Shown here one piece after another: positions 1 to 64,000 of a stretch of DNA of 64,000 nucleotides (position 1 is the stretch's first letter; each line of letters opens with the position of its first letter). Both the position numbers and the translations under genes were made by a program. A model generated the notes under the pieces. That model had not been told where the DNA came from. It did not search any database and was given only the letters and a program-made list of their open reading frames with translations. Source of the DNA: Pseudomonas furukawaii (GTDB taxonomy: Bacteria > Pseudomonadota > Gammaproteobacteria > Pseudomonadales > Pseudomonadaceae); assembly GCF_002355475.1 (NCBI RefSeq), contig NZ_AP014862.1, positions 1,550,001-1,614,000 on the forward strand. The letters run 5' to 3'.

Positions 1-488
1 GACTTGGCGAATAGTCGCAACAGGTCGATGGCAACATTGCCATTTCCCACGATCACGGTTCGCTTGCCGAGGAGGGGGGCGAAACCAATTTCGTCGGGAT
101 GGTCATTGAGCAAGCGCGTCATACGGCCCGCGCCGTATACCTGCTCCAGGCTATCGCCGGGGATGCCCAACTTCCGATCGCCATAGAGCCCGGTCGCCAG
201 CACCACGATGTCGTAGGCTTGACGAAGGTCGTCCAACGACAAGTCTTTGCCGATTTCCAGATTGCCTATGAAGCGAATGTTTTCTCGCTCGAACAGGCGC
301 TCGAATTGCCGGGTGACCGCCTTGGTGCCGGGGTGATCAGGAGCGACTCCGTACCGTACGAGTCCATATGGAACGGGTAGTCGATCGAGCATCACGATTT
401 CGGATTCCGGCCACTCTTTGCGGAGGGCCTGTGCTACGTAGCAACCCGAGGGCCCCGTGCCGACTATCGCCACAGTTGGATTGGCCAT
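1..488 (-). CDS. Ferredoxin-NADP+ reductase, adrenodoxin-reductase type (partial, C-terminus outside window)
   Basis: Reading leftward from ATG 486-488, 162 residues are visible before the window ends. They show an N-terminal FAD-binding GTGPSG motif (residues 10-15), the family signature around GVAPDHPGTK, and an NADP-side GNGNVAMD motif near the cut. This pattern is typical of adrenodoxin-reductase-like flavoproteins (FprA type), which pass electrons from NADPH to a ferredoxin. The start lies 2 nt after the stop of the P450 gene, so the two are almost certainly co-translated and this is the likely P450 redox partner. A ferredoxin is still needed and is not visible; it could lie beyond the left edge. 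Family assignment is firm, physiological partner inferred. Confidence 0.85.
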   Translation of the reverse strand, partial: MANPTVAIVGTGPSGCYVAQALRKEWPESEIVMLDRLPVPYGLVRYGVAPDHPGTKAVTRQFERLFERENIRFIGNLEIGKDLSLDDLRQAYDIVVLATGLYGDRKLGIPGDSLEQVYGAGRMTRLLNDHPDEIGFAPLLGKRTVIVGNGNVAIDLLRLFAK

Positions 489-490
489 TG

Positions 491-1705
491 TCAGATGCCT
501 CGATCGAACTTGAGCGGCATTGTGATTGCGCCGGTGTTGCCGCTATCCGGCAGCCACTTCACTTCGCCGTTGTAAGCGGGGTTATGCAGTCGCTGCGCAA
601 GCAAGCTCAGCGCTTCGGTCATGTCGCCACGTGCAATGAAGTGGCCGATGCAATGGTGGGCCCCTGCACCGAAGCCGAAGTGAGGTTGGCGTTTGGCGGT
701 GATATCGAAGCCTGGATTCTCGAACGCGTTCGGGTCAGTGCCGGCGGCTTGGCTGAACAGGTGGACGGTGGTGCCTTTCTTGATGTCCAGACCTTGGTAG
801 TTGAAGTCTTCCAGGGCTTCGCGGGTGACCCAGGTAACGGTGGGGCGCACACGCATGACCTCTTCGACTGCCGCACGCGCGAGGTCGGGTTGCTCGCCAA
901 GTAGCTTCCACTGTTCGGGATGCTGGACGAATGTGTCCATGGCTAGAGCGATCTGATTTCGGGTGGTGTCGATGCCGCCGAAGATGGCGAGAATGATCAT
1001 GTCGTACAGCTCTTGGTCGCTCAGAGCTGCTTTGTCTTCCTCGTTGGCCTTTACCAACATGCTGAGGAAGTCGTCACCCAGGCCGTTTTGCTTCAGGGTC
1101 TCCACGGCCATTTTTGCGTAGCCGTACATCTTGTCGGTAGCAGCGTTGATCTTGGCTTCGTCCTGCTTGAACGTCACGCCCAGAGCAAGGCCCATATCGA
1201 CGGCCAGCTCGGCCAAGCCGCGCCACTCACTGCGCGGCAGGCCGAGTAGCGAGCAGATGACCTGGGTGGCATAGGGCTCGGAGAACTGGGACACGAACTC
1301 GCATTGACCAGCATCGATGAAGCTGTCGATGAGCTCATTGGCCATGTCCTGGAATTCGGGGGTCATCTTCCGCACCAGCTTGGGGGAGAAGGCGGGATTC
1401 GCCAGACGACGGAGGCGGGAGTGATCAGCGCCTTCGCGGCTCAGCAGCATGCGCACCCACCAGTCCGCGAAACTACCGGTCGCCTTGTTATGGGCTGGCC
1501 AGGCATAGCTGCCCTGGCGGAGGCGCTGATCGCGGATCAGGGCGTTCACCTCGTCATAACGCAGTACTGCTATTCCATACGGAGTGCGAGCAAACCAACT
1601 CTTTGCCCGCGCTTCCGCGACCGCTTGGGAGCGCATGGAGAAAGACGGGTCAGCCACATCAAGGTAAGGCGCAGCCTCGAGCGTAGTTGGGGCACTGGAT
1701 GACAT
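491..1705 (-). CDS. Cytochrome P450 monooxygenase
   Basis: A 404-residue soluble bacterial P450. Visible landmarks are the I-helix motif GGIDTT (about 243-248), ExxR (EVMR, 282-285) and the haem loop FGFGAGAHHCIG with Cys352 as thiolate ligand. I chose ATG 1703-1705 because GGAGGTG sits just upstream; a longer reading frame reaches 1801 without a ribosome site. It hydroxylates an organic substrate using electrons from a ferredoxin and ferredoxin reductase, and the reductase gene follows directly. The divergent genes handle amino-aldehydes and GABA, so the substrate may be an amine such as pyrrolidine, piperidine, an alkylamine or a gamma-glutamylated amine. That substrate is inference; no P450 subfamily could be assigned by eye. 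Confidence 0.93.
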   Translation of the reverse strand: MSSSAPTTLEAAPYLDVADPSFSMRSQAVAEARAKSWFARTPYGIAVLRYDEVNALIRDQRLRQGSYAWPAHNKATGSFADWWVRMLLSREGADHSRLRRLANPAFSPKLVRKMTPEFQDMANELIDSFIDAGQCEFVSQFSEPYATQVICSLLGLPRSEWRGLAELAVDMGLALGVTFKQDEAKINAATDKMYGYAKMAVETLKQNGLGDDFLSMLVKANEEDKAALSDQELYDMIILAIFGGIDTTRNQIALAMDTFVQHPEQWKLLGEQPDLARAAVEEVMRVRPTVTWVTREALEDFNYQGLDIKKGTTVHLFSQAAGTDPNAFENPGFDITAKRQPHFGFGAGAHHCIGHFIARGDMTEALSLLAQRLHNPAYNGEVKWLPDSGNTGAITMPLKFDRGI

Positions 1706-1840
1706 TTGGACACCTCCGATTCTTGTTAAAGGCTTCTGGGGGGCTTTCTTACAGGCCATCCCCAGGCTCAGCGCTACGCCATTTATTCCTTCCCCGCTCA
1801 CCTCTGTCTGCTAATCACGGGGAGGTTGGACGACTTCAAT

Positions 1841-1858
1841 TTAAAATATGGTTTTATA
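1841..1858 (+). promoter_or_regulatory. Putative operator, copy 1 of an 18-bp motif
   Basis: TTAAAATATGGTTTTATA lies in the divergent intergenic region, 136 bp upstream of the P450 start. A near-identical copy occurs 147 bp further right, in the same orientation. The core is a loose inverted repeat (ATAT...ATAT). Likely binding sites for a shared regulator not seen in this window. Confidence 0.5.
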
Positions 1859-1987
1859 TCTTTCAACAGGATTTTTGCATCCGCTTGTCTGGAATGGTGA
1901 GGTGAGTCGTGGGGTTGTGGCGTTCAGAAGGCCCATTGAGTAGGGGTTTTGCGGATCCGTCGCAGAGGGATTGGCATGAAATAAACT

Positions 1988-2005
1988 TTAAGATATGGTT
2001 TCATA
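1988..2005 (+). promoter_or_regulatory. Putative operator, copy 2 of the 18-bp motif
   Basis: TTAAGATATGGTTTCATA differs from copy 1 at two positions and ends 27 bp before the amidotransferase start, so it probably overlaps that promoter. The start-to-start spacing of 147 bp equals about 14 helical turns, which suits looping between two sites on the same DNA face. Confidence 0.5.
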
Positions 2006-2032
2006 AGATTTAGTCCTTTCAGGAACCGCCTC

Positions 2033-2710
2033 ATGAAGCCAGCCCGCGCCGTAGCCATCATTCATTCCGATTCCGACGTGGCTGGAAGCCTCCCAGACCT
2101 GTTCGCCGACCTCGGTATCCAGCTGGAAATTAACCCGGTGTCGGCAGGCTTGCCGGCTCCCGAGGCACTGGAATTGGCCGTGGTGATGGGAAGTCCGGAG
2201 TCGGCATACGACCACCGGCTGCCTTGGCTAGCCAGTGAGTTGGAATGGCTCCAGGCCGTTCAGGCGCGAGGCGTACCAACTCTAGGTATCTGTTTCGGCA
2301 GTCAGCTGCTGGCGCGTGCGCTGGGCGGCCAGGTCTATCGCAACGCCGCGCCAGAAATTGGCTGGACGCCGTTGGATACCCCCGATGGTTGGGCGCACAA
2401 GGGCCCGTGGTTGAACTTCCACTTTGACGCCTTCACCCCCCCGCCTGGTGCCACGCTCCTTGGCAAAACCGACTTGGCACCGCAGGCGTACCGAGTAGGT
2501 CGCGCCATGGGTGTTCAGTTCCATCCCGAGATCGATGCCCAGATGTTCGATACCTGGACTGCCTACTGGCGCGAAACGGAGGAGGGGAAACGATTCCTCG
2601 CGTCGGCCGGGGATCTGCCGGAGCGCATGCGTGCGGAAATTGAGGCCAGAGAGCCCGAAAACCGAGTGAACTGCAGAGAGTTGCTTCGCGACTTTCTTAG
2701 CCACATCTGA
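2033..2710 (+). CDS. Type 1 glutamine amidotransferase-like hydrolase
   Basis: A 225-residue stand-alone class I glutamine amidotransferase domain, closest in look to the GuaA N-terminal domain. The nucleophile elbow GICFGSQ gives Cys87, and VQFHPEID gives His164 and Glu166, so the Cys-His-Glu triad is complete. Enzymes of this fold either feed ammonia to a synthase or hydrolyse gamma-glutamyl amides, as PuuD does in putrescine breakdown. No synthase domain follows and the next genes oxidise amino-aldehydes, so I favour hydrolysis of a gamma-glutamylated amine. That reading needs a GS-like gamma-glutamyl ligase, which is not in this window. First gene of the rightward run, about 90 bp before the aldehyde dehydrogenase. 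Confidence 0.8.
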   Translation: MKPARAVAIIHSDSDVAGSLPDLFADLGIQLEINPVSAGLPAPEALELAVVMGSPESAYDHRLPWLASELEWLQAVQARGVPTLGICFGSQLLARALGGQVYRNAAPEIGWTPLDTPDGWAHKGPWLNFHFDAFTPPPGATLLGKTDLAPQAYRVGRAMGVQFHPEIDAQMFDTWTAYWRETEEGKRFLASAGDLPERMRAEIEAREPENRVNCRELLRDFLSHI

Positions 2711-2800
2711 GGCTTACCTCAGTTAATTCTGGATCAGCCTCGTGTCAGTGCTTTTCCAGAGACAGCCAAGCGTTGCAGCACTACTACAAGAGGAAAAGAC

Positions 2801-4294
2801 ATGAGCAACCTGACCCGCTCCGAATGGGAGTCCAGAGCCAAAGCTTTGAAGATCGAAGGTCGAGCCTTCGTCAACGGCGAGTACACCGACGCATTTGATG
2901 GTGAGACTTTCGATTGCGTAAGCCCGGTGGATGGTCGTGTGCTCGTGGAGGTTGCCAGTTGCGACCAAGCAGATGCTGAGCAGGCTGTGGCGAATGCTCG
3001 CATCGTATTCGAGTCCGGCGTCTGGTCGCGCCTGGCGCCGGTCAAGCGCAAGGAAGTGATGATCCGCTTCGCCGACCTGATCGATGCCCATGCCGAAGAG
3101 CTGGCCCTGCTGGAAACCCTGGACATGGGCAAGCCGATCGGCGATTCGCTGAGCGTCGACGTCCCTTCCGCATCCCGCGCCATCCGTTGGAGCGGCGAGG
3201 CCATCGACAAGATCTACGACGAAGTCGCTGCCACCCCGCACAACGAGCTGGGTCTGGTGACCCGCGAGCCGGTGGGCGTGGTCGCTGCCATCGTGCCCTG
3301 GAACTTCCCCCTGCTGATGACCTGCTGGAAACTCGGCCCGGCGCTGTCCACCGGCAACTCGGTAGTCCTCAAGCCCTCCGAGAAGTCGCCGCTGACCGCC
3401 ATCCGCCTGGCCCAGCTGGCCATCGAAGCCGGCATTCCGGCTGGTGTGCTCAACGTGCTGCCGGGCTTTGGCCACACAGTGGGCAAGGCCCTGGCCCTGC
3501 ACATGGACGTGGACACCCTGGTGTTCACCGGCTCCACCAAGATCGCCAAGCAACTGATGATCTACGCCGGCGAATCAAACATGAAGCGTGTCTGGCTGGA
3601 AGCCGGCGGCAAGAGCCCGAATATCGTCTTTGCCGACGCGCCCGACCTCAAGGCCGCCGCCGAAGCCGCCGCTGGCGCCATCGCCTTCAACCAGGGCGAA
3701 GTCTGCACCGCCGGCTCGCGCCTGCTGGTCGAGCGCTCCATCAAGGACAAGTTCGTGCCCATGGTGGTCGAGGCCATCAAGTCCTGGAAACCGGGTCATC
3801 CGCTTGATCCGGCCACTAATGTTGGTGCTGTGGTCGATGTCCAGCAGCTCAACACCGTCTTGTCCTACATCCAGGCTGGCCATGACGACGGCGCCAAGCT
3901 GGTGGCCGGCGGCAAGCGCGTACTGGAAGAGACCGGCGGCACCTATGTCGAACCGACCGTCTTCGATGGCGTGGACAACGCCATGCGCATCGCCAAGGAA
4001 GAGATCTTCGGCCCGGTGCTGTCGGTCATTGCCTTCGACAGCGAAGAAGAAGCCGTCGCCATCGCCAACGACACCGTGTACGGCCTGGCCGCAGCGGTGT
4101 GGACGAGCAACCTGTCCCGTGCCCATCTGGTCGGCAAGGCCCTACGCGCCGGCAGTGTGTGGATCAACCAGTACGACGGCGGCGACATGACCGCGCCCTT
4201 CGGTGGTTTCAAGCAGTCCGGCAACGGTCGCGACAAGTCGCTGCACGCGTTCGACAAGTACACCGAGCTGAAAGCTACCTGGATCAAGCTGTAA
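2801..4294 (+). CDS. kauB: Aldehyde dehydrogenase, KauB/PuuC type (aminobutyraldehyde / guanidinobutyraldehyde)
   Basis: A 497-residue NAD(P)-dependent aldehyde dehydrogenase, exactly the length I recall for P. aeruginosa KauB and very similar along its whole length. Catalytic Cys302 sits in QGEVCTAG and general base Glu267 in WLEAGGKS. KauB and PuuC oxidise 4-guanidinobutyraldehyde, 4-aminobutyraldehyde or their gamma-glutamyl forms to the acids. AAGAGG precedes the ATG. The gene sits between the amidotransferase and gabD, so 4-aminobutanal to GABA is the natural step. Codon use is mixed: the first 200 bp and a patch near 3790-3840 resemble the AT-richer neighbours, while most of the rest looks like host chromosome, suggesting recombination with a resident paralogue. 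Confidence 0.9.
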   Translation: MSNLTRSEWESRAKALKIEGRAFVNGEYTDAFDGETFDCVSPVDGRVLVEVASCDQADAEQAVANARIVFESGVWSRLAPVKRKEVMIRFADLIDAHAEELALLETLDMGKPIGDSLSVDVPSASRAIRWSGEAIDKIYDEVAATPHNELGLVTREPVGVVAAIVPWNFPLLMTCWKLGPALSTGNSVVLKPSEKSPLTAIRLAQLAIEAGIPAGVLNVLPGFGHTVGKALALHMDVDTLVFTGSTKIAKQLMIYAGESNMKRVWLEAGGKSPNIVFADAPDLKAAAEAAAGAIAFNQGEVCTAGSRLLVERSIKDKFVPMVVEAIKSWKPGHPLDPATNVGAVVDVQQLNTVLSYIQAGHDDGAKLVAGGKRVLEETGGTYVEPTVFDGVDNAMRIAKEEIFGPVLSVIAFDSEEEAVAIANDTVYGLAAAVWTSNLSRAHLVGKALRAGSVWINQYDGGDMTAPFGGFKQSGNGRDKSLHAFDKYTELKATWIKL

Positions 4295-4304
4295 GGAGCG
4301 AACC

Positions 4305-5750
4305 ATGCCTTTGAACAACACTGTCTTGTTTCGCCAGCAGGCCTTCATTGATGGCGCTTGGGTAGATGCGGACAACGGCCAGAGCATCAAGGTCAACAAC
4401 CCAGCAACCGGGGAGATCATCGGCACTGTCCCGAAGATGGGCGCAGCTGAAACGAGGCGGGCTATCGAGGCAGCTGATCGTGCTCTGCCCGCATGGCGTG
4501 AGCTGACGGCGAAGGAACGCGCTGGAAAGTTGCGCCGCTGGTTCGAACTGATGATGGCGAACCAGGAAGAACTGGCCCGCTTGATGACGATGGAGCAGGG
4601 CAAGCCCCTCGCTGAATCGCGCGGCGAGATTGCTTACGCCGCATCGTTCCTCGAATGGTTCGCGGAGGAAGGTAAACGCATCTACGGCGACACCATCCCG
4701 GGTCACCAGCCTGACAAGCGACTGCTGGTTCTCAAGCAGCCTATTGGGGTAACCGCTGCCATCACACCGTGGAACTTCCCTGCCGCGATGATCACGCGCA
4801 AGGCGGGGCCGGCCTTAGCTGCCGGCTGCACCATGGTGATCAAGCCCGCTTCGCAGACTCCTTTTTCGGCGTTGGCTATGGCTGCATTGGCCGAGCAGGC
4901 CGGCATTCCGCGTGGTGTGCTGAGCGTCGTCACCGGTAGCGCCGGCGAAGTCGGTAGTGAGCTGACCAGTAACCCGATTGTGCGGAAGCTATCGTTCACC
5001 GGTTCCACCGAGATCGGTCGCCAACTCATGGCCGAGTGTGCGAAGGACATCAAGAAGGTGTCGCTGGAGCTCGGCGGCAACGCTCCCTTCATTGTCTTCG
5101 ACGACGCCGACCTGGATGCGGCCGTGGAGGGGGCGTTGGCCTCCAAATACCGGAATGCTGGTCAGACGTGCGTCTGTGCGAACCGCCTGTATGTCCAGGA
5201 CAGCGTATACGACGCGTTCACCGACAAGCTCAAAGCGGCGGTGGCGAAACTTAAGATCGGCAATGGCCTCATGGACGGCGTGACCACGGGCCCACTCATC
5301 GATGAGAAGGCGATCGCGAAGGTGGAAGAGCACATCTCGGATGCGGTTGCGTTGGGTGCGCAAGTGGTCGCGGGCGGCAATAGCCTGGGTGGAAGCTTCT
5401 TCGAGCCAACCATCCTGGTGAATGTTCCGAAGAATGCCAAGGTCGCCAAGGAGGAAACTTTCGGGCCTCTCGCACCGCTCTTCCGCTTCACCGACGAGAG
5501 CGATGTGATCGCTCAAGCCAACGACACCGAGTTTGGCTTGGCCGCTTACTTCTACGCGCGTGACCTGAGCCGGGTATTCCGGGTTGGCGAAGCTTTGGAG
5601 TACGGCATTGTTGGAATCAATACCGGGATCATCTCGACAGAGGTAGCGCCCTTTGGCGGCATCAAAGCGTCCGGTATCGGGCGCGAAGGATCCAAGTACG
5701 GCATCGAGGACTATCTCGAGATCAAGTACCTCTGTCTAGGCGGCATCTAA
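4305..5750 (+). CDS. gabD: Succinate-semialdehyde dehydrogenase
   Basis: A 481-residue aldehyde dehydrogenase of GabD type, oxidising succinate semialdehyde to succinate with NAD(P)+. Catalytic Cys289 lies in AGQTCVCA and Glu255 in SLELGG; the paired cysteines and the EVAPFGGIK C-terminal motif are family marks. It starts 10 nt after the preceding gene with AAGGAG across the junction, so the two are co-transcribed. With gabT it completes GABA to succinate. Glutarate semialdehyde is a possible alternative substrate. Confidence 0.93.
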   Translation: MPLNNTVLFRQQAFIDGAWVDADNGQSIKVNNPATGEIIGTVPKMGAAETRRAIEAADRALPAWRELTAKERAGKLRRWFELMMANQEELARLMTMEQGKPLAESRGEIAYAASFLEWFAEEGKRIYGDTIPGHQPDKRLLVLKQPIGVTAAITPWNFPAAMITRKAGPALAAGCTMVIKPASQTPFSALAMAALAEQAGIPRGVLSVVTGSAGEVGSELTSNPIVRKLSFTGSTEIGRQLMAECAKDIKKVSLELGGNAPFIVFDDADLDAAVEGALASKYRNAGQTCVCANRLYVQDSVYDAFTDKLKAAVAKLKIGNGLMDGVTTGPLIDEKAIAKVEEHISDAVALGAQVVAGGNSLGGSFFEPTILVNVPKNAKVAKEETFGPLAPLFRFTDESDVIAQANDTEFGLAAYFYARDLSRVFRVGEALEYGIVGINTGIISTEVAPFGGIKASGIGREGSKYGIEDYLEIKYLCLGGI

Positions 5751-5754
5751 CCAA

Positions 5755-5834
5755 ACCTCGAGCCTCGGTTCGAGGTGGTCGAGAGAGTGGAGTGTCGGCA
5801 GCGCTCTCTCGACCTTAATTTTGGATCGAGGCTC
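5755..5834 (+). other. Tandem alternative hairpins between gabD and gabT
   Basis: Two consecutive stem-loops: ACCTCGA (5755-5761) with TCGAGGT (5770-5776), and GTCGAGAGAG (5778-5787) with CTCTCTCGAC (5804-5813), followed by TTAATTTT. A competing pairing joins GAGCCTCG (from 5760) to CGAGGCTC (5827-5834) and would disrupt the first. This could be a weak terminator, a processing site or a stability element that sets the gabD:gabT ratio. Confidence 0.6.
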
Positions 5835-5876
5835 ATCCTGAATGAATTCGGCCTAACCAGGCCCTGAGAGGAAGAC

Positions 5877-7157
5877 ATGAGCAACACCAACGAGTCCCTG
5901 ATGCAGCGTCGCAATGAGGCAGTCGCCCGAGGCGTAAGCCAGATCCACCCCATCTTTGCCGAGCGCGCTGAGAACGCCAAAGTGTGGGACGTCGAAGGGC
6001 AGGAGTACCTCGATTTCGCAGGTGGCATTGCGGTGCTGAATACCGGCCATCTTCATCCGAAAGTGGTAGCGGCCGTGCAGGCTCAACTGAGCAAACTGAC
6101 TCACACCTGCTTCCAGGTTTTGGCCTACGAGCCATACGTTGAGATCTGCGAGAAGCTCAACAAGCTGGTGCCGGGCGACTTTCCGAAGAAAACCTTGCTT
6201 GTGACGACCGGCGCTGAAGCGGTCGAGAACGCCATTAAAATCGCACGTGCCGCCACTGGCCGCACCGGTGTCATCGCGTTTACCGGTGCCTATCACGGAC
6301 GGACGCTGATGACCCTCTCGCTGACCGGGAAAGTCGTGCCGTACTCCGCCGGCATGGGGCTCATGCCTGGTCAGGTCTATCGCGCCATGTATCCCTGTGC
6401 TTTGCACGGTATTAGCGTTGAGGATTCGATCGCGAGTATCGAGCGCATCTTCAAGAACGACGCTGCGCCGAGCGACATTGCCGCCATCATTTTGGAACCG
6501 GTGCAAGGCGAGGGCGGTTTCTATGTCGCCCCGAAGGAGCTGCTGCTTCGACTGCGCGCGCTGTGTGATCAGCACGGCATTGTGCTCATCGCGGACGAAG
6601 TGCAGACCGGAGCAGGCCGCACCGGAACATTCTTCGCAATGGAGCAGATGGGCGTCGCCGCCGACCTGACCACCTTCGCCAAGTCGATTGCAGGGGGCTT
6701 CCCGTTGGCGGGCGTGACCGGCAAGGCAAGTGTCATGGACAGCGTGGCGCCGGGCGGCTTGGGTGGGACTTATGCGGGAAGCCCTTTGGCCTGTGCAGCA
6801 GCACTTGCTGTGCTGGACGTGTTCGAGGAAGAGAATCTCCTGGATCGCGCGAAGTCCGTCGGCGAGATCCTCGTCACCGGCCTGAAGGAGCTACAAGCCC
6901 AGTATAAGTCGATCGGCGAAGTACGAAACCTCGGAGCGATGATTGCTGTCGAGCTCTTCGAGGGCGGCGATCTCAACAAGCCGGCAAGCGCACTGACTAG
7001 CCAAGTAGTCGTCAAGGCGCGCGAAAAGAAACTGATCCTCTTGTCCTGCGGCACGTACAGCAACGTGCTGCGCATCCTTGTGCCGCTAACTGCCAGCGAT
7101 GAACAGCTCAACCAGGGTCTGGAGATCATTCGCCAGTGCTTTGCCGAGCTCGCCTGA
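5877..7157 (+). CDS. gabT: 4-aminobutyrate aminotransferase
   Basis: A 426-residue class III PLP-dependent aminotransferase matching GabT in length and motifs. It moves the amino group of GABA to 2-oxoglutarate, giving succinate semialdehyde for GabD. The PLP lysine is Lys269 (FAKSIAGG), with the Asp of IADEVQTG contacting the ring and GAEAVENA binding phosphate. GAGAGGAAG precedes ATG 5877. 5-Aminovalerate is also used by many GabT enzymes, so a piperidine-type route remains possible. Confidence 0.93.
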   Translation: MSNTNESLMQRRNEAVARGVSQIHPIFAERAENAKVWDVEGQEYLDFAGGIAVLNTGHLHPKVVAAVQAQLSKLTHTCFQVLAYEPYVEICEKLNKLVPGDFPKKTLLVTTGAEAVENAIKIARAATGRTGVIAFTGAYHGRTLMTLSLTGKVVPYSAGMGLMPGQVYRAMYPCALHGISVEDSIASIERIFKNDAAPSDIAAIILEPVQGEGGFYVAPKELLLRLRALCDQHGIVLIADEVQTGAGRTGTFFAMEQMGVAADLTTFAKSIAGGFPLAGVTGKASVMDSVAPGGLGGTYAGSPLACAAALAVLDVFEEENLLDRAKSVGEILVTGLKELQAQYKSIGEVRNLGAMIAVELFEGGDLNKPASALTSQVVVKAREKKLILLSCGTYSNVLRILVPLTASDEQLNQGLEIIRQCFAELA

Positions 7158-7182
7158 GTCCCGCCCTACGGAGTACAGAATC

Positions 7183-8604
7183 ATGAACCAGTCGAAACTT
7201 TCGCTCGCCGAGAAGGACGTTCAGCATCAGCTCCACCCGTACACCGATGCCCGTGTCCACCAGGAAGTGGGGCCGCTGATCATCGAGCGTGGCGAGGGCG
7301 TATACGTCTTTGACGACCAGGGTAAGCGCTATGTCGAGGCGATGTCGGGTCTTTGGAGCGTTGCGCTGGGCTTCAGCAACGAGCGCCTGATCAAGGCCGC
7401 TGAACAGCAATTGCGCAAGCTGCCGTTCTATCACCTCTTTAGCCATAAGGCGCATAGCCCCAGCATTGAGCTCGCGGAGAAGCTGATCGAAATCGCGCCT
7501 GTGCCAATGAGCAAGGTCTTCTTCACCAACTCCGGGTCGGAAGCCAACGATACCGTCGTCAAGATGATCTGGTATCGCAACAACGCGATCGGCAAACCGA
7601 CCAAGAAGAAGTTCATCAGTCGTCTGAATGCATACCACGGCATCACCACTGTTAGCGCCAGCCTCACCGGGTTGCCGGCGAACCAACGTGGTTTTGATGT
7701 TCCGTTGTCGGGTTTCTATCACGTTGGGTGCCCGCACCACTATCGCTACGCCAAGCCGGGGGAAACTGAAGAGCAGTTTGCCGATCGCCTCGCGGCAGAA
7801 CTGGAAAGTGTCATCCTCCGAGAAGGCCCGGAAACCATTGCGGCGTTCTACGGTGAACCCCTGATGGGTGCGGGCGGTGTGATCGTGCCTCCGCGTACCT
7901 ATTGGGAAAAGATCCAGGCGGTATGCAGCAAGTACGACATCCTAGTGGTCGCCGACGAGGTCATCTGTGGCTTCGGTCGTACAGGCAAGATGTTCGGCAG
8001 TGAGACCTTTGGCATCAAGCCGGACGTCATGGTTGTCTCCAAACAGTTGTCGTCCTCCTATCAACCCATCGCGGCCATCCTGATCAACGACAAAGTCTTC
8101 GAAGGTATCGCCGATCAAAGCCATACCATGGGTACTCTCGGGCACGGGTTTACTGGTAGCGGTCACCCGGTTGCTACCGCCGTAGCCTTGGAGAACATCA
8201 GGATCATCCAAGAAGAGCACTTGGTCGAGCATGCTGCCGAGATGGGGGAGTTGCTTCAGGCTGGCCTGGCTCACTTCTCGGAGCACCCATTGGTAGGGGA
8301 AGTGCGTGGCTGTGGTCTGATCGCCGCAGTGGAGCTGGTCGCGGATCGCAAGACCAAGGCCCCCATGGATGTGGTTGGCAAGTTGGGCCGTTACCTGGCT
8401 GGCCGCGCGCAGGAGCACGGCATGATCACTCGGGCGATGGGGGATTCAATCGCGTTCTGTCCGCCATTGATATCCACGAAAGCGGAGATTCAACTGGTAT
8501 TGGATACCTTCAGCCGTGCGCTTGACGACACCGACCGCTGGTTCGGTCTGGGCTACAACCAAAGCCTTTGGCACCAGTGGGAAGGCTACACCCACAAGTC
8601 CTGA
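7183..8604 (+). CDS. Class III omega-aminotransferase (SpuC-like)
   Basis: A 473-residue PLP aminotransferase of the omega-amino-acid/putrescine:pyruvate group. The PLP lysine is Lys287 (VVSKQLSSS), and VVADEVICGFGRTG carries the ring-contacting Asp. ATG 7183 is chosen because ACGGAG lies 9 nt upstream; an upstream in-frame start overlaps gabT. Relatives transfer amino groups from diamines, beta-alanine or amino alcohols to pyruvate. Two aminotransferases in one operon suggest that one acts on a terminal amine before KauB and the other (GabT) on GABA. Exact substrate unknown. The operon ends at the terminator just downstream. Confidence 0.85.
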   Translation: MNQSKLSLAEKDVQHQLHPYTDARVHQEVGPLIIERGEGVYVFDDQGKRYVEAMSGLWSVALGFSNERLIKAAEQQLRKLPFYHLFSHKAHSPSIELAEKLIEIAPVPMSKVFFTNSGSEANDTVVKMIWYRNNAIGKPTKKKFISRLNAYHGITTVSASLTGLPANQRGFDVPLSGFYHVGCPHHYRYAKPGETEEQFADRLAAELESVILREGPETIAAFYGEPLMGAGGVIVPPRTYWEKIQAVCSKYDILVVADEVICGFGRTGKMFGSETFGIKPDVMVVSKQLSSSYQPIAAILINDKVFEGIADQSHTMGTLGHGFTGSGHPVATAVALENIRIIQEEHLVEHAAEMGELLQAGLAHFSEHPLVGEVRGCGLIAAVELVADRKTKAPMDVVGKLGRYLAGRAQEHGMITRAMGDSIAFCPPLISTKAEIQLVLDTFSRALDDTDRWFGLGYNQSLWHQWEGYTHKS

Positions 8605-8662
8605 TATCGTCTGGCCCGAGTAATCGAGCCCGTGTGACTGTCACTCAGTCATCCACGCTTAT

Positions 8663-8685
8663 CCCCGCATATGCGGGGCTTTTTT
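8663..8685 (+). terminator. Rho-independent terminator of the amine operon
   Basis: Self-complementary CCCCGCATATGCGGGG (8663-8678) followed by C and six T. It closes the rightward operon and is the apparent landing site of the adjacent group II intron. Confidence 0.88.
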
Positions 8686-8687
8686 GG

Positions 8688-9140
8688 GTGCGCCCGGCAG
8701 GGCGCACCCACTCAGGGGTGAAAGTCCCCGACACACCCGGCAAGGGGAAGTGTTAGCCGGAGGCAAGGGTGGCGCGGGCGACTGCGCATCTGAAGGAAGC
8801 CCGAGGCAAAGCGCTGGCCTGACGAACAGGAAGCGGATACGAGGCGGCATGGCGGGGTAAGCAGTCCAAAATCTGTGAAGCCCGATACTTGCACGGAACG
8901 CCATGACGTATATCCGACAGGCATAAGCGTGAAAGTGGGTGCGCCATACCCGGGGAGATCTGCATCGCTGCCAGCAATGGCTACCGGAACCGAGAGGTGC
9001 CGGGATGGCGCTGCAGAAGTCAGCAGAGGCCATAGTAGGTGCCGGCACGGGCTGAAGGGCCGAACGATTAATGCCGAGAGTAGGACGATTGACCTCGACG
9101 AACCACAACGACGCAGGAGTCCCTTATCAGGGAGCCAGGC
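8688..9140 (+). mobile_element. Group II intron fragment (5' ribozyme part, no reverse transcriptase)
   Basis: The sequence begins with GTGCGCCC, a bacterial group II intron 5' end, and continues with typical domain I segments such as GTGAAAGTCCCC, GGCAAGGGGAAGTGTTAGCC and CAGAAGTCAGCAGAGGCC. It starts 2 bp after the T-tract of an intrinsic terminator, the preferred site of class C introns. No reverse-transcriptase/maturase reading frame follows and no complete domain V hairpin is seen; a lone GAGCCGTGT occurs near 9565. The element is therefore a decayed or internally deleted intron. Its 3' limit is uncertain. Confidence 0.75.
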
Positions 9141-9164
9141 ATAAGCATGGCCGTGAGCTACGCC

Positions 9165-9536
9165 GGTTGGCCAAATCCATGGACGATATCCGCAAGGAAT
9201 TGGCTGCCTTCATGGCATCGGCGGCAGGGGAAAACCTCTTCGTCTATGGGATCACGTCGGGGGGAAGGGGAGATGCATTGGCCATCCATAATGATCGTCC
9301 ACTGGCTCAGAAATGCCGAGAGTGAATGCGCTCGAGAGGGATGGACATGCCTGCCAGATGCCATTCGCTACATCCAGGCGCGAAACCCAGCTCCAGGCCC
9401 CAAGAAATATGGCTGTTCCAGCTGGCGACAAATCCTCCATGAAGCGAGAGTGTTCGAAATGGAGAAGCGTACGGACAGTTCCTCTGGGGCGACTGTCGCC
9501 TGGTACCGGAGCAGGCTCTCCGCGCTCTCAAATTGA
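9165..9536 (+). pseudogene. Broken gene with OST-HTH/LOTUS-like C-terminal domain
   Basis: From about 9300 to 9536 one frame encodes EGWTCLPDAIRYIQ, then KKYGCSSWRQIL and ARVFEMEKR, ending in WYRSRLSAL. This resembles the OST-HTH/LOTUS RNA-binding fold that follows NYN/PIN nuclease domains. The upstream part (about 9165-9320, MDDIRKELAAFMAS and FVYGITSGGRGDALA) reads in another frame and stops, so a frameshift or junction seems to lie near 9300. No NYN domain is visible. A remnant joined to the intron fragment is the simplest explanation. Domain recognition is by eye. Confidence 0.4.
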
Positions 9537-9795
9537 AGGGCCAAATAGCGCTGCATAGGTGATGGAGCCGTGTAGGGCAGTCAGGGACGAAATGGAGAGA
9601 AAGGCCACCAAGATGGTCGCCAACAGGAGTCTGGACTCCCGTTGGCATCAGTTTGTTGAGCTTGAGAGTTTGTTCGACTACTCAGTGACCTACCGTAAGA
9701 TGCCGCTCCAGGTGGCCTGGTAGTTACCCCAGATAAAGGTTCGAACCCACTCTGGGACGCCATTCTCACGCCGCTCCGGCTACCTTTCCCATCGC
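9537..9795. other. Non-coding stretch with two hairpins
   Basis: No gene seen. One hairpin pairs CCAACAGGAGTC (9619-9630) with GACTCCCGTTGG (9633-9644). The other pairs CCCAGA (9728-9733) with TCTGGG (9751-9756) around the palindrome GGTTCGAACC (9738-9747). The second may terminate the leftward AraC gene or mark the island junction. GC rises to the host level just after it. Confidence 0.45.
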
Positions 9796-10617
9796 TCAAC
9801 CCTGTGCCAGCAGCCATTCCCGTGGGCTCGACCCGGTCTTGCGGCGGAATGCCCGTGCCAGCGCCGAAGGGCTTTCATAGCCCACGGCGTCCGCCACGTG
9901 GGGGATGGGTCTGCCGTCGCGGAGCAGCTTCTGCGCCAGGCCCACCCGCCACTGCACCAGGTAGTCGGCCGGGGTCTGCCCGGTCACTTCACGGAAGTGC
10001 GCGGCGAAGGCGGCGCGGGACATGCTGGCGGCGCTGGCCAGTTCGGCCACCGTCCAGGGGTGTTTCGGGTCCTCGTGCATCAGGTTAAGGGCCCTGGACA
10101 GGCGTGGATCGGCCAGGCCCGCCAGCATGCCCGTGGCAAGGCCGCGATGGGCCAGCAGATGGCGTAGCAACTGGATCACCAGCAATTCGAACAGGCGGTC
10201 CATCACCGCACGGCGGCCGCATTCCTCGCCAAAGGCCTCGGCGAACAACCAGTCCAGGTTGCCCGCCAGCAGCGGCACGTCCTTGAGCGGCAGCACCAGG
10301 TAGTCGGGCAGTGCGCCGGCCAGCGGATTGCCCGAGGCGCCGCCGAACGCCAGGGTGGCGCACACCAGCCGGGTACCGTCGCCCTCGGCGGACTCCAGGC
10401 GGTGCGGGTAGGGGCGGGGGAAGAACGCCAGGCTCGGCTCCTCCAGCGACCAGTGGCTGCCGTCGCCCATGCGCAGGCCCACTCGTCCTCCCTGCAGCAG
10501 GTGCACATGGCCGCTGTGGCCTTCCTGGCCAAAGGCCTCCAGGCCGCAGAAGGCACCGCTGAAGAAGGTACCGGCCTGGACGCCGAAGTGCCCCAGCAGG
10601 ACGGAAAGTCGATCCAT
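9796..10617 (-). CDS. AraC-family transcriptional regulator with N-terminal cupin
   Basis: A 273-residue regulator. The N-terminal half is a cupin-like sensor (AraC_binding_6 style; HVHLLQGGRVGLRM), and the C-terminal 100 residues hold two AraC helix-turn-helix motifs (TVAELASAASMSRAAFAAHF and HVADAVGYESPSALARAFRR). ATG 10617 follows AGAGGAG at good spacing; longer frames lack a ribosome site. Relatives often sit divergent to a small oxidoreductase or carboxymuconolactone-decarboxylase-like gene, and only a stub of such a gene remains at 10754. Effector unknown. Confidence 0.88.
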   Translation of the reverse strand: MDRLSVLLGHFGVQAGTFFSGAFCGLEAFGQEGHSGHVHLLQGGRVGLRMGDGSHWSLEEPSLAFFPRPYPHRLESAEGDGTRLVCATLAFGGASGNPLAGALPDYLVLPLKDVPLLAGNLDWLFAEAFGEECGRRAVMDRLFELLVIQLLRHLLAHRGLATGMLAGLADPRLSRALNLMHEDPKHPWTVAELASAASMSRAAFAAHFREVTGQTPADYLVQWRVGLAQKLLRDGRPIPHVADAVGYESPSALARAFRRKTGSSPREWLLAQG

Positions 10618-10753
10618 GGTCGGACTCCTCTGAAAAAAGAAAGTCTGGACGATTAGTCGCAAGTTGGCGAACTTCTGCGTCCATGAGGTCGGCGTCGTGC
10701 CCTGGCATGGACCCCTATCCAGGAGGGGATACCCATCCACAGGAGAGCCCACC

Positions 10754-10861
10754 ATGCCCCGCATCGCCCTTGCCACCGTCGAAGAGGCCGCCGTCGTGAC
10801 CCGCCGAAGCGCTATCAGGCGCCTTGCCCAGTGGGTAACGCGGAATCTGCCGGGTCGGTGA
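10754..10861 (+). pseudogene. 5' stub of a carboxymuconolactone decarboxylase/AhpD-like gene
   Basis: AGGAGAGCCCACC precedes an ATG encoding MPRIALATVEEA, the usual beginning of peroxidase-related CMD-family proteins. After about 12 codons the similarity ends and a stop follows at codon 36. It lies divergent to the AraC gene, where an intact CMD-like partner is often found. I read it as a start region left by a deletion; a short leader peptide is the alternative. Confidence 0.35.
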
Positions 10862-10958
10862 CCGTCCGGAATTGCTTTGGTCGAAGGAGCAGGCACAATG
10901 CCGCGTATTTTCCGAGAGCCCACGACCATGGCCAGCATCCCCACTTCTCGAGCGTCCC

Positions 10959-11807
10959 ATGCTCAGCGCTGAACTCAAGGCCTTCTACCGGGTGGCCCGC
11001 CTGGGCAGCATCACCCAGGCGGCCAAGAAGCTCGGCCTGAGCCAGCCGACGGTCACCACCCAGATCCGCAACCTGGAAGCTCAGTACGGCGTGGAGCTGT
11101 TCCACCGTGGCGGCCGCCGCCTGGTGGTGAGCGAGGAGGGCGCCCGGTTGCTGCCCATGGTCAAGGCGCTGCTGCAGCAGGAAGCCGACATCGAGTTCTA
11201 CCTGCGCAACTGCGGCCAGGTGCAGGGTGCGCTGCGCATCGGCGCGACCGCGCCCTATTACATCCTCGACCTGGTGCGGGCCTTCCGTGAGCGTTTTCCA
11301 CAGACCGACGTGTCATTGGAGATCGGCAATTCCCAGCAGGTGATCGAGGCCCTGGAGGAATACCGGGTGGATCTTGCGGCCTCGTCCCAGAAACTGGAGG
11401 ACGCGCGACTGACCCGGGTACTCCTGGGCAGCGATCCGCTGGTGCTGGCGGTGCATCGCCAGCATCCCCTGGCGCGACATCCGTCGGTGGCGCTGGAGGA
11501 CCTGCGGGGTCACTGCCTGCTCATGCGCGAATCCGGCTCCACCACCCGGCAACTGACCGAGGCGATGCTCAGGGACGCCGGTATCACCCCGGGGCCGCTG
11601 CTGGAGATCGGCAGCCGCGAGTCGATCCGCGAGGCGGTGATCCGCAACCTCGGGATCAGCATCATCGCCCGCCACGAAGTGCCGGATAACCCGGAGCTGC
11701 GGGTGGTCGAGCTCAAGGGCGCGCCGCACATCGACGAATACCTCTACTGCCTCAAGGAGCGTCGCCAGGCGCGCCTGCCGGCGGCCTTCCTGGCCCTGGC
11801 GCGGTAG
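10959..11807 (+). CDS. LysR-family regulator, probable control of the 2-aminoethylphosphonate genes
   Basis: A 282-residue LysR-type regulator with N-terminal winged HTH (ITQAAKKLGLSQPTVTTQIRNLE) and a full periplasmic-binding-protein-like effector domain. ATG 10959 starts the conserved MLSAELKAFYRVARLGS. The gene points toward an ABC transporter operon 168 bp downstream whose proteins resemble 2-aminoethylphosphonate uptake systems, and LysR regulators of this subtype accompany those systems in pseudomonads. A 20-bp inverted repeat in the gap is a candidate binding site. The link to aminoethylphosphonate is from context. Confidence 0.85.
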   Translation: MLSAELKAFYRVARLGSITQAAKKLGLSQPTVTTQIRNLEAQYGVELFHRGGRRLVVSEEGARLLPMVKALLQQEADIEFYLRNCGQVQGALRIGATAPYYILDLVRAFRERFPQTDVSLEIGNSQQVIEALEEYRVDLAASSQKLEDARLTRVLLGSDPLVLAVHRQHPLARHPSVALEDLRGHCLLMRESGSTTRQLTEAMLRDAGITPGPLLEIGSRESIREAVIRNLGISIIARHEVPDNPELRVVELKGAPHIDEYLYCLKERRQARLPAAFLALAR

Positions 11808-11855
11808 TAGCGGCACCCGACGCCCGGCGCGACCCTCAGGTCCGCATCGCAAATC

Positions 11856-11875
11856 CGCCAATGCCACTATTGGCG
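11856..11875 (+). promoter_or_regulatory. Inverted repeat, candidate LysR operator for the ABC operon
   Basis: CGCCAAT, a 6-bp spacer, then ATTGGCG: a perfect 7+6+7 dyad about 100 bp before the transporter start. Its centre has the T...A dyad form common to LysR boxes. Confidence 0.55.
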
Positions 11876-11975
11876 TGTTTTCGGCAATCGCCATCTGGCC
11901 TTCGCAATCCATCCCTAGCATCCACCTCGTCGAGCCGTGCATCGCCGCACGCCCCCTGTTCAACGAGGTAACGCC

Positions 11976-13034
11976 ATGACCCCTGCCGACCACGCCGCCT
12001 CCCTGCGGGTGCGGGATATCCACAAGCGCTTCGGCCATTTCACCGCCCTGGACGGGGTGAGCCTGGACATCGCCGCGGGCGAGCTGGTGTGCCTGCTGGG
12101 GCCGTCCGGCTGTGGCAAGACCACGCTGCTGCGCTGCATCGCCGGACTGGAGCGCCAGGATGGCGGCAGCCTGTACATCGGCAGCCGGGATATTTCCCAT
12201 CTGCCGCCCCAGGCCCGTGACTACGGCATCCTGTTCCAGTCCTACGCGCTGTTCCCCAACCTCAACGTCGAGCAGAACATCGCCTACGGACTGGCCGGCG
12301 CCAGCCGCGAGCAGGCCCGCGTCCGGGTGGCGGAGATGCTGGAACTGGTGGGCCTCGCCGGCAGCGAGCGGAAGTACCCCGGCCAGTTGTCCGGTGGCCA
12401 GCAGCAACGGGTGGCCCTGGCCCGCGCCCTGGCACCCAGTCCTTCGTTGCTGCTGCTGGACGAGCCCATGTCGGCGCTGGACGCCCGCGTCCGCGAGCAC
12501 CTGTGCACCGAGTTGCGGCACCTGCAGAGGCGCCTGGGGATCACCACCCTGATGGTCACCCACAACCAGGACGAGGCCATGCTCATGGCCGACCGCATCG
12601 CGGTGATCAACCAGGGGCGGGTGGAGCAGTACGGCACGCCCACCGAGATCTACCGCCAACCGGCGACGCCCTTCGTCGCCGAGTTCGTCGGCCAGGGCAA
12701 CTGGCTGCCCTTCGCCTCGCGCCAGAACGGCCACGTCCGCGTTGGAGGCCTCGAGCTGCGCCTGCCGGAAATCGCCGGCAGCGCCGCCAGCGGCCGGCTG
12801 TTCTGCCGCCCGGAGGCCATCGCCATCGATCCGGCCGAGCAGCAGGACAACCGCTTCCGCGCCCAGGTGCGGGAAATCACCTTCCTCGGCAATCGCTGCC
12901 GCATGAGCTTCGAGCTGGAGCAGCTGCCCGGCCATCCGCTGTTGGCGGAACTGGACCCGGAACGCCTGCCGCGCCTGGGCTCCCCGGACATCTGGGTGGC
13001 CTTGCCGCCCCACAGCCTGCAGGTGTTCGCCTGA
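11976..13034 (+). CDS. ABC transporter ATP-binding protein, putative 2-aminoethylphosphonate uptake
   Basis: A 352-residue importer ATPase of the spermidine/iron/phosphonate group. Walker A GPSGCGKTT (42-50), signature LSGGQQQR and Walker B LLLLDEP are intact, and a C-terminal TOBE-like domain of about 110 residues follows. GAGGTA precedes ATG 11976. It should power uptake through the fused permease starting 2 nt after its stop. The set (ATPase, double permease, binding protein, FAD oxidoreductase) matches a known 2-aminoethylphosphonate arrangement. Iron or polyamine uptake are less likely alternatives given the oxidoreductase. Confidence 0.88.
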   Translation: MTPADHAASLRVRDIHKRFGHFTALDGVSLDIAAGELVCLLGPSGCGKTTLLRCIAGLERQDGGSLYIGSRDISHLPPQARDYGILFQSYALFPNLNVEQNIAYGLAGASREQARVRVAEMLELVGLAGSERKYPGQLSGGQQQRVALARALAPSPSLLLLDEPMSALDARVREHLCTELRHLQRRLGITTLMVTHNQDEAMLMADRIAVINQGRVEQYGTPTEIYRQPATPFVAEFVGQGNWLPFASRQNGHVRVGGLELRLPEIAGSAASGRLFCRPEAIAIDPAEQQDNRFRAQVREITFLGNRCRMSFELEQLPGHPLLAELDPERLPRLGSPDIWVALPPHSLQVFA

Positions 13035-13035
13035 G

Positions 13036-14757
13036 ATGGACCGCGTGATGCAACTGGAAAATACCGGCGTCCGCTCGGGACAGCGTTCCGACCTGGGCGA
13101 CCGCCTCTTCGTGCAGGGTGGCAAGTACCTGCTCCTGCTGCTGCTGTGCCTCGCCGTGCTGCTGCCCCTGGGCGCCATCTTCTGGCGGGGCTTCAGTGGC
13201 GAGGCGGGGCAGGGCGGCGGCCTGTCGGCCGCACGCGAGCTGCTGGCCAGCGCCAACTTCCACTGGCTGCTGGGCAACAGCCTCAAGGTGTCCCTGAGCG
13301 TGGCCGCCATCGTCGTGCCCAGCGCCTACCTGTTCGCCTACGCCCTGCAACGCACGCTCATCCCGGCCAAGGGGCTCTGGCGCGGGATATCGCTGCTGCC
13401 GCTGCTGGCCCCCTCGATGCTGCCGGGCATCGCCCTCATCTACCTGTTCGGCAACCAGGGCCTGTTGCGCGACTGGCTGCCGGACACAATCTACGGCTTC
13501 TGGGGCATCGTCCTCGGCCAGGCCATCTACACCTTTCCCCACGCGCTGATGGTGCTGCTCTCGGCCCTCGGCATGGCCGATGCGCGCCTGTTCGACGCCG
13601 CCGCCAGCATGGGCGCCGGCCCCTGGCGGGCGTTCCGCAGCATCACCTGGCCGGCCACGCGGCAGGCGGTGTTCGCCGCCTTCTGCCTGGTGTTCACCCT
13701 GTGCATCACCGACTTCGGCGTGCCCGTGGTGGTGGGCGGCGATTACCAGGTGCTGGCGCTGGAGGCCTACAAGGCCGTGGTGGGCCAGCAGCAGTTCGGC
13801 CGGGGGGCCTTGATCGGCATGGTGCTGCTGCTGCCGGCGCTGCTCAGCTTCGGCGTCGATGCCTGGCTGCGCCGCCGCCAGGGCGAGGCCATGAGCGGTC
13901 GCGCCCAGGTCTTCCACCCGCAACCATCGAGGGGGCGCGATGCCTGCTTCCTCGCCCTGGTGCTGCTGGTCTGCTCGGTGATCCTGCTGGTGCTGGGCAT
14001 GGCGGTGTATTCGTCCCTGGTGAAATTCTGGCCCTACGACCTGTCGCTGTCGCTGCGTCACTACGCCTTCGAGGACACCGCCGGCGGGGGCTGGCTGGCC
14101 TACCGCAACAGCCTGACGCTGGCCACCTGCACGGCCCTGATCGGTGGCGCGCTGATCTTCACCGGCGCCTACCTGATGGAGAAGACCGGAGGCCGCACCT
14201 GGCTGAACCAGAGCCTGCGCCTGCTGAGCTTCGTGCCCATGGCGGTGCCGGGGCTGGTGCTGGGCCTGGGCTACGTCTTCTTCTTCAACCTGCCGGGCAA
14301 TCCGCTGCATGTGCTCTACGGCAGCATGACCCTGCTGGTGATCTGCACCATCGCCCACTTCCTGACCACCGCGCAGATGACCGCGACCACCGCCCTGCGC
14401 CAGCTGGACGGCGAGTTCGAGGCCGCCGCGCTGTCCCTCAAGGCGCCGCTCTGGCGGCACTACCTGAAGGTGACGGTGCCCATCTGCCTGCCGGCGCTGC
14501 TGGATATCGTCCGCTACCTGTTCGTCTCGGCCATGACCACGGTGTCCGCCGCCATTTTCCTCTACAGCCCCGACAGCATCCTCGCCGCCGTGGCCGTGCT
14601 GAACATGGATGACGCCGGCAACGTCGGCGGCGCGGCCGCCATGTCCACCCTGATCCTGCTCACGTCGGCCGCCGTGTCCCTGCTGCTGGCCTGGGCCTCG
14701 CGCGGTGCGCTGCGCCGCTCCCAGGCCTGGCGCCAGGGTGCGCCGGACGCCGCCTGA
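13036..14757 (+). CDS. ABC transporter permease, two fused domains, putative 2-aminoethylphosphonate uptake
   Basis: A 573-residue inner-membrane protein with two tandem BPD_transp_1 domains and about 12 membrane segments. Each half carries an EAA-type loop contacting the ATPase: near ASMGAGPWRAFRSITWP in the first and AALSLKAPLWRHYLKVTVP in the second. One fused polypeptide replaces a permease pair, as in iron and phosphonate importers. It starts 1 nt after the ATPase stop and is followed by the binding-protein gene. Directly visible as a permease; substrate from neighbours. Confidence 0.88.
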   Translation: MDRVMQLENTGVRSGQRSDLGDRLFVQGGKYLLLLLLCLAVLLPLGAIFWRGFSGEAGQGGGLSAARELLASANFHWLLGNSLKVSLSVAAIVVPSAYLFAYALQRTLIPAKGLWRGISLLPLLAPSMLPGIALIYLFGNQGLLRDWLPDTIYGFWGIVLGQAIYTFPHALMVLLSALGMADARLFDAAASMGAGPWRAFRSITWPATRQAVFAAFCLVFTLCITDFGVPVVVGGDYQVLALEAYKAVVGQQQFGRGALIGMVLLLPALLSFGVDAWLRRRQGEAMSGRAQVFHPQPSRGRDACFLALVLLVCSVILLVLGMAVYSSLVKFWPYDLSLSLRHYAFEDTAGGGWLAYRNSLTLATCTALIGGALIFTGAYLMEKTGGRTWLNQSLRLLSFVPMAVPGLVLGLGYVFFFNLPGNPLHVLYGSMTLLVICTIAHFLTTAQMTATTALRQLDGEFEAAALSLKAPLWRHYLKVTVPICLPALLDIVRYLFVSAMTTVSAAIFLYSPDSILAAVAVLNMDDAGNVGGAAAMSTLILLTSAAVSLLLAWASRGALRRSQAWRQGAPDAA

Positions 14758-14798
14758 ACACTCACTCACGCACTGCCAACCCCGACCAGGAGCTTCAC

Positions 14799-15818
14799 AT
14801 GTTCAAACGCCTCGCCCTCGCCGCCGCCCTGGTGGCCGGCTTCAGCCTCCAGGCCCAGGCCGCCACCGAGCTGACCGTCTACACGGCCCTGGAAGCCGAG
14901 CAGCTGTCGACCTACAAGAAGGCCTTCGAGAAAGCGAACCCGGACATCGAAATCAAGTGGGTACGGGATTCCACCGGCATCATCACCGCCAAGCTGCTGG
15001 CCGAGAAGGACCGTCCCCAGGCCGACGCGGTCTGGGGCCTGGCCGCCTCCAGCCTGGCCATCCTCGATGCCCAGGGCATGCTGGAGAAATACGCCCCCCG
15101 GCATCTGGACAGCATCGGCGCCCACTACCGCGACGCCGCCAACCCGCCGGCCTGGGTGGGGATGGACGTCTGGGCCGCGACCCTCTGCTTCAATACCGTG
15201 GAAGCCGAGAAGCAGGGCCTGACCCGGCCGGGCAGCTGGGAAGACCTGACCCGGCCCGAATACCGGGGCAAGATCGTGATGCCCAACCCGGCCTCCTCCG
15301 GTACCGGCTTCCTCGATGTCAGCGCCTGGCTGCAGACCTTCGGCGAGCCCCAGGGCTGGGCCTACATGGATGCCCTGCACCAGAACATCGGCCAGTACGT
15401 CCACTCCGGCTCCAAGCCCTGCAAGCTGGCCGCCGCCGGCGAGTTCCCCATCGGCATTTCCTTCGAGTACCCGGCGGTGCAGCTCAAGCGCCAGGGCGCG
15501 CCGCTGGACATCATCCTGCCCAAGGAAGGCCTGGGCTGGGAGATCGAGGCCACCGGCATCGTCAAGGGCACCGATCAGCTGGAGGCGGCGAAGAAGCTCG
15601 CCGACTTCTCCGCCAGCCCCGCCGCCATGGCGCTGTACAAGGAGAACTTCGCGGTGCTGGCCGCCCCCGGCATCGCCAAGCCGCAGACCGAACTGCCCGC
15701 CGACTACGAGCAGCGCCTGATCAAGAACGACTTCGCCTGGGCCTCGCAGAACCGCGACCGGATCCTCGCCGAGTGGCGCAAGCGCTACGACGGCAAGTCC
15801 GAGAAGCTGCCCCAGTAA
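14799..15818 (+). CDS. Periplasmic binding protein, putative 2-aminoethylphosphonate
   Basis: A 339-residue secreted solute-binding protein. The signal peptide MFKRLALAAALVAGFSLQAQA is followed by a mature start ATELTVYTALEAEQ, typical of the Fe3+/phosphonate cluster of binding proteins. AGGAGC lies before the ATG. It would capture the ligand and deliver it to the permease. Similar proteins bind iron, but the FAD oxidoreductase next door favours an aminophosphonate ligand. Confidence 0.88.
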   Translation: MFKRLALAAALVAGFSLQAQAATELTVYTALEAEQLSTYKKAFEKANPDIEIKWVRDSTGIITAKLLAEKDRPQADAVWGLAASSLAILDAQGMLEKYAPRHLDSIGAHYRDAANPPAWVGMDVWAATLCFNTVEAEKQGLTRPGSWEDLTRPEYRGKIVMPNPASSGTGFLDVSAWLQTFGEPQGWAYMDALHQNIGQYVHSGSKPCKLAAAGEFPIGISFEYPAVQLKRQGAPLDIILPKEGLGWEIEATGIVKGTDQLEAAKKLADFSASPAAMALYKENFAVLAAPGIAKPQTELPADYEQRLIKNDFAWASQNRDRILAEWRKRYDGKSEKLPQ

Positions 15819-15842
15819 GTCTGCCCAGCCTCTCGCTGCGTT

Positions 15843-15867
15843 CCCCCTCTCCCTCTGGGAGAGGGGG
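15843..15867 (+). repeat. Short intergenic palindrome
   Basis: CCCCCTCTCCC, loop TCT, GGGAGAGGGGG: a perfect 11-bp stem between the binding-protein and oxidoreductase genes. There is no T-tract, so it is not a classic terminator. Similar CCCTCTCCC palindromes are scattered through Pseudomonas intergenic DNA. It may attenuate read-through or protect the upstream mRNA. Confidence 0.65.
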
Positions 15868-15890
15868 CAACATCATCCCAGGAGAACGCA

Positions 15891-17021
15891 ATGCCCCTGC
15901 ACGACACCGACATCGCCATCGTCGGCGCCGGTATCCTCGGCCTTTCCCATGCCTACGCCGCCGCTCGCCGGGGCCTCAAGGTCAGCGTCTTCGAGCGCAG
16001 CGCCACGCCCCTGGGGGCTTCGGTGCGCAATTTCGGCCAGGCCCTGGTCACCGGTCAGCCGCCGGGCCCCATGTTCGCCCTGGCCCGGGACAGTCGCGCC
16101 CTCTGGTCCGCCTGGGCGGAGGCCGCCGGCTTCCATATCCGCCGCAATGGCTCGTTGCTGCTGGCCCGCACCCGGGCCGAGGAAGAACTGCTTGAGGCCT
16201 TCTGCGAAGTGCGCGCGCCGGAGCACGGCTACCGGGTCGAGCTGCTGCGGGGCGATGCGTTGCACGACCTCTACCGGGGCCAGTTCAGCCACCACCGCGC
16301 CGCCTTGCTGGGGCTCGACGACCAGCAGGTCTACTCCCGCGAGGCGATTCCGGCATTGGTGGATTACCTGCGCCGCGAGCACGGCGTGCAGTTCCACTTC
16401 TCCACCCTCGTCCGCGATATCGAGCCGCGACTCATCCACAGCACCGCCGGCCGGTGCCGGGCGGAGCAGATAGTCCTGTGCTCGGGCCACGACTACCAGA
16501 CCCTGCTGGCCGAGCAGATCGCGGCACTGCATCCCCAGGTCTGCCGCCTGCAGATGCTGCGGGTGCGCCCCGAGCGGGACTTCGGCCTGGACCAGGCCGT
16601 GCTCACCGGCCTCAGTTGCGTCCATTACGGCGCCTTCTCCGACCTGCCGGAGGCCGAGGCGATCCGCGAGCAGATCCGTGAACAGCAGCCGGAACTGGAG
16701 GAGCACGGCATCCACCTGCTGGTGAGCCCGACGCCCCGGGGTGAGCTGATCATCGGCGATTCCCATCACTACGGCGCGGATGCGTCGCCCTTCAACGCGG
16801 AGGCGGTGGACGAGATCCTGCTGGGGCTGGCCGAGCAGACCCTGGGCACGCGCCTGGCCGTGGTGGAGCGCTGGCAGGGCGTCTACGGCGCCCGTGGGCC
16901 TGGGCCCTTCAGCGTGCTCAAGGCCGCGCCGGGGGTGACCGCGGTGCTGATGCACAGCGGCGTCGGCATGAGCATCGGCCCGGCCCTCGGCGAACGTACG
17001 GTGGCGGGGTTGCTGGGCTGA
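15891..17021 (+). CDS. FAD-dependent oxidoreductase (TIGR03364-like, aminophosphonate-associated)
   Basis: A 376-residue DAO-family flavoprotein with the N-terminal dinucleotide motif IVGAGILGLSHA (10-21) and the C-terminal FAD-contact region GVGMSIGPALGE. Members of this subfamily occur with 2-aminoethylphosphonate transport genes, and as I recall some oxidise N-alkylated aminoethylphosphonate to phosphonoacetaldehyde. AGGAG precedes ATG 15891. It is the last gene of the run. PhnW, PhnX, PhnA and PhnY are absent here, so the later steps must be encoded elsewhere. Reaction inferred. Confidence 0.8.
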   Translation: MPLHDTDIAIVGAGILGLSHAYAAARRGLKVSVFERSATPLGASVRNFGQALVTGQPPGPMFALARDSRALWSAWAEAAGFHIRRNGSLLLARTRAEEELLEAFCEVRAPEHGYRVELLRGDALHDLYRGQFSHHRAALLGLDDQQVYSREAIPALVDYLRREHGVQFHFSTLVRDIEPRLIHSTAGRCRAEQIVLCSGHDYQTLLAEQIAALHPQVCRLQMLRVRPERDFGLDQAVLTGLSCVHYGAFSDLPEAEAIREQIREQQPELEEHGIHLLVSPTPRGELIIGDSHHYGADASPFNAEAVDEILLGLAEQTLGTRLAVVERWQGVYGARGPGPFSVLKAAPGVTAVLMHSGVGMSIGPALGERTVAGLLG

Positions 17022-17072
17022 TCGGCCGGCAGCCCCTCGAACGCCGATTGCGCGCCCTGGTGATGTACGGCC

Positions 17073-18152
17073 TCAATCCAGCCGCTTGTGTACCCGCATC
17101 ACCGCGACGCTGAGCATCAGCAGGGTGAACAGCCCCAGCACCGCCAGTTCCAGCCAGAGGTCGGCCAGGCCCGCGCCGCGCAGCATGATGCCCCGGGCCA
17201 GGCGCAGGAAGTGGGTCAGCGGCAGCGCTTCGGCTATCCATTGCGCCGCCTTGGGCATGCCGGCGAAGGGGAACATGAAGCCCGACAGCAGGATCTGCGG
17301 CAGGAAGGTGAAGAAGGCCATCTGCATGGCCTGGAACTGGCTGCGGGCCAGGGTGGAGATGAATACCCCCAGGGTCAGGCTGGCGAGGATGAACACCAGG
17401 GACGCGCCATAGAGCTCCAGCAACGAGCCGCGCACCGGGACCTCGAACAGCCAGAGGCCCACCACCAGGATCACGGTCACCTGCACCAGGCCGATGCCGA
17501 CGAAGGGCAGCACCTTGCCCAGGGTGAGTTCCCAGGGCGACACGGGGGTGGTGATCAGCAGCTCCATGTTGCCGCGTTCCCGCTCCCGCACCAGGGCGAT
17601 GGCGGTGAAGAGCACCATGGTCATGGTGAGGATGACCCCGATCAGCCCCGGCACCGTGTTCAACGGCGCCAGGCGTTCCGGGTTGTAGAAGTTCACCACC
17701 TGCACGCCGGTGAGGCGCGGCCAGCCGGGCAGGGGATAGGCCGCCAGTTGCCGTGCCGAGGCCTGTACCACCTGGTCGGTGCCGTCCACCACCAGTTGCA
17801 GGGGCGGGCGATCGCGCTCCTGCAGGCGCGCCTCGAAGTCCGGGGGAATCACCAGGGCGGCGCTGATGCGACCTTCCCGCAGCAGCCGGTCCAGCACCTG
17901 GGGGCTGGCCAGGTGGTAGCGAAAATCCAGCACCTGGCTGGCGCCGAGCTCCGCCACCACCTCACGGGAGCGGGCGGTGTCGGCCTGGTCCAGCACGGCG
18001 GCGTGGAGGCCGCGCACGTCCATGTTGATGGCGTAGCCGAAGAGCACCAGTTGCAGGATCGGGATGCCGACGATCATGGCGAAGGTGAGGCGATCGCGGC
18101 GTAGCTGCCGCAACTCCTTGAGCACGATGGCCCCCAGCCGGCGCAGGTTCAT
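17073..18152 (-). CDS. ABC-2 type transporter permease (YbhS/YbhR-like)
   Basis: A 359-residue exporter permease with an N-terminal membrane segment, a large periplasmic loop and about five C-terminal segments, the classic ABC-2 drug-export topology. ATG 18150-18152 overlaps the stop of the ATPase gene by 4 nt. Only one permease is present, whereas E. coli has the YbhS/YbhR pair, so the channel is probably a homodimer. Last gene of a leftward four-gene operon (tetR, hlyD-like, ATPase, permease). Likely exports drugs or small hydrophobic compounds. Confidence 0.87.
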   Translation of the reverse strand: MNLRRLGAIVLKELRQLRRDRLTFAMIVGIPILQLVLFGYAINMDVRGLHAAVLDQADTARSREVVAELGASQVLDFRYHLASPQVLDRLLREGRISAALVIPPDFEARLQERDRPPLQLVVDGTDQVVQASARQLAAYPLPGWPRLTGVQVVNFYNPERLAPLNTVPGLIGVILTMTMVLFTAIALVRERERGNMELLITTPVSPWELTLGKVLPFVGIGLVQVTVILVVGLWLFEVPVRGSLLELYGASLVFILASLTLGVFISTLARSQFQAMQMAFFTFLPQILLSGFMFPFAGMPKAAQWIAEALPLTHFLRLARGIMLRGAGLADLWLELAVLGLFTLLMLSVAVMRVHKRLD

Positions 18153-19096
18153 GGCGTGGCTCCGGCCCGTTGCAGCGGGCGATGGGTGACGGTGACGAAG
18201 ACGTCTTCCAGGTTGGCCTCGGTGGGGGTGACGCGGGCCTCGATGCCCTGGGCGGCGAGGCGCCGGAGGATGCGTTCGCGGGCGTCCTCCACCGCGCTCA
18301 GCACGCGAAGGGAGGCGCCTATCTGGGCCATGGCGATGATCTCGCCGGCGCCCTGCAGGGCGCGCTGGGCCTGGCGCGGCTGGGCGCACTCCACCAGCAG
18401 CGGGCGCCCGGGCAGGGCGGCCATGAGTGCGGCGGGGCTGCCGTCGGCCACCAGCCGGCCGGCGTCGAGGATGCCGAGGCGGGTGCAGCGTTCGGCTTCG
18501 TCCATGTAATGGGTGGACACCAGCAGGGTCGTGCCCGCTTCTGCCAGCTCGAACAGCGAGTCCCAGAATTCCCGGCGCGACTGCGGGTCCACGGCGCTGG
18601 TGGGCTCGTCCAGCAGTAGAAGGTCGGGCTTGTGCAGCACCGCACCGGCCAGGGCCAGGCGCTGTTTCTGGCCGCCGCTGAGGGTGCCGGCCAGTTGCTT
18701 GCGGCGGTCGGCCAGCCAGTAGCGTTCCAGCAGTTCCTCGATGCGTTGGCGGGCGGCGCGGCGATCCAGTCCCTGGACCGTGGCGAGGAAGTCCAGGTTC
18801 TCCATGACGCTGAGGTCCTCGTAGAGGGAGAACTTCTGGGTCATGTAGCCGATGCGCCGTTTCAGCGCCTCGGCATCCTCGGGGATGCGGTAGCCCAGCA
18901 CCTCGATCTCCCCGGCGCTGGGCAGCAGCAGGCCGCAGAGCATGCGGATGGTGGTGGACTTGCCGCAGCCGTTGGGGCCGAGAAAGCCGAACACCTCGGC
19001 GCGGTCCACCGCCAGGTCGAGGCCGTCCACGGCGGTGAGCGAGCCGAAGCGCTTGGTCAGCCCCCGGGCGCGGATCACCGCTTCAGGGCTGCTCAT
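18149..19096 (-). CDS. ABC exporter ATP-binding protein (YbhF-like, single domain)
   Basis: A 315-residue ATPase of the CcmA/drug-export class. Walker A GPNGCGKST, signature LSGGQKQR and Walker B LLLLDEPTS are intact, and the C-terminal extension ends in the NLEDVFVTVT motif of this class. E. coli YbhF fuses two such domains; here there is one. Its ATG lies 14 nt inside the adaptor gene and its stop overlaps the permease start, so translation is tightly coupled. Confidence 0.9.
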   Translation of the reverse strand: MSSPEAVIRARGLTKRFGSLTAVDGLDLAVDRAEVFGFLGPNGCGKSTTIRMLCGLLLPSAGEIEVLGYRIPEDAEALKRRIGYMTQKFSLYEDLSVMENLDFLATVQGLDRRAARQRIEELLERYWLADRRKQLAGTLSGGQKQRLALAGAVLHKPDLLLLDEPTSAVDPQSRREFWDSLFELAEAGTTLLVSTHYMDEAERCTRLGILDAGRLVADGSPAALMAALPGRPLLVECAQPRQAQRALQGAGEIIAMAQIGASLRVLSAVEDARERILRRLAAQGIEARVTPTEANLEDVFVTVTHRPLQRAGATP

Positions 19097-20042
19097 GGGG
19101 ACGCTCCACCTGGACCGGCAGGCCGGCGGGCAGGGACCGCGCGGCGTCGCCTTCGAGCACCAGTTCGGCGCGGTAGGCCAGGCGGCTGGCGTCGGCGCCG
19201 GTCAGGGCGAAGTAGGGCGTGAAGCTGGCCTCGCTGGCGATGCTCCTGACGTGCGCCTCGAAGGTGTCGTCCACGCCCTCCACCTTCACCCGCAGCCGGT
19301 CGCCGATGGCGAGGCCCGGACGCGCCGAGGCCGGTACGTAGATCCGCGCGTAGGGCCTGTCGCCCACCAGCAGGCTGACCAGCTCGGCGTTCGAGGGGGG
19401 CTGGTCGCCTGGCTTGAAGGGCAGGGCGTCCACGCGTCCGGCACGGGGTGCGCGCAGGCTGAGGTGCTCGCGGCTGACCTGCAGTTGCGCCAGCCGTCCC
19501 TCGGCGGCCCGGAGCTGGGCGGTGGCCTGGTCGATCTGCTCCGGGCGGGTGCCGTTGGTGAGTTCCCGCAACTGGGCGTCGGCGTTGTTCACCTGGGCGC
19601 TGGCCTGGTCGCGTAGGGCGCGGGCACGGTCCAGTTCGGCGATGGCCACCTGGCGGCGCTGATAGAGCGCCTGGGTGCGCTGGAAGCTGCGCTCGGCGTC
19701 GATGAGTTCGGCCCGGGCGCGATTGAGGCTGGCGCGGGCGGCGTCCACGGTTTCGCTGCGGGCGCCGTTGGCCAGTTCCGCCAGCTGCGCGCGGGCCAGG
19801 TCGAGATCGCCACCGGCCTCCTTGAGGCGCGCGTCGAGGCGGCGAGGATCCAGTTCCAGCAGCAACTGGCCGGCCTCGACCCGGTCCCCTTCGGCCACGT
19901 GCCAGGCAAGGATGGTCTCCGAGGCTTCGGCGGGCAGGCCGATGCGGTCCCACTCCAGGGTGCCGAGCAACTGGTCGCCAGCCGGGTCGTCGCATCCGGC
20001 GAGCAGGGCGCAGGCCAGCAGGCCGGTGAGCAGTCGTTTCAT
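19083..20042 (-). CDS. HlyD-family periplasmic adaptor, probable lipoprotein (YbhG-like)
   Basis: A 319-residue membrane-fusion protein. The N-terminus MKRLLTGLLACALLAGC has a lipobox (LAGC), predicting a lipid anchor. Next come a split lipoyl domain, a long alpha-helical hairpin rich in Ala, Arg and Gln (about 90-200) and a beta-barrel region. It would link the ABC-2 pump to an outer-membrane channel of TolC type, which is not in the window. Its start overlaps the tetR stop by 4 nt. Confidence 0.87.
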   Translation of the reverse strand: MKRLLTGLLACALLAGCDDPAGDQLLGTLEWDRIGLPAEASETILAWHVAEGDRVEAGQLLLELDPRRLDARLKEAGGDLDLARAQLAELANGARSETVDAARASLNRARAELIDAERSFQRTQALYQRRQVAIAELDRARALRDQASAQVNNADAQLRELTNGTRPEQIDQATAQLRAAEGRLAQLQVSREHLSLRAPRAGRVDALPFKPGDQPPSNAELVSLLVGDRPYARIYVPASARPGLAIGDRLRVKVEGVDDTFEAHVRSIASEASFTPYFALTGADASRLAYRAELVLEGDAARSLPAGLPVQVERPHEQP

Positions 20043-20677
20043 GGCGTCACCTCCAGGCCCCGCTCCAGCAGGACGAGGATGTGCCGTGCCAGGGCCTCGT
20101 CCCCCAGTTCCGGGCTGGGGAAGATGCCGCGCCAGATGTGCCCGGCGGCATGGGGCAGCATCACCAGGCCCACGAGGGAGACCACCAGCAGGCGCGGGTC
20201 CAGGTCGGGATTCAGGCGTCCGCGAGCCTGGGCGGCGGCGAAGCGCTGGGCCAGCGGCTGCGGCACCAGGGGGGCGAAGCGGGTGGTCAGCAGGTCCCGC
20301 AGGGCACCCCCCTCGCAAAGGATCTCGCGTACCCAGAGCGGCGGTAGCCAGGGATTGCGGGCCAGGGTGGCGCTCAGGCCCAGGACGAAGGTGCGCACCA
20401 GCTCCAGCGGCTCGTCGCCGGCCTCCTGCAGGCGCGCGCCGAGACCTGCGAAGAGCGGCTGCAGACGCTCTTCCACCAGCGCGTCCACCAGGCGCTCCTT
20501 GTTGCCGAAGTAGTAGTTCACCAGGGCGGGCGTGACCCCGGCCTGCTGTGCGATGCCCCGCAGGCTGGCGGCGTGGATGCCGATGCGGGCGAAGGTTTCG
20601 GCGGCGGCGTCCAGCAGGCGCTCGCGCTGGAGCTGGGAGTCCCCGGAGGGGCGTCCGGGGGAGCGGGGAAGGTTCAC
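20039..20677 (-). CDS. TetR-family repressor (CecR/YbiH-like)
   Basis: A 212-residue TetR regulator. The N-terminal HTH reads ASLRGIAQQAGVTPALVNYYFGNKERLV, and a helical ligand domain follows with the CecR-like pattern. First gene of the operon, it likely represses itself and the downstream exporter, as E. coli CecR does for ybhGFSR. A 16-bp palindrome 33 bp upstream of its start is the likely operator. Ligand unknown. Confidence 0.88.
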   Translation of the reverse strand: MNLPRSPGRPSGDSQLQRERLLDAAAETFARIGIHAASLRGIAQQAGVTPALVNYYFGNKERLVDALVEERLQPLFAGLGARLQEAGDEPLELVRTFVLGLSATLARNPWLPPLWVREILCEGGALRDLLTTRFAPLVPQPLAQRFAAAQARGRLNPDLDPRLLVVSLVGLVMLPHAAGHIWRGIFPSPELGDEALARHILVLLERGLEVTP

Positions 20678-20709
20678 GGTGGGTTCTCCGTGGAGGGGGA
20701 TGGAATTAT

Positions 20710-20725
20710 TTAAATGTGCATTTAA
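20710..20725 (-). promoter_or_regulatory. TetR operator candidate
   Basis: TTAAATG-TG-CATTTAA, a perfect dyad with 2-bp centre, near -40 relative to the tetR start in an AT-rich stretch that stands out from the GC-rich surroundings. Flanking bases extend the symmetry imperfectly. Confidence 0.65.
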
Positions 20726-20867
20726 TTAAACGGCAATCGGCGGCCGACGAACGTGATGGGGTCTCTGGACGAAAATAAGATAGGAAGCTAATAATGAGCT
20801 TAAGTTATTGCTTGTCTTCACGGCGAGCTATCTTGAATTCCACGACGAAAATCCCTGGAGCTGGCCT

Positions 20868-22856
20868 GTGCGCGACACCTTGCGTGCTTTCCTGGCGCCC
20901 GATGTTCCGGCGCTGCAGTTCGTCATCAAGACGCTCCTGGGCGGAGGCCTGGCGCTCTGGCTCGCCTTCCGACTGGACCTGGAGCAACCCCAATGGGCGC
21001 TGATGACCGCCTTCATCGTTGCCCAGCCGCTGTCCGGCATGGTGGTGCAGAAGGGCCTGGCGCGACTGCTGGGGACCCTGGTGGGCACCGCCATGTCGGT
21101 GGTCATCCTGGCCCTGTTCGCCCAGACGCCCTGGCTGTTCCTGGTGGCGCTGGCGACCTGGCTGGGCCTGTGCACCGCGGCGTCGACCCTGATGCGCAGT
21201 GCCTGGTCCTATGCCTTCGTGCTGGCGGGCTACACCGTGGCCATCATCGGGCTACCGGCCATCGCCCATCCGCTGACGGTGTTCGACCAGGCGGTGGCCC
21301 GTTGCACCGAGATCTCCCTCGGCATCCTCTGCGCCACCTTCACCAGCGCCTTGCTCTGGCCGCAGCGGGTGGAGCGGCAGTTGGCGCGACAGGCCCGGGA
21401 CGCCTGGCAATGCGGAGTCCAGGCGGCACTCTCGGCGTTGAAGGGCGAGGCCCAGGAACGCCAGGGCCTGCTCGGTGTGCTCGGACGCATCGTCGCGGTG
21501 GACGCCCAGCGCGAACATGCCTGGTTCGAGGGGCATCGCGGACGCCAGCGGGCGGTGGCGCTGCAGGTGCTCAGCCACGACCTGCTCAGCCTCTTGCGGC
21601 TGGCCCGGGGCGTCGCCCGCCAGTGGCGCCAGCTGGGGTCGGGAGAAGAGGAGGTCTTGCGTCCCTGGCTGGAGGAGGTGGAGGCGGCCCTGGGCGAATC
21701 CGATGTCCCGCGCCTGGACGCTTTGCGTGAGCGGCTGCTGGTCGCGGCCGAGGACGAGTCCCTTACCACCGTGCAGCAGTACTGCCTGGGGCGCATGGCG
21801 GTGCTGATGCGCCAGGCGGCATCGGCGGTGGCGTCCATGCACGGGGTGGAGCGGGGCGAGGCGCCGGCCGACGCGCCGCCACCGCTTTCCAGCCACCGGG
21901 ATGTGCAGACCGCCGCCGTCTACGGATTGCGCAGCGCCCTGGCCTTCCTCGGGCTTTCGGCCTTCTGGCTGGCCACGGCCTGGACCTCGGCGGTGGGCGC
22001 CCTGACCCTCACCTGCGTGATCTGCGGCCTGTTCGCCAGTCGCGAGAACGCCGAGCAGATCGGCCTGCTGTTCCTGCGCGGCATCCTCTACGCGTTGCCG
22101 GTGGCCTTCGTCGTCGGCCAGCTGCTGCTGCCCCAGTTGAGCGGCTTCGCCATGCTCTGCCTGGCCCTGGGCGTGCCGCTGTTCTTCGGTGCGCTGGGCA
22201 TGGCCAAGCCGGCCCTGGGTGCCACGGCCACGTCCTTCTGCCTGCATTTCATCGTGCTCTGCGCCCCGCAGAACGTCATGAGTTTCAATGTCGGGCTGTT
22301 CTTCAACGAGGCGATCTCCATGCTGTTCGGTGTCGCTTTCGCGGTCCTGTCCTTCCGCCTGATCCCTCTGCGCAACCCGGCCTGGCACGGCCGGCGGCTG
22401 CTCAAGGCCAGCCTGGCGGACCTGGCGAAACTCACCGGCCGGGTGCTGGCGGGCGCGGAAAACTGGTTCGGTGGCCGCATGGCGGACCGCCTGCTGCAAC
22501 TGGCGCGGCTCTATCCCGTGCTGCCGGAGCAGTCCCGCAGCCGCTGGGACGACGGCATCGCCAGCCTCGACCTGGGCGATGAGCTGCTGCACCTGCGGCG
22601 TTGCCTGGCCGCCGCCGACCAGCCGCTGGGCCGCTCCGAACGACGCTTCCTGCGCGAGCTGGAGCGCGTCCTGCTGCAAGGACCCGCCCCGGGCCGCGCC
22701 GAGGATCTGGATGAACCCATCGGCGACCTGCTGGCCGCGCTGCGCACCGCCGGCAGCAGCATCGACCGCCGCCTGGCCCAGGCGGCCCTGTTGCAGTTGC
22801 AGCAGAGCTGGCGGCAATGGTGTGAACACCAGGAGGCGAACCATGGGTTTGCGTGA
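20868..22856 (+). CDS. FUSC-family efflux transporter (AaeB-like)
   Basis: A 662-residue inner-membrane protein with two blocks of membrane segments (about 15-155 and 350-510), each followed by a cytoplasmic helical region, as in FUSC/AaeB aromatic-acid efflux proteins. I chose GTG 20868 because TGGAG lies 8 nt upstream and conserved-looking sequence (MRDTLRAFLAPDVPALQF) begins there; the upstream TTG has no good ribosome site. First of a three-gene rightward operon with a DUF1656 protein and an HlyD-type adaptor, the AaeXAB-type set. Substrate probably an aromatic acid; inferred. Confidence 0.88.
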   Translation: MRDTLRAFLAPDVPALQFVIKTLLGGGLALWLAFRLDLEQPQWALMTAFIVAQPLSGMVVQKGLARLLGTLVGTAMSVVILALFAQTPWLFLVALATWLGLCTAASTLMRSAWSYAFVLAGYTVAIIGLPAIAHPLTVFDQAVARCTEISLGILCATFTSALLWPQRVERQLARQARDAWQCGVQAALSALKGEAQERQGLLGVLGRIVAVDAQREHAWFEGHRGRQRAVALQVLSHDLLSLLRLARGVARQWRQLGSGEEEVLRPWLEEVEAALGESDVPRLDALRERLLVAAEDESLTTVQQYCLGRMAVLMRQAASAVASMHGVERGEAPADAPPPLSSHRDVQTAAVYGLRSALAFLGLSAFWLATAWTSAVGALTLTCVICGLFASRENAEQIGLLFLRGILYALPVAFVVGQLLLPQLSGFAMLCLALGVPLFFGALGMAKPALGATATSFCLHFIVLCAPQNVMSFNVGLFFNEAISMLFGVAFAVLSFRLIPLRNPAWHGRRLLKASLADLAKLTGRVLAGAENWFGGRMADRLLQLARLYPVLPEQSRSRWDDGIASLDLGDELLHLRRCLAAADQPLGRSERRFLRELERVLLQGPAPGRAEDLDEPIGDLLAALRTAGSSIDRRLAQAALLQLQQSWRQWCEHQEANHGFA

Positions 22857-23049
22857 GTGGTCCCTGGGCGGCGTGCTGCTGAGCCCCTTTCTGATCTATG
22901 CCCTGCTGGCGCTGCTGCTGACCGGCGTGCTGCGCCTCGGGCTGGCCCGGTTCGGCGCGTCACGCTGGATCTGGCACGAAGCGCTGTTCGACTGTGCCCT
23001 GTATGTCTGTGTCCTGGCGGCGCTGGTGGCGCTGGCCGGGCGCTGGTGA
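22843..23049 (+). CDS. DUF1656 small membrane protein (AaeX-like)
   Basis: A 68-residue protein with two hydrophobic segments (LLSPFLIYALLALLLTGVL and ALYVCVLAALVALAG). AGGAGG precedes ATG 22843 and the gene overlaps the FUSC stop by 14 nt. Small DUF1656 proteins such as AaeX accompany AaeB pumps; their role is not known, and assembly of the pump is a reasonable guess. Confidence 0.88.
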   Translation: MGLREWSLGGVLLSPFLIYALLALLLTGVLRLGLARFGASRWIWHEALFDCALYVCVLAALVALAGRW

Positions 23050-23060
23050 AGGAGAAGATG

Positions 23061-23918
23061 ATGCGTTCCATCCTGCGTGTGCTGGTGACCCTCGCCCTGG
23101 TGGCGGTGGCCCTGGTGGCCGGCTACTGGCTCTGGCAGCACTACATGCTCGCCCCCTGGACCCGCGATGCGCGGATTCGCGCCGACGTGGTGGTGATCAC
23201 CCCGGACGTGTCCGGCTGGGTGATGGAGCTCAAGGTCCGGGACAACCAGCAGGTGAGGGCGGGCGACCTGCTGCTCAGGGTCGACCGCGAGCGCTACCAG
23301 GCGGCCCTTGAACGGGCCCGCGCGGTGGCCGATACCCGCAAGCACCAGCTCAGCCTGCGGGAACACGAGGCGTCGCGGCGCGCTCACCTGGGGCCCCAGG
23401 CCATCAGCGCCGAACTGCGCGAGAACGCCCTGATCACCGCCGAGGTGGCCCGTGCCGAGTACCGCGAGGCCGAGGCCGATCTGAAGGTGGCCGAGCTGAA
23501 CCTGGCCCGCAGCGAGCTGCGCGCGCCCCGTAGCGGCCAGGTCACCAACCTGCGCCTGGCCCAGGGCAACTACGTGAGTGCCGGCCAGCCGGTGATGGCA
23601 CTGGTGGACGACAGCTCCTTCTACGTCCAGGCCTACTTCGAAGAGACCAAGCTGCCGCGCATCGAGGTGGGGGCACCGGTGAAGGTCTGGCTCATGAGTG
23701 CCGGCGAGCCCCTGTCGGGTACCGTGGAAAGCATCAGCCGAGGCATCACCGACCGCAATGCCAGCCCAGATGGCCAACTGCTGGCGAACGTGGAGCCCAC
23801 CTTCAACTGGGTGCGCCTGGCGCAGCGGATTCCGGTTCGGATCAAGCTGGACGCGCTGCCCGAGGGCGTTCAGCTCAGCGCGGGGATGACGGCCAGCGTG
23901 ATGGTGGAGGAGGAGTAG
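23061..23918 (+). CDS. HlyD-family periplasmic adaptor (AaeA-like)
   Basis: A 285-residue membrane-fusion protein with an N-terminal transmembrane anchor (ILRVLVTLALVAVALVAGYWLW), lipoyl halves around VVVITPDVSGWV and APRSGQVTNL, a short helical hairpin and a beta-barrel domain. Two ATGs are adjacent; 23061 sits 6 nt after AAGGAG and is preferred over 23058. It links the FUSC pump to an outer-membrane channel. Ends the operon; a leftward gene follows. Confidence 0.9.
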   Translation: MRSILRVLVTLALVAVALVAGYWLWQHYMLAPWTRDARIRADVVVITPDVSGWVMELKVRDNQQVRAGDLLLRVDRERYQAALERARAVADTRKHQLSLREHEASRRAHLGPQAISAELRENALITAEVARAEYREAEADLKVAELNLARSELRAPRSGQVTNLRLAQGNYVSAGQPVMALVDDSSFYVQAYFEETKLPRIEVGAPVKVWLMSAGEPLSGTVESISRGITDRNASPDGQLLANVEPTFNWVRLAQRIPVRIKLDALPEGVQLSAGMTASVMVEEE

Positions 23919-23982
23919 GGGATGCTTTCGCAGGTTGTTGCCGAGCAACGAGGCCCCGCACGATCATCCCCGGATCGAAGGT

Positions 23983-24549
23983 TCAGCTCACGATTCGTTT
24001 GATCAGGTCCTTCGTCGAGTTCACCTGGTATTTCTTGAGCAGGCTGCAGCGATGAATGTCCACCGTCCTGGGGCTGATGCCCAGGCGTTTCGCTGCTTCC
24101 TTGCTCGTCAGTCCTTCCACCAATAGTGCGGCCACCTCCCGCTCTCGTGCGGTCAGACTCAGGTTCTGGCCGGGGGCATCCTGTTCGTGCATGACCACGT
24201 CCGTGAACACCCAGGCTGCCAACTCGTACGGATTGTTTTCGTTGAATCCATGACCTCGGACCCTGGCCCGGAAATGCGTGCCATCCAGGCGACGCATGAT
24301 GCGATCATCATGAAAATAGACACGTCGGGCTAACAGCGGGCCAAAGTGTTGCGCGGCATCTTCAAAATCCTTCTGCTCAGGATAGAGCACGGCGAAAGAC
24401 GCACCTGCCAGTTGTTTTCTGGATGCACGAAACATTTCAAGTGCTCGGGCATTGAAACTTATTATCTTGCGGTTCCTGGCAATGATCACCGCGACCGGTA
24501 AATGATGGAGAAGATGGTCGGCACTCAATAGTTCTTCTTTGGATATCAT
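23983..24549 (-). CDS. PAS-LuxR transcriptional regulator
   Basis: A 188-residue regulator with an N-terminal PAS-like sensor (about 15-115; AVIIARNRKIISFNARALEMF) and a C-terminal LuxR/GerE HTH (LTAREREVAALLVEGLTSKEAAKRL then GISPRTVDIHR). There is no receiver domain or autoinducer-binding domain. AAGGAG lies upstream of ATG 24549. It is divergent from an MHS transporter, and a perfect 20-bp palindrome lies 46 bp upstream of its start, so it probably controls itself and the transporter. The sensed ligand may be the transported organic acid. Confidence 0.88.
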   Translation of the reverse strand: MISKEELLSADHLLHHLPVAVIIARNRKIISFNARALEMFRASRKQLAGASFAVLYPEQKDFEDAAQHFGPLLARRVYFHDDRIMRRLDGTHFRARVRGHGFNENNPYELAAWVFTDVVMHEQDAPGQNLSLTAREREVAALLVEGLTSKEAAKRLGISPRTVDIHRCSLLKKYQVNSTKDLIKRIVS

Positions 24550-24595
24550 TGGTTTTCTCCTTGGGGCGCAGGATTGGAACCTCTCTGGAACAGGG

Positions 24596-24615
24596 ATGAT
24601 CACCTAGGTGATCAT
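24596..24615 (+). promoter_or_regulatory. Perfect 20-bp palindrome, candidate LuxR-type operator
   Basis: ATGATCACCTAGGTGATCAT reads the same on both strands, and the length matches boxes bound by LuxR-family dimers. It lies 46 bp upstream of the luxR-like gene and 267 bp before the transporter start. Confidence 0.65.
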
Positions 24616-24882
24616 GGAGTCTGGATCACTTGATTCCTCGCAATTATGATCGCACTCGCGACTCGTATCCGGCTTTGGCAATTACCGTCGAGTAACTGGG
24701 AAGCGCCATCTACCAAGTCAGAAGCGTCTGAGCAGGATATTCAGTTTGCCAGGGATGTAGTCGCGAGTTGCAGTGCCCATGGAGTCAGGGGCAAGTAGTT
24801 TTATTCATGTGCTTTGCTCCTTGTATGCTCCATGCGTTAACTCCCTAGCCTGTTTAATTAAAATAAATCAGGGGCAAGGTCG
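24616..24882. promoter_or_regulatory. Divergent promoter region, AT-rich on the transporter side
   Basis: No gene seen. The last 90 bp before the transporter are AT-rich (GTTTAATTAAAATAAATC). A spaced pair resembling -35 and -10 is not certain. GGGGCAAGG precedes the ATG. Confidence 0.4.
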
Positions 24883-26226
24883 ATGAGCGAAACTATGCAT
24901 GTGTCTCCCGCCACACTTCGAAAAGTAACCGCTGCAGCAGCAGTTGGTAATTTCGTTGAATGGTTCGATTTTGCAGTCTATGGATTTCTCGCCACTATCA
25001 TCGCGGGGCAGTTTTTCTCGAGCGATGACCCCAGCACCGCCTTGCTACAGACCTTCGCGGTCTTCGCCGTTGCCTTTGCGCTACGCCCCCTGGGTGGGAT
25101 CGTGTTCGGAGCGCTCGGCGACCGGCTCGGTCGCAAGCGGGTCCTGTCGGCGACTGTCCTGATGATGGCCGGGGCTACCACGGTGATCGGCCTGCTGCCT
25201 ACTTACGCCAGCATTGGCTTGCTGGCGCCCGTTTTGCTGACGGTTGCCCGCTGTGTCCAGGGTTTCTCTGCCGGAGGCGAATATGCCGGGGCTTGCGCCT
25301 ACCTGATGGAGCACGCACCGAACCACAGGAGGGCCTGGTATGGCAGCTTCATCCCTGTGTCGACCTTCACGGCGTTTGCGTGCGCGGCGCTCATGGCCTA
25401 CCTGCTGGATGCCAGTCTCTCGCCCGAAGCGATGAGCGAGTGGGGGTGGCGGGTTCCGTTTCTGGCCGCGGCGCCGTTGGGGCTCATCGGGCTCTATCTG
25501 CGCTGGCGGATGGAGGAGACGCCGGCGTTCCGCCTGGCCATGTCCGAGAAACAGATGCATGCCCATTCGCCGTTGCGGGAAACGCTGGGGCAACAGAAGG
25601 GCACGATCCTGCGGCTCGGCGCCTTCATCTCGCTGACAGCGCTGTCGTTCTACATGTTCACCACGTACTTCGCGACCTACCTGCAGGTTGTCGGGCACTT
25701 GAGCCGGCCCCAGTCGCTCATTGTCTCGACTGTGGCCCTGCTGTTCGCCGCGGCTGCCTGCCCGGTGGCGGGTGCCTTTTCAGATCGCGTGGGTCGACGC
25801 AGGACAATTGGCTTCACCTGCCTGTGGATGATCCTGGCGGTGTTCCCCGCCTATTGGTTGGCGAGCTCCGGTGACCTCCTGGCCGCGATCGTCGGGGTCA
25901 TCCTGCTGGCCGTGGGCGCGGTGCTGTCCGGAGTGGTCACCGCCGCGTTGCTGTCCGAAGCCTTCCCAACCCGTACGCGCTACACCGCTTCGGCGATGAC
26001 CTATAACCTCGCCTATACGATTTTCGGCGGCACCGCGCCTCTGGTGGCGACCTGGTTGATCGGCCAGACAGGCAGCAGCCTGGCGCCAGCCTTCTATCTG
26101 GTGCTTGTCGCACTGCTGGCCCTGGTCGGCGGCTTGGCGCTGCCGGAAACCTACCGTATCTCGTTGCACGATGGGCCAAGTAACCTTCCCAGTGATGTGT
26201 TGAAGCCAGCTCGAGTCCCAGGTTGA
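24883..26226 (+). CDS. MHS-family MFS transporter (organic acid/osmolyte:H+ symporter)
   Basis: A 447-residue major facilitator with 12 predicted membrane segments. GNFVEWFDFAVYGFLA near residue 22 and the loop GDRLGRKRVL are signatures of the metabolite:H+ symporter family (ProP, ShiA, KgtP, citrate carriers). ATG 24883 fits. It imports a small organic acid or betaine-like solute with protons; the substrate cannot be told by eye. Probably controlled by the divergent PAS-LuxR regulator. Codon use is slightly AT-richer in the first 200 bp than later. Confidence 0.88.
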   Translation: MSETMHVSPATLRKVTAAAAVGNFVEWFDFAVYGFLATIIAGQFFSSDDPSTALLQTFAVFAVAFALRPLGGIVFGALGDRLGRKRVLSATVLMMAGATTVIGLLPTYASIGLLAPVLLTVARCVQGFSAGGEYAGACAYLMEHAPNHRRAWYGSFIPVSTFTAFACAALMAYLLDASLSPEAMSEWGWRVPFLAAAPLGLIGLYLRWRMEETPAFRLAMSEKQMHAHSPLRETLGQQKGTILRLGAFISLTALSFYMFTTYFATYLQVVGHLSRPQSLIVSTVALLFAAAACPVAGAFSDRVGRRRTIGFTCLWMILAVFPAYWLASSGDLLAAIVGVILLAVGAVLSGVVTAALLSEAFPTRTRYTASAMTYNLAYTIFGGTAPLVATWLIGQTGSSLAPAFYLVLVALLALVGGLALPETYRISLHDGPSNLPSDVLKPARVPG

Positions 26227-26292
26227 GCGACGCGAAGCCCAACGATCACGACAGGCGTTACCCATGTATCCCGGTTCCATCCGGTAGCCCAC

Positions 26293-26322
26293 AAAAAAGC
26301 CTGGATCATCTCCAGGCTTTTT
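26293..26322 (+). terminator. Bidirectional terminator between convergent genes
   Basis: A6, GCCTGGA, loop TCATC, TCCAGGC, T5. The A-tract and T-tract serve both the MHS transporter (rightward) and the hydratase operon (leftward). Confidence 0.9.
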
Positions 26323-26337
26323 CATCGCCGCCAGCCG

Positions 26338-26808
26338 TCAGCCGATGGTGATCGGCGGCAGCTCCGGCAGCTCGATCGACAGCTGCTGCTTGGGCGCCAG
26401 CACCTCGGCCTCGCCGTCCACCACCTGCTCGCTGTTCTGGTTGAACACGCGGGTGGCGATGCGCACGCGGTTCTTCGGCAGTTTCTCGAGGATTTCCAGT
26501 TCGACGGTCAGGGTGTCGCCCAGCTTCACCGGGCGGGTGAAGCGCAGTTGCTGGCCGAGGTAGATGCTGCCCGGACCGGGCATCTCGCAGGCGATGGCGG
26601 CGCTGATCAGCGCGCCGGTGAACATGCCGTGGGCGATGCGCTCCTTGAACATCGTGCCGGCGGCGTATTCGGCGTCCAGGTGCACCGGGTTGCGGTCGCC
26701 GGACACGGCGGCGAACAGCTGGACATGGCGCTCTTCCACCAGGGTGGAGAAGCTGGCCTTCTGGCCGACTTCGAGGGCGTCGTAGGTGAAGTTGGTTACC
26801 TGGCTCAT
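26338..26808 (-). CDS. phaJ1: (R)-specific enoyl-CoA hydratase, MaoC family (PhaJ1-like)
   Basis: A 156-residue hot-dog-fold hydratase, the length I recall for P. aeruginosa PhaJ1. The hydratase-2 motif DRNPVHLDAEYAA carries the catalytic Asp and His. It hydrates trans-2-enoyl-CoA from beta-oxidation to (R)-3-hydroxyacyl-CoA, the precursor of medium-chain polyhydroxyalkanoate. AAGGAG lies before ATG 26808. The hydrolase gene overlaps it by 4 nt, and the fadD genes nearby activate the fatty acids. Conserved order with P. aeruginosa supports the PhaJ1 label. Confidence 0.88.
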   Translation of the reverse strand: MSQVTNFTYDALEVGQKASFSTLVEERHVQLFAAVSGDRNPVHLDAEYAAGTMFKERIAHGMFTGALISAAIACEMPGPGSIYLGQQLRFTRPVKLGDTLTVELEILEKLPKNRVRIATRVFNQNSEQVVDGEAEVLAPKQQLSIELPELPPITIG

Positions 26809-27764
26809 GAGGGCTCCTTGGCGAATGGTGAAGGGCGTCGACTGAGGGCGAGCGTGCGCTCCAGCCAGTCGATCAGGTCGGCGGTCACCTCGTCGCGATT
26901 GCGCTCGTTGAGCAGCTCGTGACGGGCGTCGGGGTAGATGTTCAGGTCCACGTGCTTCAGGCCGGCGTTGCGCAGGGCGGCGGCCAGGTGTTGCAGGCGC
27001 CGGCCGTCGCTGACCGGGTCGCGCTCGCCACCGATCACCAGCAGCGGCAGGTCGTGGTCGATCTGCGCGAGGTTCGCCGGTGGCGTGATGCTCTGAAGCC
27101 CGCCGAGCAGGTCGAGCCACAGCTGGTTGGTGCAGCGGAAGCCGCAGAGGGGGTCGTTGACGTACTTGTCCACTTCGTCCGGGTCACGGCTGAGCCAGTC
27201 GAAGGCGGTGCGGTTGGGCTTGAAGGCCTTGTTGAACGAGCCGAAGGAAAGGAACTCGATCAGCGCGCTGCGACCGTGCGGGCCCTGGCGCCAGCGTTCG
27301 AAACGGGCCACCAGGCGGGCCAGGCGATACAGGGCCACCGGCTGGTAATTGGAGCCGGAGAGGATGGCGCCCTGGAGGCTGCAGCTGTGTCGCATCAGGT
27401 AGGCCTGGCCGATGTAGCTGCCCATGCTGTGGCCCAGCAGGAAGATCGGCAGGTGCGGATGGCACTGGCGGATATGGTGGTTGAGGCTGGCCAGGTCTTC
27501 CACCACCTTGTTCCAGCCGTCGGCTTCGGCGTAGTGGCCGACGAGACCCTGCTCCGCGCTGCGGCCGTGGCCGCGCTGATCGTGGGCATAGAGGTCGATT
27601 CCCACATCCGCCAGCGCCTCGCCCAGGCGGGCATAGCGGCCGCCGTGCTCGGCCATGCCGTGGGACAGCATCACCACGGCCCGGGGCGGTGTTTCGCCGC
27701 TCCAGTGGTTCACGAACAGGGGCACTGCATCGCTGGCGTCGAGCCAGAAGGCATCGTGGCGCAT
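26805..27764 (-). CDS. Alpha/beta hydrolase (monoacylglycerol lipase / lysophospholipase type)
   Basis: A 319-residue serine hydrolase. The nucleophile elbow GHSMGS, an acid in GGERDPVS and His in DARHELLNE form a complete triad, and HGMAEHGGRY near residue 36 is the oxyanion-side motif of monoglyceride lipases. It would release fatty acids for the neighbouring acyl-CoA synthetases. Its stop overlaps the phaJ start (ATGA), so the pair is co-translated. No signal peptide, so it acts in the cytoplasm. Substrate inferred. Confidence 0.85.
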   Translation of the reverse strand: MRHDAFWLDASDAVPLFVNHWSGETPPRAVVMLSHGMAEHGGRYARLGEALADVGIDLYAHDQRGHGRSAEQGLVGHYAEADGWNKVVEDLASLNHHIRQCHPHLPIFLLGHSMGSYIGQAYLMRHSCSLQGAILSGSNYQPVALYRLARLVARFERWRQGPHGRSALIEFLSFGSFNKAFKPNRTAFDWLSRDPDEVDKYVNDPLCGFRCTNQLWLDLLGGLQSITPPANLAQIDHDLPLLVIGGERDPVSDGRRLQHLAAALRNAGLKHVDLNIYPDARHELLNERNRDEVTADLIDWLERTLALSRRPSPFAKEPS

Positions 27765-27828
27765 GGCCGATCCTTTTGCCGGGGAGTCGGCGCATTGTGC
27801 ACGCGCGTCGGTGTCGCGCAAAGCCCGC

Positions 27829-28566
27829 TCAGGGGGGATACGCGTTGTGGCGCTGGAGGATGCGGGTGTATTCGCCGTTGGCCAGCAGGACCTTCAGGCC
27901 GCGCTCGTATACCCGCGCCCAATCGGGCTGCCCGGGTCGGGGTTCGGTGAAGGCGGCCAGCAGGGGGACTCGCGCCAGGGCTGGTGGTTGCCAGCGCAGC
28001 TTGCCCCTGAGTTCCGGGGTGGCGGCGATCAGGTGCTGGCCGACGGCTCGCTCCAGCAGCACCAGGTCGAAGCGCCCGGCCTCCAGCTTGCGCAGGTTGG
28101 TGACATCATCCACCGCCTCCTCGGCGGTGAAGCCGGACTGCAGCAGGCGCCTGGGATAGCCATAGCCACGAACCACGCCCACCTTGCGGCCCCTGAGTTC
28201 GGCCAGGTCGAGGAAGGGCACGGGGGTGTCCTCGCGCACGAAGAACCCCAGTTCGCTGTAGAACAGCGGACGCGAGGGGCGCAGTTGGTCTTCCGCGACT
28301 TCCTGGGGCCAGAGCGCCAGGGCGCCCTGGTAGTGGCCGTCGCGGAGCGCGGCGCGAACCCTGGCCCAGGGCATGAAGTCCACCCGGACCTTGTGGCCCT
28401 GGGTGGCGAAGGCACGGGTGGTGAGTTCGACGATGCTGCCGCCCTCCGGCAGGTGCTGGGAGCAATAGGGCGGGTATTCGAGGGTGGCCAGGCGGAGGTC
28501 GGCCCGGGCGCCGCAGGCGAGGGTCAGAGTGGCCAGCAGCGCCAGCAGGGCCAGGGGAAAACGCAT
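27829..28566 (-). CDS. Periplasmic solute-binding-like protein (SBP_bac_3)
   Basis: A 245-residue secreted protein with signal peptide MRFPLALLALLATLTLACGARA and an amino-acid-binding-protein fold (LRLATLEYPPYCSQHLPEGG, then FGRF-like C-terminal lobe). No ABC permease or ATPase is adjacent, so it may be an orphan sensor protein. ATG 28566 is chosen because it begins the signal peptide; a start 24 nt upstream is possible and neither has a strong ribosome site. Ligand unknown. Confidence 0.8.
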   Translation of the reverse strand: MRFPLALLALLATLTLACGARADLRLATLEYPPYCSQHLPEGGSIVELTTRAFATQGHKVRVDFMPWARVRAALRDGHYQGALALWPQEVAEDQLRPSRPLFYSELGFFVREDTPVPFLDLAELRGRKVGVVRGYGYPRRLLQSGFTAEEAVDDVTNLRKLEAGRFDLVLLERAVGQHLIAATPELRGKLRWQPPALARVPLLAAFTEPRPGQPDWARVYERGLKVLLANGEYTRILQRHNAYPP

Positions 28567-28752
28567 CGAGGTCGGGTTTCCGGATGTCACGTGGTTGTTT
28601 TGATGCTAGGCGAATCTAGCGGAAACAATCAGCAAGATTCACGCGGTCAATGACGCCCCGCCGCGTATTTGCGCCTTGCCGGGGACCTGCTACTTTCCGG
28701 GCAACCCCGCAGCGCGGGCCAGGACTATTTCAGGGATAAGAGGACAAGAACA

Positions 28753-30441
<1,689 letters not shown>

Positions 30442-30773
30442 CCCGAGCCTGGCGGGACGAACCCGACGTCCCGCCGCCTCCTCTCCCCTCCGGAGCCCTT
30501 CCGGACCCTCCGAGCCACCACCAGCACCCGCGAAAGCCCCGTGATACGCCGTTTGTCGGCGAATTAGAGTTAAGACTCCAATAATGACCAGATTCTAGGG
30601 TGTTGGTCATTATTTTGACTGGCAAGGGCTGGTTTGGTGCTGGTGGGGCCTTGGCAAAGCTGCTACTCTCGGCGCGTTTTTTTGCCCGGTTGGGCGCACA
30701 ATCGCACAGAACACAACAAACAACCGCCCCCCTGAGGGCGGTGAAATCAGCTGTTGCTTAGGAGTGGGCTTCC
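30442..30773 (+). promoter_or_regulatory. fadD2-fadD1 intergenic region with inverted repeat and leader hairpin
   Basis: No gene seen. AATAATGACCA (30580-30590) and TGGTCATTATT (30604-30614) form a perfect 11-bp inverted repeat with a 13-bp spacer, a candidate operator or weak terminator. ACCGCCC (30723-30729) pairs with GGGCGGT (30736-30742), making a GC-rich hairpin in the fadD1 leader about 30 nt before the ATG. AGGAG follows. The layout suggests fadD1 has its own promoter. Confidence 0.6.
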
Positions 30774-32480
30774 ATGACCGATAACTTCTGGAAGGACAAA
30801 TACCCAGCGGGCGTTCCTGCCGAGATCGACCCCGACCAGTACCCCAATGTCCAGGCGGTACTGAAGGCGTCCTGCCAACGCTTTGCCGACAAGCCCGCTT
30901 TCAGCAACCTGGGCAAGACCCTCACCTACGGTGAGCTCTACCGACTCTCCGGGGCCTTCGCCGCCTACCTGCAGAACCACACCGACCTCAAGCCCGGCGA
31001 CCGCATCGCCGTGCAGCTGCCGAACATCCTGCAATATCCGGTGGTGGTCTTCGGCGCCATGCGCGCCGGCCTGGTCGTGGTGAACACCAACCCGCTGTAC
31101 ACCGCACGGGAGATGGAGCACCAGTTCAACGACTCCGGTGCCAAGGCCCTGGTCTGCCTGGCCAACATGGCCCACCTGGCCGAGGAAGTGCTGCCGAAGA
31201 CCGGTGTCCGGCACGTGGTCGTCACCGAAGTGGGCGACCTGCTGCCCACCTTCAAGCGCCTCCTGGTCAACGCCGTGATCAAGCACGTGAAGAAGATGGT
31301 GCCGCCCTTCAGCCTGCCCCAGGCGGTCAAGCTCAACGACGCCCTGGCCAGGGGCCGTGGCCGCGCCGTGAACGAGGCCAGCCCGCAGAGCGGCGACATC
31401 GCCGTGCTGCAGTACACCGGCGGCACCACCGGCGTGGCCAAGGGCGCGATGCTGACCCATCGCAACCTGATCGCCAACATGCTCCAGTGCAAGGCCCTGA
31501 TGGGCGCCAACCTGGACGAGGGCTGCGAGATCCTTATCGCGCCGCTGCCGCTCTACCACATCTACGCCTTCACCTTCCATTGCATGGCGATGATGCTGAC
31601 CGGCAACCACAACGTCCTGATCAGCAACCCCCGCGACCTGCCGGCGATGGTCAAGGAGCTGGGCAAGTTCCGCTTCACCGGCTTCGTCGGCCTGAACACC
31701 CTGTTCGTGGCGCTGTGCAATAACGACGACTTCCGCAAGCTGGACTTCTCGGCCCTGAAGCTGACCCTGTCGGGTGGCATGGCCCTGCAGCTGGCCGCCG
31801 CCGAACGCTGGAAACAGGTCACCGGCTGCCCCATCTGCGAAGGCTACGGCATGACCGAGACCAGCCCGGTGGTGTCGGTGAACCCCTTCCAGAGCATCCA
31901 GATCGGCACCATCGGTATTCCCGTGCCCTCCACCCAGTGCAAGGTGGTGGACGACGAAGGCCGCGACGTCGGTCTCGGCGCGCCGGGCGAACTCTGCGTC
32001 AAGGGCCCGCAGGTCATGAAGGGCTACTGGCAGCGCCAGGACGCCACCGACGAGATCCTCGACGCCGATGGCTGGCTGAGGACCGGCGATATCGCGGTGA
32101 TCCAGGACGATGGCTTCATGCGCATCGTCGACCGGAAGAAGGACATGATCCTGGTGTCCGGCTTCAACGTGTACCCCAACGAGCTGGAAGACGTGCTCGC
32201 CACCCTGCCCGGGGTGCTGCAGTGCGCCGCGATCGGCATCCCGGACGAGAAATCCGGCGAGGCCATCAAGATCTTCGTGGTGGTCCGGCCGGGCGTGAGC
32301 CTCACCAAGGAGCAGGTGATGGAGCACATGCGCGGCAACCTCACCGGCTACAAGGTGCCCCGTACCATCGAGTTCCGCGACAGCCTGCCGACCACCAACG
32401 TCGGCAAGATCCTCCGCCGTGAACTGCGCGACGAGGAACTGAAGAAGCTCAAGGCGAAGCAGGAAACGGCCAAGGCCTGA
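30774..32480 (+). CDS. fadD1: Long-chain fatty acyl-CoA synthetase FadD1
   Basis: A 568-residue paralogue of the preceding FadD2, sharing MTDNFWKDKYPAGVPAEID at the start, YTGGTTGVAKGAML as ATP motif, GYGMTETSP and DRKKDMILVSGFNVYPNE. It activates long-chain fatty acids for beta-oxidation. P. aeruginosa keeps the same tandem pair, with FadD1 favouring longer chains than FadD2. The C-terminal KKLKAKQETAKA tail is charged and slightly longer than in FadD2. A strong terminator follows. Confidence 0.93.
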   Translation: MTDNFWKDKYPAGVPAEIDPDQYPNVQAVLKASCQRFADKPAFSNLGKTLTYGELYRLSGAFAAYLQNHTDLKPGDRIAVQLPNILQYPVVVFGAMRAGLVVVNTNPLYTAREMEHQFNDSGAKALVCLANMAHLAEEVLPKTGVRHVVVTEVGDLLPTFKRLLVNAVIKHVKKMVPPFSLPQAVKLNDALARGRGRAVNEASPQSGDIAVLQYTGGTTGVAKGAMLTHRNLIANMLQCKALMGANLDEGCEILIAPLPLYHIYAFTFHCMAMMLTGNHNVLISNPRDLPAMVKELGKFRFTGFVGLNTLFVALCNNDDFRKLDFSALKLTLSGGMALQLAAAERWKQVTGCPICEGYGMTETSPVVSVNPFQSIQIGTIGIPVPSTQCKVVDDEGRDVGLGAPGELCVKGPQVMKGYWQRQDATDEILDADGWLRTGDIAVIQDDGFMRIVDRKKDMILVSGFNVYPNELEDVLATLPGVLQCAAIGIPDEKSGEAIKIFVVVRPGVSLTKEQVMEHMRGNLTGYKVPRTIEFRDSLPTTNVGKILRRELRDEELKKLKAKQETAKA

Positions 32481-32495
32481 TCCCGTTCCGCTCAG

Positions 32496-32529
32496 GACAG
32501 GGCCCCGCGTTTGCGGGGCCTTGTCGTTT
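32496..32529 (+). terminator. Terminator after fadD1
   Basis: GACAGGGCCCCGC, loop GTTT, GCGGGGCCTTGTC (13-bp stem with one G:T) followed by GTTTC. Strong stem, short T-tract. Confidence 0.8.
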
Positions 32530-32616
32530 CAGGGCGACCCCGAGGCTGTTACGGGAGGAAGGCATGTTGTATGGCTGCAATCTCGTCCTCACCTTCATTC
32601 CATCGGAGTGCCTGCC

Positions 32617-32838
32617 ATGAGCCAATCCAGCCAGAGCCTGTCCAGGGAAGCCAGACGGCTTTCCATCAACGAGCGTGTCGAACTGGTGGAAGACCTGTTG
32701 GACAGCCTGGACACTCCTGACGCAACCCTCGACGCCCAGTGGGGGGAAGAGGCCGAGGATCGGCTGGATGCATACCGGCGTGGTGAACTCAAGGCACTCC
32801 CACTGGCCGAGGTATTGGGCAAGTATCTGAACAATTGA
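32617..32838 (+). CDS. Addiction-module antitoxin (PF09720 type)
   Basis: A 73-residue acidic protein, REARRLSINERVELVEDLLDSL followed by PDATLDAQWGEEAEDRLDAYRRGE, the standard form of the putative addiction module component family that pairs with RelE/ParE toxins. CGGAG precedes ATG 32617. The toxin gene expected next is reduced to its last 30 codons, beginning 1 nt after this stop, so the antitoxin is an orphan. It may still act as a DNA-binding regulator or counter related toxins. Confidence 0.85.
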   Translation: MSQSSQSLSREARRLSINERVELVEDLLDSLDTPDATLDAQWGEEAEDRLDAYRRGELKALPLAEVLGKYLNN

Positions 32839-32839
32839 G

Positions 32840-32932
32840 CATTCGGACGGCAAGGACCTGCTCGTGATCGCGATTGCCCACCTGCACCGCTCGCCCGGCT
32901 ACTGGCGTGATCGAATCGCCAAGCCCTCATAG
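32840..32932 (+). pseudogene. RelE/ParE toxin remnant (C-terminal 30 codons)
   Basis: The frame reads GKDLLVIAIAHLHRSPGYWRDR and stops at TAG 32930-32932. This is the typical C-terminus of RelE/ParE-family toxins, with the final strand and a conserved HxxRxPxYW-like end. No start or N-terminal part exists between it and the antitoxin stop, so about two thirds of the toxin has been deleted. Confidence 0.75.
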
Positions 32933-33006
32933 GCCCGAGCCCTCCTCGCTGGAAATCTGCGACAATTCCGCCCTTGCCGAAAACGACAGCAGAATCAACG
33001 GACCCG

Positions 33007-36000
33007 ATGAGCGAGCAATCCCCCAGCGCCGAACACCTCCTGAAACGCCTCGACCAGGCCATGGGCGCCGACCGCCATCGCCTGCGTCGACAGCTCCACG
33101 AGCTGCGCAAGCACCCGGACGACACCCGGCTGGCGCAGTGGGTCGAGCGCTTCCAGGCCTCCGTCGCCCGCGTCGAGGCGCGCCGCGCCAGCGTGCCGGT
33201 CATGCGTTACGACGACGCCCTGCCGATCGCCGCCAAGCGCGAGGAGATCAAGGCCGCGCTGGAAAAGCATCAGGTGCTGGTGATCGCCGGCGAGACCGGC
33301 TCGGGCAAGACCACCCAGCTGCCGAAGATCTGCCTGGAGATCGGTCGCGGCACCCATGGCCTGATCGGCCACACCCAGCCGCGCCGACTGGCGGCCCGCA
33401 GCGTGGCGACACGTGTCGCGGAGGAGATCGGCAGCCCCCTGGGCGAGCTGGTGGGCTACCAGGTGCGCTTCGAGGACCAGTCCAACGAACGCAGCCTGAT
33501 CAAGCTGATGACCGACGGTATCCTGCTGGCCGAAACCCAGCACGACCGCTTCCTCGAACGCTACGACACCATCATCGTCGACGAGGCCCACGAGCGCAGC
33601 CTCAACATCGACTTCCTCCTGGGCTACCTGAAGACCCTGCTGCCGCGCCGCCCCGACCTCAAGCTGATCATCACCTCGGCGACCATCGACCTGGAGCGCT
33701 TCTCCAGGCATTTCGGCGGGGCGCCCATCATCGAGGTGTCCGGTCGCACCTACCCGGTGGAGACCTGGTACCGGCCGCTGGCCGCCGAGGTGGACGAAGA
33801 TGGCGAGGCGCTGTTCGACGACCTGTCCGTGGACCAGGGCATCCTTCGCGCCCTGGACGAGATCGCCGCCCATGAGCGCGGCGAGGGCAAGCGCCCGGGC
33901 GATGTGCTGGTGTTCCTGCCCGGCGAGCGGGAGATCCGCGACTGCGCCGAGGTGCTGCGCAAGACCAATCTCAGGCACACCGAGGTGCTGCCGCTCTATG
34001 CGCGGCTGACGCCGGCGGAGCAGCAGAAGATCTTCGCGCCGATGCCGGGCCGCAAGATCGTCCTGTCCACCAACGTCGCCGAAACCTCGTTGACCGTGCC
34101 CGGCATCCGCTACGTGATCGACAGCGGCACCGCGCGCATCAGCCGCTACAGCTACCGCGCCAAGGTCCAGCGGCTGCCGGTGGAGGCCGTGTCCCAGGCC
34201 AGCGCCAACCAGCGCAAGGGCCGTTGCGGCCGCGTCGAGCCCGGCATCTGCGTGCGCCTCTACAGCGAGGAGGATTTCCTCGCCCGCCCGGCCTTCACCG
34301 ACCCCGAGATCCTCCGCACCAACCTGGCTGCGGTGATCCTGCAGATGCTCCACCTGCGCCTCGGCGATATCGAGGCCTTCCCCTTCATCGAGCCGCCGGA
34401 CGGCAAGGCCATCAAGGATGGCTTCACCCTGCTGCAGGAGCTCTCGGCGGTGAACCGCGAGGGCCAGCTGACGCCCATCGGCCGCCAGCTGGCGCGCCTG
34501 CCCATCGACCCGCGCCTGGGCCGCATGGTGCTGGAAGGCGCCCGCCAGGGCAGCCTCGACGAGGTGCTGGTGATCGCCGCCGCGCTGTCCGTGCAGGACC
34601 CGCGCGAGCGCCCCATGGACCGCCAGCAGGCGGCCGACCAGGCCCACGCCCAATGGAAGGACGTGGACTCCGACTTCGCCGCCCTGATCAACCTCTGGCG
34701 TGGATTCGAGGAGCAGCGCCTGGCCCTGGGCTCCAACGCCCTGCGCAACTGGTGCCGGAAGAACTTCCTCAACTACCTGCGCCTGCGCGAGTGGCGCGAT
34801 GCCCACCGGCAGCTGGTGCTCATCGGCCGCGAATTGAAGCTCTTCCCCGAACGGGGCAAGGAGGCTCCCGTAGGACGGGTTGAGCGCAGCGATACCCATG
34901 CCGTCCGCAACGATGGGCATCGCTCCGCTCAGCGCCATCCTACGAAAAGCAATGCCGCCGCCGCTTCAGGTGATGCCGCCAGCAAGGCCGAACAGCAACA
35001 GCGCAGCATCGACTACGCCAAGGTGCACAAGGCCATCCTCTGCGGCCTGCTCAGCCAGATCGGCCAGAAGACCGAGGAGGGCGACTACCTGGGCGCCCGC
35101 CAGCGGCGCTTCTGGATCCACCCCGGCACCGCCATCGCCAGGAAGCGCCCGCAGTGGATCATGGCCGCCGAACTGGTGGAAACCACCAAGCTGTTCGCGC
35201 GCATGGTGGCGAAGATCGAGCCGGACTGGCTGGAGCCCCTGGCCGCGCACCTGGTGAAGAAGAACCACCTGGAGCCCCACTGGGAAAAACGCCGTGGCCA
35301 GGTGGTCGCTTACGAGCAGGTCAGCCTCTACGGCCTGATCGTGGTCGGTCGCCGCGCCGTTCACTACGGTCCGATCGATCCGGAAGTCTCTCGCGAGCTG
35401 TTCATCCGCGAGGGCCTGGTGCGAGGGGAGATCCACAGCAAGGCGCGTTGCCTCGCCGCCAACCGCCAGTTGCTGGAGCGGCTCGACGAGCTGGAAGCCA
35501 AGGCGCGCCGCCGCGACATCCTCGCCGACGAGGAAACCCTCTTCGCCTACTACGCGGCGCGGCTGCCGGCGGACATCTACCAGACCGCCAGTTTCGAGAA
35601 ATGGTACGAGCGTGAGCGGGCCGGCAATCCCGACCTGCTGATCATGCGCGAGGAAGACGTGCTGGCCCGTGAGGCGAGCGAAGTCACCGCCGCCCAGTAC
35701 CCCGACACGCTGCGCCTGGGCGAGCTGGAGCTGCCGCTTTCCTATCACTTCGAACCCGGCCATGCCCGTGACGGCGTCACCCTGCGGGTGCCGGCGCCGC
35801 TGCTGCCGCAGCTGCCCGCCGAGCGCCTCGAGTGGCTGGTGCCCGGCCTGCTGGAAGCCAAGTGCGTCGCCCTGGTGCGCAACCTGCCCAAGGCCATTCG
35901 CAAGAACTTCGTGCCGGTGCCGGACTTCGTCAAGGCGGCCCTGGCCAGGATCGCCTTCGGCCAGGGCTCCCTGCCCGACTCCCTGGGGCGCGAGCTGACC

Positions 36001-37065
36001 CGCATGACCGGCGTCCGCGTTTCCGAAGAGGCCTGGGGCGAGGCGGCCGCCCAGTTGGAAGGCCATCTGAAGATGAACCTGGAAGTGGTGGACGCCCGGG
36101 GCAAGTTCCTCGGCGAGGGGCGCGAGCTGGCGGAAGTCACCGCCCGTTTCGCCGAGGCCAGCCAGGCCGCCCTGGCCATTCCCCAGGCGAAGCAGGAGCA
36201 GAAGCCGGTGGAGGCCAAGGGCTTCGCCCAGGTGGCGGAAAAGACCCAGCAGAAGATCGCCGGGTTGTCCATGACCGTCTACCCGGCGCTGGTGGAGGAG
36301 GGCGGCAGCGTCAGGGAAAGCCGCTTCCCGACTCAGGCCGAGGCCGATTGGCAGCATCGCCGGGCCCTGCAACGGCTGTTGCTGCAACAGCTGGCCGAGC
36401 CGGCCAAGTACCTGCGCGGCAAGCTGCCGGGGCTGACCGAACTCGGACTGCTGTACCGCGACATGGGCCGCGTCGACGCGCTGGTGGAGGACATCCTCCT
36501 GGCCAGCCTGGACAGCTGCATCCTCGAAGGCGAAGCCAGCCTGCCCCGGGACGGCGCCGCCCTCGCTTCCCTGGCCGAGAGGAAGCGCGGCGCCTGGGCC
36601 GAGCACGCCGAGCGCCTGGCGCGCCTGACCCTGGAGATCCTCAAGCTCTGGCACGGCCTGCAGAAACGCTTCAAGGGCCGCATCGACCTGGCTCAGGCCG
36701 TGGCGCTGAACGACATCAAGGCGCAGCTGGCCAACCTGGTCTATCCGGGCTTCGTCCGCGAAACCCCGGCGGAATGGTTCAGGGAACTGCCGCGCTACCT
36801 GAAGGCGGTGGAGCAGCGCTTCGACAAGATCGCCGCGCAACTGCAGCGGGATCGGGTCTGGTCCGGCGAGATCGCCGGCTACTGGGAGCAGTACCAGACG
36901 CGCCTGGCCAAGCATGCCCAGGAAGGCAAGCGTGACCCGGAACTGGTGCTCTACCGCTGGATGCTGGAAGAGTACCGGGTGTCCCTCTTCGCCCAGCAAC
37001 TGGGCACGAAACTGCCGGTGTCCGATAAGCGACTGTCGAAACAGTGGAGCCAGGTGGAAGCATGA
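33007..37065 (+). CDS. hrpA: ATP-dependent RNA helicase HrpA
   Basis: A 1352-residue DEAH-box helicase. Walker A GETGSGKTT is near residues 95-103, followed by DEAHERS (about 193), ITSATID, the motif V/VI region STNVAETS and QRKGRCGR, then the helicase-associated, OB-fold and long DUF3418 C-terminal regions. It unwinds structured RNA and is linked to mRNA processing and rescue of stalled ribosomes in other bacteria. ATG 33007 begins MSEQSPSAEHLLKRLDQAM. It is somewhat longer than the ~1300 residues usual for the family, partly because a palindromic repeat sits in frame at 34869-34944, between the helicase core and the region beginning IDYAKVHKAIL. Its stop overlaps the next start. Confidence 0.94.
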   Translation: MSEQSPSAEHLLKRLDQAMGADRHRLRRQLHELRKHPDDTRLAQWVERFQASVARVEARRASVPVMRYDDALPIAAKREEIKAALEKHQVLVIAGETGSGKTTQLPKICLEIGRGTHGLIGHTQPRRLAARSVATRVAEEIGSPLGELVGYQVRFEDQSNERSLIKLMTDGILLAETQHDRFLERYDTIIVDEAHERSLNIDFLLGYLKTLLPRRPDLKLIITSATIDLERFSRHFGGAPIIEVSGRTYPVETWYRPLAAEVDEDGEALFDDLSVDQGILRALDEIAAHERGEGKRPGDVLVFLPGEREIRDCAEVLRKTNLRHTEVLPLYARLTPAEQQKIFAPMPGRKIVLSTNVAETSLTVPGIRYVIDSGTARISRYSYRAKVQRLPVEAVSQASANQRKGRCGRVEPGICVRLYSEEDFLARPAFTDPEILRTNLAAVILQMLHLRLGDIEAFPFIEPPDGKAIKDGFTLLQELSAVNREGQLTPIGRQLARLPIDPRLGRMVLEGARQGSLDEVLVIAAALSVQDPRERPMDRQQAADQAHAQWKDVDSDFAALINLWRGFEEQRLALGSNALRNWCRKNFLNYLRLREWRDAHRQLVLIGRELKLFPERGKEAPVGRVERSDTHAVRNDGHRSAQRHPTKSNAAAASGDAASKAEQQQRSIDYAKVHKAILCGLLSQIGQKTEEGDYLGARQRRFWIHPGTAIARKRPQWIMAAELVETTKLFARMVAKIEPDWLEPLAAHLVKKNHLEPHWEKRRGQVVAYEQVSLYGLIVVGRRAVHYGPIDPEVSRELFIREGLVRGEIHSKARCLAANRQLLERLDELEAKARRRDILADEETLFAYYAARLPADIYQTASFEKWYERERAGNPDLLIMREEDVLAREASEVTAAQYPDTLRLGELELPLSYHFEPGHARDGVTLRVPAPLLPQLPAERLEWLVPGLLEAKCVALVRNLPKAIRKNFVPVPDFVKAALARIAFGQGSLPDSLGRELTRMTGVRVSEEAWGEAAAQLEGHLKMNLEVVDARGKFLGEGRELAEVTARFAEASQAALAIPQAKQEQKPVEAKGFAQVAEKTQQKIAGLSMTVYPALVEEGGSVRESRFPTQAEADWQHRRALQRLLLQQLAEPAKYLRGKLPGLTELGLLYRDMGRVDALVEDILLASLDSCILEGEASLPRDGAALASLAERKRGAWAEHAERLARLTLEILKLWHGLQKRFKGRIDLAQAVALNDIKAQLANLVYPGFVRETPAEWFRELPRYLKAVEQRFDKIAAQLQRDRVWSGEIAGYWEQYQTRLAKHAQEGKRDPELVLYRWMLEEYRVSLFAQQLGTKLPVSDKRLSKQWSQVEA
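34869..34944 (+). repeat. REP/REPIN-like palindrome inserted in frame within hrpA
   Basis: CGTAGGACGGGTTGAGCGCA opens the left arm, and the right arm ends CAGCGCCATCCTACG in inverted orientation. The core (GAGCGCAGCGAWACCCAT) is the same as in the tandem array at 46.4-47.3 kb. Translated, it adds roughly 25 polar residues (VGRVERSDTHAVRNDGHRSA) to a linker without breaking the frame. Confidence 0.85.
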
Positions 37066-37595
37066 CCGCGTTCGAAATCCGTCCCATGAGCCCCGAGCTC
37101 TACCGCCAGCAGACTCGCCGCATCGCCCTGGGCTGCGCCGGCCTCTTCATCGCCCTGGCGCTCCTGCTGTCCACCGCCGCCGTGACGCTGTTCGGCACGC
37201 CGGGCGGCGACAATTTCCGCTGGAACCTCGCGGGCGTGCTGCTGGGCCTGGGGCTGACCGTCGCCCTGGTGCGCCTGCAGTTCTGGTCCCGGCCCTGGAT
37301 GGCGCCGGCGGTCTATGGCTGGCAACTCAAGCGCAGCCTGATGCGCGTCGGCAACCTCATGCACAAGGTCAAGGCCGGCGTCGCCGTGGGCGATGCCACG
37401 GCGATGAAGACCCTGCGCTTCTATCACCTGGCGCTGACCCAGATGCACCAGCTGGACGGCAACCTCTCCGACCTCAGCCAGATGGTCAAGGAGATCGACC
37501 AGCACCGTGAGGCGATGGAGCGGCAGGGGCTGGACCCCGAGCAGGTCCGCCTCGACCCGGCCTGGCTGTCGACCCTCAAGGGATACGCCGGCTAG
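37062..37595 (+). CDS. DUF3087 membrane protein
   Basis: A 177-residue protein with two membrane segments near the N-terminus (IALGCAGLFIALALLLSTAAV and NLAGVLLGLGLTVALVRL), then a cytoplasmic helical part rich in His, Gln and Met. It matches the DUF3087 family by pattern. Its ATG overlaps the hrpA stop (ATGA), and the pair is adjacent in other pseudomonads. Function unknown. Confidence 0.82.
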   Translation: MTAFEIRPMSPELYRQQTRRIALGCAGLFIALALLLSTAAVTLFGTPGGDNFRWNLAGVLLGLGLTVALVRLQFWSRPWMAPAVYGWQLKRSLMRVGNLMHKVKAGVAVGDATAMKTLRFYHLALTQMHQLDGNLSDLSQMVKEIDQHREAMERQGLDPEQVRLDPAWLSTLKGYAG

Positions 37596-37684
37596 GCGGA
37601 GCCGGCGTCGCGGCTTGCCTGGAGGCGGACAGGGCGCCGTGCTATACAGCCGTCACGGGGGCAACGGCATCAGGAGCACGAGGC

Positions 37685-38764
37685 ATGGACGGGCAGGGCA
37701 AGCGTTCATCGACCGAACGATCATCGCCGGGCGCGGTTCAGCATCGGAGCCGCTTCGTCTGGCGAGCCCTGGCGCCGCGTTCCCTGGGCCTGCCGGTGGG
37801 GGCGCTGTGCCTGGCCCTGCCGCTCTGGGAGCTGGGCCGCCCGCTCTGGGTCTGGGGGCTGCTGTTCCTCTTCGTCTTCGTCTGGCCCTGGCTCGCCCTG
37901 GCCCTGAGCCTGCGCTACCGCGATCCGGTGCGCCACGAGCGCCGGCATATTCTCCTCGACTCCTTCGCCGGCACCTTCTGGATGGCGGCGGCGGGCTTCA
38001 GCCCCCTGGCCACCTGCGTCACCTTCGCCATGCTCCAGGCCAACAACGTGGCTGCCGGCGGCATCCGCTTCGTCGGCCAGGGCTGGCTGGCGCAGCTGGC
38101 GGGCGTGACGGTCGGCCTGCTGGTGTTCGGCGCCCAGTTCCATTCCGCGCTTACCCTGAAGCACCTGCTGTTCTGCCTGCCGATGCTGGTGATCCACCCC
38201 GTGGTGATCGGCACCACCCTCTATGAAATGGCCCAGAGCGTCGCCAGGAGCCGCAGGAAGTTGCGCACCCTGAGCCAGACCGACAGCCTCACCGGCGTCT
38301 ACAACCGCCGCTACTGGAGCGAGCTGGCTTTACAGGAGTTCCAGCGTTGCGGGCGGGGTGGCGGTCCGTCCTGCCTGGCGCTCATCGATGTGGATAACTT
38401 CAAGGCGATCAACGATACCCAGGGCCACCTGGCCGGGGATGAACTGCTGGCTCGGCTCGGCCGGGCGCTACGGGCAAACCTGCGGGAGACCGACCTGATC
38501 GGCCGTTACGGCGGGGACGAGTTCTGCGTGCTGCTGCCCCAGACCCGCGAGCACGGCGCCTGCACGGCGCTGGACTGGATGCGGGAGCGGGTGGTGCGCG
38601 ACGAACAGGGCCAGTTGGGGCTGAGCATCGGCCTGGCGGCCTACCAGCCGGGCATGGGCAGCCTGGAGGACTGGATCCGTTGCGCCGACAAGGCGCTCTA
38701 CGAGGCCAAGTCCCGGGGGCGCAACCAGGTGGTGGCGCATCCCCAGGTCCAGGCGGGGGTCTGA
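37685..38764 (+). CDS. MASE2-domain diguanylate cyclase
   Basis: A 359-residue membrane protein. About five N-terminal membrane segments (residues 30-180) form a MASE2-like sensor, followed by a GGDEF domain with DSLTGVYNRRYW and the catalytic GGDEF at 276-280. The inhibitory site RETD (267-270) sits five residues before it, so product feedback should work. It makes cyclic di-GMP from two GTP and should promote attachment or limit motility. No EAL domain. Convergent with the HIT gene. Confidence 0.9.
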   Translation: MDGQGKRSSTERSSPGAVQHRSRFVWRALAPRSLGLPVGALCLALPLWELGRPLWVWGLLFLFVFVWPWLALALSLRYRDPVRHERRHILLDSFAGTFWMAAAGFSPLATCVTFAMLQANNVAAGGIRFVGQGWLAQLAGVTVGLLVFGAQFHSALTLKHLLFCLPMLVIHPVVIGTTLYEMAQSVARSRRKLRTLSQTDSLTGVYNRRYWSELALQEFQRCGRGGGPSCLALIDVDNFKAINDTQGHLAGDELLARLGRALRANLRETDLIGRYGGDEFCVLLPQTREHGACTALDWMRERVVRDEQGQLGLSIGLAAYQPGMGSLEDWIRCADKALYEAKSRGRNQVVAHPQVQAGV

Positions 38765-38831
38765 GGAGCGGTCTCGCCACGGCGCCTCCTGGAGCATGGG
38801 TGCCGCGCGCCCGCCCAAGGGCTTCCGTGAA

Positions 38832-39266
38832 TTACGACAGGTGCTTCAGCAACCGTGCCTGCAAGGCTTCCAGCGTTTCCGGGGCGGCCCGCTTGCTGGC
38901 GTGGATGCCCAGGGCTTCCCCTTCGAAACGCGGCACGATGTGCATGTGGATATGGAACACGGTCTGGCCCGCCGGGGCGCCATTGAACTGGGCGACCTGG
39001 ACGCCGGCCGGCTGCAGCTCATCCACCAGCACCCGGGTCAGGCGCTGCACCACCGCCATCACCTTGGCCAGGGCTTCGGGTTCGATCTCCAGGATGTTGC
39101 GGGCGGTGGAACGCTTGGGGATCACCAGGGTATGGCCGAAGGACTGCGGAAACAGATCGAGGAAGGCGAGCACATCGTCGTCCTCGTAGAGCTTGTAGCA
39201 GGGCGCCTCGCCCCGAATGATCTGGGCGAAGACGTTCTGCGGGTCGTAGGTGCCGTGCAGGCTCAT
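38832..39266 (-). CDS. HIT-family protein
   Basis: A 144-residue histidine-triad hydrolase/transferase. The motif HIHMHIVPR carries the HxHxH triad, and the N-terminal FAQIIRGEAPCYKLYEDD is typical of HinT/Fhit-like bacterial members that cleave nucleoside phosphoramidates or dinucleotides. GGAGAG precedes ATG 39266. The physiological substrate is unknown. It occupies the same neighbourhood in P. aeruginosa. Confidence 0.9.
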   Translation of the reverse strand: MSLHGTYDPQNVFAQIIRGEAPCYKLYEDDDVLAFLDLFPQSFGHTLVIPKRSTARNILEIEPEALAKVMAVVQRLTRVLVDELQPAGVQVAQFNGAPAGQTVFHIHMHIVPRFEGEALGIHASKRAAPETLEALQARLLKHLS

Positions 39267-39738
39267 CGTGGGCTCTCCATTTTGCCGGACATGAAGCGCG
39301 CACCTTAACGCTCGGGGCCCAGGCGCGAAACCCGGGCGCTTCATTTTCTCCGCCGCGCACCTGGCCGTGGGCCTTTCCCATCTCGGGTGGGAAGCTTCCG
39401 GAACGTCTAGTGTTAACCGGGTCGAAAGTGGACTGATGGTTCTGCATTTTTGCCGACGTTTCGGCAAAAGTCCCCGTCGCCAGCGGCCGAATCTGGCGTT
39501 ACCCTTCGCATCTGGATGATTTCCGGACGCCCGTGGCAGCCCGCTTTCGCGCCGGCCCGGGTGCCGCGACAGGCCCTGCCGGGCGCGGCGAAGATTGGTC
39601 CGCGTGGATAAGTCCGGCATCAGGTTTCCATCCCGTTCGATGGGACGCCCCATTTTCCCGCCGCCGGCACCGGCCTGCGGCGATTGACTGCCCAAACCGG
39701 CCGCCCGAGCAGGCGGCCCAGTATCGAGAGGATCGACC
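39267..39738. other. 472-bp non-coding region
   Basis: No convincing gene. It holds a hairpin TTTTGCCGA, loop CGTT, TCGGCAAAA (39448-39469), flanked by T and A runs, which could be a terminator in either direction or a regulatory site. The promoter of the FabH-like gene should lie in the last 250 bp. Confidence 0.45.
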
Positions 39739-40860
39739 GTGCACAACGTCGTGATCAGTGGCACCGGCCTTTACACCCCGCCCAACAGCATTTCCAACGA
39801 AGAGCTGGTGGCCTCCTTCAATGCCTACGTGCAGGCCTTCAACGCCGAGAACGCCGACGCCATCGAGCGCGGCGAGATCGAGGCCCTGGCCGAGTCCAGC
39901 GTCGCCTTCATCGAGAAGGCCTCCGGCATCAAGAGCCGCTTCGTGGTGGACAAGGACGGCATCCTCGATCCCCGGCGCATGGTGCCGCGCATCCCGGAAC
40001 GCTCCAACGAGGAGTGGGGCATCCTCTGCGAGATGGCCGTGGCCGCCGCCCGGCAGGCCCTGGAGCGTGCCGGACGCACCCCGGCCGATATCGACGGCGT
40101 GATCGTCGCCTGCTCCAACCTGCAGCGCGCCTACCCGGCGGTGGCCATCGAGGTGCAGGCCGCCCTGGGCATCCAGGGCTTCGGCTATGACATGAACGTC
40201 GCCTGCTCCTCCGCCACCTTCGGCATCCAGGCCGCCACCAACGCGGTCCAGACCGGCCAGGCCCGCGCCATCCTCATGGTCAACCCGGAAATCTGCACCG
40301 GCCACCTCAACTTCCGCGACCGCGACAGCCACTTCATCTTCGGTGACGCCGCCACCGCCGTGATCATCGAGCGGGCCGACCAGGCCACCTCGAAACACCA
40401 GTTCGAGGTCGTCGGCACCAAGCTGCTGACCCAGTTCTCCAACAACATCCGCAACAACTTCGGCTTCCTCAATCGCGCGGCCGAGGAAGGCATCGGCACG
40501 CGCGACAAGCTGTTCGTCCAGGAAGGTCGCAAGGTGTTCAAGGACGTCTGCCCCATGGTGGCCGAGCTGATCGCCGCGCACCTGCAGGAGAACGGCATCG
40601 AGGTGGCCGGGGTGAAACGCTTCTGGCTGCACCAGGCCAACCTCAACATGAACCTGCTGATCGCCCGCAAGCTGCTGGGGCGCGACGCCGAGCCGCAGGA
40701 GGCGCCGGTGATCCTCGACACCTATGCCAACACCAGTTCCGCCGGCTCGGTGATCGCCTTCCACAAGCACCAGGACGACCTGCCCAGCGGTGCCCTCGGC
40801 GTGCTCAGCTCCTTCGGAGCCGGCTACTCCATCGGCAGCGTGATCCTGCGCAAGCGCTGA
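39739..40860 (+). CDS. Beta-ketoacyl-ACP synthase III family protein (FabH-like, PA3286-type)
   Basis: A 373-residue thiolase-fold condensing enzyme with the KAS III triad Cys156 (NVACSSATF), His298 (WLHQANLNM) and Asn331 (YANTSSA). It is about 50 residues longer than classical FabH, with an insertion near residues 25-60. The P. aeruginosa homologue in the same place, PA3286 as I recall, condenses octanoyl-CoA with malonyl-ACP, shunting beta-oxidation products into fatty acid synthesis. That fits the fadD/phaJ genes nearby. GTG 39739 ([10 protein letters not shown]) is the start. The ECF sigma gene overlaps its stop by 1 nt. Confidence 0.88.
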
Positions 40861-41471
40861 TGAGCCTGCCCCCCGACGGGGACCTGCTGCCCCGGCTGCT
40901 GGCCGGGGAGCAGCGGGCCTTCCGACAACTGATCGACGCCTACCAGGGCGCCATGCGCGCGGTGGCCTATGCCATCGTCGGCCAGCGTTTCGCCGACGAG
41001 GTGGTGCAGGACGCCTGGCTGGCCGTGGTGCGCAACCTGGACGGCTTCCAGCAGCGCTCCAGCCTCAAGACCTGGCTGCTGACCATAGTCGCCAACACCG
41101 CCCGCAGCCGGCTCAAGCAGAGCCGTCGGGAGGTGCTGCTGGATGACCTGCCGGGGCCGCACGGCACCCTCGACGAGGGGCGCTTTGCCGAGAACGGCCA
41201 TTGGATGGCCGAGGTGCCCGCCTGGCACCAGGACTCCCCCGAGGCCCTGCTGGCCGAGGAAGAACTGCGGGAGTGCCTGGAAAAGACCCTGCTCGGCCTG
41301 TCGGAGATGCAGCGCAGCGTGGTGCTCCTGCGGGAGCGCCAGGGACTGGAGTTGGAAGAGATCTGTAACGTGCTGGGGGTTTCGCTCTCCAATGTCCGGG
41401 TGCTCCTGCATCGCGGGCGCCTCAAGCTGTTCGCCACGCTGGAACATTTCGAGGAGACCGGCCAATGCTGA
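40860..41471 (+). CDS. ECF RNA polymerase sigma factor
   Basis: A 203-residue group 4 sigma factor. Region 2 is at about 20-85 (DEVVQDAWLAVVRNLDGFQQRSSLKTWL) and region 4 at about 140-195 (LGLSEMQRSVVLLRERQGLELEEICNVLGVSLSNVRVLLHRGR). It begins on the last base of the FabH-like stop, so translation is coupled. A small zinc-finger protein overlaps its 3' end and is the probable anti-sigma factor. Target genes are unknown. Confidence 0.88.
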   Translation: MSLPPDGDLLPRLLAGEQRAFRQLIDAYQGAMRAVAYAIVGQRFADEVVQDAWLAVVRNLDGFQQRSSLKTWLLTIVANTARSRLKQSRREVLLDDLPGPHGTLDEGRFAENGHWMAEVPAWHQDSPEALLAEEELRECLEKTLLGLSEMQRSVVLLRERQGLELEEICNVLGVSLSNVRVLLHRGRLKLFATLEHFEETGQC

Positions 41472-41698
41472 CATGCAAGGAACTGGTGGCCCGTTCCAGC
41501 GACCTGCTCGATGACCAGCTGAGCTTTCGCGAGCGGCTGGCCATGCGTCGCCATCTGGTGCTCTGCCGCAACTGCCGGCGCTTCATCAGGCAGATGAAAC
41601 TGGCCCAGGCCGTGGTCCGCCAGATGCCCGATGAACCGCCCGCGGATGCGGACGACCTGGCCGAGCGCCTGGCCCGGGCGCGCCGCGACGCCCACTGA
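41465..41698 (+). CDS. Zinc-finger anti-sigma factor (ZAS-like)
   Basis: A 77-residue soluble protein. RRHLVLCRNCRRF gives the HxxxCxxC motif of ZAS anti-sigma factors, with CKELVARSSDLLDDQLSFRER before it. There is no membrane segment, so it would bind the sigma factor in the cytoplasm, perhaps sensing redox or zinc. It overlaps the sigma gene by 7 nt. Confidence 0.82.
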   Translation: MLTCKELVARSSDLLDDQLSFRERLAMRRHLVLCRNCRRFIRQMKLAQAVVRQMPDEPPADADDLAERLARARRDAH

Positions 41699-41970
41699 TT
41701 CGCGCATTCGCGTAGACCCCCCGAGCCGACTGCGCAAGTCGGCTTTTGCACCTGTTTCACTCCCGAGTCCCCAGGCTTTTCGGCTGAAAGGCCCGTCCTA
41801 GAGCAGTGCGTGCCTTATAAGAATTCGAAGTAAAAAAGTTCCGTTGTCACAAAATATTTATATAGGAGCAACCGGGCTGAAATAACCCGCCGCCAAGATT
41901 CCCCTCCAGCACCAATGAGCCCAGCGCTCGAGTGTTTTCTAACGCTAAAGACCAATAGGGGAATTCTTCG

Positions 41971-43284
41971 ATGATCCGTAAGCACTTCGCCGGTTTTGCC
42001 GCCAGCGCCATGGCCCTGGCCATCTCCGCCCAGGCTTTCGCCGGTACCGTGACCACCGACGGCGCCGATATCGTCATCAAGACCAAAGGCGGCCTTGAAG
42101 TTGGCACTACCGACAAGGCTTTCAGCTTCAAGCTGGGTGGCCGCCTGCAGGCCGACTACAGCCGCTTCGATGGCTTCTACACCGTGAACGGCGACACCGC
42201 CGACGCCGGCTACTTCCGTCGCGCCTTCCTGGAGCTGGGCGGCATCGCCTTCAGCGACTGGGCCTACCAGATCAACTACGACTTCTCCCACAACGCCGGC
42301 GGTGACAACCGCAGCGAAGACGGTTACTTCGACGAGGCCTCCATCGCCTACATCGGCTTTGCCCCGGTCACCATCAAGATGGGCCGTTTCGACCCCGATT
42401 TCGGTCTGGAAAAGGCCACCAGCTCCAAGTGGGTGACCGCCCAGGAGCGCACCGCCGCCTATGACCTGGCCGACTACGTGAACTCCCACAACGGTGGCAT
42501 GGGCATCCAGGTCTCCGGCAACTACGGGGCTTCCCTGTACGGCTCCGCCGGCATCACCGCCAACGATCCGGCCAACCGTGACGAAGACGGCGACAGCATC
42601 AAGCAGTTCAACGCACGCGGCGTCTTCGCCCCGATGCACGAGGCCGGCAACGTCCTGCACTTCGGCGTCAACTACGCGACCCGCGACCTGTCCGACACCT
42701 CCTTCGACGGCCGTATCCGCAGCCGCCTGGGCATTCGCGGCGTGAGCACCGACGGTGGCCAGGACGCTGGCGGCAACGGCAACCGCCTGGTCCTGGGCGG
42801 CGCCAACAACACCCCGGTGGACACCTACGACACCGACAGCACCTGGGGCCTGGAAGCCGCCTTCGCTGCGGGTCCGTTCTCCATCCAGAGCGAATACCTG
42901 ACGCGTGAAGTGCAGGCCAAGGCCGCCAACCGCGAGGACATCGACGCCGACGGCTACTACGTGCAGGTGGCCTACACCCTGACCGGCGAAGCCCGCGACT
43001 ACAAGCTGGGCAAGTTCGACAAGATCAAACCGGCCAACAAGGGCATCGGCGCCTGGGAAGTGTTCTACCGCTACGACAACCTGAGCGTGGAAGACGACAA
43101 CGGCGCCTTCGCCGCCATCGACGACGTCGAGGCCAAGGTGCACAACCTGGGTGTGAACTGGTACGCCAACGAAGCGGTCAAGCTGAGCGGCTACTACGTC
43201 AAGTCCAAGGTGGACAATGCCACCAACGCCAACGGCGACGACGACGGCGACGGCATGGTCTTCCGCGCCCAGTACGTGTTCTAA
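41971..43284 (+). CDS. oprP: Phosphate-selective porin OprP/OprO family
   Basis: A 437-residue outer-membrane porin. The signal peptide ends AQAFAG, followed by [19 protein letters not shown], the same opening as P. aeruginosa OprP and OprO, and the protein ends in the YVF outer-membrane C-terminus. Repeated 16-strand amphipathic segments and [17 protein letters not shown] are family marks. It forms trimers passing phosphate or polyphosphate; OprP and OprO cannot be separated by eye. A clear double Pho box is not visible; only TTGTCAC near 41846 in an AT-rich leader resembles a half-site. Confidence 0.88.
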
Positions 43285-43315
43285 GCACGAACGGATTCCC
43301 GCTCCTTACCCTTCG

Positions 43316-43345
43316 GCCCCGCCTTCTGGCGGGGCTTTTTCTTTT
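43316..43345 (+). terminator. Terminator after the porin gene
   Basis: GCCCCGCC, loop TTCT, GGCGGGGC, then TTTTTCTTTT. Textbook rho-independent terminator. Confidence 0.92.
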
Positions 43346-43482
43346 CACCCCGGCCGGCGCTCAGCCCATACCGTGCTTCCATCCGCAGGTCCGGCAGGCC
43401 GACCTTGCCAGCAGCGGCTAACCTTGTCCTGGCCGTACGCCAGCAGTCCCCGTCGACCCGCCTGAAGCCCCTGGAGGGCGCC

Positions 43483-44010
43483 ATGTTCAAAGCCAGCCTC
43501 GCCATCATCGTCGTCGCCATTCTCGGCGTCCTCGGTTACGCCGCCATCAGTCCCGATCACTTCCGCATCGAGCGCACGGCCAGCATCGCGGCGCCGCCGG
43601 AGAAGGTCTTTCCCCTGATCAACGATTTCCAGCAATGGCCGGCCTGGTCGCCCTGGGAGAAGATCGACCCGACCCTCAAGCGCAGCTACAGCGGACCGCA
43701 GGCCGGCGTCGGCGCCGTCTATGCCTGGCAGGGCAACAACGAGGTGGGCACCGGGCGCATGGAGATCACCGGCAGCCAGCCGGCGTCGAGGGTGGAGATC
43801 AAGCTGGACTTCCAGATGCCCTTCGAGGCGCACAACACCGCCGAATTCACCCTCAGCCCCGAGAACGGCGGCACCCGGGTGACCTGGGCCATGTACGGTC
43901 CATCGCCCTACACCCATCGGCTGATGCAGGTGTTCTTCGACATGGACGACCTGGTCGGTAGCCGCTTCGACCAGGGCCTGGCCAACCTCAAGGCCGCCGC
44001 CGAGCAATGA
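43483..44010 (+). CDS. SRPBCC-family protein with N-terminal membrane anchor
   Basis: A 175-residue protein with one N-terminal hydrophobic segment (SLAIIVVAILGVLGYAAI) followed by a START/polyketide-cyclase-like fold (RTASIAAPPEKVFPLINDFQQWPAWSPW). TGGAGG precedes ATG 43483. Members bind hydrophobic ligands; the ligand here is unknown. It stands alone, upstream of the ECF42 cluster. Confidence 0.82.
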   Translation: MFKASLAIIVVAILGVLGYAAISPDHFRIERTASIAAPPEKVFPLINDFQQWPAWSPWEKIDPTLKRSYSGPQAGVGAVYAWQGNNEVGTGRMEITGSQPASRVEIKLDFQMPFEAHNTAEFTLSPENGGTRVTWAMYGPSPYTHRLMQVFFDMDDLVGSRFDQGLANLKAAAEQ

Positions 44011-44111
44011 GCTGAACGGGCTGGCGGGCTGCACCCGCGCCTTCAGGGGAGCGTCGTGGGCGGCGCCGGAGGTCGGCGAGGCTCCGTCTTGTGGATATCT
44101 TTTCGCGGGCC

Positions 44112-44138
44112 TGTCGAACGCCGTACCGCGCGAACGAC
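44112..44138 (+). promoter_or_regulatory. ECF42-type promoter before the DGPF gene
   Basis: TGTCGA (44112-44117), 17-bp spacer, CGAC (44135-44138), about 40 bp before the ATG. ECF42 sigma factors are reported to use TGTCGA at -35 and CGA/TC at -10. The same pattern precedes the SnoaL-like gene. Confidence 0.7.
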
Positions 44139-44178
44139 CATTGGGTGTCAGTCCCCACACTCCACCGAGGAACCCATC

Positions 44179-44565
44179 ATGAAATACCTCTGCCTGATCT
44201 ACTTCGAGGAAGCGAAGCTGGCCACCCTGACCGACGCCGACTACCAGGCCATCGCCGGCGAATGCCTGGACTACACCGAACAACTGGCCGCCAGCGGTCA
44301 TCACCTCGCCTCCAACGCCCTGGAGTCGGTGCGTAGCGCGACCACGCTGCGGGTACAGGGCGGCCGCGTGTCCCTGACCGATGGTCCATTCGCCGAAACC
44401 AAGGAACAGCTCGGCGGCTTCTACCTGATCGAGGCCCGGGATCTCAACGAGGCCATCCAGATCGCCTCGAAGATCCCGCCGGCGCGCCTGGGTTGCATCG
44501 AGGTCCGGCCGGTACGCGAGCCCGGGGTTCGGCCCGGCGTCCAGCCCCTGGGCGCGGCGTCCTGA
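44179..44565 (+). CDS. DGPF/YCII-domain protein
   Basis: A 128-residue protein with the DGPF signature LTDGPFAETKEQLGGFYLIEA. DGPF proteins are the standard partners of ECF42 sigma factors and are thought to take part in the signalling or to be a regulon product; their biochemical role is not settled. CCGAGG lies before ATG 44179, and the sigma gene starts 1 nt after its stop. Confidence 0.87.
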   Translation: MKYLCLIYFEEAKLATLTDADYQAIAGECLDYTEQLAASGHHLASNALESVRSATTLRVQGGRVSLTDGPFAETKEQLGGFYLIEARDLNEAIQIASKIPPARLGCIEVRPVREPGVRPGVQPLGAAS

Positions 44566-44566
44566 G

Positions 44567-45820
44567 GTGACGGACCTTCGCCACGACGAAGCGGGGATTC
44601 GGCTGCGGGTGGAGGCGATCTACCGCAGCGACTCGCGACGGGTGCTGGCCACGCTGATCCGCCTGCTGGGGGATTTCGACCTGGCCGAGGAGGCCCTGCA
44701 TGACGCCTTCATCGCCGCCGTCCAGCAATGGCCGAGGGATGGCGTCCCGGCCAATCCCCGGGCCTGGCTGGTGTCGGCGGGGCGCTTCAGGGCCATCGAC
44801 AACCTGCGTCGACGCTCCCGTTTCGATGCCTCCAGGCGGCTGCTGCTGGCGGAGCTGGAGGAGGCCGCGAGTCCCTTCGAGGAGGGCGAGGACGTGGAAG
44901 ACGATCGCCTGCGCCTGATCTTCACCTGCTGCCACCCGGCGCTGCCGGCGGATGCCCAGGTGCCCCTGACCCTGCGTGAGGTCTGCGACCTCACCACCGA
45001 GGAGATCGCCCGGGCCTTCCTCAGCAGCCCACCCACCATCGCCCAGCGCATCGTCCGGGCCAAGGCGAAGATCCGCGACGCGAAGATTCCCTACCAGGTT
45101 CCCACGCTGGCGGAATTGCCGGAGCGCCTGGATAACGTCCTGCGGGTCATCTACCTAGTGTTCAACGAAGGCTATTCCGCCTCGTCGGGAGAGGCCCTGG
45201 TGCGCACCGACCTCTGCGCCGAGGCCATCCGCCTGGCGCGACTGCTGCTGGAACTGCTGCCCGACCCGGAAGTCATGGGCCTCCTGGCGCTCATGCTGTT
45301 GCACGACTCGCGGCGCGCCGCCCGCACCCGCGCCGATGGCGAACTGGTGCTGCTGGACGAGCAGGACCGCAGCCTCTGGGACCGCACCCAGATCGCCGAG
45401 GGGCTGGCCCTGGTGTCCCGCGCCTTCGCCAGCCAGCGCATCGGCCTCTATCCGTTGCAGGCCGCCATCGCCGCCGTTCACGCCCGGGCCGAGGATGCCG
45501 CCAGCACCGACTGGCGGCAGATCGCCGGACTCTATGCCGTGCTCCAGCAGCTGGCGCCTTCGCCGGTGCTGAGGCTCAACCGGGCGGTGGCTATCGCCAT
45601 GTGCGATGGCCCCGAGGCCGGGCTGGCGGAGGTGGACGCCCTGCTGGAAGCCGGGGAACTCAAGGACTACCACCTGGCCCACGCCACCCGCGCGGACTTC
45701 TGCCGACGCCTGGGCCGTCGCGAAGAGGCGCGCGCCGCCTACCGGGCCGCCCTGGCCCTGGTGCGCCAGGAGCCCGAACGACGCTTCATCGAGAAGCGCC
45801 TGGCGGAACTGGATGGCTGA
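44567..45820 (+). CDS. ECF42-group sigma factor with C-terminal extension
   Basis: A 417-residue sigma factor, twice the usual ECF length. Sigma region 2 (about 15-85) and region 4 (about 115-170, LREVCDLTTEEIARAFLSSPPTIAQRIVRAKAK) are followed by a 200-residue helical, TPR-like extension (DUF6596) starting PERLDNVLRVIYLVFNEGYSA. The extension replaces an anti-sigma factor in this group. GTG 44567 follows GAG; it begins immediately after the DGPF gene. It should direct transcription of the DGPF operon and of the SnoaL-like gene downstream. Confidence 0.9.
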   Translation: MTDLRHDEAGIRLRVEAIYRSDSRRVLATLIRLLGDFDLAEEALHDAFIAAVQQWPRDGVPANPRAWLVSAGRFRAIDNLRRRSRFDASRRLLLAELEEAASPFEEGEDVEDDRLRLIFTCCHPALPADAQVPLTLREVCDLTTEEIARAFLSSPPTIAQRIVRAKAKIRDAKIPYQVPTLAELPERLDNVLRVIYLVFNEGYSASSGEALVRTDLCAEAIRLARLLLELLPDPEVMGLLALMLLHDSRRAARTRADGELVLLDEQDRSLWDRTQIAEGLALVSRAFASQRIGLYPLQAAIAAVHARAEDAASTDWRQIAGLYAVLQQLAPSPVLRLNRAVAIAMCDGPEAGLAEVDALLEAGELKDYHLAHATRADFCRRLGRREEARAAYRAALALVRQEPERRFIEKRLAELDG

Positions 45821-45849
45821 ACCGCCGTTGGTCGCCCAGTGCGGGACAG

Positions 45850-45876
45850 CGTCGAAAGCGGGCGGTCGCATACGAC
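45850..45876 (+). promoter_or_regulatory. ECF42-type promoter before the SnoaL-like gene
   Basis: CGTCGA (45850-45855), 17-bp spacer, CGAC (45873-45876), about 63 bp before the ATG. Spacing and core agree with the promoter at 44112, supporting shared control by the intervening sigma factor. Confidence 0.65.
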
Positions 45877-45939
45877 AAGGGACTATCACCGCCGGTAGCC
45901 ACCGGCCCACACACCCGACCGACCCCGAGGAGAAGCACC

Positions 45940-46383
45940 ATGAACAGCGAAACGCTCAAGGCCACCGCCGAAAGGGAAGTACAGGAAGCCTTCAGCCAGT
46001 GGCTCCAGGGCGCACGCGCCAAGGATGCGGACGCCATCCTGGCCTGCTACGCCAACGAGGTAATCGCCTACGACGCCATCCTCCAGTTGCAGTTCAAGGG
46101 GCTGAATGCCTATGGACAGCATTGGCGCAACTGCCTGGAAATGTGCGGCGGCGACGGCATCTTCGAGCCGCAGGAGCCCACCATCCTCGTCGACCGGGAA
46201 CTGGCCGTGCTGCATTGCCTGGTGCGCTGCGGCGGTGAGCAGGACGGCGAGATCAAGACCAGCTGGATGCGCGGCACCCAGTGTTACGTCAAGCGCGACG
46301 GCCGCTGGAAGATCGTCCACGAGCACTTCTCCGCGCCGTTCGACATCGAAAGCGGCAAGGCGCTGTTCGAACTGCAGCCCTGA
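45940..46383 (+). CDS. SnoaL-like/NTF2-fold protein
   Basis: A 147-residue cone-shaped NTF2-fold protein (ATAEREVQEAFSQWLQGARAKDADAILACY and RDGRWKIVHEHFSAP). GAGGAG precedes ATG 45940. Such proteins are common members of ECF41/ECF42 regulons and bind small ligands or act as isomerases or hydrolases. Function not known. Followed directly by a long tandem repeat array. Confidence 0.85.
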   Translation: MNSETLKATAEREVQEAFSQWLQGARAKDADAILACYANEVIAYDAILQLQFKGLNAYGQHWRNCLEMCGGDGIFEPQEPTILVDRELAVLHCLVRCGGEQDGEIKTSWMRGTQCYVKRDGRWKIVHEHFSAPFDIESGKALFELQP

Positions 46384-46407
46384 GCCTGGGCACTGTGCAG
46401 CTTCAAG

Positions 46408-47322
46408 GATGGGCCATGCTTCACCGCGCCTGCGGGCACGCCGATGGGTTTCGCTGCGCTCTACGCCATCCTACGGTCTGCTCGCCGGCACGCTTGTAGG
46501 GTGGGTCACGCTTCACCGACCCACCAGGGAGGTCCGGTGCGGGCACGCCGATGGGTTTCGCTGCGCTCTACGCCATCCTGCGGTCTGCTCGCCGGCACGC
46601 TTGTAGGGTGGGTCACGCTTCACCGACCCACCGGCGAGGTCCGCTGCGGGCACGCCGATGGGTTTCGCTGCGCTCTACGCCATCCTGCGGTCTGCTCGCC
46701 GGCACGCTTGTAGGGTGGGTCACGCTTCACCGACCCACCAGGGAGGTCCGGTGCGGGCACGCCGATGGGTTTCGCTGCGCTCTACGCCATCCTACGGTCT
46801 GCTCGCCGGCACGCTTGTAGGGTGGGTCACGCTTCACCGACCCACCAGGGAGGTCCGGTGCGGGCACGCCGATGGGTTTCGCTGCGCTCTACGCCATCCT
46901 ACGGTCTGCTCGCCGGCACGCTTGTAGGGTGGGTCACGCTTCACCGACCCACCGGCGAGGTCCGGTGCGGTCACGTCGATGGGTTTCGCTGCGCTCTACG
47001 CCATCCTACGGTCTGCTCGCCGGCACGCTGTGTAGGGTGGGTCACGCTTCACCGACCCACCGGCGAGGTCCGCTGCGGGCACGTTGATGGGTTTCGCTGC
47101 GCTCTACGCCATCCTACGAACCGCTCGGCGGCACGCTTGTAGGGTGGGTCACGCTTCACCGACCCACCGGCGAGGTCCGGTGCGGGTACGGCGATGGGTT
47201 TCGCTGCGCTCTACGCCATCCTACGGTCTGCTCGCCGGCACGCTTGTAGGGTGGGTCACGCTTCACCGACCCACCAGGGAGGTCCGATGCGGGCACGCCG
47301 ATGGGTTTCGCTGCGCTCTACT
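46408..47322 (+). repeat. Tandem array of 107-bp units containing REP-like palindromes (about 8.5 copies)
   Basis: The motif ATGGGTTTCGCTGCGCTCTA recurs at 46444, 46551, 46658, 46765, 46872, 46979, 47087, 47194 and 47301; one interval is 108 bp, the others 107. Each unit holds a REP-like half (CGCTCTACGCCATCCTACG) and a second palindrome GTGGGTC...GACCCAC. Units differ mainly in a short linker (AGGGAGGTCCGGTG or GGCGAGGTCCGCTG). The last copy breaks off near 47322. Open frames that run through the array are by-products of its composition. Confidence 0.93.
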
Positions 47323-47381
47323 GCGTTCAGCCCACATACGGATGCACTCCGGGGATGGCCCGCACCGTCCGTGTGCGGCCA

Positions 47382-48410
47382 TCACTCGTTACGGTAGCGC
47401 CGGGTTTCCGAGGGCAGGCAGCCGTAGCGGCGCTTGTACTCCTGGGCGAAACGGCCCAGATGGGCGAAGCCCCATTTGAAGGCCACGTCGGTCACCGAGA
47501 CCTGGCTGTCCTGCGTCAGTTCCTGGTGGACCCGCTCCAGCCGCAGGTTGCGCAGGTAGGCCATGGGGCTGGTGTTGCAGAACTCGCGGAAGCCGGCGAA
47601 CAGGGTGCGCACGCTGACCCCGGCGTGCTCGGCCAGTTGCTCGATGGTCAGCGGCTCGTGGGCGTGGGCGCGCAGGTACTCCTCGGTGCGGCGGACGAAA
47701 TGCGGCGAGATGACCTTGCCTCGGCCTTCGCCTTCCATGCGCGCCTTCAGGTTGTGGGGCTGGCCGTAGATCAGGGCGTTGAGCAGCACCGACTCGAACT
47801 GCTTGAGCACCAGCGGCTGGTGGATCGGATGCCCGGGCTGGGCGATGGCCTCCACCAGCATCTCCAGCAACTGCAGGAAGTAGCGGCCGCCAGGGCTGCC
47901 GAGATCGAGCTCCGGGTGGAACTCCAGCGGGCCTTCCAGCGGATGCCCCAGGTGCTGCGCGCAATGATGGCGAATCTCGTCCTGGTCGATGCGCAGGGCC
48001 AGTTGCGGTGCGTCGTGCTCCCAGCGCATGCGCACCGGCAGGCTGGGGGAGATCAGCGAGGCGCGCTCCGGCGAGGAAATGAAGCGGTGGCCATCGCAGT
48101 CGATGCGCGCGCGGCCGTGGATCGGCACCTGCACCAGGTAGAAGTCCTCCAGCCGGCCGGGGTCGATGTCCACGGTGGCGCCGTACTCCAGGCGATTGAG
48201 GGACAGCCGCCCGCGGCTCACGTGGTGCATCTGCGCGCTGACCGCATCGCCCGCCCGCAATGGCGTCAGTTCATGGGGTTTGAAAACGCCGCCCACGCGC
48301 TCGCGGATGGCGTCCAGGTCGTTGAGCAGGAACAACTGGTTATGGGGACTGAACAGCGGCGTTTGCAGGAATCGGCTGCCACCGTCCTCCTGACTCGGGT
48401 CCTGGATCAT
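47382..48410 (-). CDS. AraC-family regulator, probable activator of the indole-type cluster
   Basis: A 342-residue regulator with an N-terminal AraC_binding_2-like sensor (about 40-220) and C-terminal double HTH (LTIEQLAEHAGVSVRTLFAGF and VTDVAFKWGFAHLGRFAQEYKRRYG). It is divergent from the dienelactone hydrolase gene, as in iif/ind indole-degradation clusters where an AraC protein (IifR/IndR) activates the operon. Inducer presumably indole or a related aromatic; inferred from neighbours. Confidence 0.87.
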   Translation of the reverse strand: MIQDPSQEDGGSRFLQTPLFSPHNQLFLLNDLDAIRERVGGVFKPHELTPLRAGDAVSAQMHHVSRGRLSLNRLEYGATVDIDPGRLEDFYLVQVPIHGRARIDCDGHRFISSPERASLISPSLPVRMRWEHDAPQLALRIDQDEIRHHCAQHLGHPLEGPLEFHPELDLGSPGGRYFLQLLEMLVEAIAQPGHPIHQPLVLKQFESVLLNALIYGQPHNLKARMEGEGRGKVISPHFVRRTEEYLRAHAHEPLTIEQLAEHAGVSVRTLFAGFREFCNTSPMAYLRNLRLERVHQELTQDSQVSVTDVAFKWGFAHLGRFAQEYKRRYGCLPSETRRYRNE

Positions 48411-48758
48411 GGTGAGTCACCTCACAGGCTGCACGTTATCAAGGCAGGGCGTGGGACCGTGCACCACGGTAACTGCAGTATCCGGATACCGCCTGCGGTC
48501 ACCGGATAGTCCGCCACGCCTGTCTGTTTCTTTTTGTCCCCTCGATGGGGGTTGTCGGGTGTAGCAGCAAGAGGCGCGCCAGGGGCGGGCCGACCCCGGC
48601 GCGGCGGCTCGGGTCCAAGAGCCTACAACGTCGTGCCTTTCCATAGGTCAGAAAATTCCTGCATACAGCGGACGCTCGTTGCAGAGAGCGGATAGAGGCC
48701 TCCCGGTCCGGACGCGGAAGATCGACTCGTACCTTCCCACTCCCCTTGGAGGCATACC
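48411..48758 (+). promoter_or_regulatory. Divergent control region with CCGGATA repeats
   Basis: No gene seen. CCGGATA occurs at 48482-48488 (within palindrome TATCCGGATA, 48479-48488) and again at 48502-48508. The 20-bp start-to-start distance suits AraC-type direct-repeat binding. TGGAGG lies just before the dienelactone hydrolase ATG. Confidence 0.5.
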
Positions 48759-50003
48759 ATGAAAGGCCGCTACATCCAGGTGCCGGCGACAACCGGCGAG
48801 CTCTTCCAGGCCTACCTCGCGACCTCGGTGGACGGCCGGGGGCCGGGCATCGTCCTGTGCCAGGAGATCTTCGGCGTCAACCAGGCCATGCGCGAGACCG
48901 CCGACCTGCTGGCCGAAGAGGGCTACACCGTGCTGGTGCCCGACCTCTACTGGCGCCAGGAGCGCGGGGTCGACCTGGGCTACGACGAAGCGGACTTCGC
49001 CCGCGCCTTCAGCCTCTACCAGGGCTTCGACGAAGCCCTGGGCGTCGAGGACATCGGCGCCACCCTCAAGGCCCTGGATGCGCTGGATGCGTGCGAGGGC
49101 GAGCTGGGCGTGGTCGGCTACTGCCTCGGCGGCAAGCTGGCCTACCTCGCCGGTTGCCGCCTGCCCCAGGTGGCCTGCGCCGTGGGTTACTACGGCGTCG
49201 GCATCGAAAAGGCCCTGCACGAGGCCGAGGGCCTGGGTGGCCGCCGGCTGGTGCTGCACCTGGCCGAGCTGGACGCCTACTGCCCGGCCGAGGCGCGGGA
49301 GGCCATCCAGACCGCCCTGGGTCGCCTGCCCGGCGTCGAGCTCTATGTCTACCCGGGCGTCGACCACGCCTTCGCCCGCCTGGGTGGCCATCACTACCGG
49401 AAGAGCGCCGCGCTGCTGGCCCACGAGCGCAGCGTGGCCGCGCTGCGTCGCACCCTGGGCCCGGACTACAACCTCTCGGCGCTCTGGGAGGAACACATCC
49501 GCCACGAGTTCGACACCCGCGACGTACCCGCCACCATGGCCACCATGGTCGACGAACCCTACGTGAACCACATCCCCACCATGACCGGCGGGGTCGGGCA
49601 GCGGGAGCTGTCGCGCTTCTACCGCTACCACTTCGTCCACGGCAATCCCGAGGACATGGCGCTGACGCCGATCTCCCGCACGGTCGGCGCCAGCCAGATC
49701 GTCGACGAATTCATCATGACCTTCACCCACGACCGCGAGGTGGACTGGCTGCTGCCGGGCGTCGCCCCCACCGGCAAGCGGGTGGAGATCCCCATGCTCG
49801 GGGTGGTCAAGTTCCGCGGGCCGAAGCTCTACCACGAGCACATCTACTGGGACCAGGCCAGCGTGCTGGTGCAGATCGGCCTGCTCGACCCCAGCGGCTT
49901 GCCGGTGGCCGGCCGCGAGACCGCGCAGAAGCTGCTGGACGAGAGCCTGCCCTCCAACACCCTGATGCCGAGCTGGCCCACCAGCGCCGGCAAGCCGGTC
50001 TGA
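48759..50003 (+). CDS. Dienelactone hydrolase / SnoaL-like fusion protein (IifA/IndD-type candidate)
   Basis: A 414-residue protein. Residues 1-240 are a dienelactone hydrolase fold with the complete triad Cys122 (GYCLGG), Asp172 and His203; residues 250-400 form an NTF2/SnoaL-like domain (LWEEHIRHEFDTRD, then YRYHFVHGNPEDM). Proteins of this kind sit first in indole-catabolic operons, where the partner step turns 3-hydroxyindolin-2-one toward anthranilate. Which domain does that, and whether the hydrolase triad is used, is unclear. TGGAGG precedes the ATG. First gene of five in the run. Confidence 0.83.
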   Translation: MKGRYIQVPATTGELFQAYLATSVDGRGPGIVLCQEIFGVNQAMRETADLLAEEGYTVLVPDLYWRQERGVDLGYDEADFARAFSLYQGFDEALGVEDIGATLKALDALDACEGELGVVGYCLGGKLAYLAGCRLPQVACAVGYYGVGIEKALHEAEGLGGRRLVLHLAELDAYCPAEAREAIQTALGRLPGVELYVYPGVDHAFARLGGHHYRKSAALLAHERSVAALRRTLGPDYNLSALWEEHIRHEFDTRDVPATMATMVDEPYVNHIPTMTGGVGQRELSRFYRYHFVHGNPEDMALTPISRTVGASQIVDEFIMTFTHDREVDWLLPGVAPTGKRVEIPMLGVVKFRGPKLYHEHIYWDQASVLVQIGLLDPSGLPVAGRETAQKLLDESLPSNTLMPSWPTSAGKPV

Positions 50004-50013
50004 GGTGCCCGCC

Positions 50014-50799
50014 ATGGACCGAAGCCTTGCCAAGGTCGCCGTCATCAGCGGCGGCGCCACCCTGATCGGCGGCGCGGTGGCCCGCGCGCTGATCGAGTCC
50101 GGCCACCGCGTGGCCCTGTTCGACATCGACGCCGAGGCCGCCCAGCGGGTGGCCGGGGAGCTGGGCGATGCCGCGCGCTTCCACGCCGTGGACATCACCG
50201 ACGATGCCGCCCTCGACCGGGCGGTGGCGGCGGTGCGCCAGGACCTGGGCCCGGTGGACACCCTGGTCAACCTGGCCTGCACCTACCTCGACGACGGCGC
50301 CGGTTCCAGCCGCGCCGACTGGCTCAAGGCGCTGGACGTCAACCTGGTCTCGGCGGTGGCGCTGACCCGCGCCGTCCACGCCGACCTCAAGGCGCGGCGC
50401 GGCAGCGTGGTGAACTTCACCTCCATCTCCGCCCGCTGCGCCCAGACCGGCCGCTGGGTGTACCCGGTGTCCAAGGCCGCCATGCTGCAGCTGACCCGCT
50501 CCATGGCCATGGACTTCGCCGCCGACGGCATCCGCGTCAACTCGGTGTCGCCGGGCTGGACCTGGTCCCGGGTGATCAGCGAGGTGAGCGGCGGCGACCG
50601 CGCCCGGGCGGACCGGGTCGCGGCTTCCTACCACCTGCTGGGGCGCCTGGGCGACCCGGCGGAAGTGGCGGCGGTGGTGGCCTTCCTCTGCTCGCCGGCG
50701 GCCAGCTTCGTCACCGGCGCCGACTACGCCGTCGATGGCGGCTACTCGGTGATGGGGCCGGAGCAGAACCTGCCGGCCATCCCGCGCCTGGCCGAGTAG
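50014..50799 (+). CDS. Short-chain dehydrogenase/reductase (indole dihydrodiol dehydrogenase candidate)
   Basis: A 261-residue SDR. The cofactor motif is SGGATLIGGAVA, catalytic Tyr and Lys lie in YPVSKAA, Ser in NFTSISA, and the C-terminal DGGYSVM is typical. ATG 50014 follows GAGGTG; GTG 50005 is an alternative. In iif-type clusters the SDR oxidises the dihydrodiol formed from indole epoxide. It starts 10 nt after the hydrolase stop. Role from context. Confidence 0.85.
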   Translation: MDRSLAKVAVISGGATLIGGAVARALIESGHRVALFDIDAEAAQRVAGELGDAARFHAVDITDDAALDRAVAAVRQDLGPVDTLVNLACTYLDDGAGSSRADWLKALDVNLVSAVALTRAVHADLKARRGSVVNFTSISARCAQTGRWVYPVSKAAMLQLTRSMAMDFAADGIRVNSVSPGWTWSRVISEVSGGDRARADRVAASYHLLGRLGDPAEVAAVVAFLCSPAASFVTGADYAVDGGYSVMGPEQNLPAIPRLAE

Positions 50800-50886
50800 G
50801 CCGGCGCCATGAAACGACTTTTCCACAGCCTGTTCGGCGCCCGCCTGGCGCCGCAGTCCCAACCGTCGCACTCCAGGAGAACAACA

Positions 50887-52125
50887 ATGCGTCGCATCGC
50901 TATCGTCGGAGCCGGCCAGGCCGGCCTGCAACTGGCCCTTGGCCTTCTCGCCAAGGGCTACCAGGTCACCCTCACCACCAACCGCACCGCCGAGGAGGTG
51001 CGCAACGGCAAGGTCATGTCCAGCCAGTGCATGTTCCACAGCGCGCTGCAGACCGAGCGCGACCTGGGCCTGAACTTCTGGGAGGACGAGTGCCCGGCGG
51101 TGGAGGGCATCGGCCTCACCGTGCCGCACCCGGAGCGTCCCGGCGAGCGCCTGTTCAGCTGGTCCGCGCGGCTGGAGCGCTACGCCCAGTCGGTGGACCA
51201 GCGGGTGAAGATGCCGGTGTGGATGGAGGAATTCCAGCGCCGTGGCGGCGAGCTGGTGATCCAGGACGTGGGCCTGGAAGAGCTGGAGCGGCTGTCGGCC
51301 AGCCATGACCTGGTGCTGCTGGCGGCGGGCAAGGGGGAGATCGTCAACCTCTTCCCCCGCGACACCGCGCGCACCCGGTTCCAGCAGCCCCAGCGCGCGC
51401 TGGCGCTGACCTACGTGAAGGGCATGGCGCCGATGTCGCCCTTCTCGCGGGTGGCCTTCAACCTCATCCCCGGTGTCGGCGAGTACTTCGTGTTTCCCTG
51501 CCTGACCACCAGCGGGCCCTGCGAGATCATGGTGTTCGAGGGCATTCCCGGTGGCCCCATGGATTGCTGGCAGGGCGTCACCGCGCCGGAGCAGCACCTG
51601 GAGAAGAGCCTGGAGATCGTCCGCCGCTACCTGCCCTGGGAGGCCGAGCGCTGCCAGTCCCTCGAACTCACCGATGACAAGGGTTTCCTGTCCGGCCGCT
51701 TCACCCCGATGGTGCGCAAGCCGGTGCTGGAGCTGCCGTCCGGGCGGCATGTGTTCGGCATGGCCGACGCCCTGGTGGTCAACGACCCCATCACCGGCCA
51801 GGGCTCCAACAACGCCGCCAAATGCAGCCGTGTCTACCTCGACGCCATCCTCGCCCAGGGCGACCAGCCCTTCACCAGTGGCTGGATGCACCAGACCTTC
51901 GAGCGCTACTGGGACTACGCCCAGCACGTGGTGAGCTGGACCAATTCCATGCTCCTGCCGCCCGCGCCGCACCTCCTCGAACTGCTCGGCGCCGCCAGCC
52001 AGAGCCGGGCGCTGGCCTCGGTCATCACCAACGGCTTCGACGACCCGCGCCGCTTCGCGCCCTGGTGGTTCGACGCCGCGTCCTGCCAGGACCTGATCCA
52101 CAAGCTCAGCCGCCAGGCCGCCTGA
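50887..52125 (+). CDS. StyA-like FAD monooxygenase (styrene/indole monooxygenase family)
   Basis: A 412-residue flavoprotein epoxidase. The N-terminal FAD motif IVGAGQAGLQLA (5-16) and the sequence NGKVMSSQCMFHSALQTERD are typical of StyA/IndA-type oxygenases that use reduced FAD from a separate reductase. ATG 50887 is chosen for its AGGAGA and the conserved start MRRIAIVGAGQAG. The reductase gene lies 15 nt downstream. Beside the AraC, DLH-SnoaL and SDR genes, indole is the most likely substrate; styrene-type activity is possible but no StyC or StyD gene is present. Expression might give indigo from indole. Confidence 0.88.
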   Translation: MRRIAIVGAGQAGLQLALGLLAKGYQVTLTTNRTAEEVRNGKVMSSQCMFHSALQTERDLGLNFWEDECPAVEGIGLTVPHPERPGERLFSWSARLERYAQSVDQRVKMPVWMEEFQRRGGELVIQDVGLEELERLSASHDLVLLAAGKGEIVNLFPRDTARTRFQQPQRALALTYVKGMAPMSPFSRVAFNLIPGVGEYFVFPCLTTSGPCEIMVFEGIPGGPMDCWQGVTAPEQHLEKSLEIVRRYLPWEAERCQSLELTDDKGFLSGRFTPMVRKPVLELPSGRHVFGMADALVVNDPITGQGSNNAAKCSRVYLDAILAQGDQPFTSGWMHQTFERYWDYAQHVVSWTNSMLLPPAPHLLELLGAASQSRALASVITNGFDDPRRFAPWWFDAASCQDLIHKLSRQAA

Positions 52126-52140
52126 CCCCGGAGAACCGCC

Positions 52141-52683
52141 ATGAACGCCAGTATCCACGCCCCGCATTTCGACGACCTGGTCGCCGCCACCGACAGCGAG
52201 CCGCGCGCCCTGCGCAACCTGCTCGGCCAGTTCGCCACCGGCGTCACCGTGATCACCACCCGCAGCGTCGACGGACGCAACGTGGGGATGACCGCCAACT
52301 CCTTTTCCTCGGTGTCCCTGGACCCGCCGCTGGTGCTCTGGAGCATTTCCCGCAGCGCGCCGAGCCTGCCGGACTTCCTCGCCGCCAGCCACTTCGCCAT
52401 CAACGTGCTGGGCGCCGACCAGCACGGGCTGTCCGGGCAGTTCGCCCGGGGCGCGGCCGACAAGTTCGATGGGGTGAGCTTCCGCACCGCCGCCGGCGGC
52501 GTGCCGGTGCTGGAGGGGGTGATCGCGGCGCTGGTCTGCCGCAACCTCACCCAGTACGACGGCGGCGACCACCTGATCTTCCTTGGCCAGATCGAGCATT
52601 ACCGACACGGCGGCGGAGAACCGCTGGTCTTCCATGCCGGCCAGTACCGGGTCGCCGCCGCGCACCCGGCCCTCGGCCAGTAA
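52141..52683 (+). CDS. Flavin reductase (StyB/IifD-type)
   Basis: A 180-residue flavin reductase-like protein (FMN-binding split barrel): LRNLLGQFATGVTVITTRSVDG, then TANSFSSVSLDPPLVLWSI, and the C-terminal HxLIFLGQIEHY pattern. It reduces FAD with NAD(P)H for the monooxygenase. GGAGAA precedes ATG 52141. Two-component arrangement with the gene before it. Confidence 0.9.
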   Translation: MNASIHAPHFDDLVAATDSEPRALRNLLGQFATGVTVITTRSVDGRNVGMTANSFSSVSLDPPLVLWSISRSAPSLPDFLAASHFAINVLGADQHGLSGQFARGAADKFDGVSFRTAAGGVPVLEGVIAALVCRNLTQYDGGDHLIFLGQIEHYRHGGGEPLVFHAGQYRVAAAHPALGQ

Positions 52684-52715
52684 CGCTGCCTCCCGCCTTG
52701 CGCAAGGGAAACACC

Positions 52716-53663
52716 ATGACAAGAACCAATAAAGCGTTGCAGCTGTGCGTGCTCGCCTCCGGCCTGGTGGCCGGTCAGGCATCCCAGGCCTATGACCTGC
52801 CGGTGGTCAACCTGGGCCTCACCACCTTCCTCGACGGCGGCCTGCCGGCGGGCCCCGGCTGGTACATCCAGCAGTACTTCCAGGACTACCGCGCCGACCA
52901 CCTGAAGGACCAGCGCGGCGACGACCTGCCGCTGCCCCGGCAGGACCTCCACTACCAGGTGGCGGTGACCCAGCTCAGCTACCTGTCCGACCTGCGCCTG
53001 GGCAACGCCAGCCTGGGCCTGAACGCGGTGCTGCCGGTGGTCACCCGCATGGACCTGGACGACGGACTGAACAACGCGGCCCTCAAGGCCCAGGATGGCG
53101 TCGGCGACCTGCTGGTCGGTCCCTTCATCCAGTTCGACCCGATCATGGGCCCGGACGGCCCGCGCTTCGTCCACCGCATCGAGCTGCAGGTCAACCTGCC
53201 CACCGGCAAGTACGACGAGGACCAGGCCATCAACCCCGGCGCCAACGCCTGGTCGTTCAATCCCTACTGGGCCGCCACCTACTGGTTCACGCCGAAGTGG
53301 AGCGCGTCGCTGCGGGCCCACTACCTCTACAACGGCAAGAACGAGGACCCCAACTACAGCTACGGCGGTGCCGACGACCTCCAGGCCGGCCAGGCCGTGC
53401 ACGCCAACTTCGCCACCGAGTACGCGGTGACGCCGCAGTTGCGCCTGGGGATCAACGGCTACTGGCTGAACCAGTTCACCGACACCAGGATCGATGGCCA
53501 CGAGGTCTCCGGGCGCCGCGAGCGGGTCTGGGCCATCGGGCCGGGAGCGATGTACAGCTTCTCCCAGGAGGACCACCTGGTGGTGAACGCCTACGTCGAG
53601 CAGGACGTCGAGAACCGCCCCGAAGGCTCGCGGGTGCAGGTGCGCTACGTGCACCACTTCTGA
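52716..53663 (+). CDS. Outer-membrane transporter (Phenol_MetA_deg family)
   Basis: A 315-residue secreted beta-barrel protein with signal peptide ending SQAYD, a GLTTFLDGGLPAGPGWYIQQYF start and C-terminal Phe. It matches the SphA/MetA-pathway phenol degradation family that assists entry of aromatic compounds. CAAGGGAA precedes ATG 52716. Last gene of the cluster; its product likely admits the aromatic substrate through the outer membrane. Confidence 0.83.
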   Translation: MTRTNKALQLCVLASGLVAGQASQAYDLPVVNLGLTTFLDGGLPAGPGWYIQQYFQDYRADHLKDQRGDDLPLPRQDLHYQVAVTQLSYLSDLRLGNASLGLNAVLPVVTRMDLDDGLNNAALKAQDGVGDLLVGPFIQFDPIMGPDGPRFVHRIELQVNLPTGKYDEDQAINPGANAWSFNPYWAATYWFTPKWSASLRAHYLYNGKNEDPNYSYGGADDLQAGQAVHANFATEYAVTPQLRLGINGYWLNQFTDTRIDGHEVSGRRERVWAIGPGAMYSFSQEDHLVVNAYVEQDVENRPEGSRVQVRYVHHF

Positions 53664-53705
53664 GATCGCAAGGACGTCCTCGGGTCGTCCCTTCAGCCCG
53701 CCCAT

Positions 53706-53844
53706 CAGGCTGTGTGAAAACTACTGTGCTCGGTCAGGCTGCGCTGAACACCGGCTGAAAAGGCTCATTTACCGCTCGTAAACGGCGCCTTTCACCGTTC
53801 TCTGCCTTGCCTGGCCATCGCTCACCTCGTTTTCACGCGGCCTG
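53706..53844. mobile_element. MITE-like element, 139 bp
   Basis: The ends CAGGCTGTGTGAAAAC (53706-53721) and GTTTTCACGCGGCCTG (53829-53844) are inverted repeats with 14 of 16 matches, and the interior has no gene. GGCTGTGTGAAAAC-type ends are common among Pseudomonas insertion sequences, so this may be a non-autonomous derivative. No clear target duplication is visible. Confidence 0.6.
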
Positions 53845-53862
53845 CCACGGCGGGCTTTTTTT
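53840..53862 (+). terminator. Terminator formed at the right end of the MITE
   Basis: GCCTGC, loop CACG, GCGGGC, then seven T. It overlaps the last bases of the inverted repeat and would terminate the indole-type operon. Confidence 0.7.
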
Positions 53863-53956
53863 GCGTGCCGCAGTGCGGGGCGGGCGTCGTGGCCAGCCGG
53901 GAGCGTCCCATGGCCGCAACCGTTAGAATCATCGCCCCCCAACCCGAGCAACGCCC

Positions 53957-54817
53957 ATGGATATCGATCTGGCGCGCACCTTCCTGGAGATCGTCCGCAC
54001 CGGCAGCTTCGTCGCCGCCGCCGAACGCCTGCACGTCACCCAGACCACCATCACCGCGCGGGTACAGAACCTGGAGCAGCAGCTGGACTGCCGGCTCTTC
54101 GTGCGCAATCGCGCCGGGGCGCGGCTGACGGTCGACGGCGAGGTCTTCGTGCCCTACGCCACGCAGCTGGTGCAGACCTGGGAAGCGGCGCGGCGTGACC
54201 TGCCGCTGCCACGGGGCTTTGGCGACGTGCTCAACGTCGGCGGCGAGGTGAGCCTGTGCAACCCGCTGATCCTCGACTGGGTCATCCGCCTGCGCCAGCG
54301 GATGCCGTCCCACGCCATTCGTGCCGAAGTCGGCGAGGCCGGCCATGTTCAGAAGCTGCTGCGCGCCGGGGTGCTGGACGTCGCCCTGCTGTATCGCCCG
54401 GAATACTGGTCCGGGATGCAGGTGGAGCTGGTGCTGGAGGAGAAGCTGATCCAGGTGCGTTCCACCCGCAGCGCCGAGCCTTACCTCTACAACGACTGGG
54501 GACCGGAGTTTCGCGAGCGCCATGATGCCGCGCTGCCGGACAAGGCCCGCGCGGCGCTGACCACCAACCTGCCGCCGCTGGCCCTGCAGTACATCCTGCA
54601 ATGCGGCGGCAGCGGCTACTTCCGTACCCGTGTGGTCCAGGCGCATCTGGACAGCGGTGCCCTGGAGCGCGTGGAACTGGCGCCGGAGTTCACCTGCCCC
54701 ACCTACCTCGCCTATTCGCGGGACAAGGATTCGCCGGCGCTGCGCCAGGCCATCGAGCTGCTGAAGGAGGTGGTGGCCGAGGGCATCGATTGGCGCCTGG
54801 GCGGGGAGATGCTCTAG
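53957..54817 (+). CDS. LysR-family transcriptional regulator
   Basis: A 286-residue LysR regulator with N-terminal winged HTH (SFVAAAERLHVTQTTITARVQNLE) and an effector domain beginning VLNVGGEVSLCNPLIL. ATG 53957 opens MDIDLARTFLEIVRTGS. The left neighbour is separated by a terminator and the right neighbour is convergent, so its target is not evident. It could still regulate the aromatic cluster or distant genes. Confidence 0.87.
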   Translation: MDIDLARTFLEIVRTGSFVAAAERLHVTQTTITARVQNLEQQLDCRLFVRNRAGARLTVDGEVFVPYATQLVQTWEAARRDLPLPRGFGDVLNVGGEVSLCNPLILDWVIRLRQRMPSHAIRAEVGEAGHVQKLLRAGVLDVALLYRPEYWSGMQVELVLEEKLIQVRSTRSAEPYLYNDWGPEFRERHDAALPDKARAALTTNLPPLALQYILQCGGSGYFRTRVVQAHLDSGALERVELAPEFTCPTYLAYSRDKDSPALRQAIELLKEVVAEGIDWRLGGEML

Positions 54818-54849
54818 GAAGGGGTGACGAAGGGGGACGAGGGCAAGGT

Positions 54850-54875
54850 AAAAAACGAGGGGCCTTGCGGCCCTC
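54850..54875 (-). terminator. Leftward terminator-like hairpin
   Basis: GAGGGGCC, loop TTGC, GGCCCTC with a small bulge; on the minus strand it is followed by T6. It would stop leftward transcription arriving from the CigR-like gene. Confidence 0.6.
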
Positions 54876-55136
54876 ATCGAACCCACCGGGTGGTGGGGGT
54901 TCCATCCCTGGAAAATGGAAATGTCTGCAAGGTTCCCGACCTCGGCCCGAGCCGGGTGGGGAGCCGCGAACCGGGTGATCCTACGGAAGAACGCAAGATC
55001 AGGGCTAATGAATAGTCTTGCAGTTTTAGTTCAACAAATTTGCATTCAAACGCGCCGGGAAGCCTGGATGCTTCGCGCGGTCCCCGGAAACTGCGGGCTC
55101 CGGATTGCCGGAACCCGCCGTCTCCGGGCGCCTCGA
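54876..55136. other. Non-coding region, no feature recognised
   Basis: About 260 bp without a convincing gene. AT-richer around 55005-55050 (AATAGTCTTGCAGTTTTAG). Nothing else recognised. Confidence 0.4.
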
Positions 55137-55568
55137 TCAGTCCATCACGTCGTGAAGGACCTCATAGATGATGCCGGTCGCGACGGCGACCAGGATCAGG
55201 TCGGTCCCTGCGCGAACCCAGTCGTAACCCTCGTAGTGGGGCAGGCGGCTGATCAGTCGGCCGTCCAGCTTCTTGGCGATGCCCGGCGGTAGCGGCTTGC
55301 CGCGGGCGAGGTTCTTCTGGATGCCCGGTGGCAGGGACTGTGCCGGACCCCAGTAGTCGCGGTGGCCATCGAGGATGACGCGGATTCCGCCGACATCGAT
55401 TTGCGGGCCGCCACCCTGCCAGTCGTTGCCGTGGCCGCCCTGTGGGCTACCGTGCTGGGCGGGGTTGCCGTGTCCCTTGCTCTTGCCGGGGTCGGCCAGC
55501 AACGCGGGGGAGCCGGTGATGAGGGCGACACTGGTGAGCAGGGCGATCAGGGGGCGCGTGCGGATCAT
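55137..55568 (-). CDS. CigR/RcnB-family secreted protein
   Basis: A 143-residue protein with signal peptide MIRTRPLIALLTSVALITGSPALLA, a Gly/His/Gln-rich linker (KSKGHGNPAQHGSPQGGHG) and a C-terminal CigR/RcnB domain (LPPGIQKNLARGKPLPPGIA, then GTDLILVAVATGIIYEVLHD). ATG 55568 follows GGAGAG. CigR in Salmonella is an anti-virulence regulator at the inner membrane; the function in Pseudomonas is unknown. A hydrophobic C-terminal stretch may anchor it. Confidence 0.82.
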   Translation of the reverse strand: MIRTRPLIALLTSVALITGSPALLADPGKSKGHGNPAQHGSPQGGHGNDWQGGGPQIDVGGIRVILDGHRDYWGPAQSLPPGIQKNLARGKPLPPGIAKKLDGRLISRLPHYEGYDWVRAGTDLILVAVATGIIYEVLHDVMD

Positions 55569-55798
55569 GGGTGGACTCTCCATTGGGCCGTTTCCTTATA
55601 TCGATGGACTGCGCGAGCCATCGTGAGTGCCCAAATATCGCAGAAAAAACGGCTGCCGACGGCAGCGAAACTTGATGCCGTTCAAGGTCTGTGCGTCCGG
55701 TCGTCCCTGGAGCCACCATTTGTCTGCCATCGATGAACCGCTTCCTGTCCTCGCGAGTCTCATGGCTACCGTGAAAGCAATCCTGTGGAGGCAATGAA

Positions 55799-56254
55799 TT
55801 GAACAGCAAGAAAACCCTGTTGGCGGTGGCGACCTGCGTGATGGCGCTGGTGGCAGGTACCGTAATGCCGAGTGGCTCGTTCCTCGTCGATTCCGCCTAT
55901 GCCCGTGGCAATGGCGGTGGGAATGGTGGCGGGAACGGTGGTGGAAACGGCGGCGGGCATGGTGGCGGGCACGGTGGCGGCTTTGGCGGTGGCTACGGCG
56001 GCAGTCATGCCGGCAAGGGACACGGTTATGGCAAGAGCGCCGATCATGAGGGCAAGGGCAATCGCTACGGCAGCTTGCGCAATGACGACAAGGGCCATGG
56101 TGCCGCCACCTCGGCCGTCGCCCGCGACCAGGACAGCCGTGGCCTGGCCAATGCCCGCGCGGTCGCCGATACCACGCCGGGCGATCACAACGCCGACGGC
56201 CTGGGCAAGGCCGGCGTGTCGTCCAGCAAGAACGACGGCAAGAGCCATCGCTAG
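55799..56254 (+). CDS. Glycine-rich secreted protein
   Basis: A 151-residue protein starting at TTG 55799; GGAGG sits 7-8 nt upstream, and the nearby ATG is followed at once by a stop, so TTG decides the start. The signal peptide ends DSAYA. Then comes a run of GNGGG and GHGGG repeats (about 36-72) and a polar tail (KGHGYGKSADHEGK). No known domain. The His/Gly repeats could bind metal or give a flexible extracellular polymer. Divergent from the CigR-like gene, which is similarly His/Gly-rich, so the two may act together. Confidence 0.7.
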   Translation: MNSKKTLLAVATCVMALVAGTVMPSGSFLVDSAYARGNGGGNGGGNGGGNGGGHGGGHGGGFGGGYGGSHAGKGHGYGKSADHEGKGNRYGSLRNDDKGHGAATSAVARDQDSRGLANARAVADTTPGDHNADGLGKAGVSSSKNDGKSHR

Positions 56255-56264
56255 CACAACGTCC

Positions 56265-56296
56265 GGGGCAACCATCAGGTTGCCCCAGTCGTTTTT
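56265..56296 (+). terminator. Terminator after the glycine-rich gene
   Basis: GGGGCAACC, loop ATCA, GGTTGCCCC, AGTCG, T5. Its T-tract touches the stop of convergent fahA. Confidence 0.85.
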
Positions 56297-57600
56297 CAGC
56301 GTGCCGCCAGCAGCACGCCCCGGCACTCGCCGAAGCCGATGCTGGGGTAGCCCTCGCGCTCGCAACGGGCACGGAGGATGACCTCGTCACCGTCCTCCAG
56401 GAAGGTGCGCGTCTCGCCATTGGGCAGGTTGATGGGTTGCTTGCCGCCGAAGGTGCTCTCCAGCAGGCTGCCGAAGGCCTCGGGTTCCGGGCCGGAGAGG
56501 GTGCCGGAGCCGAACAGGTCGCCGGGTTGCAGCTTGCAGCCACCGACGCTGTGGTGGGCCACCATCTGGGCGACCGTCCAATACATGTTCAGGGTGTTGC
56601 TCAGGGCCAGGCGATGGGGCGGCAGGCCCTGCTCGCGCATGCTGGCGGTGAGAATCAGCACTTCCAACTGGATATCGAAGGCACCGCGCGCCTGGTCGGC
56701 CTCGTCCCGCAGGTAGGGCAGGGGCTGCGGATCGCCTTCGGGGCGCGCCGGTTGTGCGGCGCGGAAGGGCTCCAGGGCCTCGGCGGTGACCACCCAGGGC
56801 GACACCGTGGTGCCGAAGTTCTTCGCCAGGAAGGGCCCTAGCGGCTGGTATTCCCAGGCCTGCACGTCGCGCGCGGACCAGTCGTTGAGCAGGCAGTAGC
56901 CGGCGATGTGCTGCGGGGCGTCGGCGATGGCGATGGCTTCGCCCATGGCGTTGCCCTGGCCGATCCAGATTCCCAGTTCCAGTTCGTAGTCCAGGCGCTT
57001 GCTGGGGCCGAAGTTCGGCGCGTCCTGGCCCGGTGGCAGGGTCTGGCCCAGCGGACGGCGTACCGGCGTACCGGAGACGCAGACGGTGGAGGCGCGGCCG
57101 TGGTAGCCGATGGGCACGTACTTGTAGTTGGGCAGCAGCGGATTGTCCGGGCGGAACAGGCGGCCCACGTTGTTGGCGTGGTGGATGCCGACGTAGAAAT
57201 CGGTGTAGTCGCCCACCTTGGCCGGCAGGTGCAGCTGGCAGCTGGCGGCGGCCGGCAGCAGGGCCTGGCCCATGGCTTCCAGACGCTCGCGGGACGGGCT
57301 GCCGTCCACCAGGAGGTCCTGCAGCTGGTTGCGTAGCGCGCGGCGGGCGGAGGCGCCCAGGGCGAAGAAGTCATTCAGGCTGTCGCCGCAGGCGGCGCGG
57401 GCGGCGTCGGCGGCTTCACCGCTGAACAGGCCGGCGTCGCTGGCCACCTTCAGGTCGAAGATGGCGTCGCCGATGGCCACGCCGCCACGGGGCGTGCCGC
57501 CGGCCGGGCTGAAGATGCCCAGCGGCAGGTTCTGCAGGGGAAAGTCGGGGTGGCCGTTGGCGGAAGCGATCCAGCTCTGGCGGGTGTCGGTTGCGGTCAT
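56296..57600 (-). CDS. fahA: Fumarylacetoacetase
   Basis: A 434-residue fumarylacetoacetate hydrolase, splitting fumarylacetoacetate to fumarate and acetoacetate in tyrosine/phenylalanine catabolism. DYTDFYVGIHHANNVG carries metal and catalytic residues, RLDYELELGIWIG and LLNDWSARDVQAWEY the conserved metal site, and KNFGTTVSPW the catalytic Lys region. Its start lies 1 nt after the hmgA stop, so the two form an operon. maiA, which usually follows in pseudomonads, is absent; a terminator and convergent gene come instead. Confidence 0.95.
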   Translation of the reverse strand: MTATDTRQSWIASANGHPDFPLQNLPLGIFSPAGGTPRGGVAIGDAIFDLKVASDAGLFSGEAADAARAACGDSLNDFFALGASARRALRNQLQDLLVDGSPSRERLEAMGQALLPAAASCQLHLPAKVGDYTDFYVGIHHANNVGRLFRPDNPLLPNYKYVPIGYHGRASTVCVSGTPVRRPLGQTLPPGQDAPNFGPSKRLDYELELGIWIGQGNAMGEAIAIADAPQHIAGYCLLNDWSARDVQAWEYQPLGPFLAKNFGTTVSPWVVTAEALEPFRAAQPARPEGDPQPLPYLRDEADQARGAFDIQLEVLILTASMREQGLPPHRLALSNTLNMYWTVAQMVAHHSVGGCKLQPGDLFGSGTLSGPEPEAFGSLLESTFGGKQPINLPNGETRTFLEDGDEVILRARCEREGYPSIGFGECRGVLLAAR

Positions 57601-57601
57601 T

Positions 57602-58897
57602 TCAGATCCTGCCCTTGTCGAAGGTCTTGGCCATGCCGGCCCAGCATGCATCGTAGTCGCGTTGCAGCTGCGGGCACTCCAGGGCGTAGTGGCTGGGGCG
57701 CAGCACGCGGCTGGTCTCGAACATGAAGGCCATGGTGTCGTCGATCTTGTGCGGCTTGAGGTCGGCGGCGATGGCGGCGGTGGTGGTGGCATTGTCCGGG
57801 CCGTGGGCGCTCATGCAATTGTGCAGGGAGGCGCCGCCGGGCACGAAGCCCTCGGCCTTGGCGTCGTAGGCGCCCTGGATCAGGCCCATGAACTCGTTCA
57901 TCAGGTTGCGGTGGAACCACGGCGGACGGAAGGTGTTCTCCGCCACCATCCAGCGCGGCGGGAAGATCACGAAGTCCATGTTGGCCTGGCCGTGGGTCTC
58001 GCTGGGGGAGGTGAGCACGGTGAAGATGGACGGGTCCGGGTGGTCGTAGCTGACGGTGCCGATGGTGTTGAAGCGGCGCAGGTCGTACTTGTAGGGCACG
58101 TTGTTGCCGTGCCAGGCCACCACGTCCAGCGGCGAATGATCCAGCTCGGTGGCCCAGAGCTCGCCGAGGAACTTCTGCACCAGGGTCACCGGTGCATCCA
58201 GGTCCTCGTAGTGGGCCACCGGGGCCAGGAAGTCGCGGGGGTTGGCCAGGCCGTTGCTGCCGATGGGGCCGAGGTCCGGCAGGCGCAATGCCACGCCATG
58301 GTTTTCGCAGAGGTAACCGCGCGCGGTGGCGTCCAGCAGTTCGACCCGGAACTTCATGCCGCGCGGGATCACCGCGATCTCCAGCGGTGCCACGTCCAGC
58401 AGCCCCAGTTCGGTGGCCAGGCGCAGGCGGCCCTGCTGGGGCACGACCAGCAGTTCGCCGTCGGCATCGAAAAAGACCCGCTCCATGCTGGCGTTGGCAC
58501 GGTAGACATGGACGCTGACGCCGCTGGCCTGCTCGGCATCGGCGGTGGCGGCCAGGGTCACCAGGCCGTCGATGAAGTCGGTGCGTTCGGCGGGGATCTC
58601 CAGGGGATTCCAGCGCAGGCGGTTGGGGTTCACCGGCCCCGGGCGGCCGCCCGGGATCTGGCGTTCCAGACGCAGGTACTGCGGGTGGTTGGCGGAGGGC
58701 TTGATGCGGTACATCCAGGTCCTTCGCGCCTCGCTGCGGGGCACGGTGAAGGCCGTGCCGGAGAGCAGCTCCGCGTAGAGCCCGTAGGGCACCTTCTGTG
58801 GGGAGTTCTGGCCGACGGGCAGGGCGCCGGGCAAGGCTTCGCTGCTGAATTCGTTGGCGAAGCCGGACTGGTAGTGAAGGGATTCGGAGGAGACCAT
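57602..58897 (-). CDS. hmgA: Homogentisate 1,2-dioxygenase
   Basis: A 431-residue ring-cleaving iron dioxygenase turning homogentisate to maleylacetoacetate. The iron-binding region [14 protein letters not shown] supplies His and Glu, and [20 protein letters not shown] is the family N-terminus. GGAG precedes ATG 58897. Transcribed leftward with fahA and divergent from the IclR regulator gene; a 17-bp palindrome between them is the likely operator. Loss of this enzyme gives brown pyomelanin in relatives. Confidence 0.95.
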
Positions 58898-58915
58898 GAT
58901 GACCTCGTTGTTTTT

Positions 58916-58944
58916 GTAATTTGATTACGCATAACGTAATTTGA
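58916..58944 (-). promoter_or_regulatory. HmgR operator candidate in the hmgA-hmgR gap
   Basis: ATTACG-CATAA-CGTAAT (58924-58940) is a 17-bp dyad, flanked by direct repeats GTAATTTGA at 58916-58924 and 58936-58944. P. putida HmgR was reported to bind a 17-bp palindrome in the same position. Confidence 0.75.
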
Positions 58945-58999
58945 AAGGAAAAAGGGGTCAAGCTATAACAGCGCCCTTCCTATCGACCAAGGCCGGGAC

Positions 59000-59788
59000 A
59001 TGAGCAACGACAACGACAGCGCGGGCGCACCAAGGCGACAGAAGGTGCAGGCCGCGGAAGTGGGCACCGATATCCTCAAGGGCCTGGCCGAACTGGCGCC
59101 GGCCACTTCCTTGTCGAAGCTCGCGGAACATGTCGGCATGCCGGCGAGCAAGGTCCATCGTTACCTGCAGGCCCTGATCGCCAGCGGCTTCGCCGAGCAG
59201 GACGCCACCACCAACCACTACGGCCTCGGTCGCGAGGCGCTGCTGGTGGGCCTGGCCGCCATCGGTCGGCTGGATGTGGTCAAGGTCGCCATGCCGCACC
59301 TGGTGGAGCTGCGGGATGCCCTGAATGAAACCTGCTTCCTCGCCGTCTGGGGCAACAAGGGCCCGACGGTGGTGCATGTGGAGCAGGCCCTGCGGGCGGT
59401 GACCCTGGTCACCCAGGTGGGTTCGGTCCTGCCGTTGCTGGGCTCGTCCACCGGCCTGGTGTTCAACACCTACCTGCCCGAAGCCGAGACCGCCTTTCTC
59501 CGGGACGAGGAACTGGCGCTGCCCGGCGCGCCCGCTGCCGCGGAGCTTCAGGCCTGGATGGAGCGCATCCGCGCCACCGGCCTGCAGCCCGTCCATGGCC
59601 TCTTGATGCCGGGGGTCAACGCCCTGTCGGCACCGCTGTTCGCCACCGGCAGCAAGCTGGCCGGGGTGATCACCGTGGTGGGGGCCGCCAGTGTGTTCAG
59701 CGCCGACACCGAAGGCTCGGCGGCCGAGCGCCTGCACCGTGCCGCCGAGGCCATCAGCCTGCGCATGGGCGGCCGGCAACCCGACTGA
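59000..59788 (+). CDS. hmgR: IclR-family repressor of homogentisate genes
   Basis: A 262-residue IclR regulator: N-terminal winged HTH (SLSKLAEHVGMPASKVHRYLQAL) and the C-terminal effector domain from about residue 85. It is divergent from hmgA, the standard place of HmgR, which releases its operator when homogentisate binds. ATG 59000 opens MSNDNDSAG. Confidence 0.88.
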   Translation: MSNDNDSAGAPRRQKVQAAEVGTDILKGLAELAPATSLSKLAEHVGMPASKVHRYLQALIASGFAEQDATTNHYGLGREALLVGLAAIGRLDVVKVAMPHLVELRDALNETCFLAVWGNKGPTVVHVEQALRAVTLVTQVGSVLPLLGSSTGLVFNTYLPEAETAFLRDEELALPGAPAAAELQAWMERIRATGLQPVHGLLMPGVNALSAPLFATGSKLAGVITVVGAASVFSADTEGSAAERLHRAAEAISLRMGGRQPD

Positions 59789-59794
59789 GCGCCG

Positions 59795-60658
59795 TCACTC
59801 GACCTGGCTGGTGAACAGCAGGGTGCATTCGCGGGGATCGCCGGTGGTGATGCCCTGGTCCAGCCATTCCCCCCGCATCTGCACATCGATGTTCGACGGG
59901 TCGTCCCGCAGGGGCGGCAGCGAGGCGCCACGCCCCTTGTTCAATGCGTTGATGGCTTCCAGCATCGGCAGGGCGTCGCCGGGGCGCAACCAGGCGTACT
60001 TGCGCTGGGCATAGCTGATCCAGCTGCCGGCCAGGCAGTCCGACAGCAGGCTCTGGGCGGTGGCCAGTTTCTCGGCGCTCGTGCCCTGCTGGCGGAATTC
60101 CTTGATCCAGCCGTTGACCCCGGTGAGGTTCTGCACGTGGAAGCCCACCTCGCGGGCGATCACATAGCTGAGGGCGAAGCTTCCCAGCTCGGGCGACTGG
60201 CGCTGCAACGCTTCCAGGTAGTCCATGTCCAGGTACAGCTGCATGCCTTCGGAGCAGTAGAAGGGACCGCTGAACTGCCCCTTGGCCCGGCAGGGATTGG
60301 CCACCTGGCCGCGATAGAGCTGCAGCTTCGGCTGCTTGTAGGCGAAGTCTCCCCGGGCGAGAAACTCGCCCCAGATATCGGCCGTGCTTTCCAGCATCAG
60401 CGCCACCAGCTCCCCGGAGTCGGCTGGCGGGGCCGTGGGCGTCGGGGTCGAGATCACCAGCACGTCGGGTGAGGTCACCACGGTGGCGGGAAAGGTAGGG
60501 GGCGGTGGCGCCAGGCGCTCGGCCAGTCGGGCGGGACCGAAGGCCAGGTAAAGCGCGGCGCAGGCCACGGCCACCAGGATCAGCGTCCAGGCCAGTATTC
60601 GCAGCAGGCGCAGCAGCAGGCCCTTGTGAGGCATCGGGGCGGCGGCTTTCTCGGGCAT
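59795..60658 (-). CDS. Neutral zinc metallopeptidase homologue lacking the zinc motif (pseudopeptidase)
   Basis: A 287-residue protein with an N-terminal membrane segment (LLLRLLRILAWTLILVAVACAALYL), a Pro/Thr-rich linker and a YpfJ-like domain (AKGQFSGPFYCSEGMQLYLDMDYLEAL and DCLAGSWISYAQRKY). The active helix in this family normally reads HEVGHH; here residues 169-174 are REVGFH, so both zinc-binding His of HExxH are replaced while Glu is kept. Peptidase activity is unlikely. ATG 60658 has CCGGAG upstream. It may be a regulatory or structural relative. Convergent with hmgR, 6 bp apart. Confidence 0.8.
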   Translation of the reverse strand: MPEKAAAPMPHKGLLLRLLRILAWTLILVAVACAALYLAFGPARLAERLAPPPPTFPATVVTSPDVLVISTPTPTAPPADSGELVALMLESTADIWGEFLARGDFAYKQPKLQLYRGQVANPCRAKGQFSGPFYCSEGMQLYLDMDYLEALQRQSPELGSFALSYVIAREVGFHVQNLTGVNGWIKEFRQQGTSAEKLATAQSLLSDCLAGSWISYAQRKYAWLRPGDALPMLEAINALNKGRGASLPPLRDDPSNIDVQMRGEWLDQGITTGDPRECTLLFTSQVE

Positions 60659-60806
60659 GGCGTTGGACTCCGGGGGGCATCGGGTTTCAGTGTTGTCGTT
60701 TCCGGGCGACCTTGCCATCTGTATCGCGACTGAGACAGCTGTCACAGGATGGCAATCTGATGCTGCTTGAATCGCCGGCATTCAACTGCCGTCCGGAGTA
60801 CCCATC

Positions 60807-62111
60807 ATGGCAGCCGAAAGCAGTCTGGCTCGCCTCCTCAAGGCCGTCGAACCTCTGGCCCCCGACCTCAGCATCAGTGATGTGGCCGACCGCCTGCTGA
60901 CCCCCGGCCACAAGGCGTTCCTGTCCCTTCCGGTGGTGGATGGGCAGGGCCGTCCCCTCGGGCTGGTCAGCCGCTACGCCCTGCAGGACATCTTCATGCA
61001 GCGCTTCGGGCGCGACCTCTGGGGCCGCCGCCCGGTGGTCGACGTGATGAATCCCGCGCCGCTGACGGTGCCCCTGGCGTCGGCCCTGGAGCAGGCGGCC
61101 CAGCGGGTCACCGCGCAACTGAGCTACCCCATTACCGAGGATTTCATCCTGGTGGACGAGCAGGGGCGCTACCTGGGACTGGGCACGGTGCTGGACCTGC
61201 TCAAAGCCATGGAGCTGCGCATCGCCCAACGCAACCGGGTGTTGCGCCAGGCCCTGGTCGACCTGAAGGAGTCCCAGGCGCAGCTGGTGCAGTCAGAGAA
61301 GATGGCCTCCCTCGGGCAGATGGTGGCCGGCGTCGCCCATGAGCTGAATACCCCCCTCGGCTACGTGACCAACAATGTCCAGCTGATGGAAGAGCTGACC
61401 TTGCCGCTGTTCCGCCTGGCCGAGACCCAGGCCACGCTCGCCTCGGCGCTGGACGATCCGGACTGCGATGCGCAGCGCCTGGCGGACGCGCTGGAGCAGG
61501 CCGCCCGTGCCCGCGAAGAGGCCGCGCCGGAGCTGCTGGCCGACGACCTGCGCCAGCTCTTCGGCGATACCCGCTACGGCCTCGGGCAGATCGCCGAGCT
61601 GGTGTCCGGGCTCAAGGATTTCGCCCGGCTGGATCGCGCCATGAGCGACGAGGTGGACCTCAACGAGTGCATCCGCAGTGCCCTGCTGATCGCCCGCAAC
61701 CACCTCAAGGACAGGGTCGAGGTGTTCCAGGCGCTGGGTGAGTTGCCGCCGGTGGCCTGCGCACCCTCGCAGATCAACCAGGTGCTGTTGAACCTGCTGA
61801 CCAACGCCGCCCAGGCCATGGACGGCCCCGGCCGTATCCAGATTCGCAGCTGGGCGGAGAACGACCGGGTGCATATCTCGGTGCAGGACAGTGGCCGGGG
61901 CATGCCGCCCGAGGTGGTCGCACGCATCTTCGATCCCTTCTTCACCACCAAGCCGGTGGGCGAGGGGACCGGCCTCGGCCTGTCCATCAGCTACAAGATC
62001 ATCCGCGACCACGGTGGCAGCATCCGCGTGGCCTCGGAGCCGGGGCGTGGCACACGCTTCCTGGTCAGCCTGCCGCGCCACCAGGCGGCGACATTGAAAC
62101 GGAGCGCCTGA
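60807..62111 (+). CDS. CBS-domain sensor histidine kinase
   Basis: A 434-residue soluble kinase. Residues 15-145 hold a CBS pair (FLSLPVVDGQGRPLGLVSRY and FILVDEQGRYLGLGTV). A coiled coil leads to the HisKA H-box GVAHELNTPLGYVTNN with His178, and an HATPase domain follows with N box (NLLTNAAQAM), DSGRGMP, FDPFFTTK and GLGLSI. CBS domains bind adenine nucleotides or polyphosphate-type ligands, so it may sense energy state inside the cell. It starts a two-gene unit with the response regulator 4 nt downstream. Confidence 0.9.
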   Translation: MAAESSLARLLKAVEPLAPDLSISDVADRLLTPGHKAFLSLPVVDGQGRPLGLVSRYALQDIFMQRFGRDLWGRRPVVDVMNPAPLTVPLASALEQAAQRVTAQLSYPITEDFILVDEQGRYLGLGTVLDLLKAMELRIAQRNRVLRQALVDLKESQAQLVQSEKMASLGQMVAGVAHELNTPLGYVTNNVQLMEELTLPLFRLAETQATLASALDDPDCDAQRLADALEQAARAREEAAPELLADDLRQLFGDTRYGLGQIAELVSGLKDFARLDRAMSDEVDLNECIRSALLIARNHLKDRVEVFQALGELPPVACAPSQINQVLLNLLTNAAQAMDGPGRIQIRSWAENDRVHISVQDSGRGMPPEVVARIFDPFFTTKPVGEGTGLGLSISYKIIRDHGGSIRVASEPGRGTRFLVSLPRHQAATLKRSA

Positions 62112-62115
62112 GCCC

Positions 62116-63030
62116 ATGAACACCCCCGTCCGCATCCTCTTCGTCGACGATGAGGAGCGCATCCTGCGCAGCCTTGCCCTGCAGTTCCGCCGTCAGTACG
62201 AGGTGATCACCGAGAGCGACCCGCTGCGGGCCCTGCAACGGCTGCGCGAGGACGCGGTGCAGATCATCGTCAGCGACCAGCGCATGCCAGGGATGAGTGG
62301 CGCCGAGCTGCTGGCCCGCTCCCGGGACATCGCGCCGGAATGCCTGCGCATCCTGCTCACCGGGTACTCCGACCTGGATGCGGCGGTGGACGCCCTGAAC
62401 GATGGCGGCATCTTCCGTTACCTGACCAAACCCTGGGACCCGCAGGAGATGGCCTTCACCCTGCGCCAGGCGGCGGAGATCGCCGTGCGCCAGGCCGCGA
62501 CGCCCGTCACCGCAGCCACCAGCGCACTCGCCGCGCCTCTGTCCCTGTTGCTGCTGGATGACGACCTGGAGACCCTGCACTGCGTCGACGCCTTCTGCCA
62601 GGCCGGCGGGCATCGCCTGCTGCGGGCCCACAGCCTGGCCGAGGCCCTGGTGACCCTGAACCTGGAGCCGGTGGATATCCTGGTCAGCGACCTGCGCCTG
62701 GGAGGCGAGGACCTGGCGCCCCTGCTCAAGTCACTGGCCCAGGCCCATCCGCGCCTGCTGAGCCTGGTGGTGACGCCCTTCCGCGACACCCAGGCCCTGC
62801 TCAAGCTGATCAACGAGGCGCAGATCTTCCGCTACCTGCCCAAGCCGATCCGTCGGGGCTTGTTCGAGAAGGGCCTGAAGGCCGCCGCCGAGCAGGCGTT
62901 CCTCTGGCGCAGCCAGCCCCTGGGCCTCGTACCCCGCGTGGCGGAGACGCCCAGGGAGGCTGGCGAGAACCAGCGGGTGGGCAGCCTGCTGGGGATGCTG
63001 GCGCGCCTGCGGGAGCGGGTGATCGCCTGA
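62116..63030 (+). CDS. Response regulator with two receiver domains and no output domain
   Basis: A 304-residue protein with two tandem receiver domains: residues 5-120 (Asp54 in IIVSDQRMPG, Lys in YLTKPW) and 140-260 (Asp192 in LVSDLRLGG, Lys in YLPKP). The first is of the RpfG-like subtype. The second keeps the phospho-acceptor but has lost some typical spacing after it. The 45-residue tail has no recognisable DNA-binding or enzymatic domain. It is probably the partner of the adjacent kinase and acts by protein contact or as a phosphate relay. Confidence 0.87.
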   Translation: MNTPVRILFVDDEERILRSLALQFRRQYEVITESDPLRALQRLREDAVQIIVSDQRMPGMSGAELLARSRDIAPECLRILLTGYSDLDAAVDALNDGGIFRYLTKPWDPQEMAFTLRQAAEIAVRQAATPVTAATSALAAPLSLLLLDDDLETLHCVDAFCQAGGHRLLRAHSLAEALVTLNLEPVDILVSDLRLGGEDLAPLLKSLAQAHPRLLSLVVTPFRDTQALLKLINEAQIFRYLPKPIRRGLFEKGLKAAAEQAFLWRSQPLGLVPRVAETPREAGENQRVGSLLGMLARLRERVIA

Positions 63031-63055
63031 GCGGGGCCTGGTGCCTCACTTTCGC

Positions 63056-63116
63056 TGTAGGAGCCGGCTTGCCGGCGAATCGCACGGGCCCTTTCGCGAG
63101 CAAGCTCGCTCCTGCA
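63056..63116 (+). repeat. REP/REPIN element, intact copy
   Basis: TGTAGGAGCCGGCTTGCCGG begins a REP, and TCGCGAGCAAGCTCGCTCCT is the inverted partner, ending TGCA. This is the standard paired Pseudomonas REP. A second copy follows about 17 bp later. Confidence 0.9.
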
Positions 63117-63132
63117 ACGGGGTCCGGAATCC

Positions 63133-63187
63133 TGTAGGAGCCGGCTTGCCGGCGAATCGCACGGGCCCTTTCGCGAGCAAGCTCGCT
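63133..63187 (+). repeat. REP/REPIN element, copy interrupted by IS110-type element
   Basis: Identical to the previous copy through GCGAGCAAGCTCGCT, where the expected CCTGCA is replaced by TGTATGTCG. The break marks the probable left end of the insertion element. Confidence 0.85.
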
Positions 63188-63200
63188 TGTATGTCGTAAG

Positions 63201-63375
63201 GTGGGTCTGTCGGGGGTGGAGGGACTGAGCTCGCTTCTGCAAGACAGACGGTAGGAGAACTCCCCCACTCCTGGCTCACGACAAGCGCCGATAAGGAATC
63301 CATCGACTCGAGTAGCCGCTCGAGATCGACCATATCTGCAAGCCTGCGCACAGGTGAGCCCCCCGACAGACTCAT
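63201..63375 (+). ncRNA. Candidate IS110 bridge RNA (about 175 nt)
   Basis: GTGGGTCTGTCGGGGG (63201-63216) pairs with CCCCCGACAGACTCAT (63360-63375), a 16-bp closing stem with two G:U pairs. Inside are a loop region at about 63217-63275 carrying GCTCGCTTCTGCA (63229-63241) and GTAGGAG (63251-63257), both close to REP sequence, and a second stem region CTCGAG...CTCGAG (about 63307-63323). IS110-group elements encode such a two-loop RNA in the leader, one loop for target and one for donor; IS621's is about 177 nt. Assigned by structure, not expression. Confidence 0.65.
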
Positions 63376-63399
63376 TCATCTTGTCGGCCGGAATCGCAC

Positions 63400-64000
63400 A
63401 TGACAACCCAATCCCCCATCATCGGCATCGACGTGGCCAAGGACAGCCTGAGCCTGTATCGCGCCGACCTGGACCAGTACTGCACCCTGGACAATGACGC
63501 CCGCAGCATCCGCGCCTGGCTGAAGACGCTCCCCGGCGACTGTGCCTTGGCAGTGGAAGCCACCAGCACCTATCACGTGCAGCTCGTCGACCTGGCCCAT
63601 GCGCGTGGTCATCGCCTCTATGTCATTGATGGCTATCGCCTGAGCAATTACCGCAAGGGCATCGGTGGCCGCATCAAGACCGACGCCAGCGATGCCCGTC
63701 TACTGGCCCGTTATCTGGCCCACGAACAGGCCCAACTGCGGGTCTGGCAACCCGCCGGCAAGGCTTACCGGCTGCTGCAAAGCCTGCTGCGACGCCGGGC
63801 GACGCTGATCCGCAGTGCCACGGCGCTGCGCCAGAGCTTTGGCCATGACACCCAGTTCAAGGTGTCGATGAAAGCGGCGCTCAGCTCCCTCAAGCGCCTG
63901 GAGCAGCGCCTCGATCAGGACATTGCCCAGGCCTTGAAGGACGCTGGCCTAGCCGAGCAGGCCAAGCGTTGCCGGGCCATTGAAGGCATCGGCCCGCTAA
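63400..64000 (+). CDS. IS110-family transposase (partial, C-terminus outside window)
   Basis: The first 200 residues of a DEDD recombinase. MTTQSPIIGIDVAKDSL gives the first catalytic Asp (residue 11), VEATSTYH the Glu, and KTDASDARLLARYL the paired Asp residues of the RuvC-like domain. The Tnp_20 serine-containing domain should follow past the window edge. ATG 63400 lies 25 nt after the closing stem of the candidate bridge RNA. It works with that RNA in DNA recombination. Confidence 0.92.
   Translation, partial: MTTQSPIIGIDVAKDSLSLYRADLDQYCTLDNDARSIRAWLKTLPGDCALAVEATSTYHVQLVDLAHARGHRLYVIDGYRLSNYRKGIGGRIKTDASDARLLARYLAHEQAQLRVWQPAGKAYRLLQSLLRRRATLIRSATALRQSFGHDTQFKVSMKAALSSLKRLEQRLDQDIAQALKDAGLAEQAKRCRAIEGIGPL

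Follow-up and report, generated by a model that had tools for sequence, protein, structure and literature searches.

The IS110-group element, its gene and its insertion sites

The end of the 64,000-nucleotide stretch of Pseudomonas furukawaii DNA analysed here (the window) is occupied by the left part (63188-64000) of an IS110-group insertion sequence, which extends from 63188 to 64353 (1166 bp plus the CT core) and has its right end beyond the window. Its non-coding parts comprise 212 nt upstream of the recombinase gene and 9 nt between the stop codon and the core, an IS110-like combination of a long left and a short right end. The gene, the left end of the element and the surrounding repeats are arranged as follows:

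63056-63132, plus strand: intact 77-bp REP-containing repeat unit, the in-window equivalent of the empty target, by comparison with the re-joined broken unit
63133-63187, plus strand: left portion of the broken unit, with the left target ...AAGCTCG-CT at its end, by junction comparison
63186-63187, plus strand: left copy of the core dinucleotide CT, the same in all eight genomic copies
63188-63193, plus strand: left end of the element and right donor, TGTATG, the start of the sequence shared by all eight host copies
63400-64000, plus strand: in-window part of the IS110 recombinase gene (314 aa; stop at 64344, outside the window)

The part of the recombinase encoded in the window matches the Pfam profile DEDD_Tnp_IS110 (PF01548; E 2.4e-20), and a 99% identical protein carries both PF01548 and PF02371. 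Two solved structures match the recombinase, those of IS621 (8wt6; E 7.8e-22) and of the ISCro4 recombinase (E 1.1e-19). Residues D11, E53, D95, D98 and S233 align with D11, E60, D102, D105 and S241 of IS621, the residues named as catalytic for that enzyme (PMC11208158; the numbering of the structure chain is that of the paper plus two).

A search of the host genome revealed eight near-identical copies of the element and one match of 29% identity. Besides the eight copies, the host carries at least five distant IS110-type matches outside the window (29-31% identity; L125-L128 and L009), four of them similar in score. Among 18 genomes of the genus, the high-identity element is present in the host alone, the others containing matches of at most 43% or no match, and no close DNA relative was found in Escherichia coli genomes and plasmids. 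The protein search returned 2011 matches at E 1e-40 or better; among the best 120 of these, two (56 and 58% identity) are named ISPpu10 by a source.

Elsewhere in the window, region 8772-9060 contains two strong matches to group II intron families (RF02001 and RF01998), each over the full model. Between 8605 and 9795 there is no open reading frame of 200 aa or longer, and no other RNA family was detected at E 0.1 in 8500-9800; the region is perhaps an ORF-less or truncated group II intron. Positions 22867-23001 give a full-length match to the Pseudomonas small RNA P18 (RF01671).

According to the preliminary description, the element was inserted in a REP right after ...GCTCGCT, ending in a CT core, and the junctions bear this out: the element follows GCTCG-CT at 63186-63187 and in all eight copies. 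The left junction of every copy reads TTCGCGAGC(A/G)AGCTCG-CT and the right junction CT-CCTAC, the right copy of the core lying at 64354-64355, outside the window. The joined flanks make an ordinary REP; the intact unit at 63056-63132 and the re-joined broken repeat differ at 2 of 77 bases. Comparison of the other genomic copies for REP insertion at the same base, which the same description had proposed, placed all eight near-identical host copies inside REPs, at the same base, in one orientation and with CT at both junctions; none lies outside a REP.

The host genome contains 98 further exact AGCTCGCTCCTAC sites (reversed control, 0), 182 sites of the sister REP arm AGCCGGCTCCTAC, which has the same right half (reversed control, 1), and 9 sites of the CTGC variant of the target class (reversed control, 1). 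All eight insertions are in the AGCTCGCTCCTAC class (P 3.4e-4 versus random choice against the sister arm, the eight being taken as independent). The numbers of CTCCTAC and CTCCTGC sites (98 versus 9) are too lopsided for testing the right guide. When the joined flanks of one copy were compared with congeners, one or both flanks were matched in 16 other genomes, with the REP part unmatched and no exact empty site; the gap between the flanks is not always small, reaching about 1.4 kb in one genome (G013) and 0.6 kb in another (G005).

The shared site would be uninformative on targeting if the eight copies were a single insertion spread by duplication of REP arrays. The REPs of the host lie partly in tandem arrays and the flanks of two copies (L004 and L007) are alike, in view of which the eight may not all be independent insertions. 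The flanks outside the REP differ in most copies, however, and relatives of the element show the same pattern with other guides, making a purely duplicative origin scarcely credible.

Structure of the leader and its guides

The 212 nt upstream of the recombinase gene contain the following elements, delimited by pairing, by folding or, where indicated, by eye:

63201-63216, plus strand: closing stem, 5' strand GTGGGTCTGTCGGGGG, pairing with 63360-63375
63217-63224, plus strand: proposed target-binding-loop stem, 5' strand, by eye, pairing with 63261-63267 with one bulged A
63227-63235, plus strand: left target guide GAGCTCGCT, matching the left target at 9/9 positions in two copies and 8/9 in six
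63251-63257, plus strand: right target guide GTAGGAG, reverse complement of CTCCTAC in all eight copies, pairing across the junction
63261-63267, plus strand: proposed target-binding-loop stem, 3' strand, by eye
63273-63279, plus strand: donor-binding-loop stem, 5' strand GGCTCAC, from the fold
63293-63300, plus strand: probable left donor guide AAGGAATC, matching the left donor ATAGAATC at six of eight positions, by eye
63334-63342, plus strand: probable right donor guide ATCTGCAAG, identical to IS621 ATTTGCAAG at eight of nine bases
63354-63359, plus strand: donor-binding-loop stem, 3' strand, from the fold
63360-63375, plus strand: closing stem, 3' strand CCCCCGACAGACTCAT, 24 bases upstream of the start codon

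The 16-bp stem that was described as closing a 175-nt leader is real and consists of 16 consecutive pairs (63201-63216 with 63360-63375), two of them G-U; in three of the eight host copies (L006-L008) position 63204 is A instead of G, converting a G-U pair into A-U. Its conservation in related elements holds for the inner nine pairs: across 23 aligned leaders these are mostly maintained, and compensatory changes occur (six of the nine named pairs are changed on both sides). Two middle pairs do not form in 8 and 9 of the 23, respectively. For the nine named pairs, 91.8% of the cells pair, versus 83.6% after shuffling, with none of 500 shuffles as high, and pairing falls to 50-55% if the partner is slid by one base. 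One of the five measures, the number of further pair types, shows no excess (6 versus a shuffle mean of 6.6).

Applied to the plain sequence alignment of the 23 leaders, RNAalifold recovered seven closing-stem pairs in all 23, the cap stem of the first loop, with its pairs formed in 21-23, and the second-loop stem in 22-23. The outer stem of the first loop was not recovered in this alignment, a small hairpin being drawn over the right guide, and the fold of the single sequence pairs the 63217-63224 region slightly otherwise.

A separate 5' stem-loop like that of IS621 is absent here, and the two ends of the leader, 5' and 3', are instead connected by a stem. Several order-level relatives possess both a 5' hairpin and a 3' strand able to form the closing stem. 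In five leaders (L131-L133, L018 and L070) one middle strand could be paired either by the 5' hairpin strand or by the 3' strand close to the start codon, the two being competitors and the arrangement a possible RNA switch; in L070, as judged by eye, a base change is compensated by the 3' strand and not by the 5' strand. The tree of the elements needs two changes of the 5'-hairpin label, with labels assigned by eye from single folds, and these are read as two losses. It may be suggested, although we consider it rather doubtful, that this clade lost the 5' stem-loop twice, with the 5'-3' closing stem near the start codon taking over, and that the alternative pairings of the relatives switch the transcript between bridge RNA and recombinase mRNA. 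If true, the supply of guide and the supply of protein would be coupled.

The location of the closing-stem 3' strand 24 nt before the start codon would also suit a leader that acts mainly as a 5'-UTR regulator of the recombinase gene, the choice of target residing elsewhere. Such regulation has been described for ISPpu9, in which expression of tnp is under the control of two small RNAs and a 5'-UTR structure (PMC8450116). As the main function of this leader it is very unlikely, for it would leave the co-variation of guides and flanks, described below, unexplained; the two roles can co-exist.

The target guides were delimited by the rules published for IS621 (PMC11208160, PMC11208158), according to which the left guide corresponds to the top strand of the left target plus the core, and the right guide to the reverse complement of the core plus the right target. 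In the copies with an 8/9 match to the left guide, the differing position is a possible G-T wobble; the first base of this guide, G, suits both REP variants, with a G-C pair in one and a G-T wobble in the other. When the leader was shuffled 20,000 times by mononucleotides, either target variant was matched at 9/9 positions 33 times, GTAGGAG turned up 282 times and the two coincided once.

The guide assignment of the preliminary description needs correction. The 13-nt match to the end of the REP with one mismatch is present, GCTCGCTTCTGCA being located at 63229-63241 and the adjoining REP reading GCTCGCTCCTGCA, one base apart. As a single 13-nt guide, however, this segment was rejected: a conserved linker TC(T/C)G directly follows the left guide in all 23 aligned leaders, though the guides differ, and the match is thus partly a coincidence, because only its left part is guide and the remainder is linker. 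The GTAGGAG segment is likewise present, at 63251-63257; it is not a sequence like the start of the REP but the target's right half in reverse complement.

The agreement of the probable right donor guide with that of IS621 at eight of nine bases means that the interrupted pairing described for IS621 (PMC11208158) can form with CTTGTAT. The right donor TGTATG is found in the relatives as well, which is not an independent observation, since CTTGTATG served as the anchor for finding them. Promoter-like hexamers lie across the joined ends of the element (TAGACA and TAAGGT, separated by 17 bases), matching the sigma-70 consensus by eye at 5/6 and 3/6 positions, weak evidence for a promoter.

Guides and targets in related elements

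Fourteen loci of relatives come from named genome records. At E 1e-60 or better, 26 of 398 family genomes and 6 of 390 order genomes contain matches, each count including the host genome, and at most five copies per genome were scored in these searches. Removal from 113 tblastn rows (at least 150 residues) of 21 rows below 45% identity, 16 duplicates and 9 rows without a recognised end, among them five copies of one element (G152), left 67 copies, 8 from the host and 59 from elsewhere, with 15 left-guide classes. The ends of the elements were located by CTTGTATG and ATAGAATCT, and those bases are common to the relatives by selection.

The left guide matches its own target at a mean of 5.93 of seven non-core positions over the 15 classes, versus 3.32 in permuted pairs, with none of 20,000 permutations as high. 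By copy, 54 of the 67 match at six or seven positions (32 at 7/7 and 22 at 6/7), 6 at 5/7 and 7 at 4/7 (L058, L090, L073, L075, L114, L120 and L122). Three of these seven poor copies belong to one element (G396) and share their guide string with a well-matching element, which masks them in the test by class. Addition of eight order-level loci gives 20 classes and a mean of 5.90 versus 3.27 permuted, again with none of 20,000 as high.

The three copies of the masked element (L075, L120 and L122) have the left guide AGATCCGCT against the sites GGGGCCGCT and AAGCCCGCT, only 4/7, and an exact right guide. Two other copies, L058 and L090, are inserted in CCCTCTCCCTAACCCTCT-CCCAC, which by eye is not REP-like, with the left guide matching at 4/7, possibly a change of target.

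All 67 copies have an exact right guide, comprising 51 pairs of GTGGGAG with CTCCCAC and 16 of GTAGGAG with CTCCTAC, eight of the latter being the host copies. At the order level, four loci (L131 and L136-L138) combine GTGGGAG with CTCCTAC, equivalent to a G-T wobble in the right guide, and one (L135) has another right guide. In the tree, A-type and G-type right guides are intermixed: the G-type L011 clusters with the A-type L054 and L010 at good support, and the A-type L072 is placed beside the G-type L064 with weak support. The agreement between right guide and target therefore seems to have arisen more than once.

The same guides were obtained by an anchor-free scan of 41 distinct leader-target pairs. 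The best 9-mer is the left guide in 37 of the 41, uniquely in 27, and the best 7-mer is the right guide in 39. Of its two misses, L011 is an artefact of the pattern, caused by an earlier GTAGGAG in the leader (its GTGGGAG pairs exactly), and L135 is real.

A further comparison concerns the abundance of REP classes within genomes. Four patterns served to count exact REP-class sites in 12 genomes, and the sister arm was counted in the host; reversed controls of the four patterns gave 0-5 sites per genome. The guide-matching class is among those counted in eight genomes, while in G244, G262, G383 and G573 the element's own class lies outside the counted ones. In four of the eight testable genomes (the host, G157, G364 and G252) the guide-matching class is the rarer of the two counted, yet it holds most insertions, the class pairs having been picked after the insertion sites were known and at most five copies per genome being scored. 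The host has 98 guide-class and 182 sister-arm sites, with all eight insertions in the guide class (P 3e-4). In G157 there are 93 guide-type and 233 other sites, and four of five copies are in the guide type, one in a related site and none in the other class (P 7e-3). The same distribution of copies is observed in G364 with 39 guide-type and 514 other sites (P 4e-5), the guide there matching its class at 6/7; the P values for these two genomes leave out one copy each, located in neither counted class. G252 contains 43 guide-type and 368 other sites, with four of five copies in the guide type and one in the other class (P 7e-4). In the remaining four genomes (G297, G346, G237 and G320) the guide-matching class is the commoner one, and these hosts are hence non-discriminating. 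We regard this comparison of sequences as the strongest evidence from within genomes that the site would be set by the RNA and not by the abundance of REPs.

These data also bear on recognition of REP hairpins by the recombinase protein alone, with the likeness of the leader to the REP being a coincidence or a captured REP. In favour of such recognition, REPs have a palindromic sequence, and five IS families are reported to include elements that target REPs (PMC1525189). For this element it is highly improbable: guide and flank co-vary over 15 guide classes, the insertions pick the guide-matching arm and not the sister arm of the same repeat, and in G157, G364 and G252 they fall mostly in the rarer REP class. 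In addition, the right half of the target reappears in the leader as its reverse complement, the right guide, in the place predicted by the IS621 model.

Proposed mode of targeting and relation to known systems

With its observed junctions, site, orientation, guide-target match, co-variation in relatives and conserved closing stem, the locus is in all probability a complete IS110-group insertion sequence whose leader encodes a putative bridge RNA steering entry into a single REP class, with base and orientation fixed. The proposal first made for this locus, that RNA guidance directs an IS110 element with a CT core to REPs, is the best-supported reading, in agreement with the fit of guides to flanks and their co-variation in the 67 copies. 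By analogy with IS621, the excised element would form a circle, and the bridge RNA encoded by the 212-nt leader would be made from the joined ends of this circle and bound by the recombinase. The first loop of the RNA would carry the target guides, and the second loop would read the joined ends of the element itself. Held by the bridge RNA, the recombinase would exchange strands at CT via its serine, and the element would thereby enter one REP class, one base and one orientation.

The element would add a compact REP-targeting bridge system to those known. Together with its relatives it makes up a natural experiment, in which the rarer REP class is hit in several hosts because the guide matches that class, and the relatives offer existing guide-target pairs, some with tolerated mismatches or wobbles, on which natural retargeting of bridge recombinases could be studied. 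A literature search of limited extent found no paper weighing guide class against REP abundance.

The guide principle is already published, and the element is a REP-targeting one of the bridge-RNA type near ISPpu10. REP-specific IS110 elements have been known since at least 2006 (PMC1525189), and bridge RNAs and seekRNAs since 2024 (PMC11208160, PMC11187229). ISPpu10 and ISPpu9 of Pseudomonas putida KT2440, members of the IS110 family, resemble the present element in having every copy inserted into a REP at a single base, with a direct repeat of 2 bp (PMC1525189). ISPpu10 differs from it in sequence, and the target here is the GCTCG-CT-CCTAC class of the host. Durrant et al. inspected the boundaries of ISPpu10 and drew its predicted bridge-RNA guides, as one of six elements drawn (PMC11208160). 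This was the only paper found that treats bridge RNA and ISPpu10 together; publications on REPIN and IS110, judged by titles and abstract openings, included none on bridge RNA.

The seekRNAs of IS1111/IS110 elements, such as ISEc21 and ISPa11, offer another comparison. Elements of the IS110 type have the non-coding region upstream of tnp (PMC11187229), whereas in the IS1111 type, unlike here, the RNA is encoded downstream and the order of guides is reversed. The processed RNA of ISEc21 is shorter.

With IS621 of Escherichia coli the element shares the DEDD plus serine recombinase, the CT core, the REP target and the order of guides in the leader RNA, at a protein identity of about 29%, and the right donor guides of the two differ at one of nine bases. 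The leader of IS621 (locus L129) has a 5' stem-loop and no closing stem, and its donor loop is immediately followed by the gene. With 7 nt, the right target guide is longer here than in IS621 (4 nt), and right target guides longer than that of IS621 have already been reported (PMC11208160).
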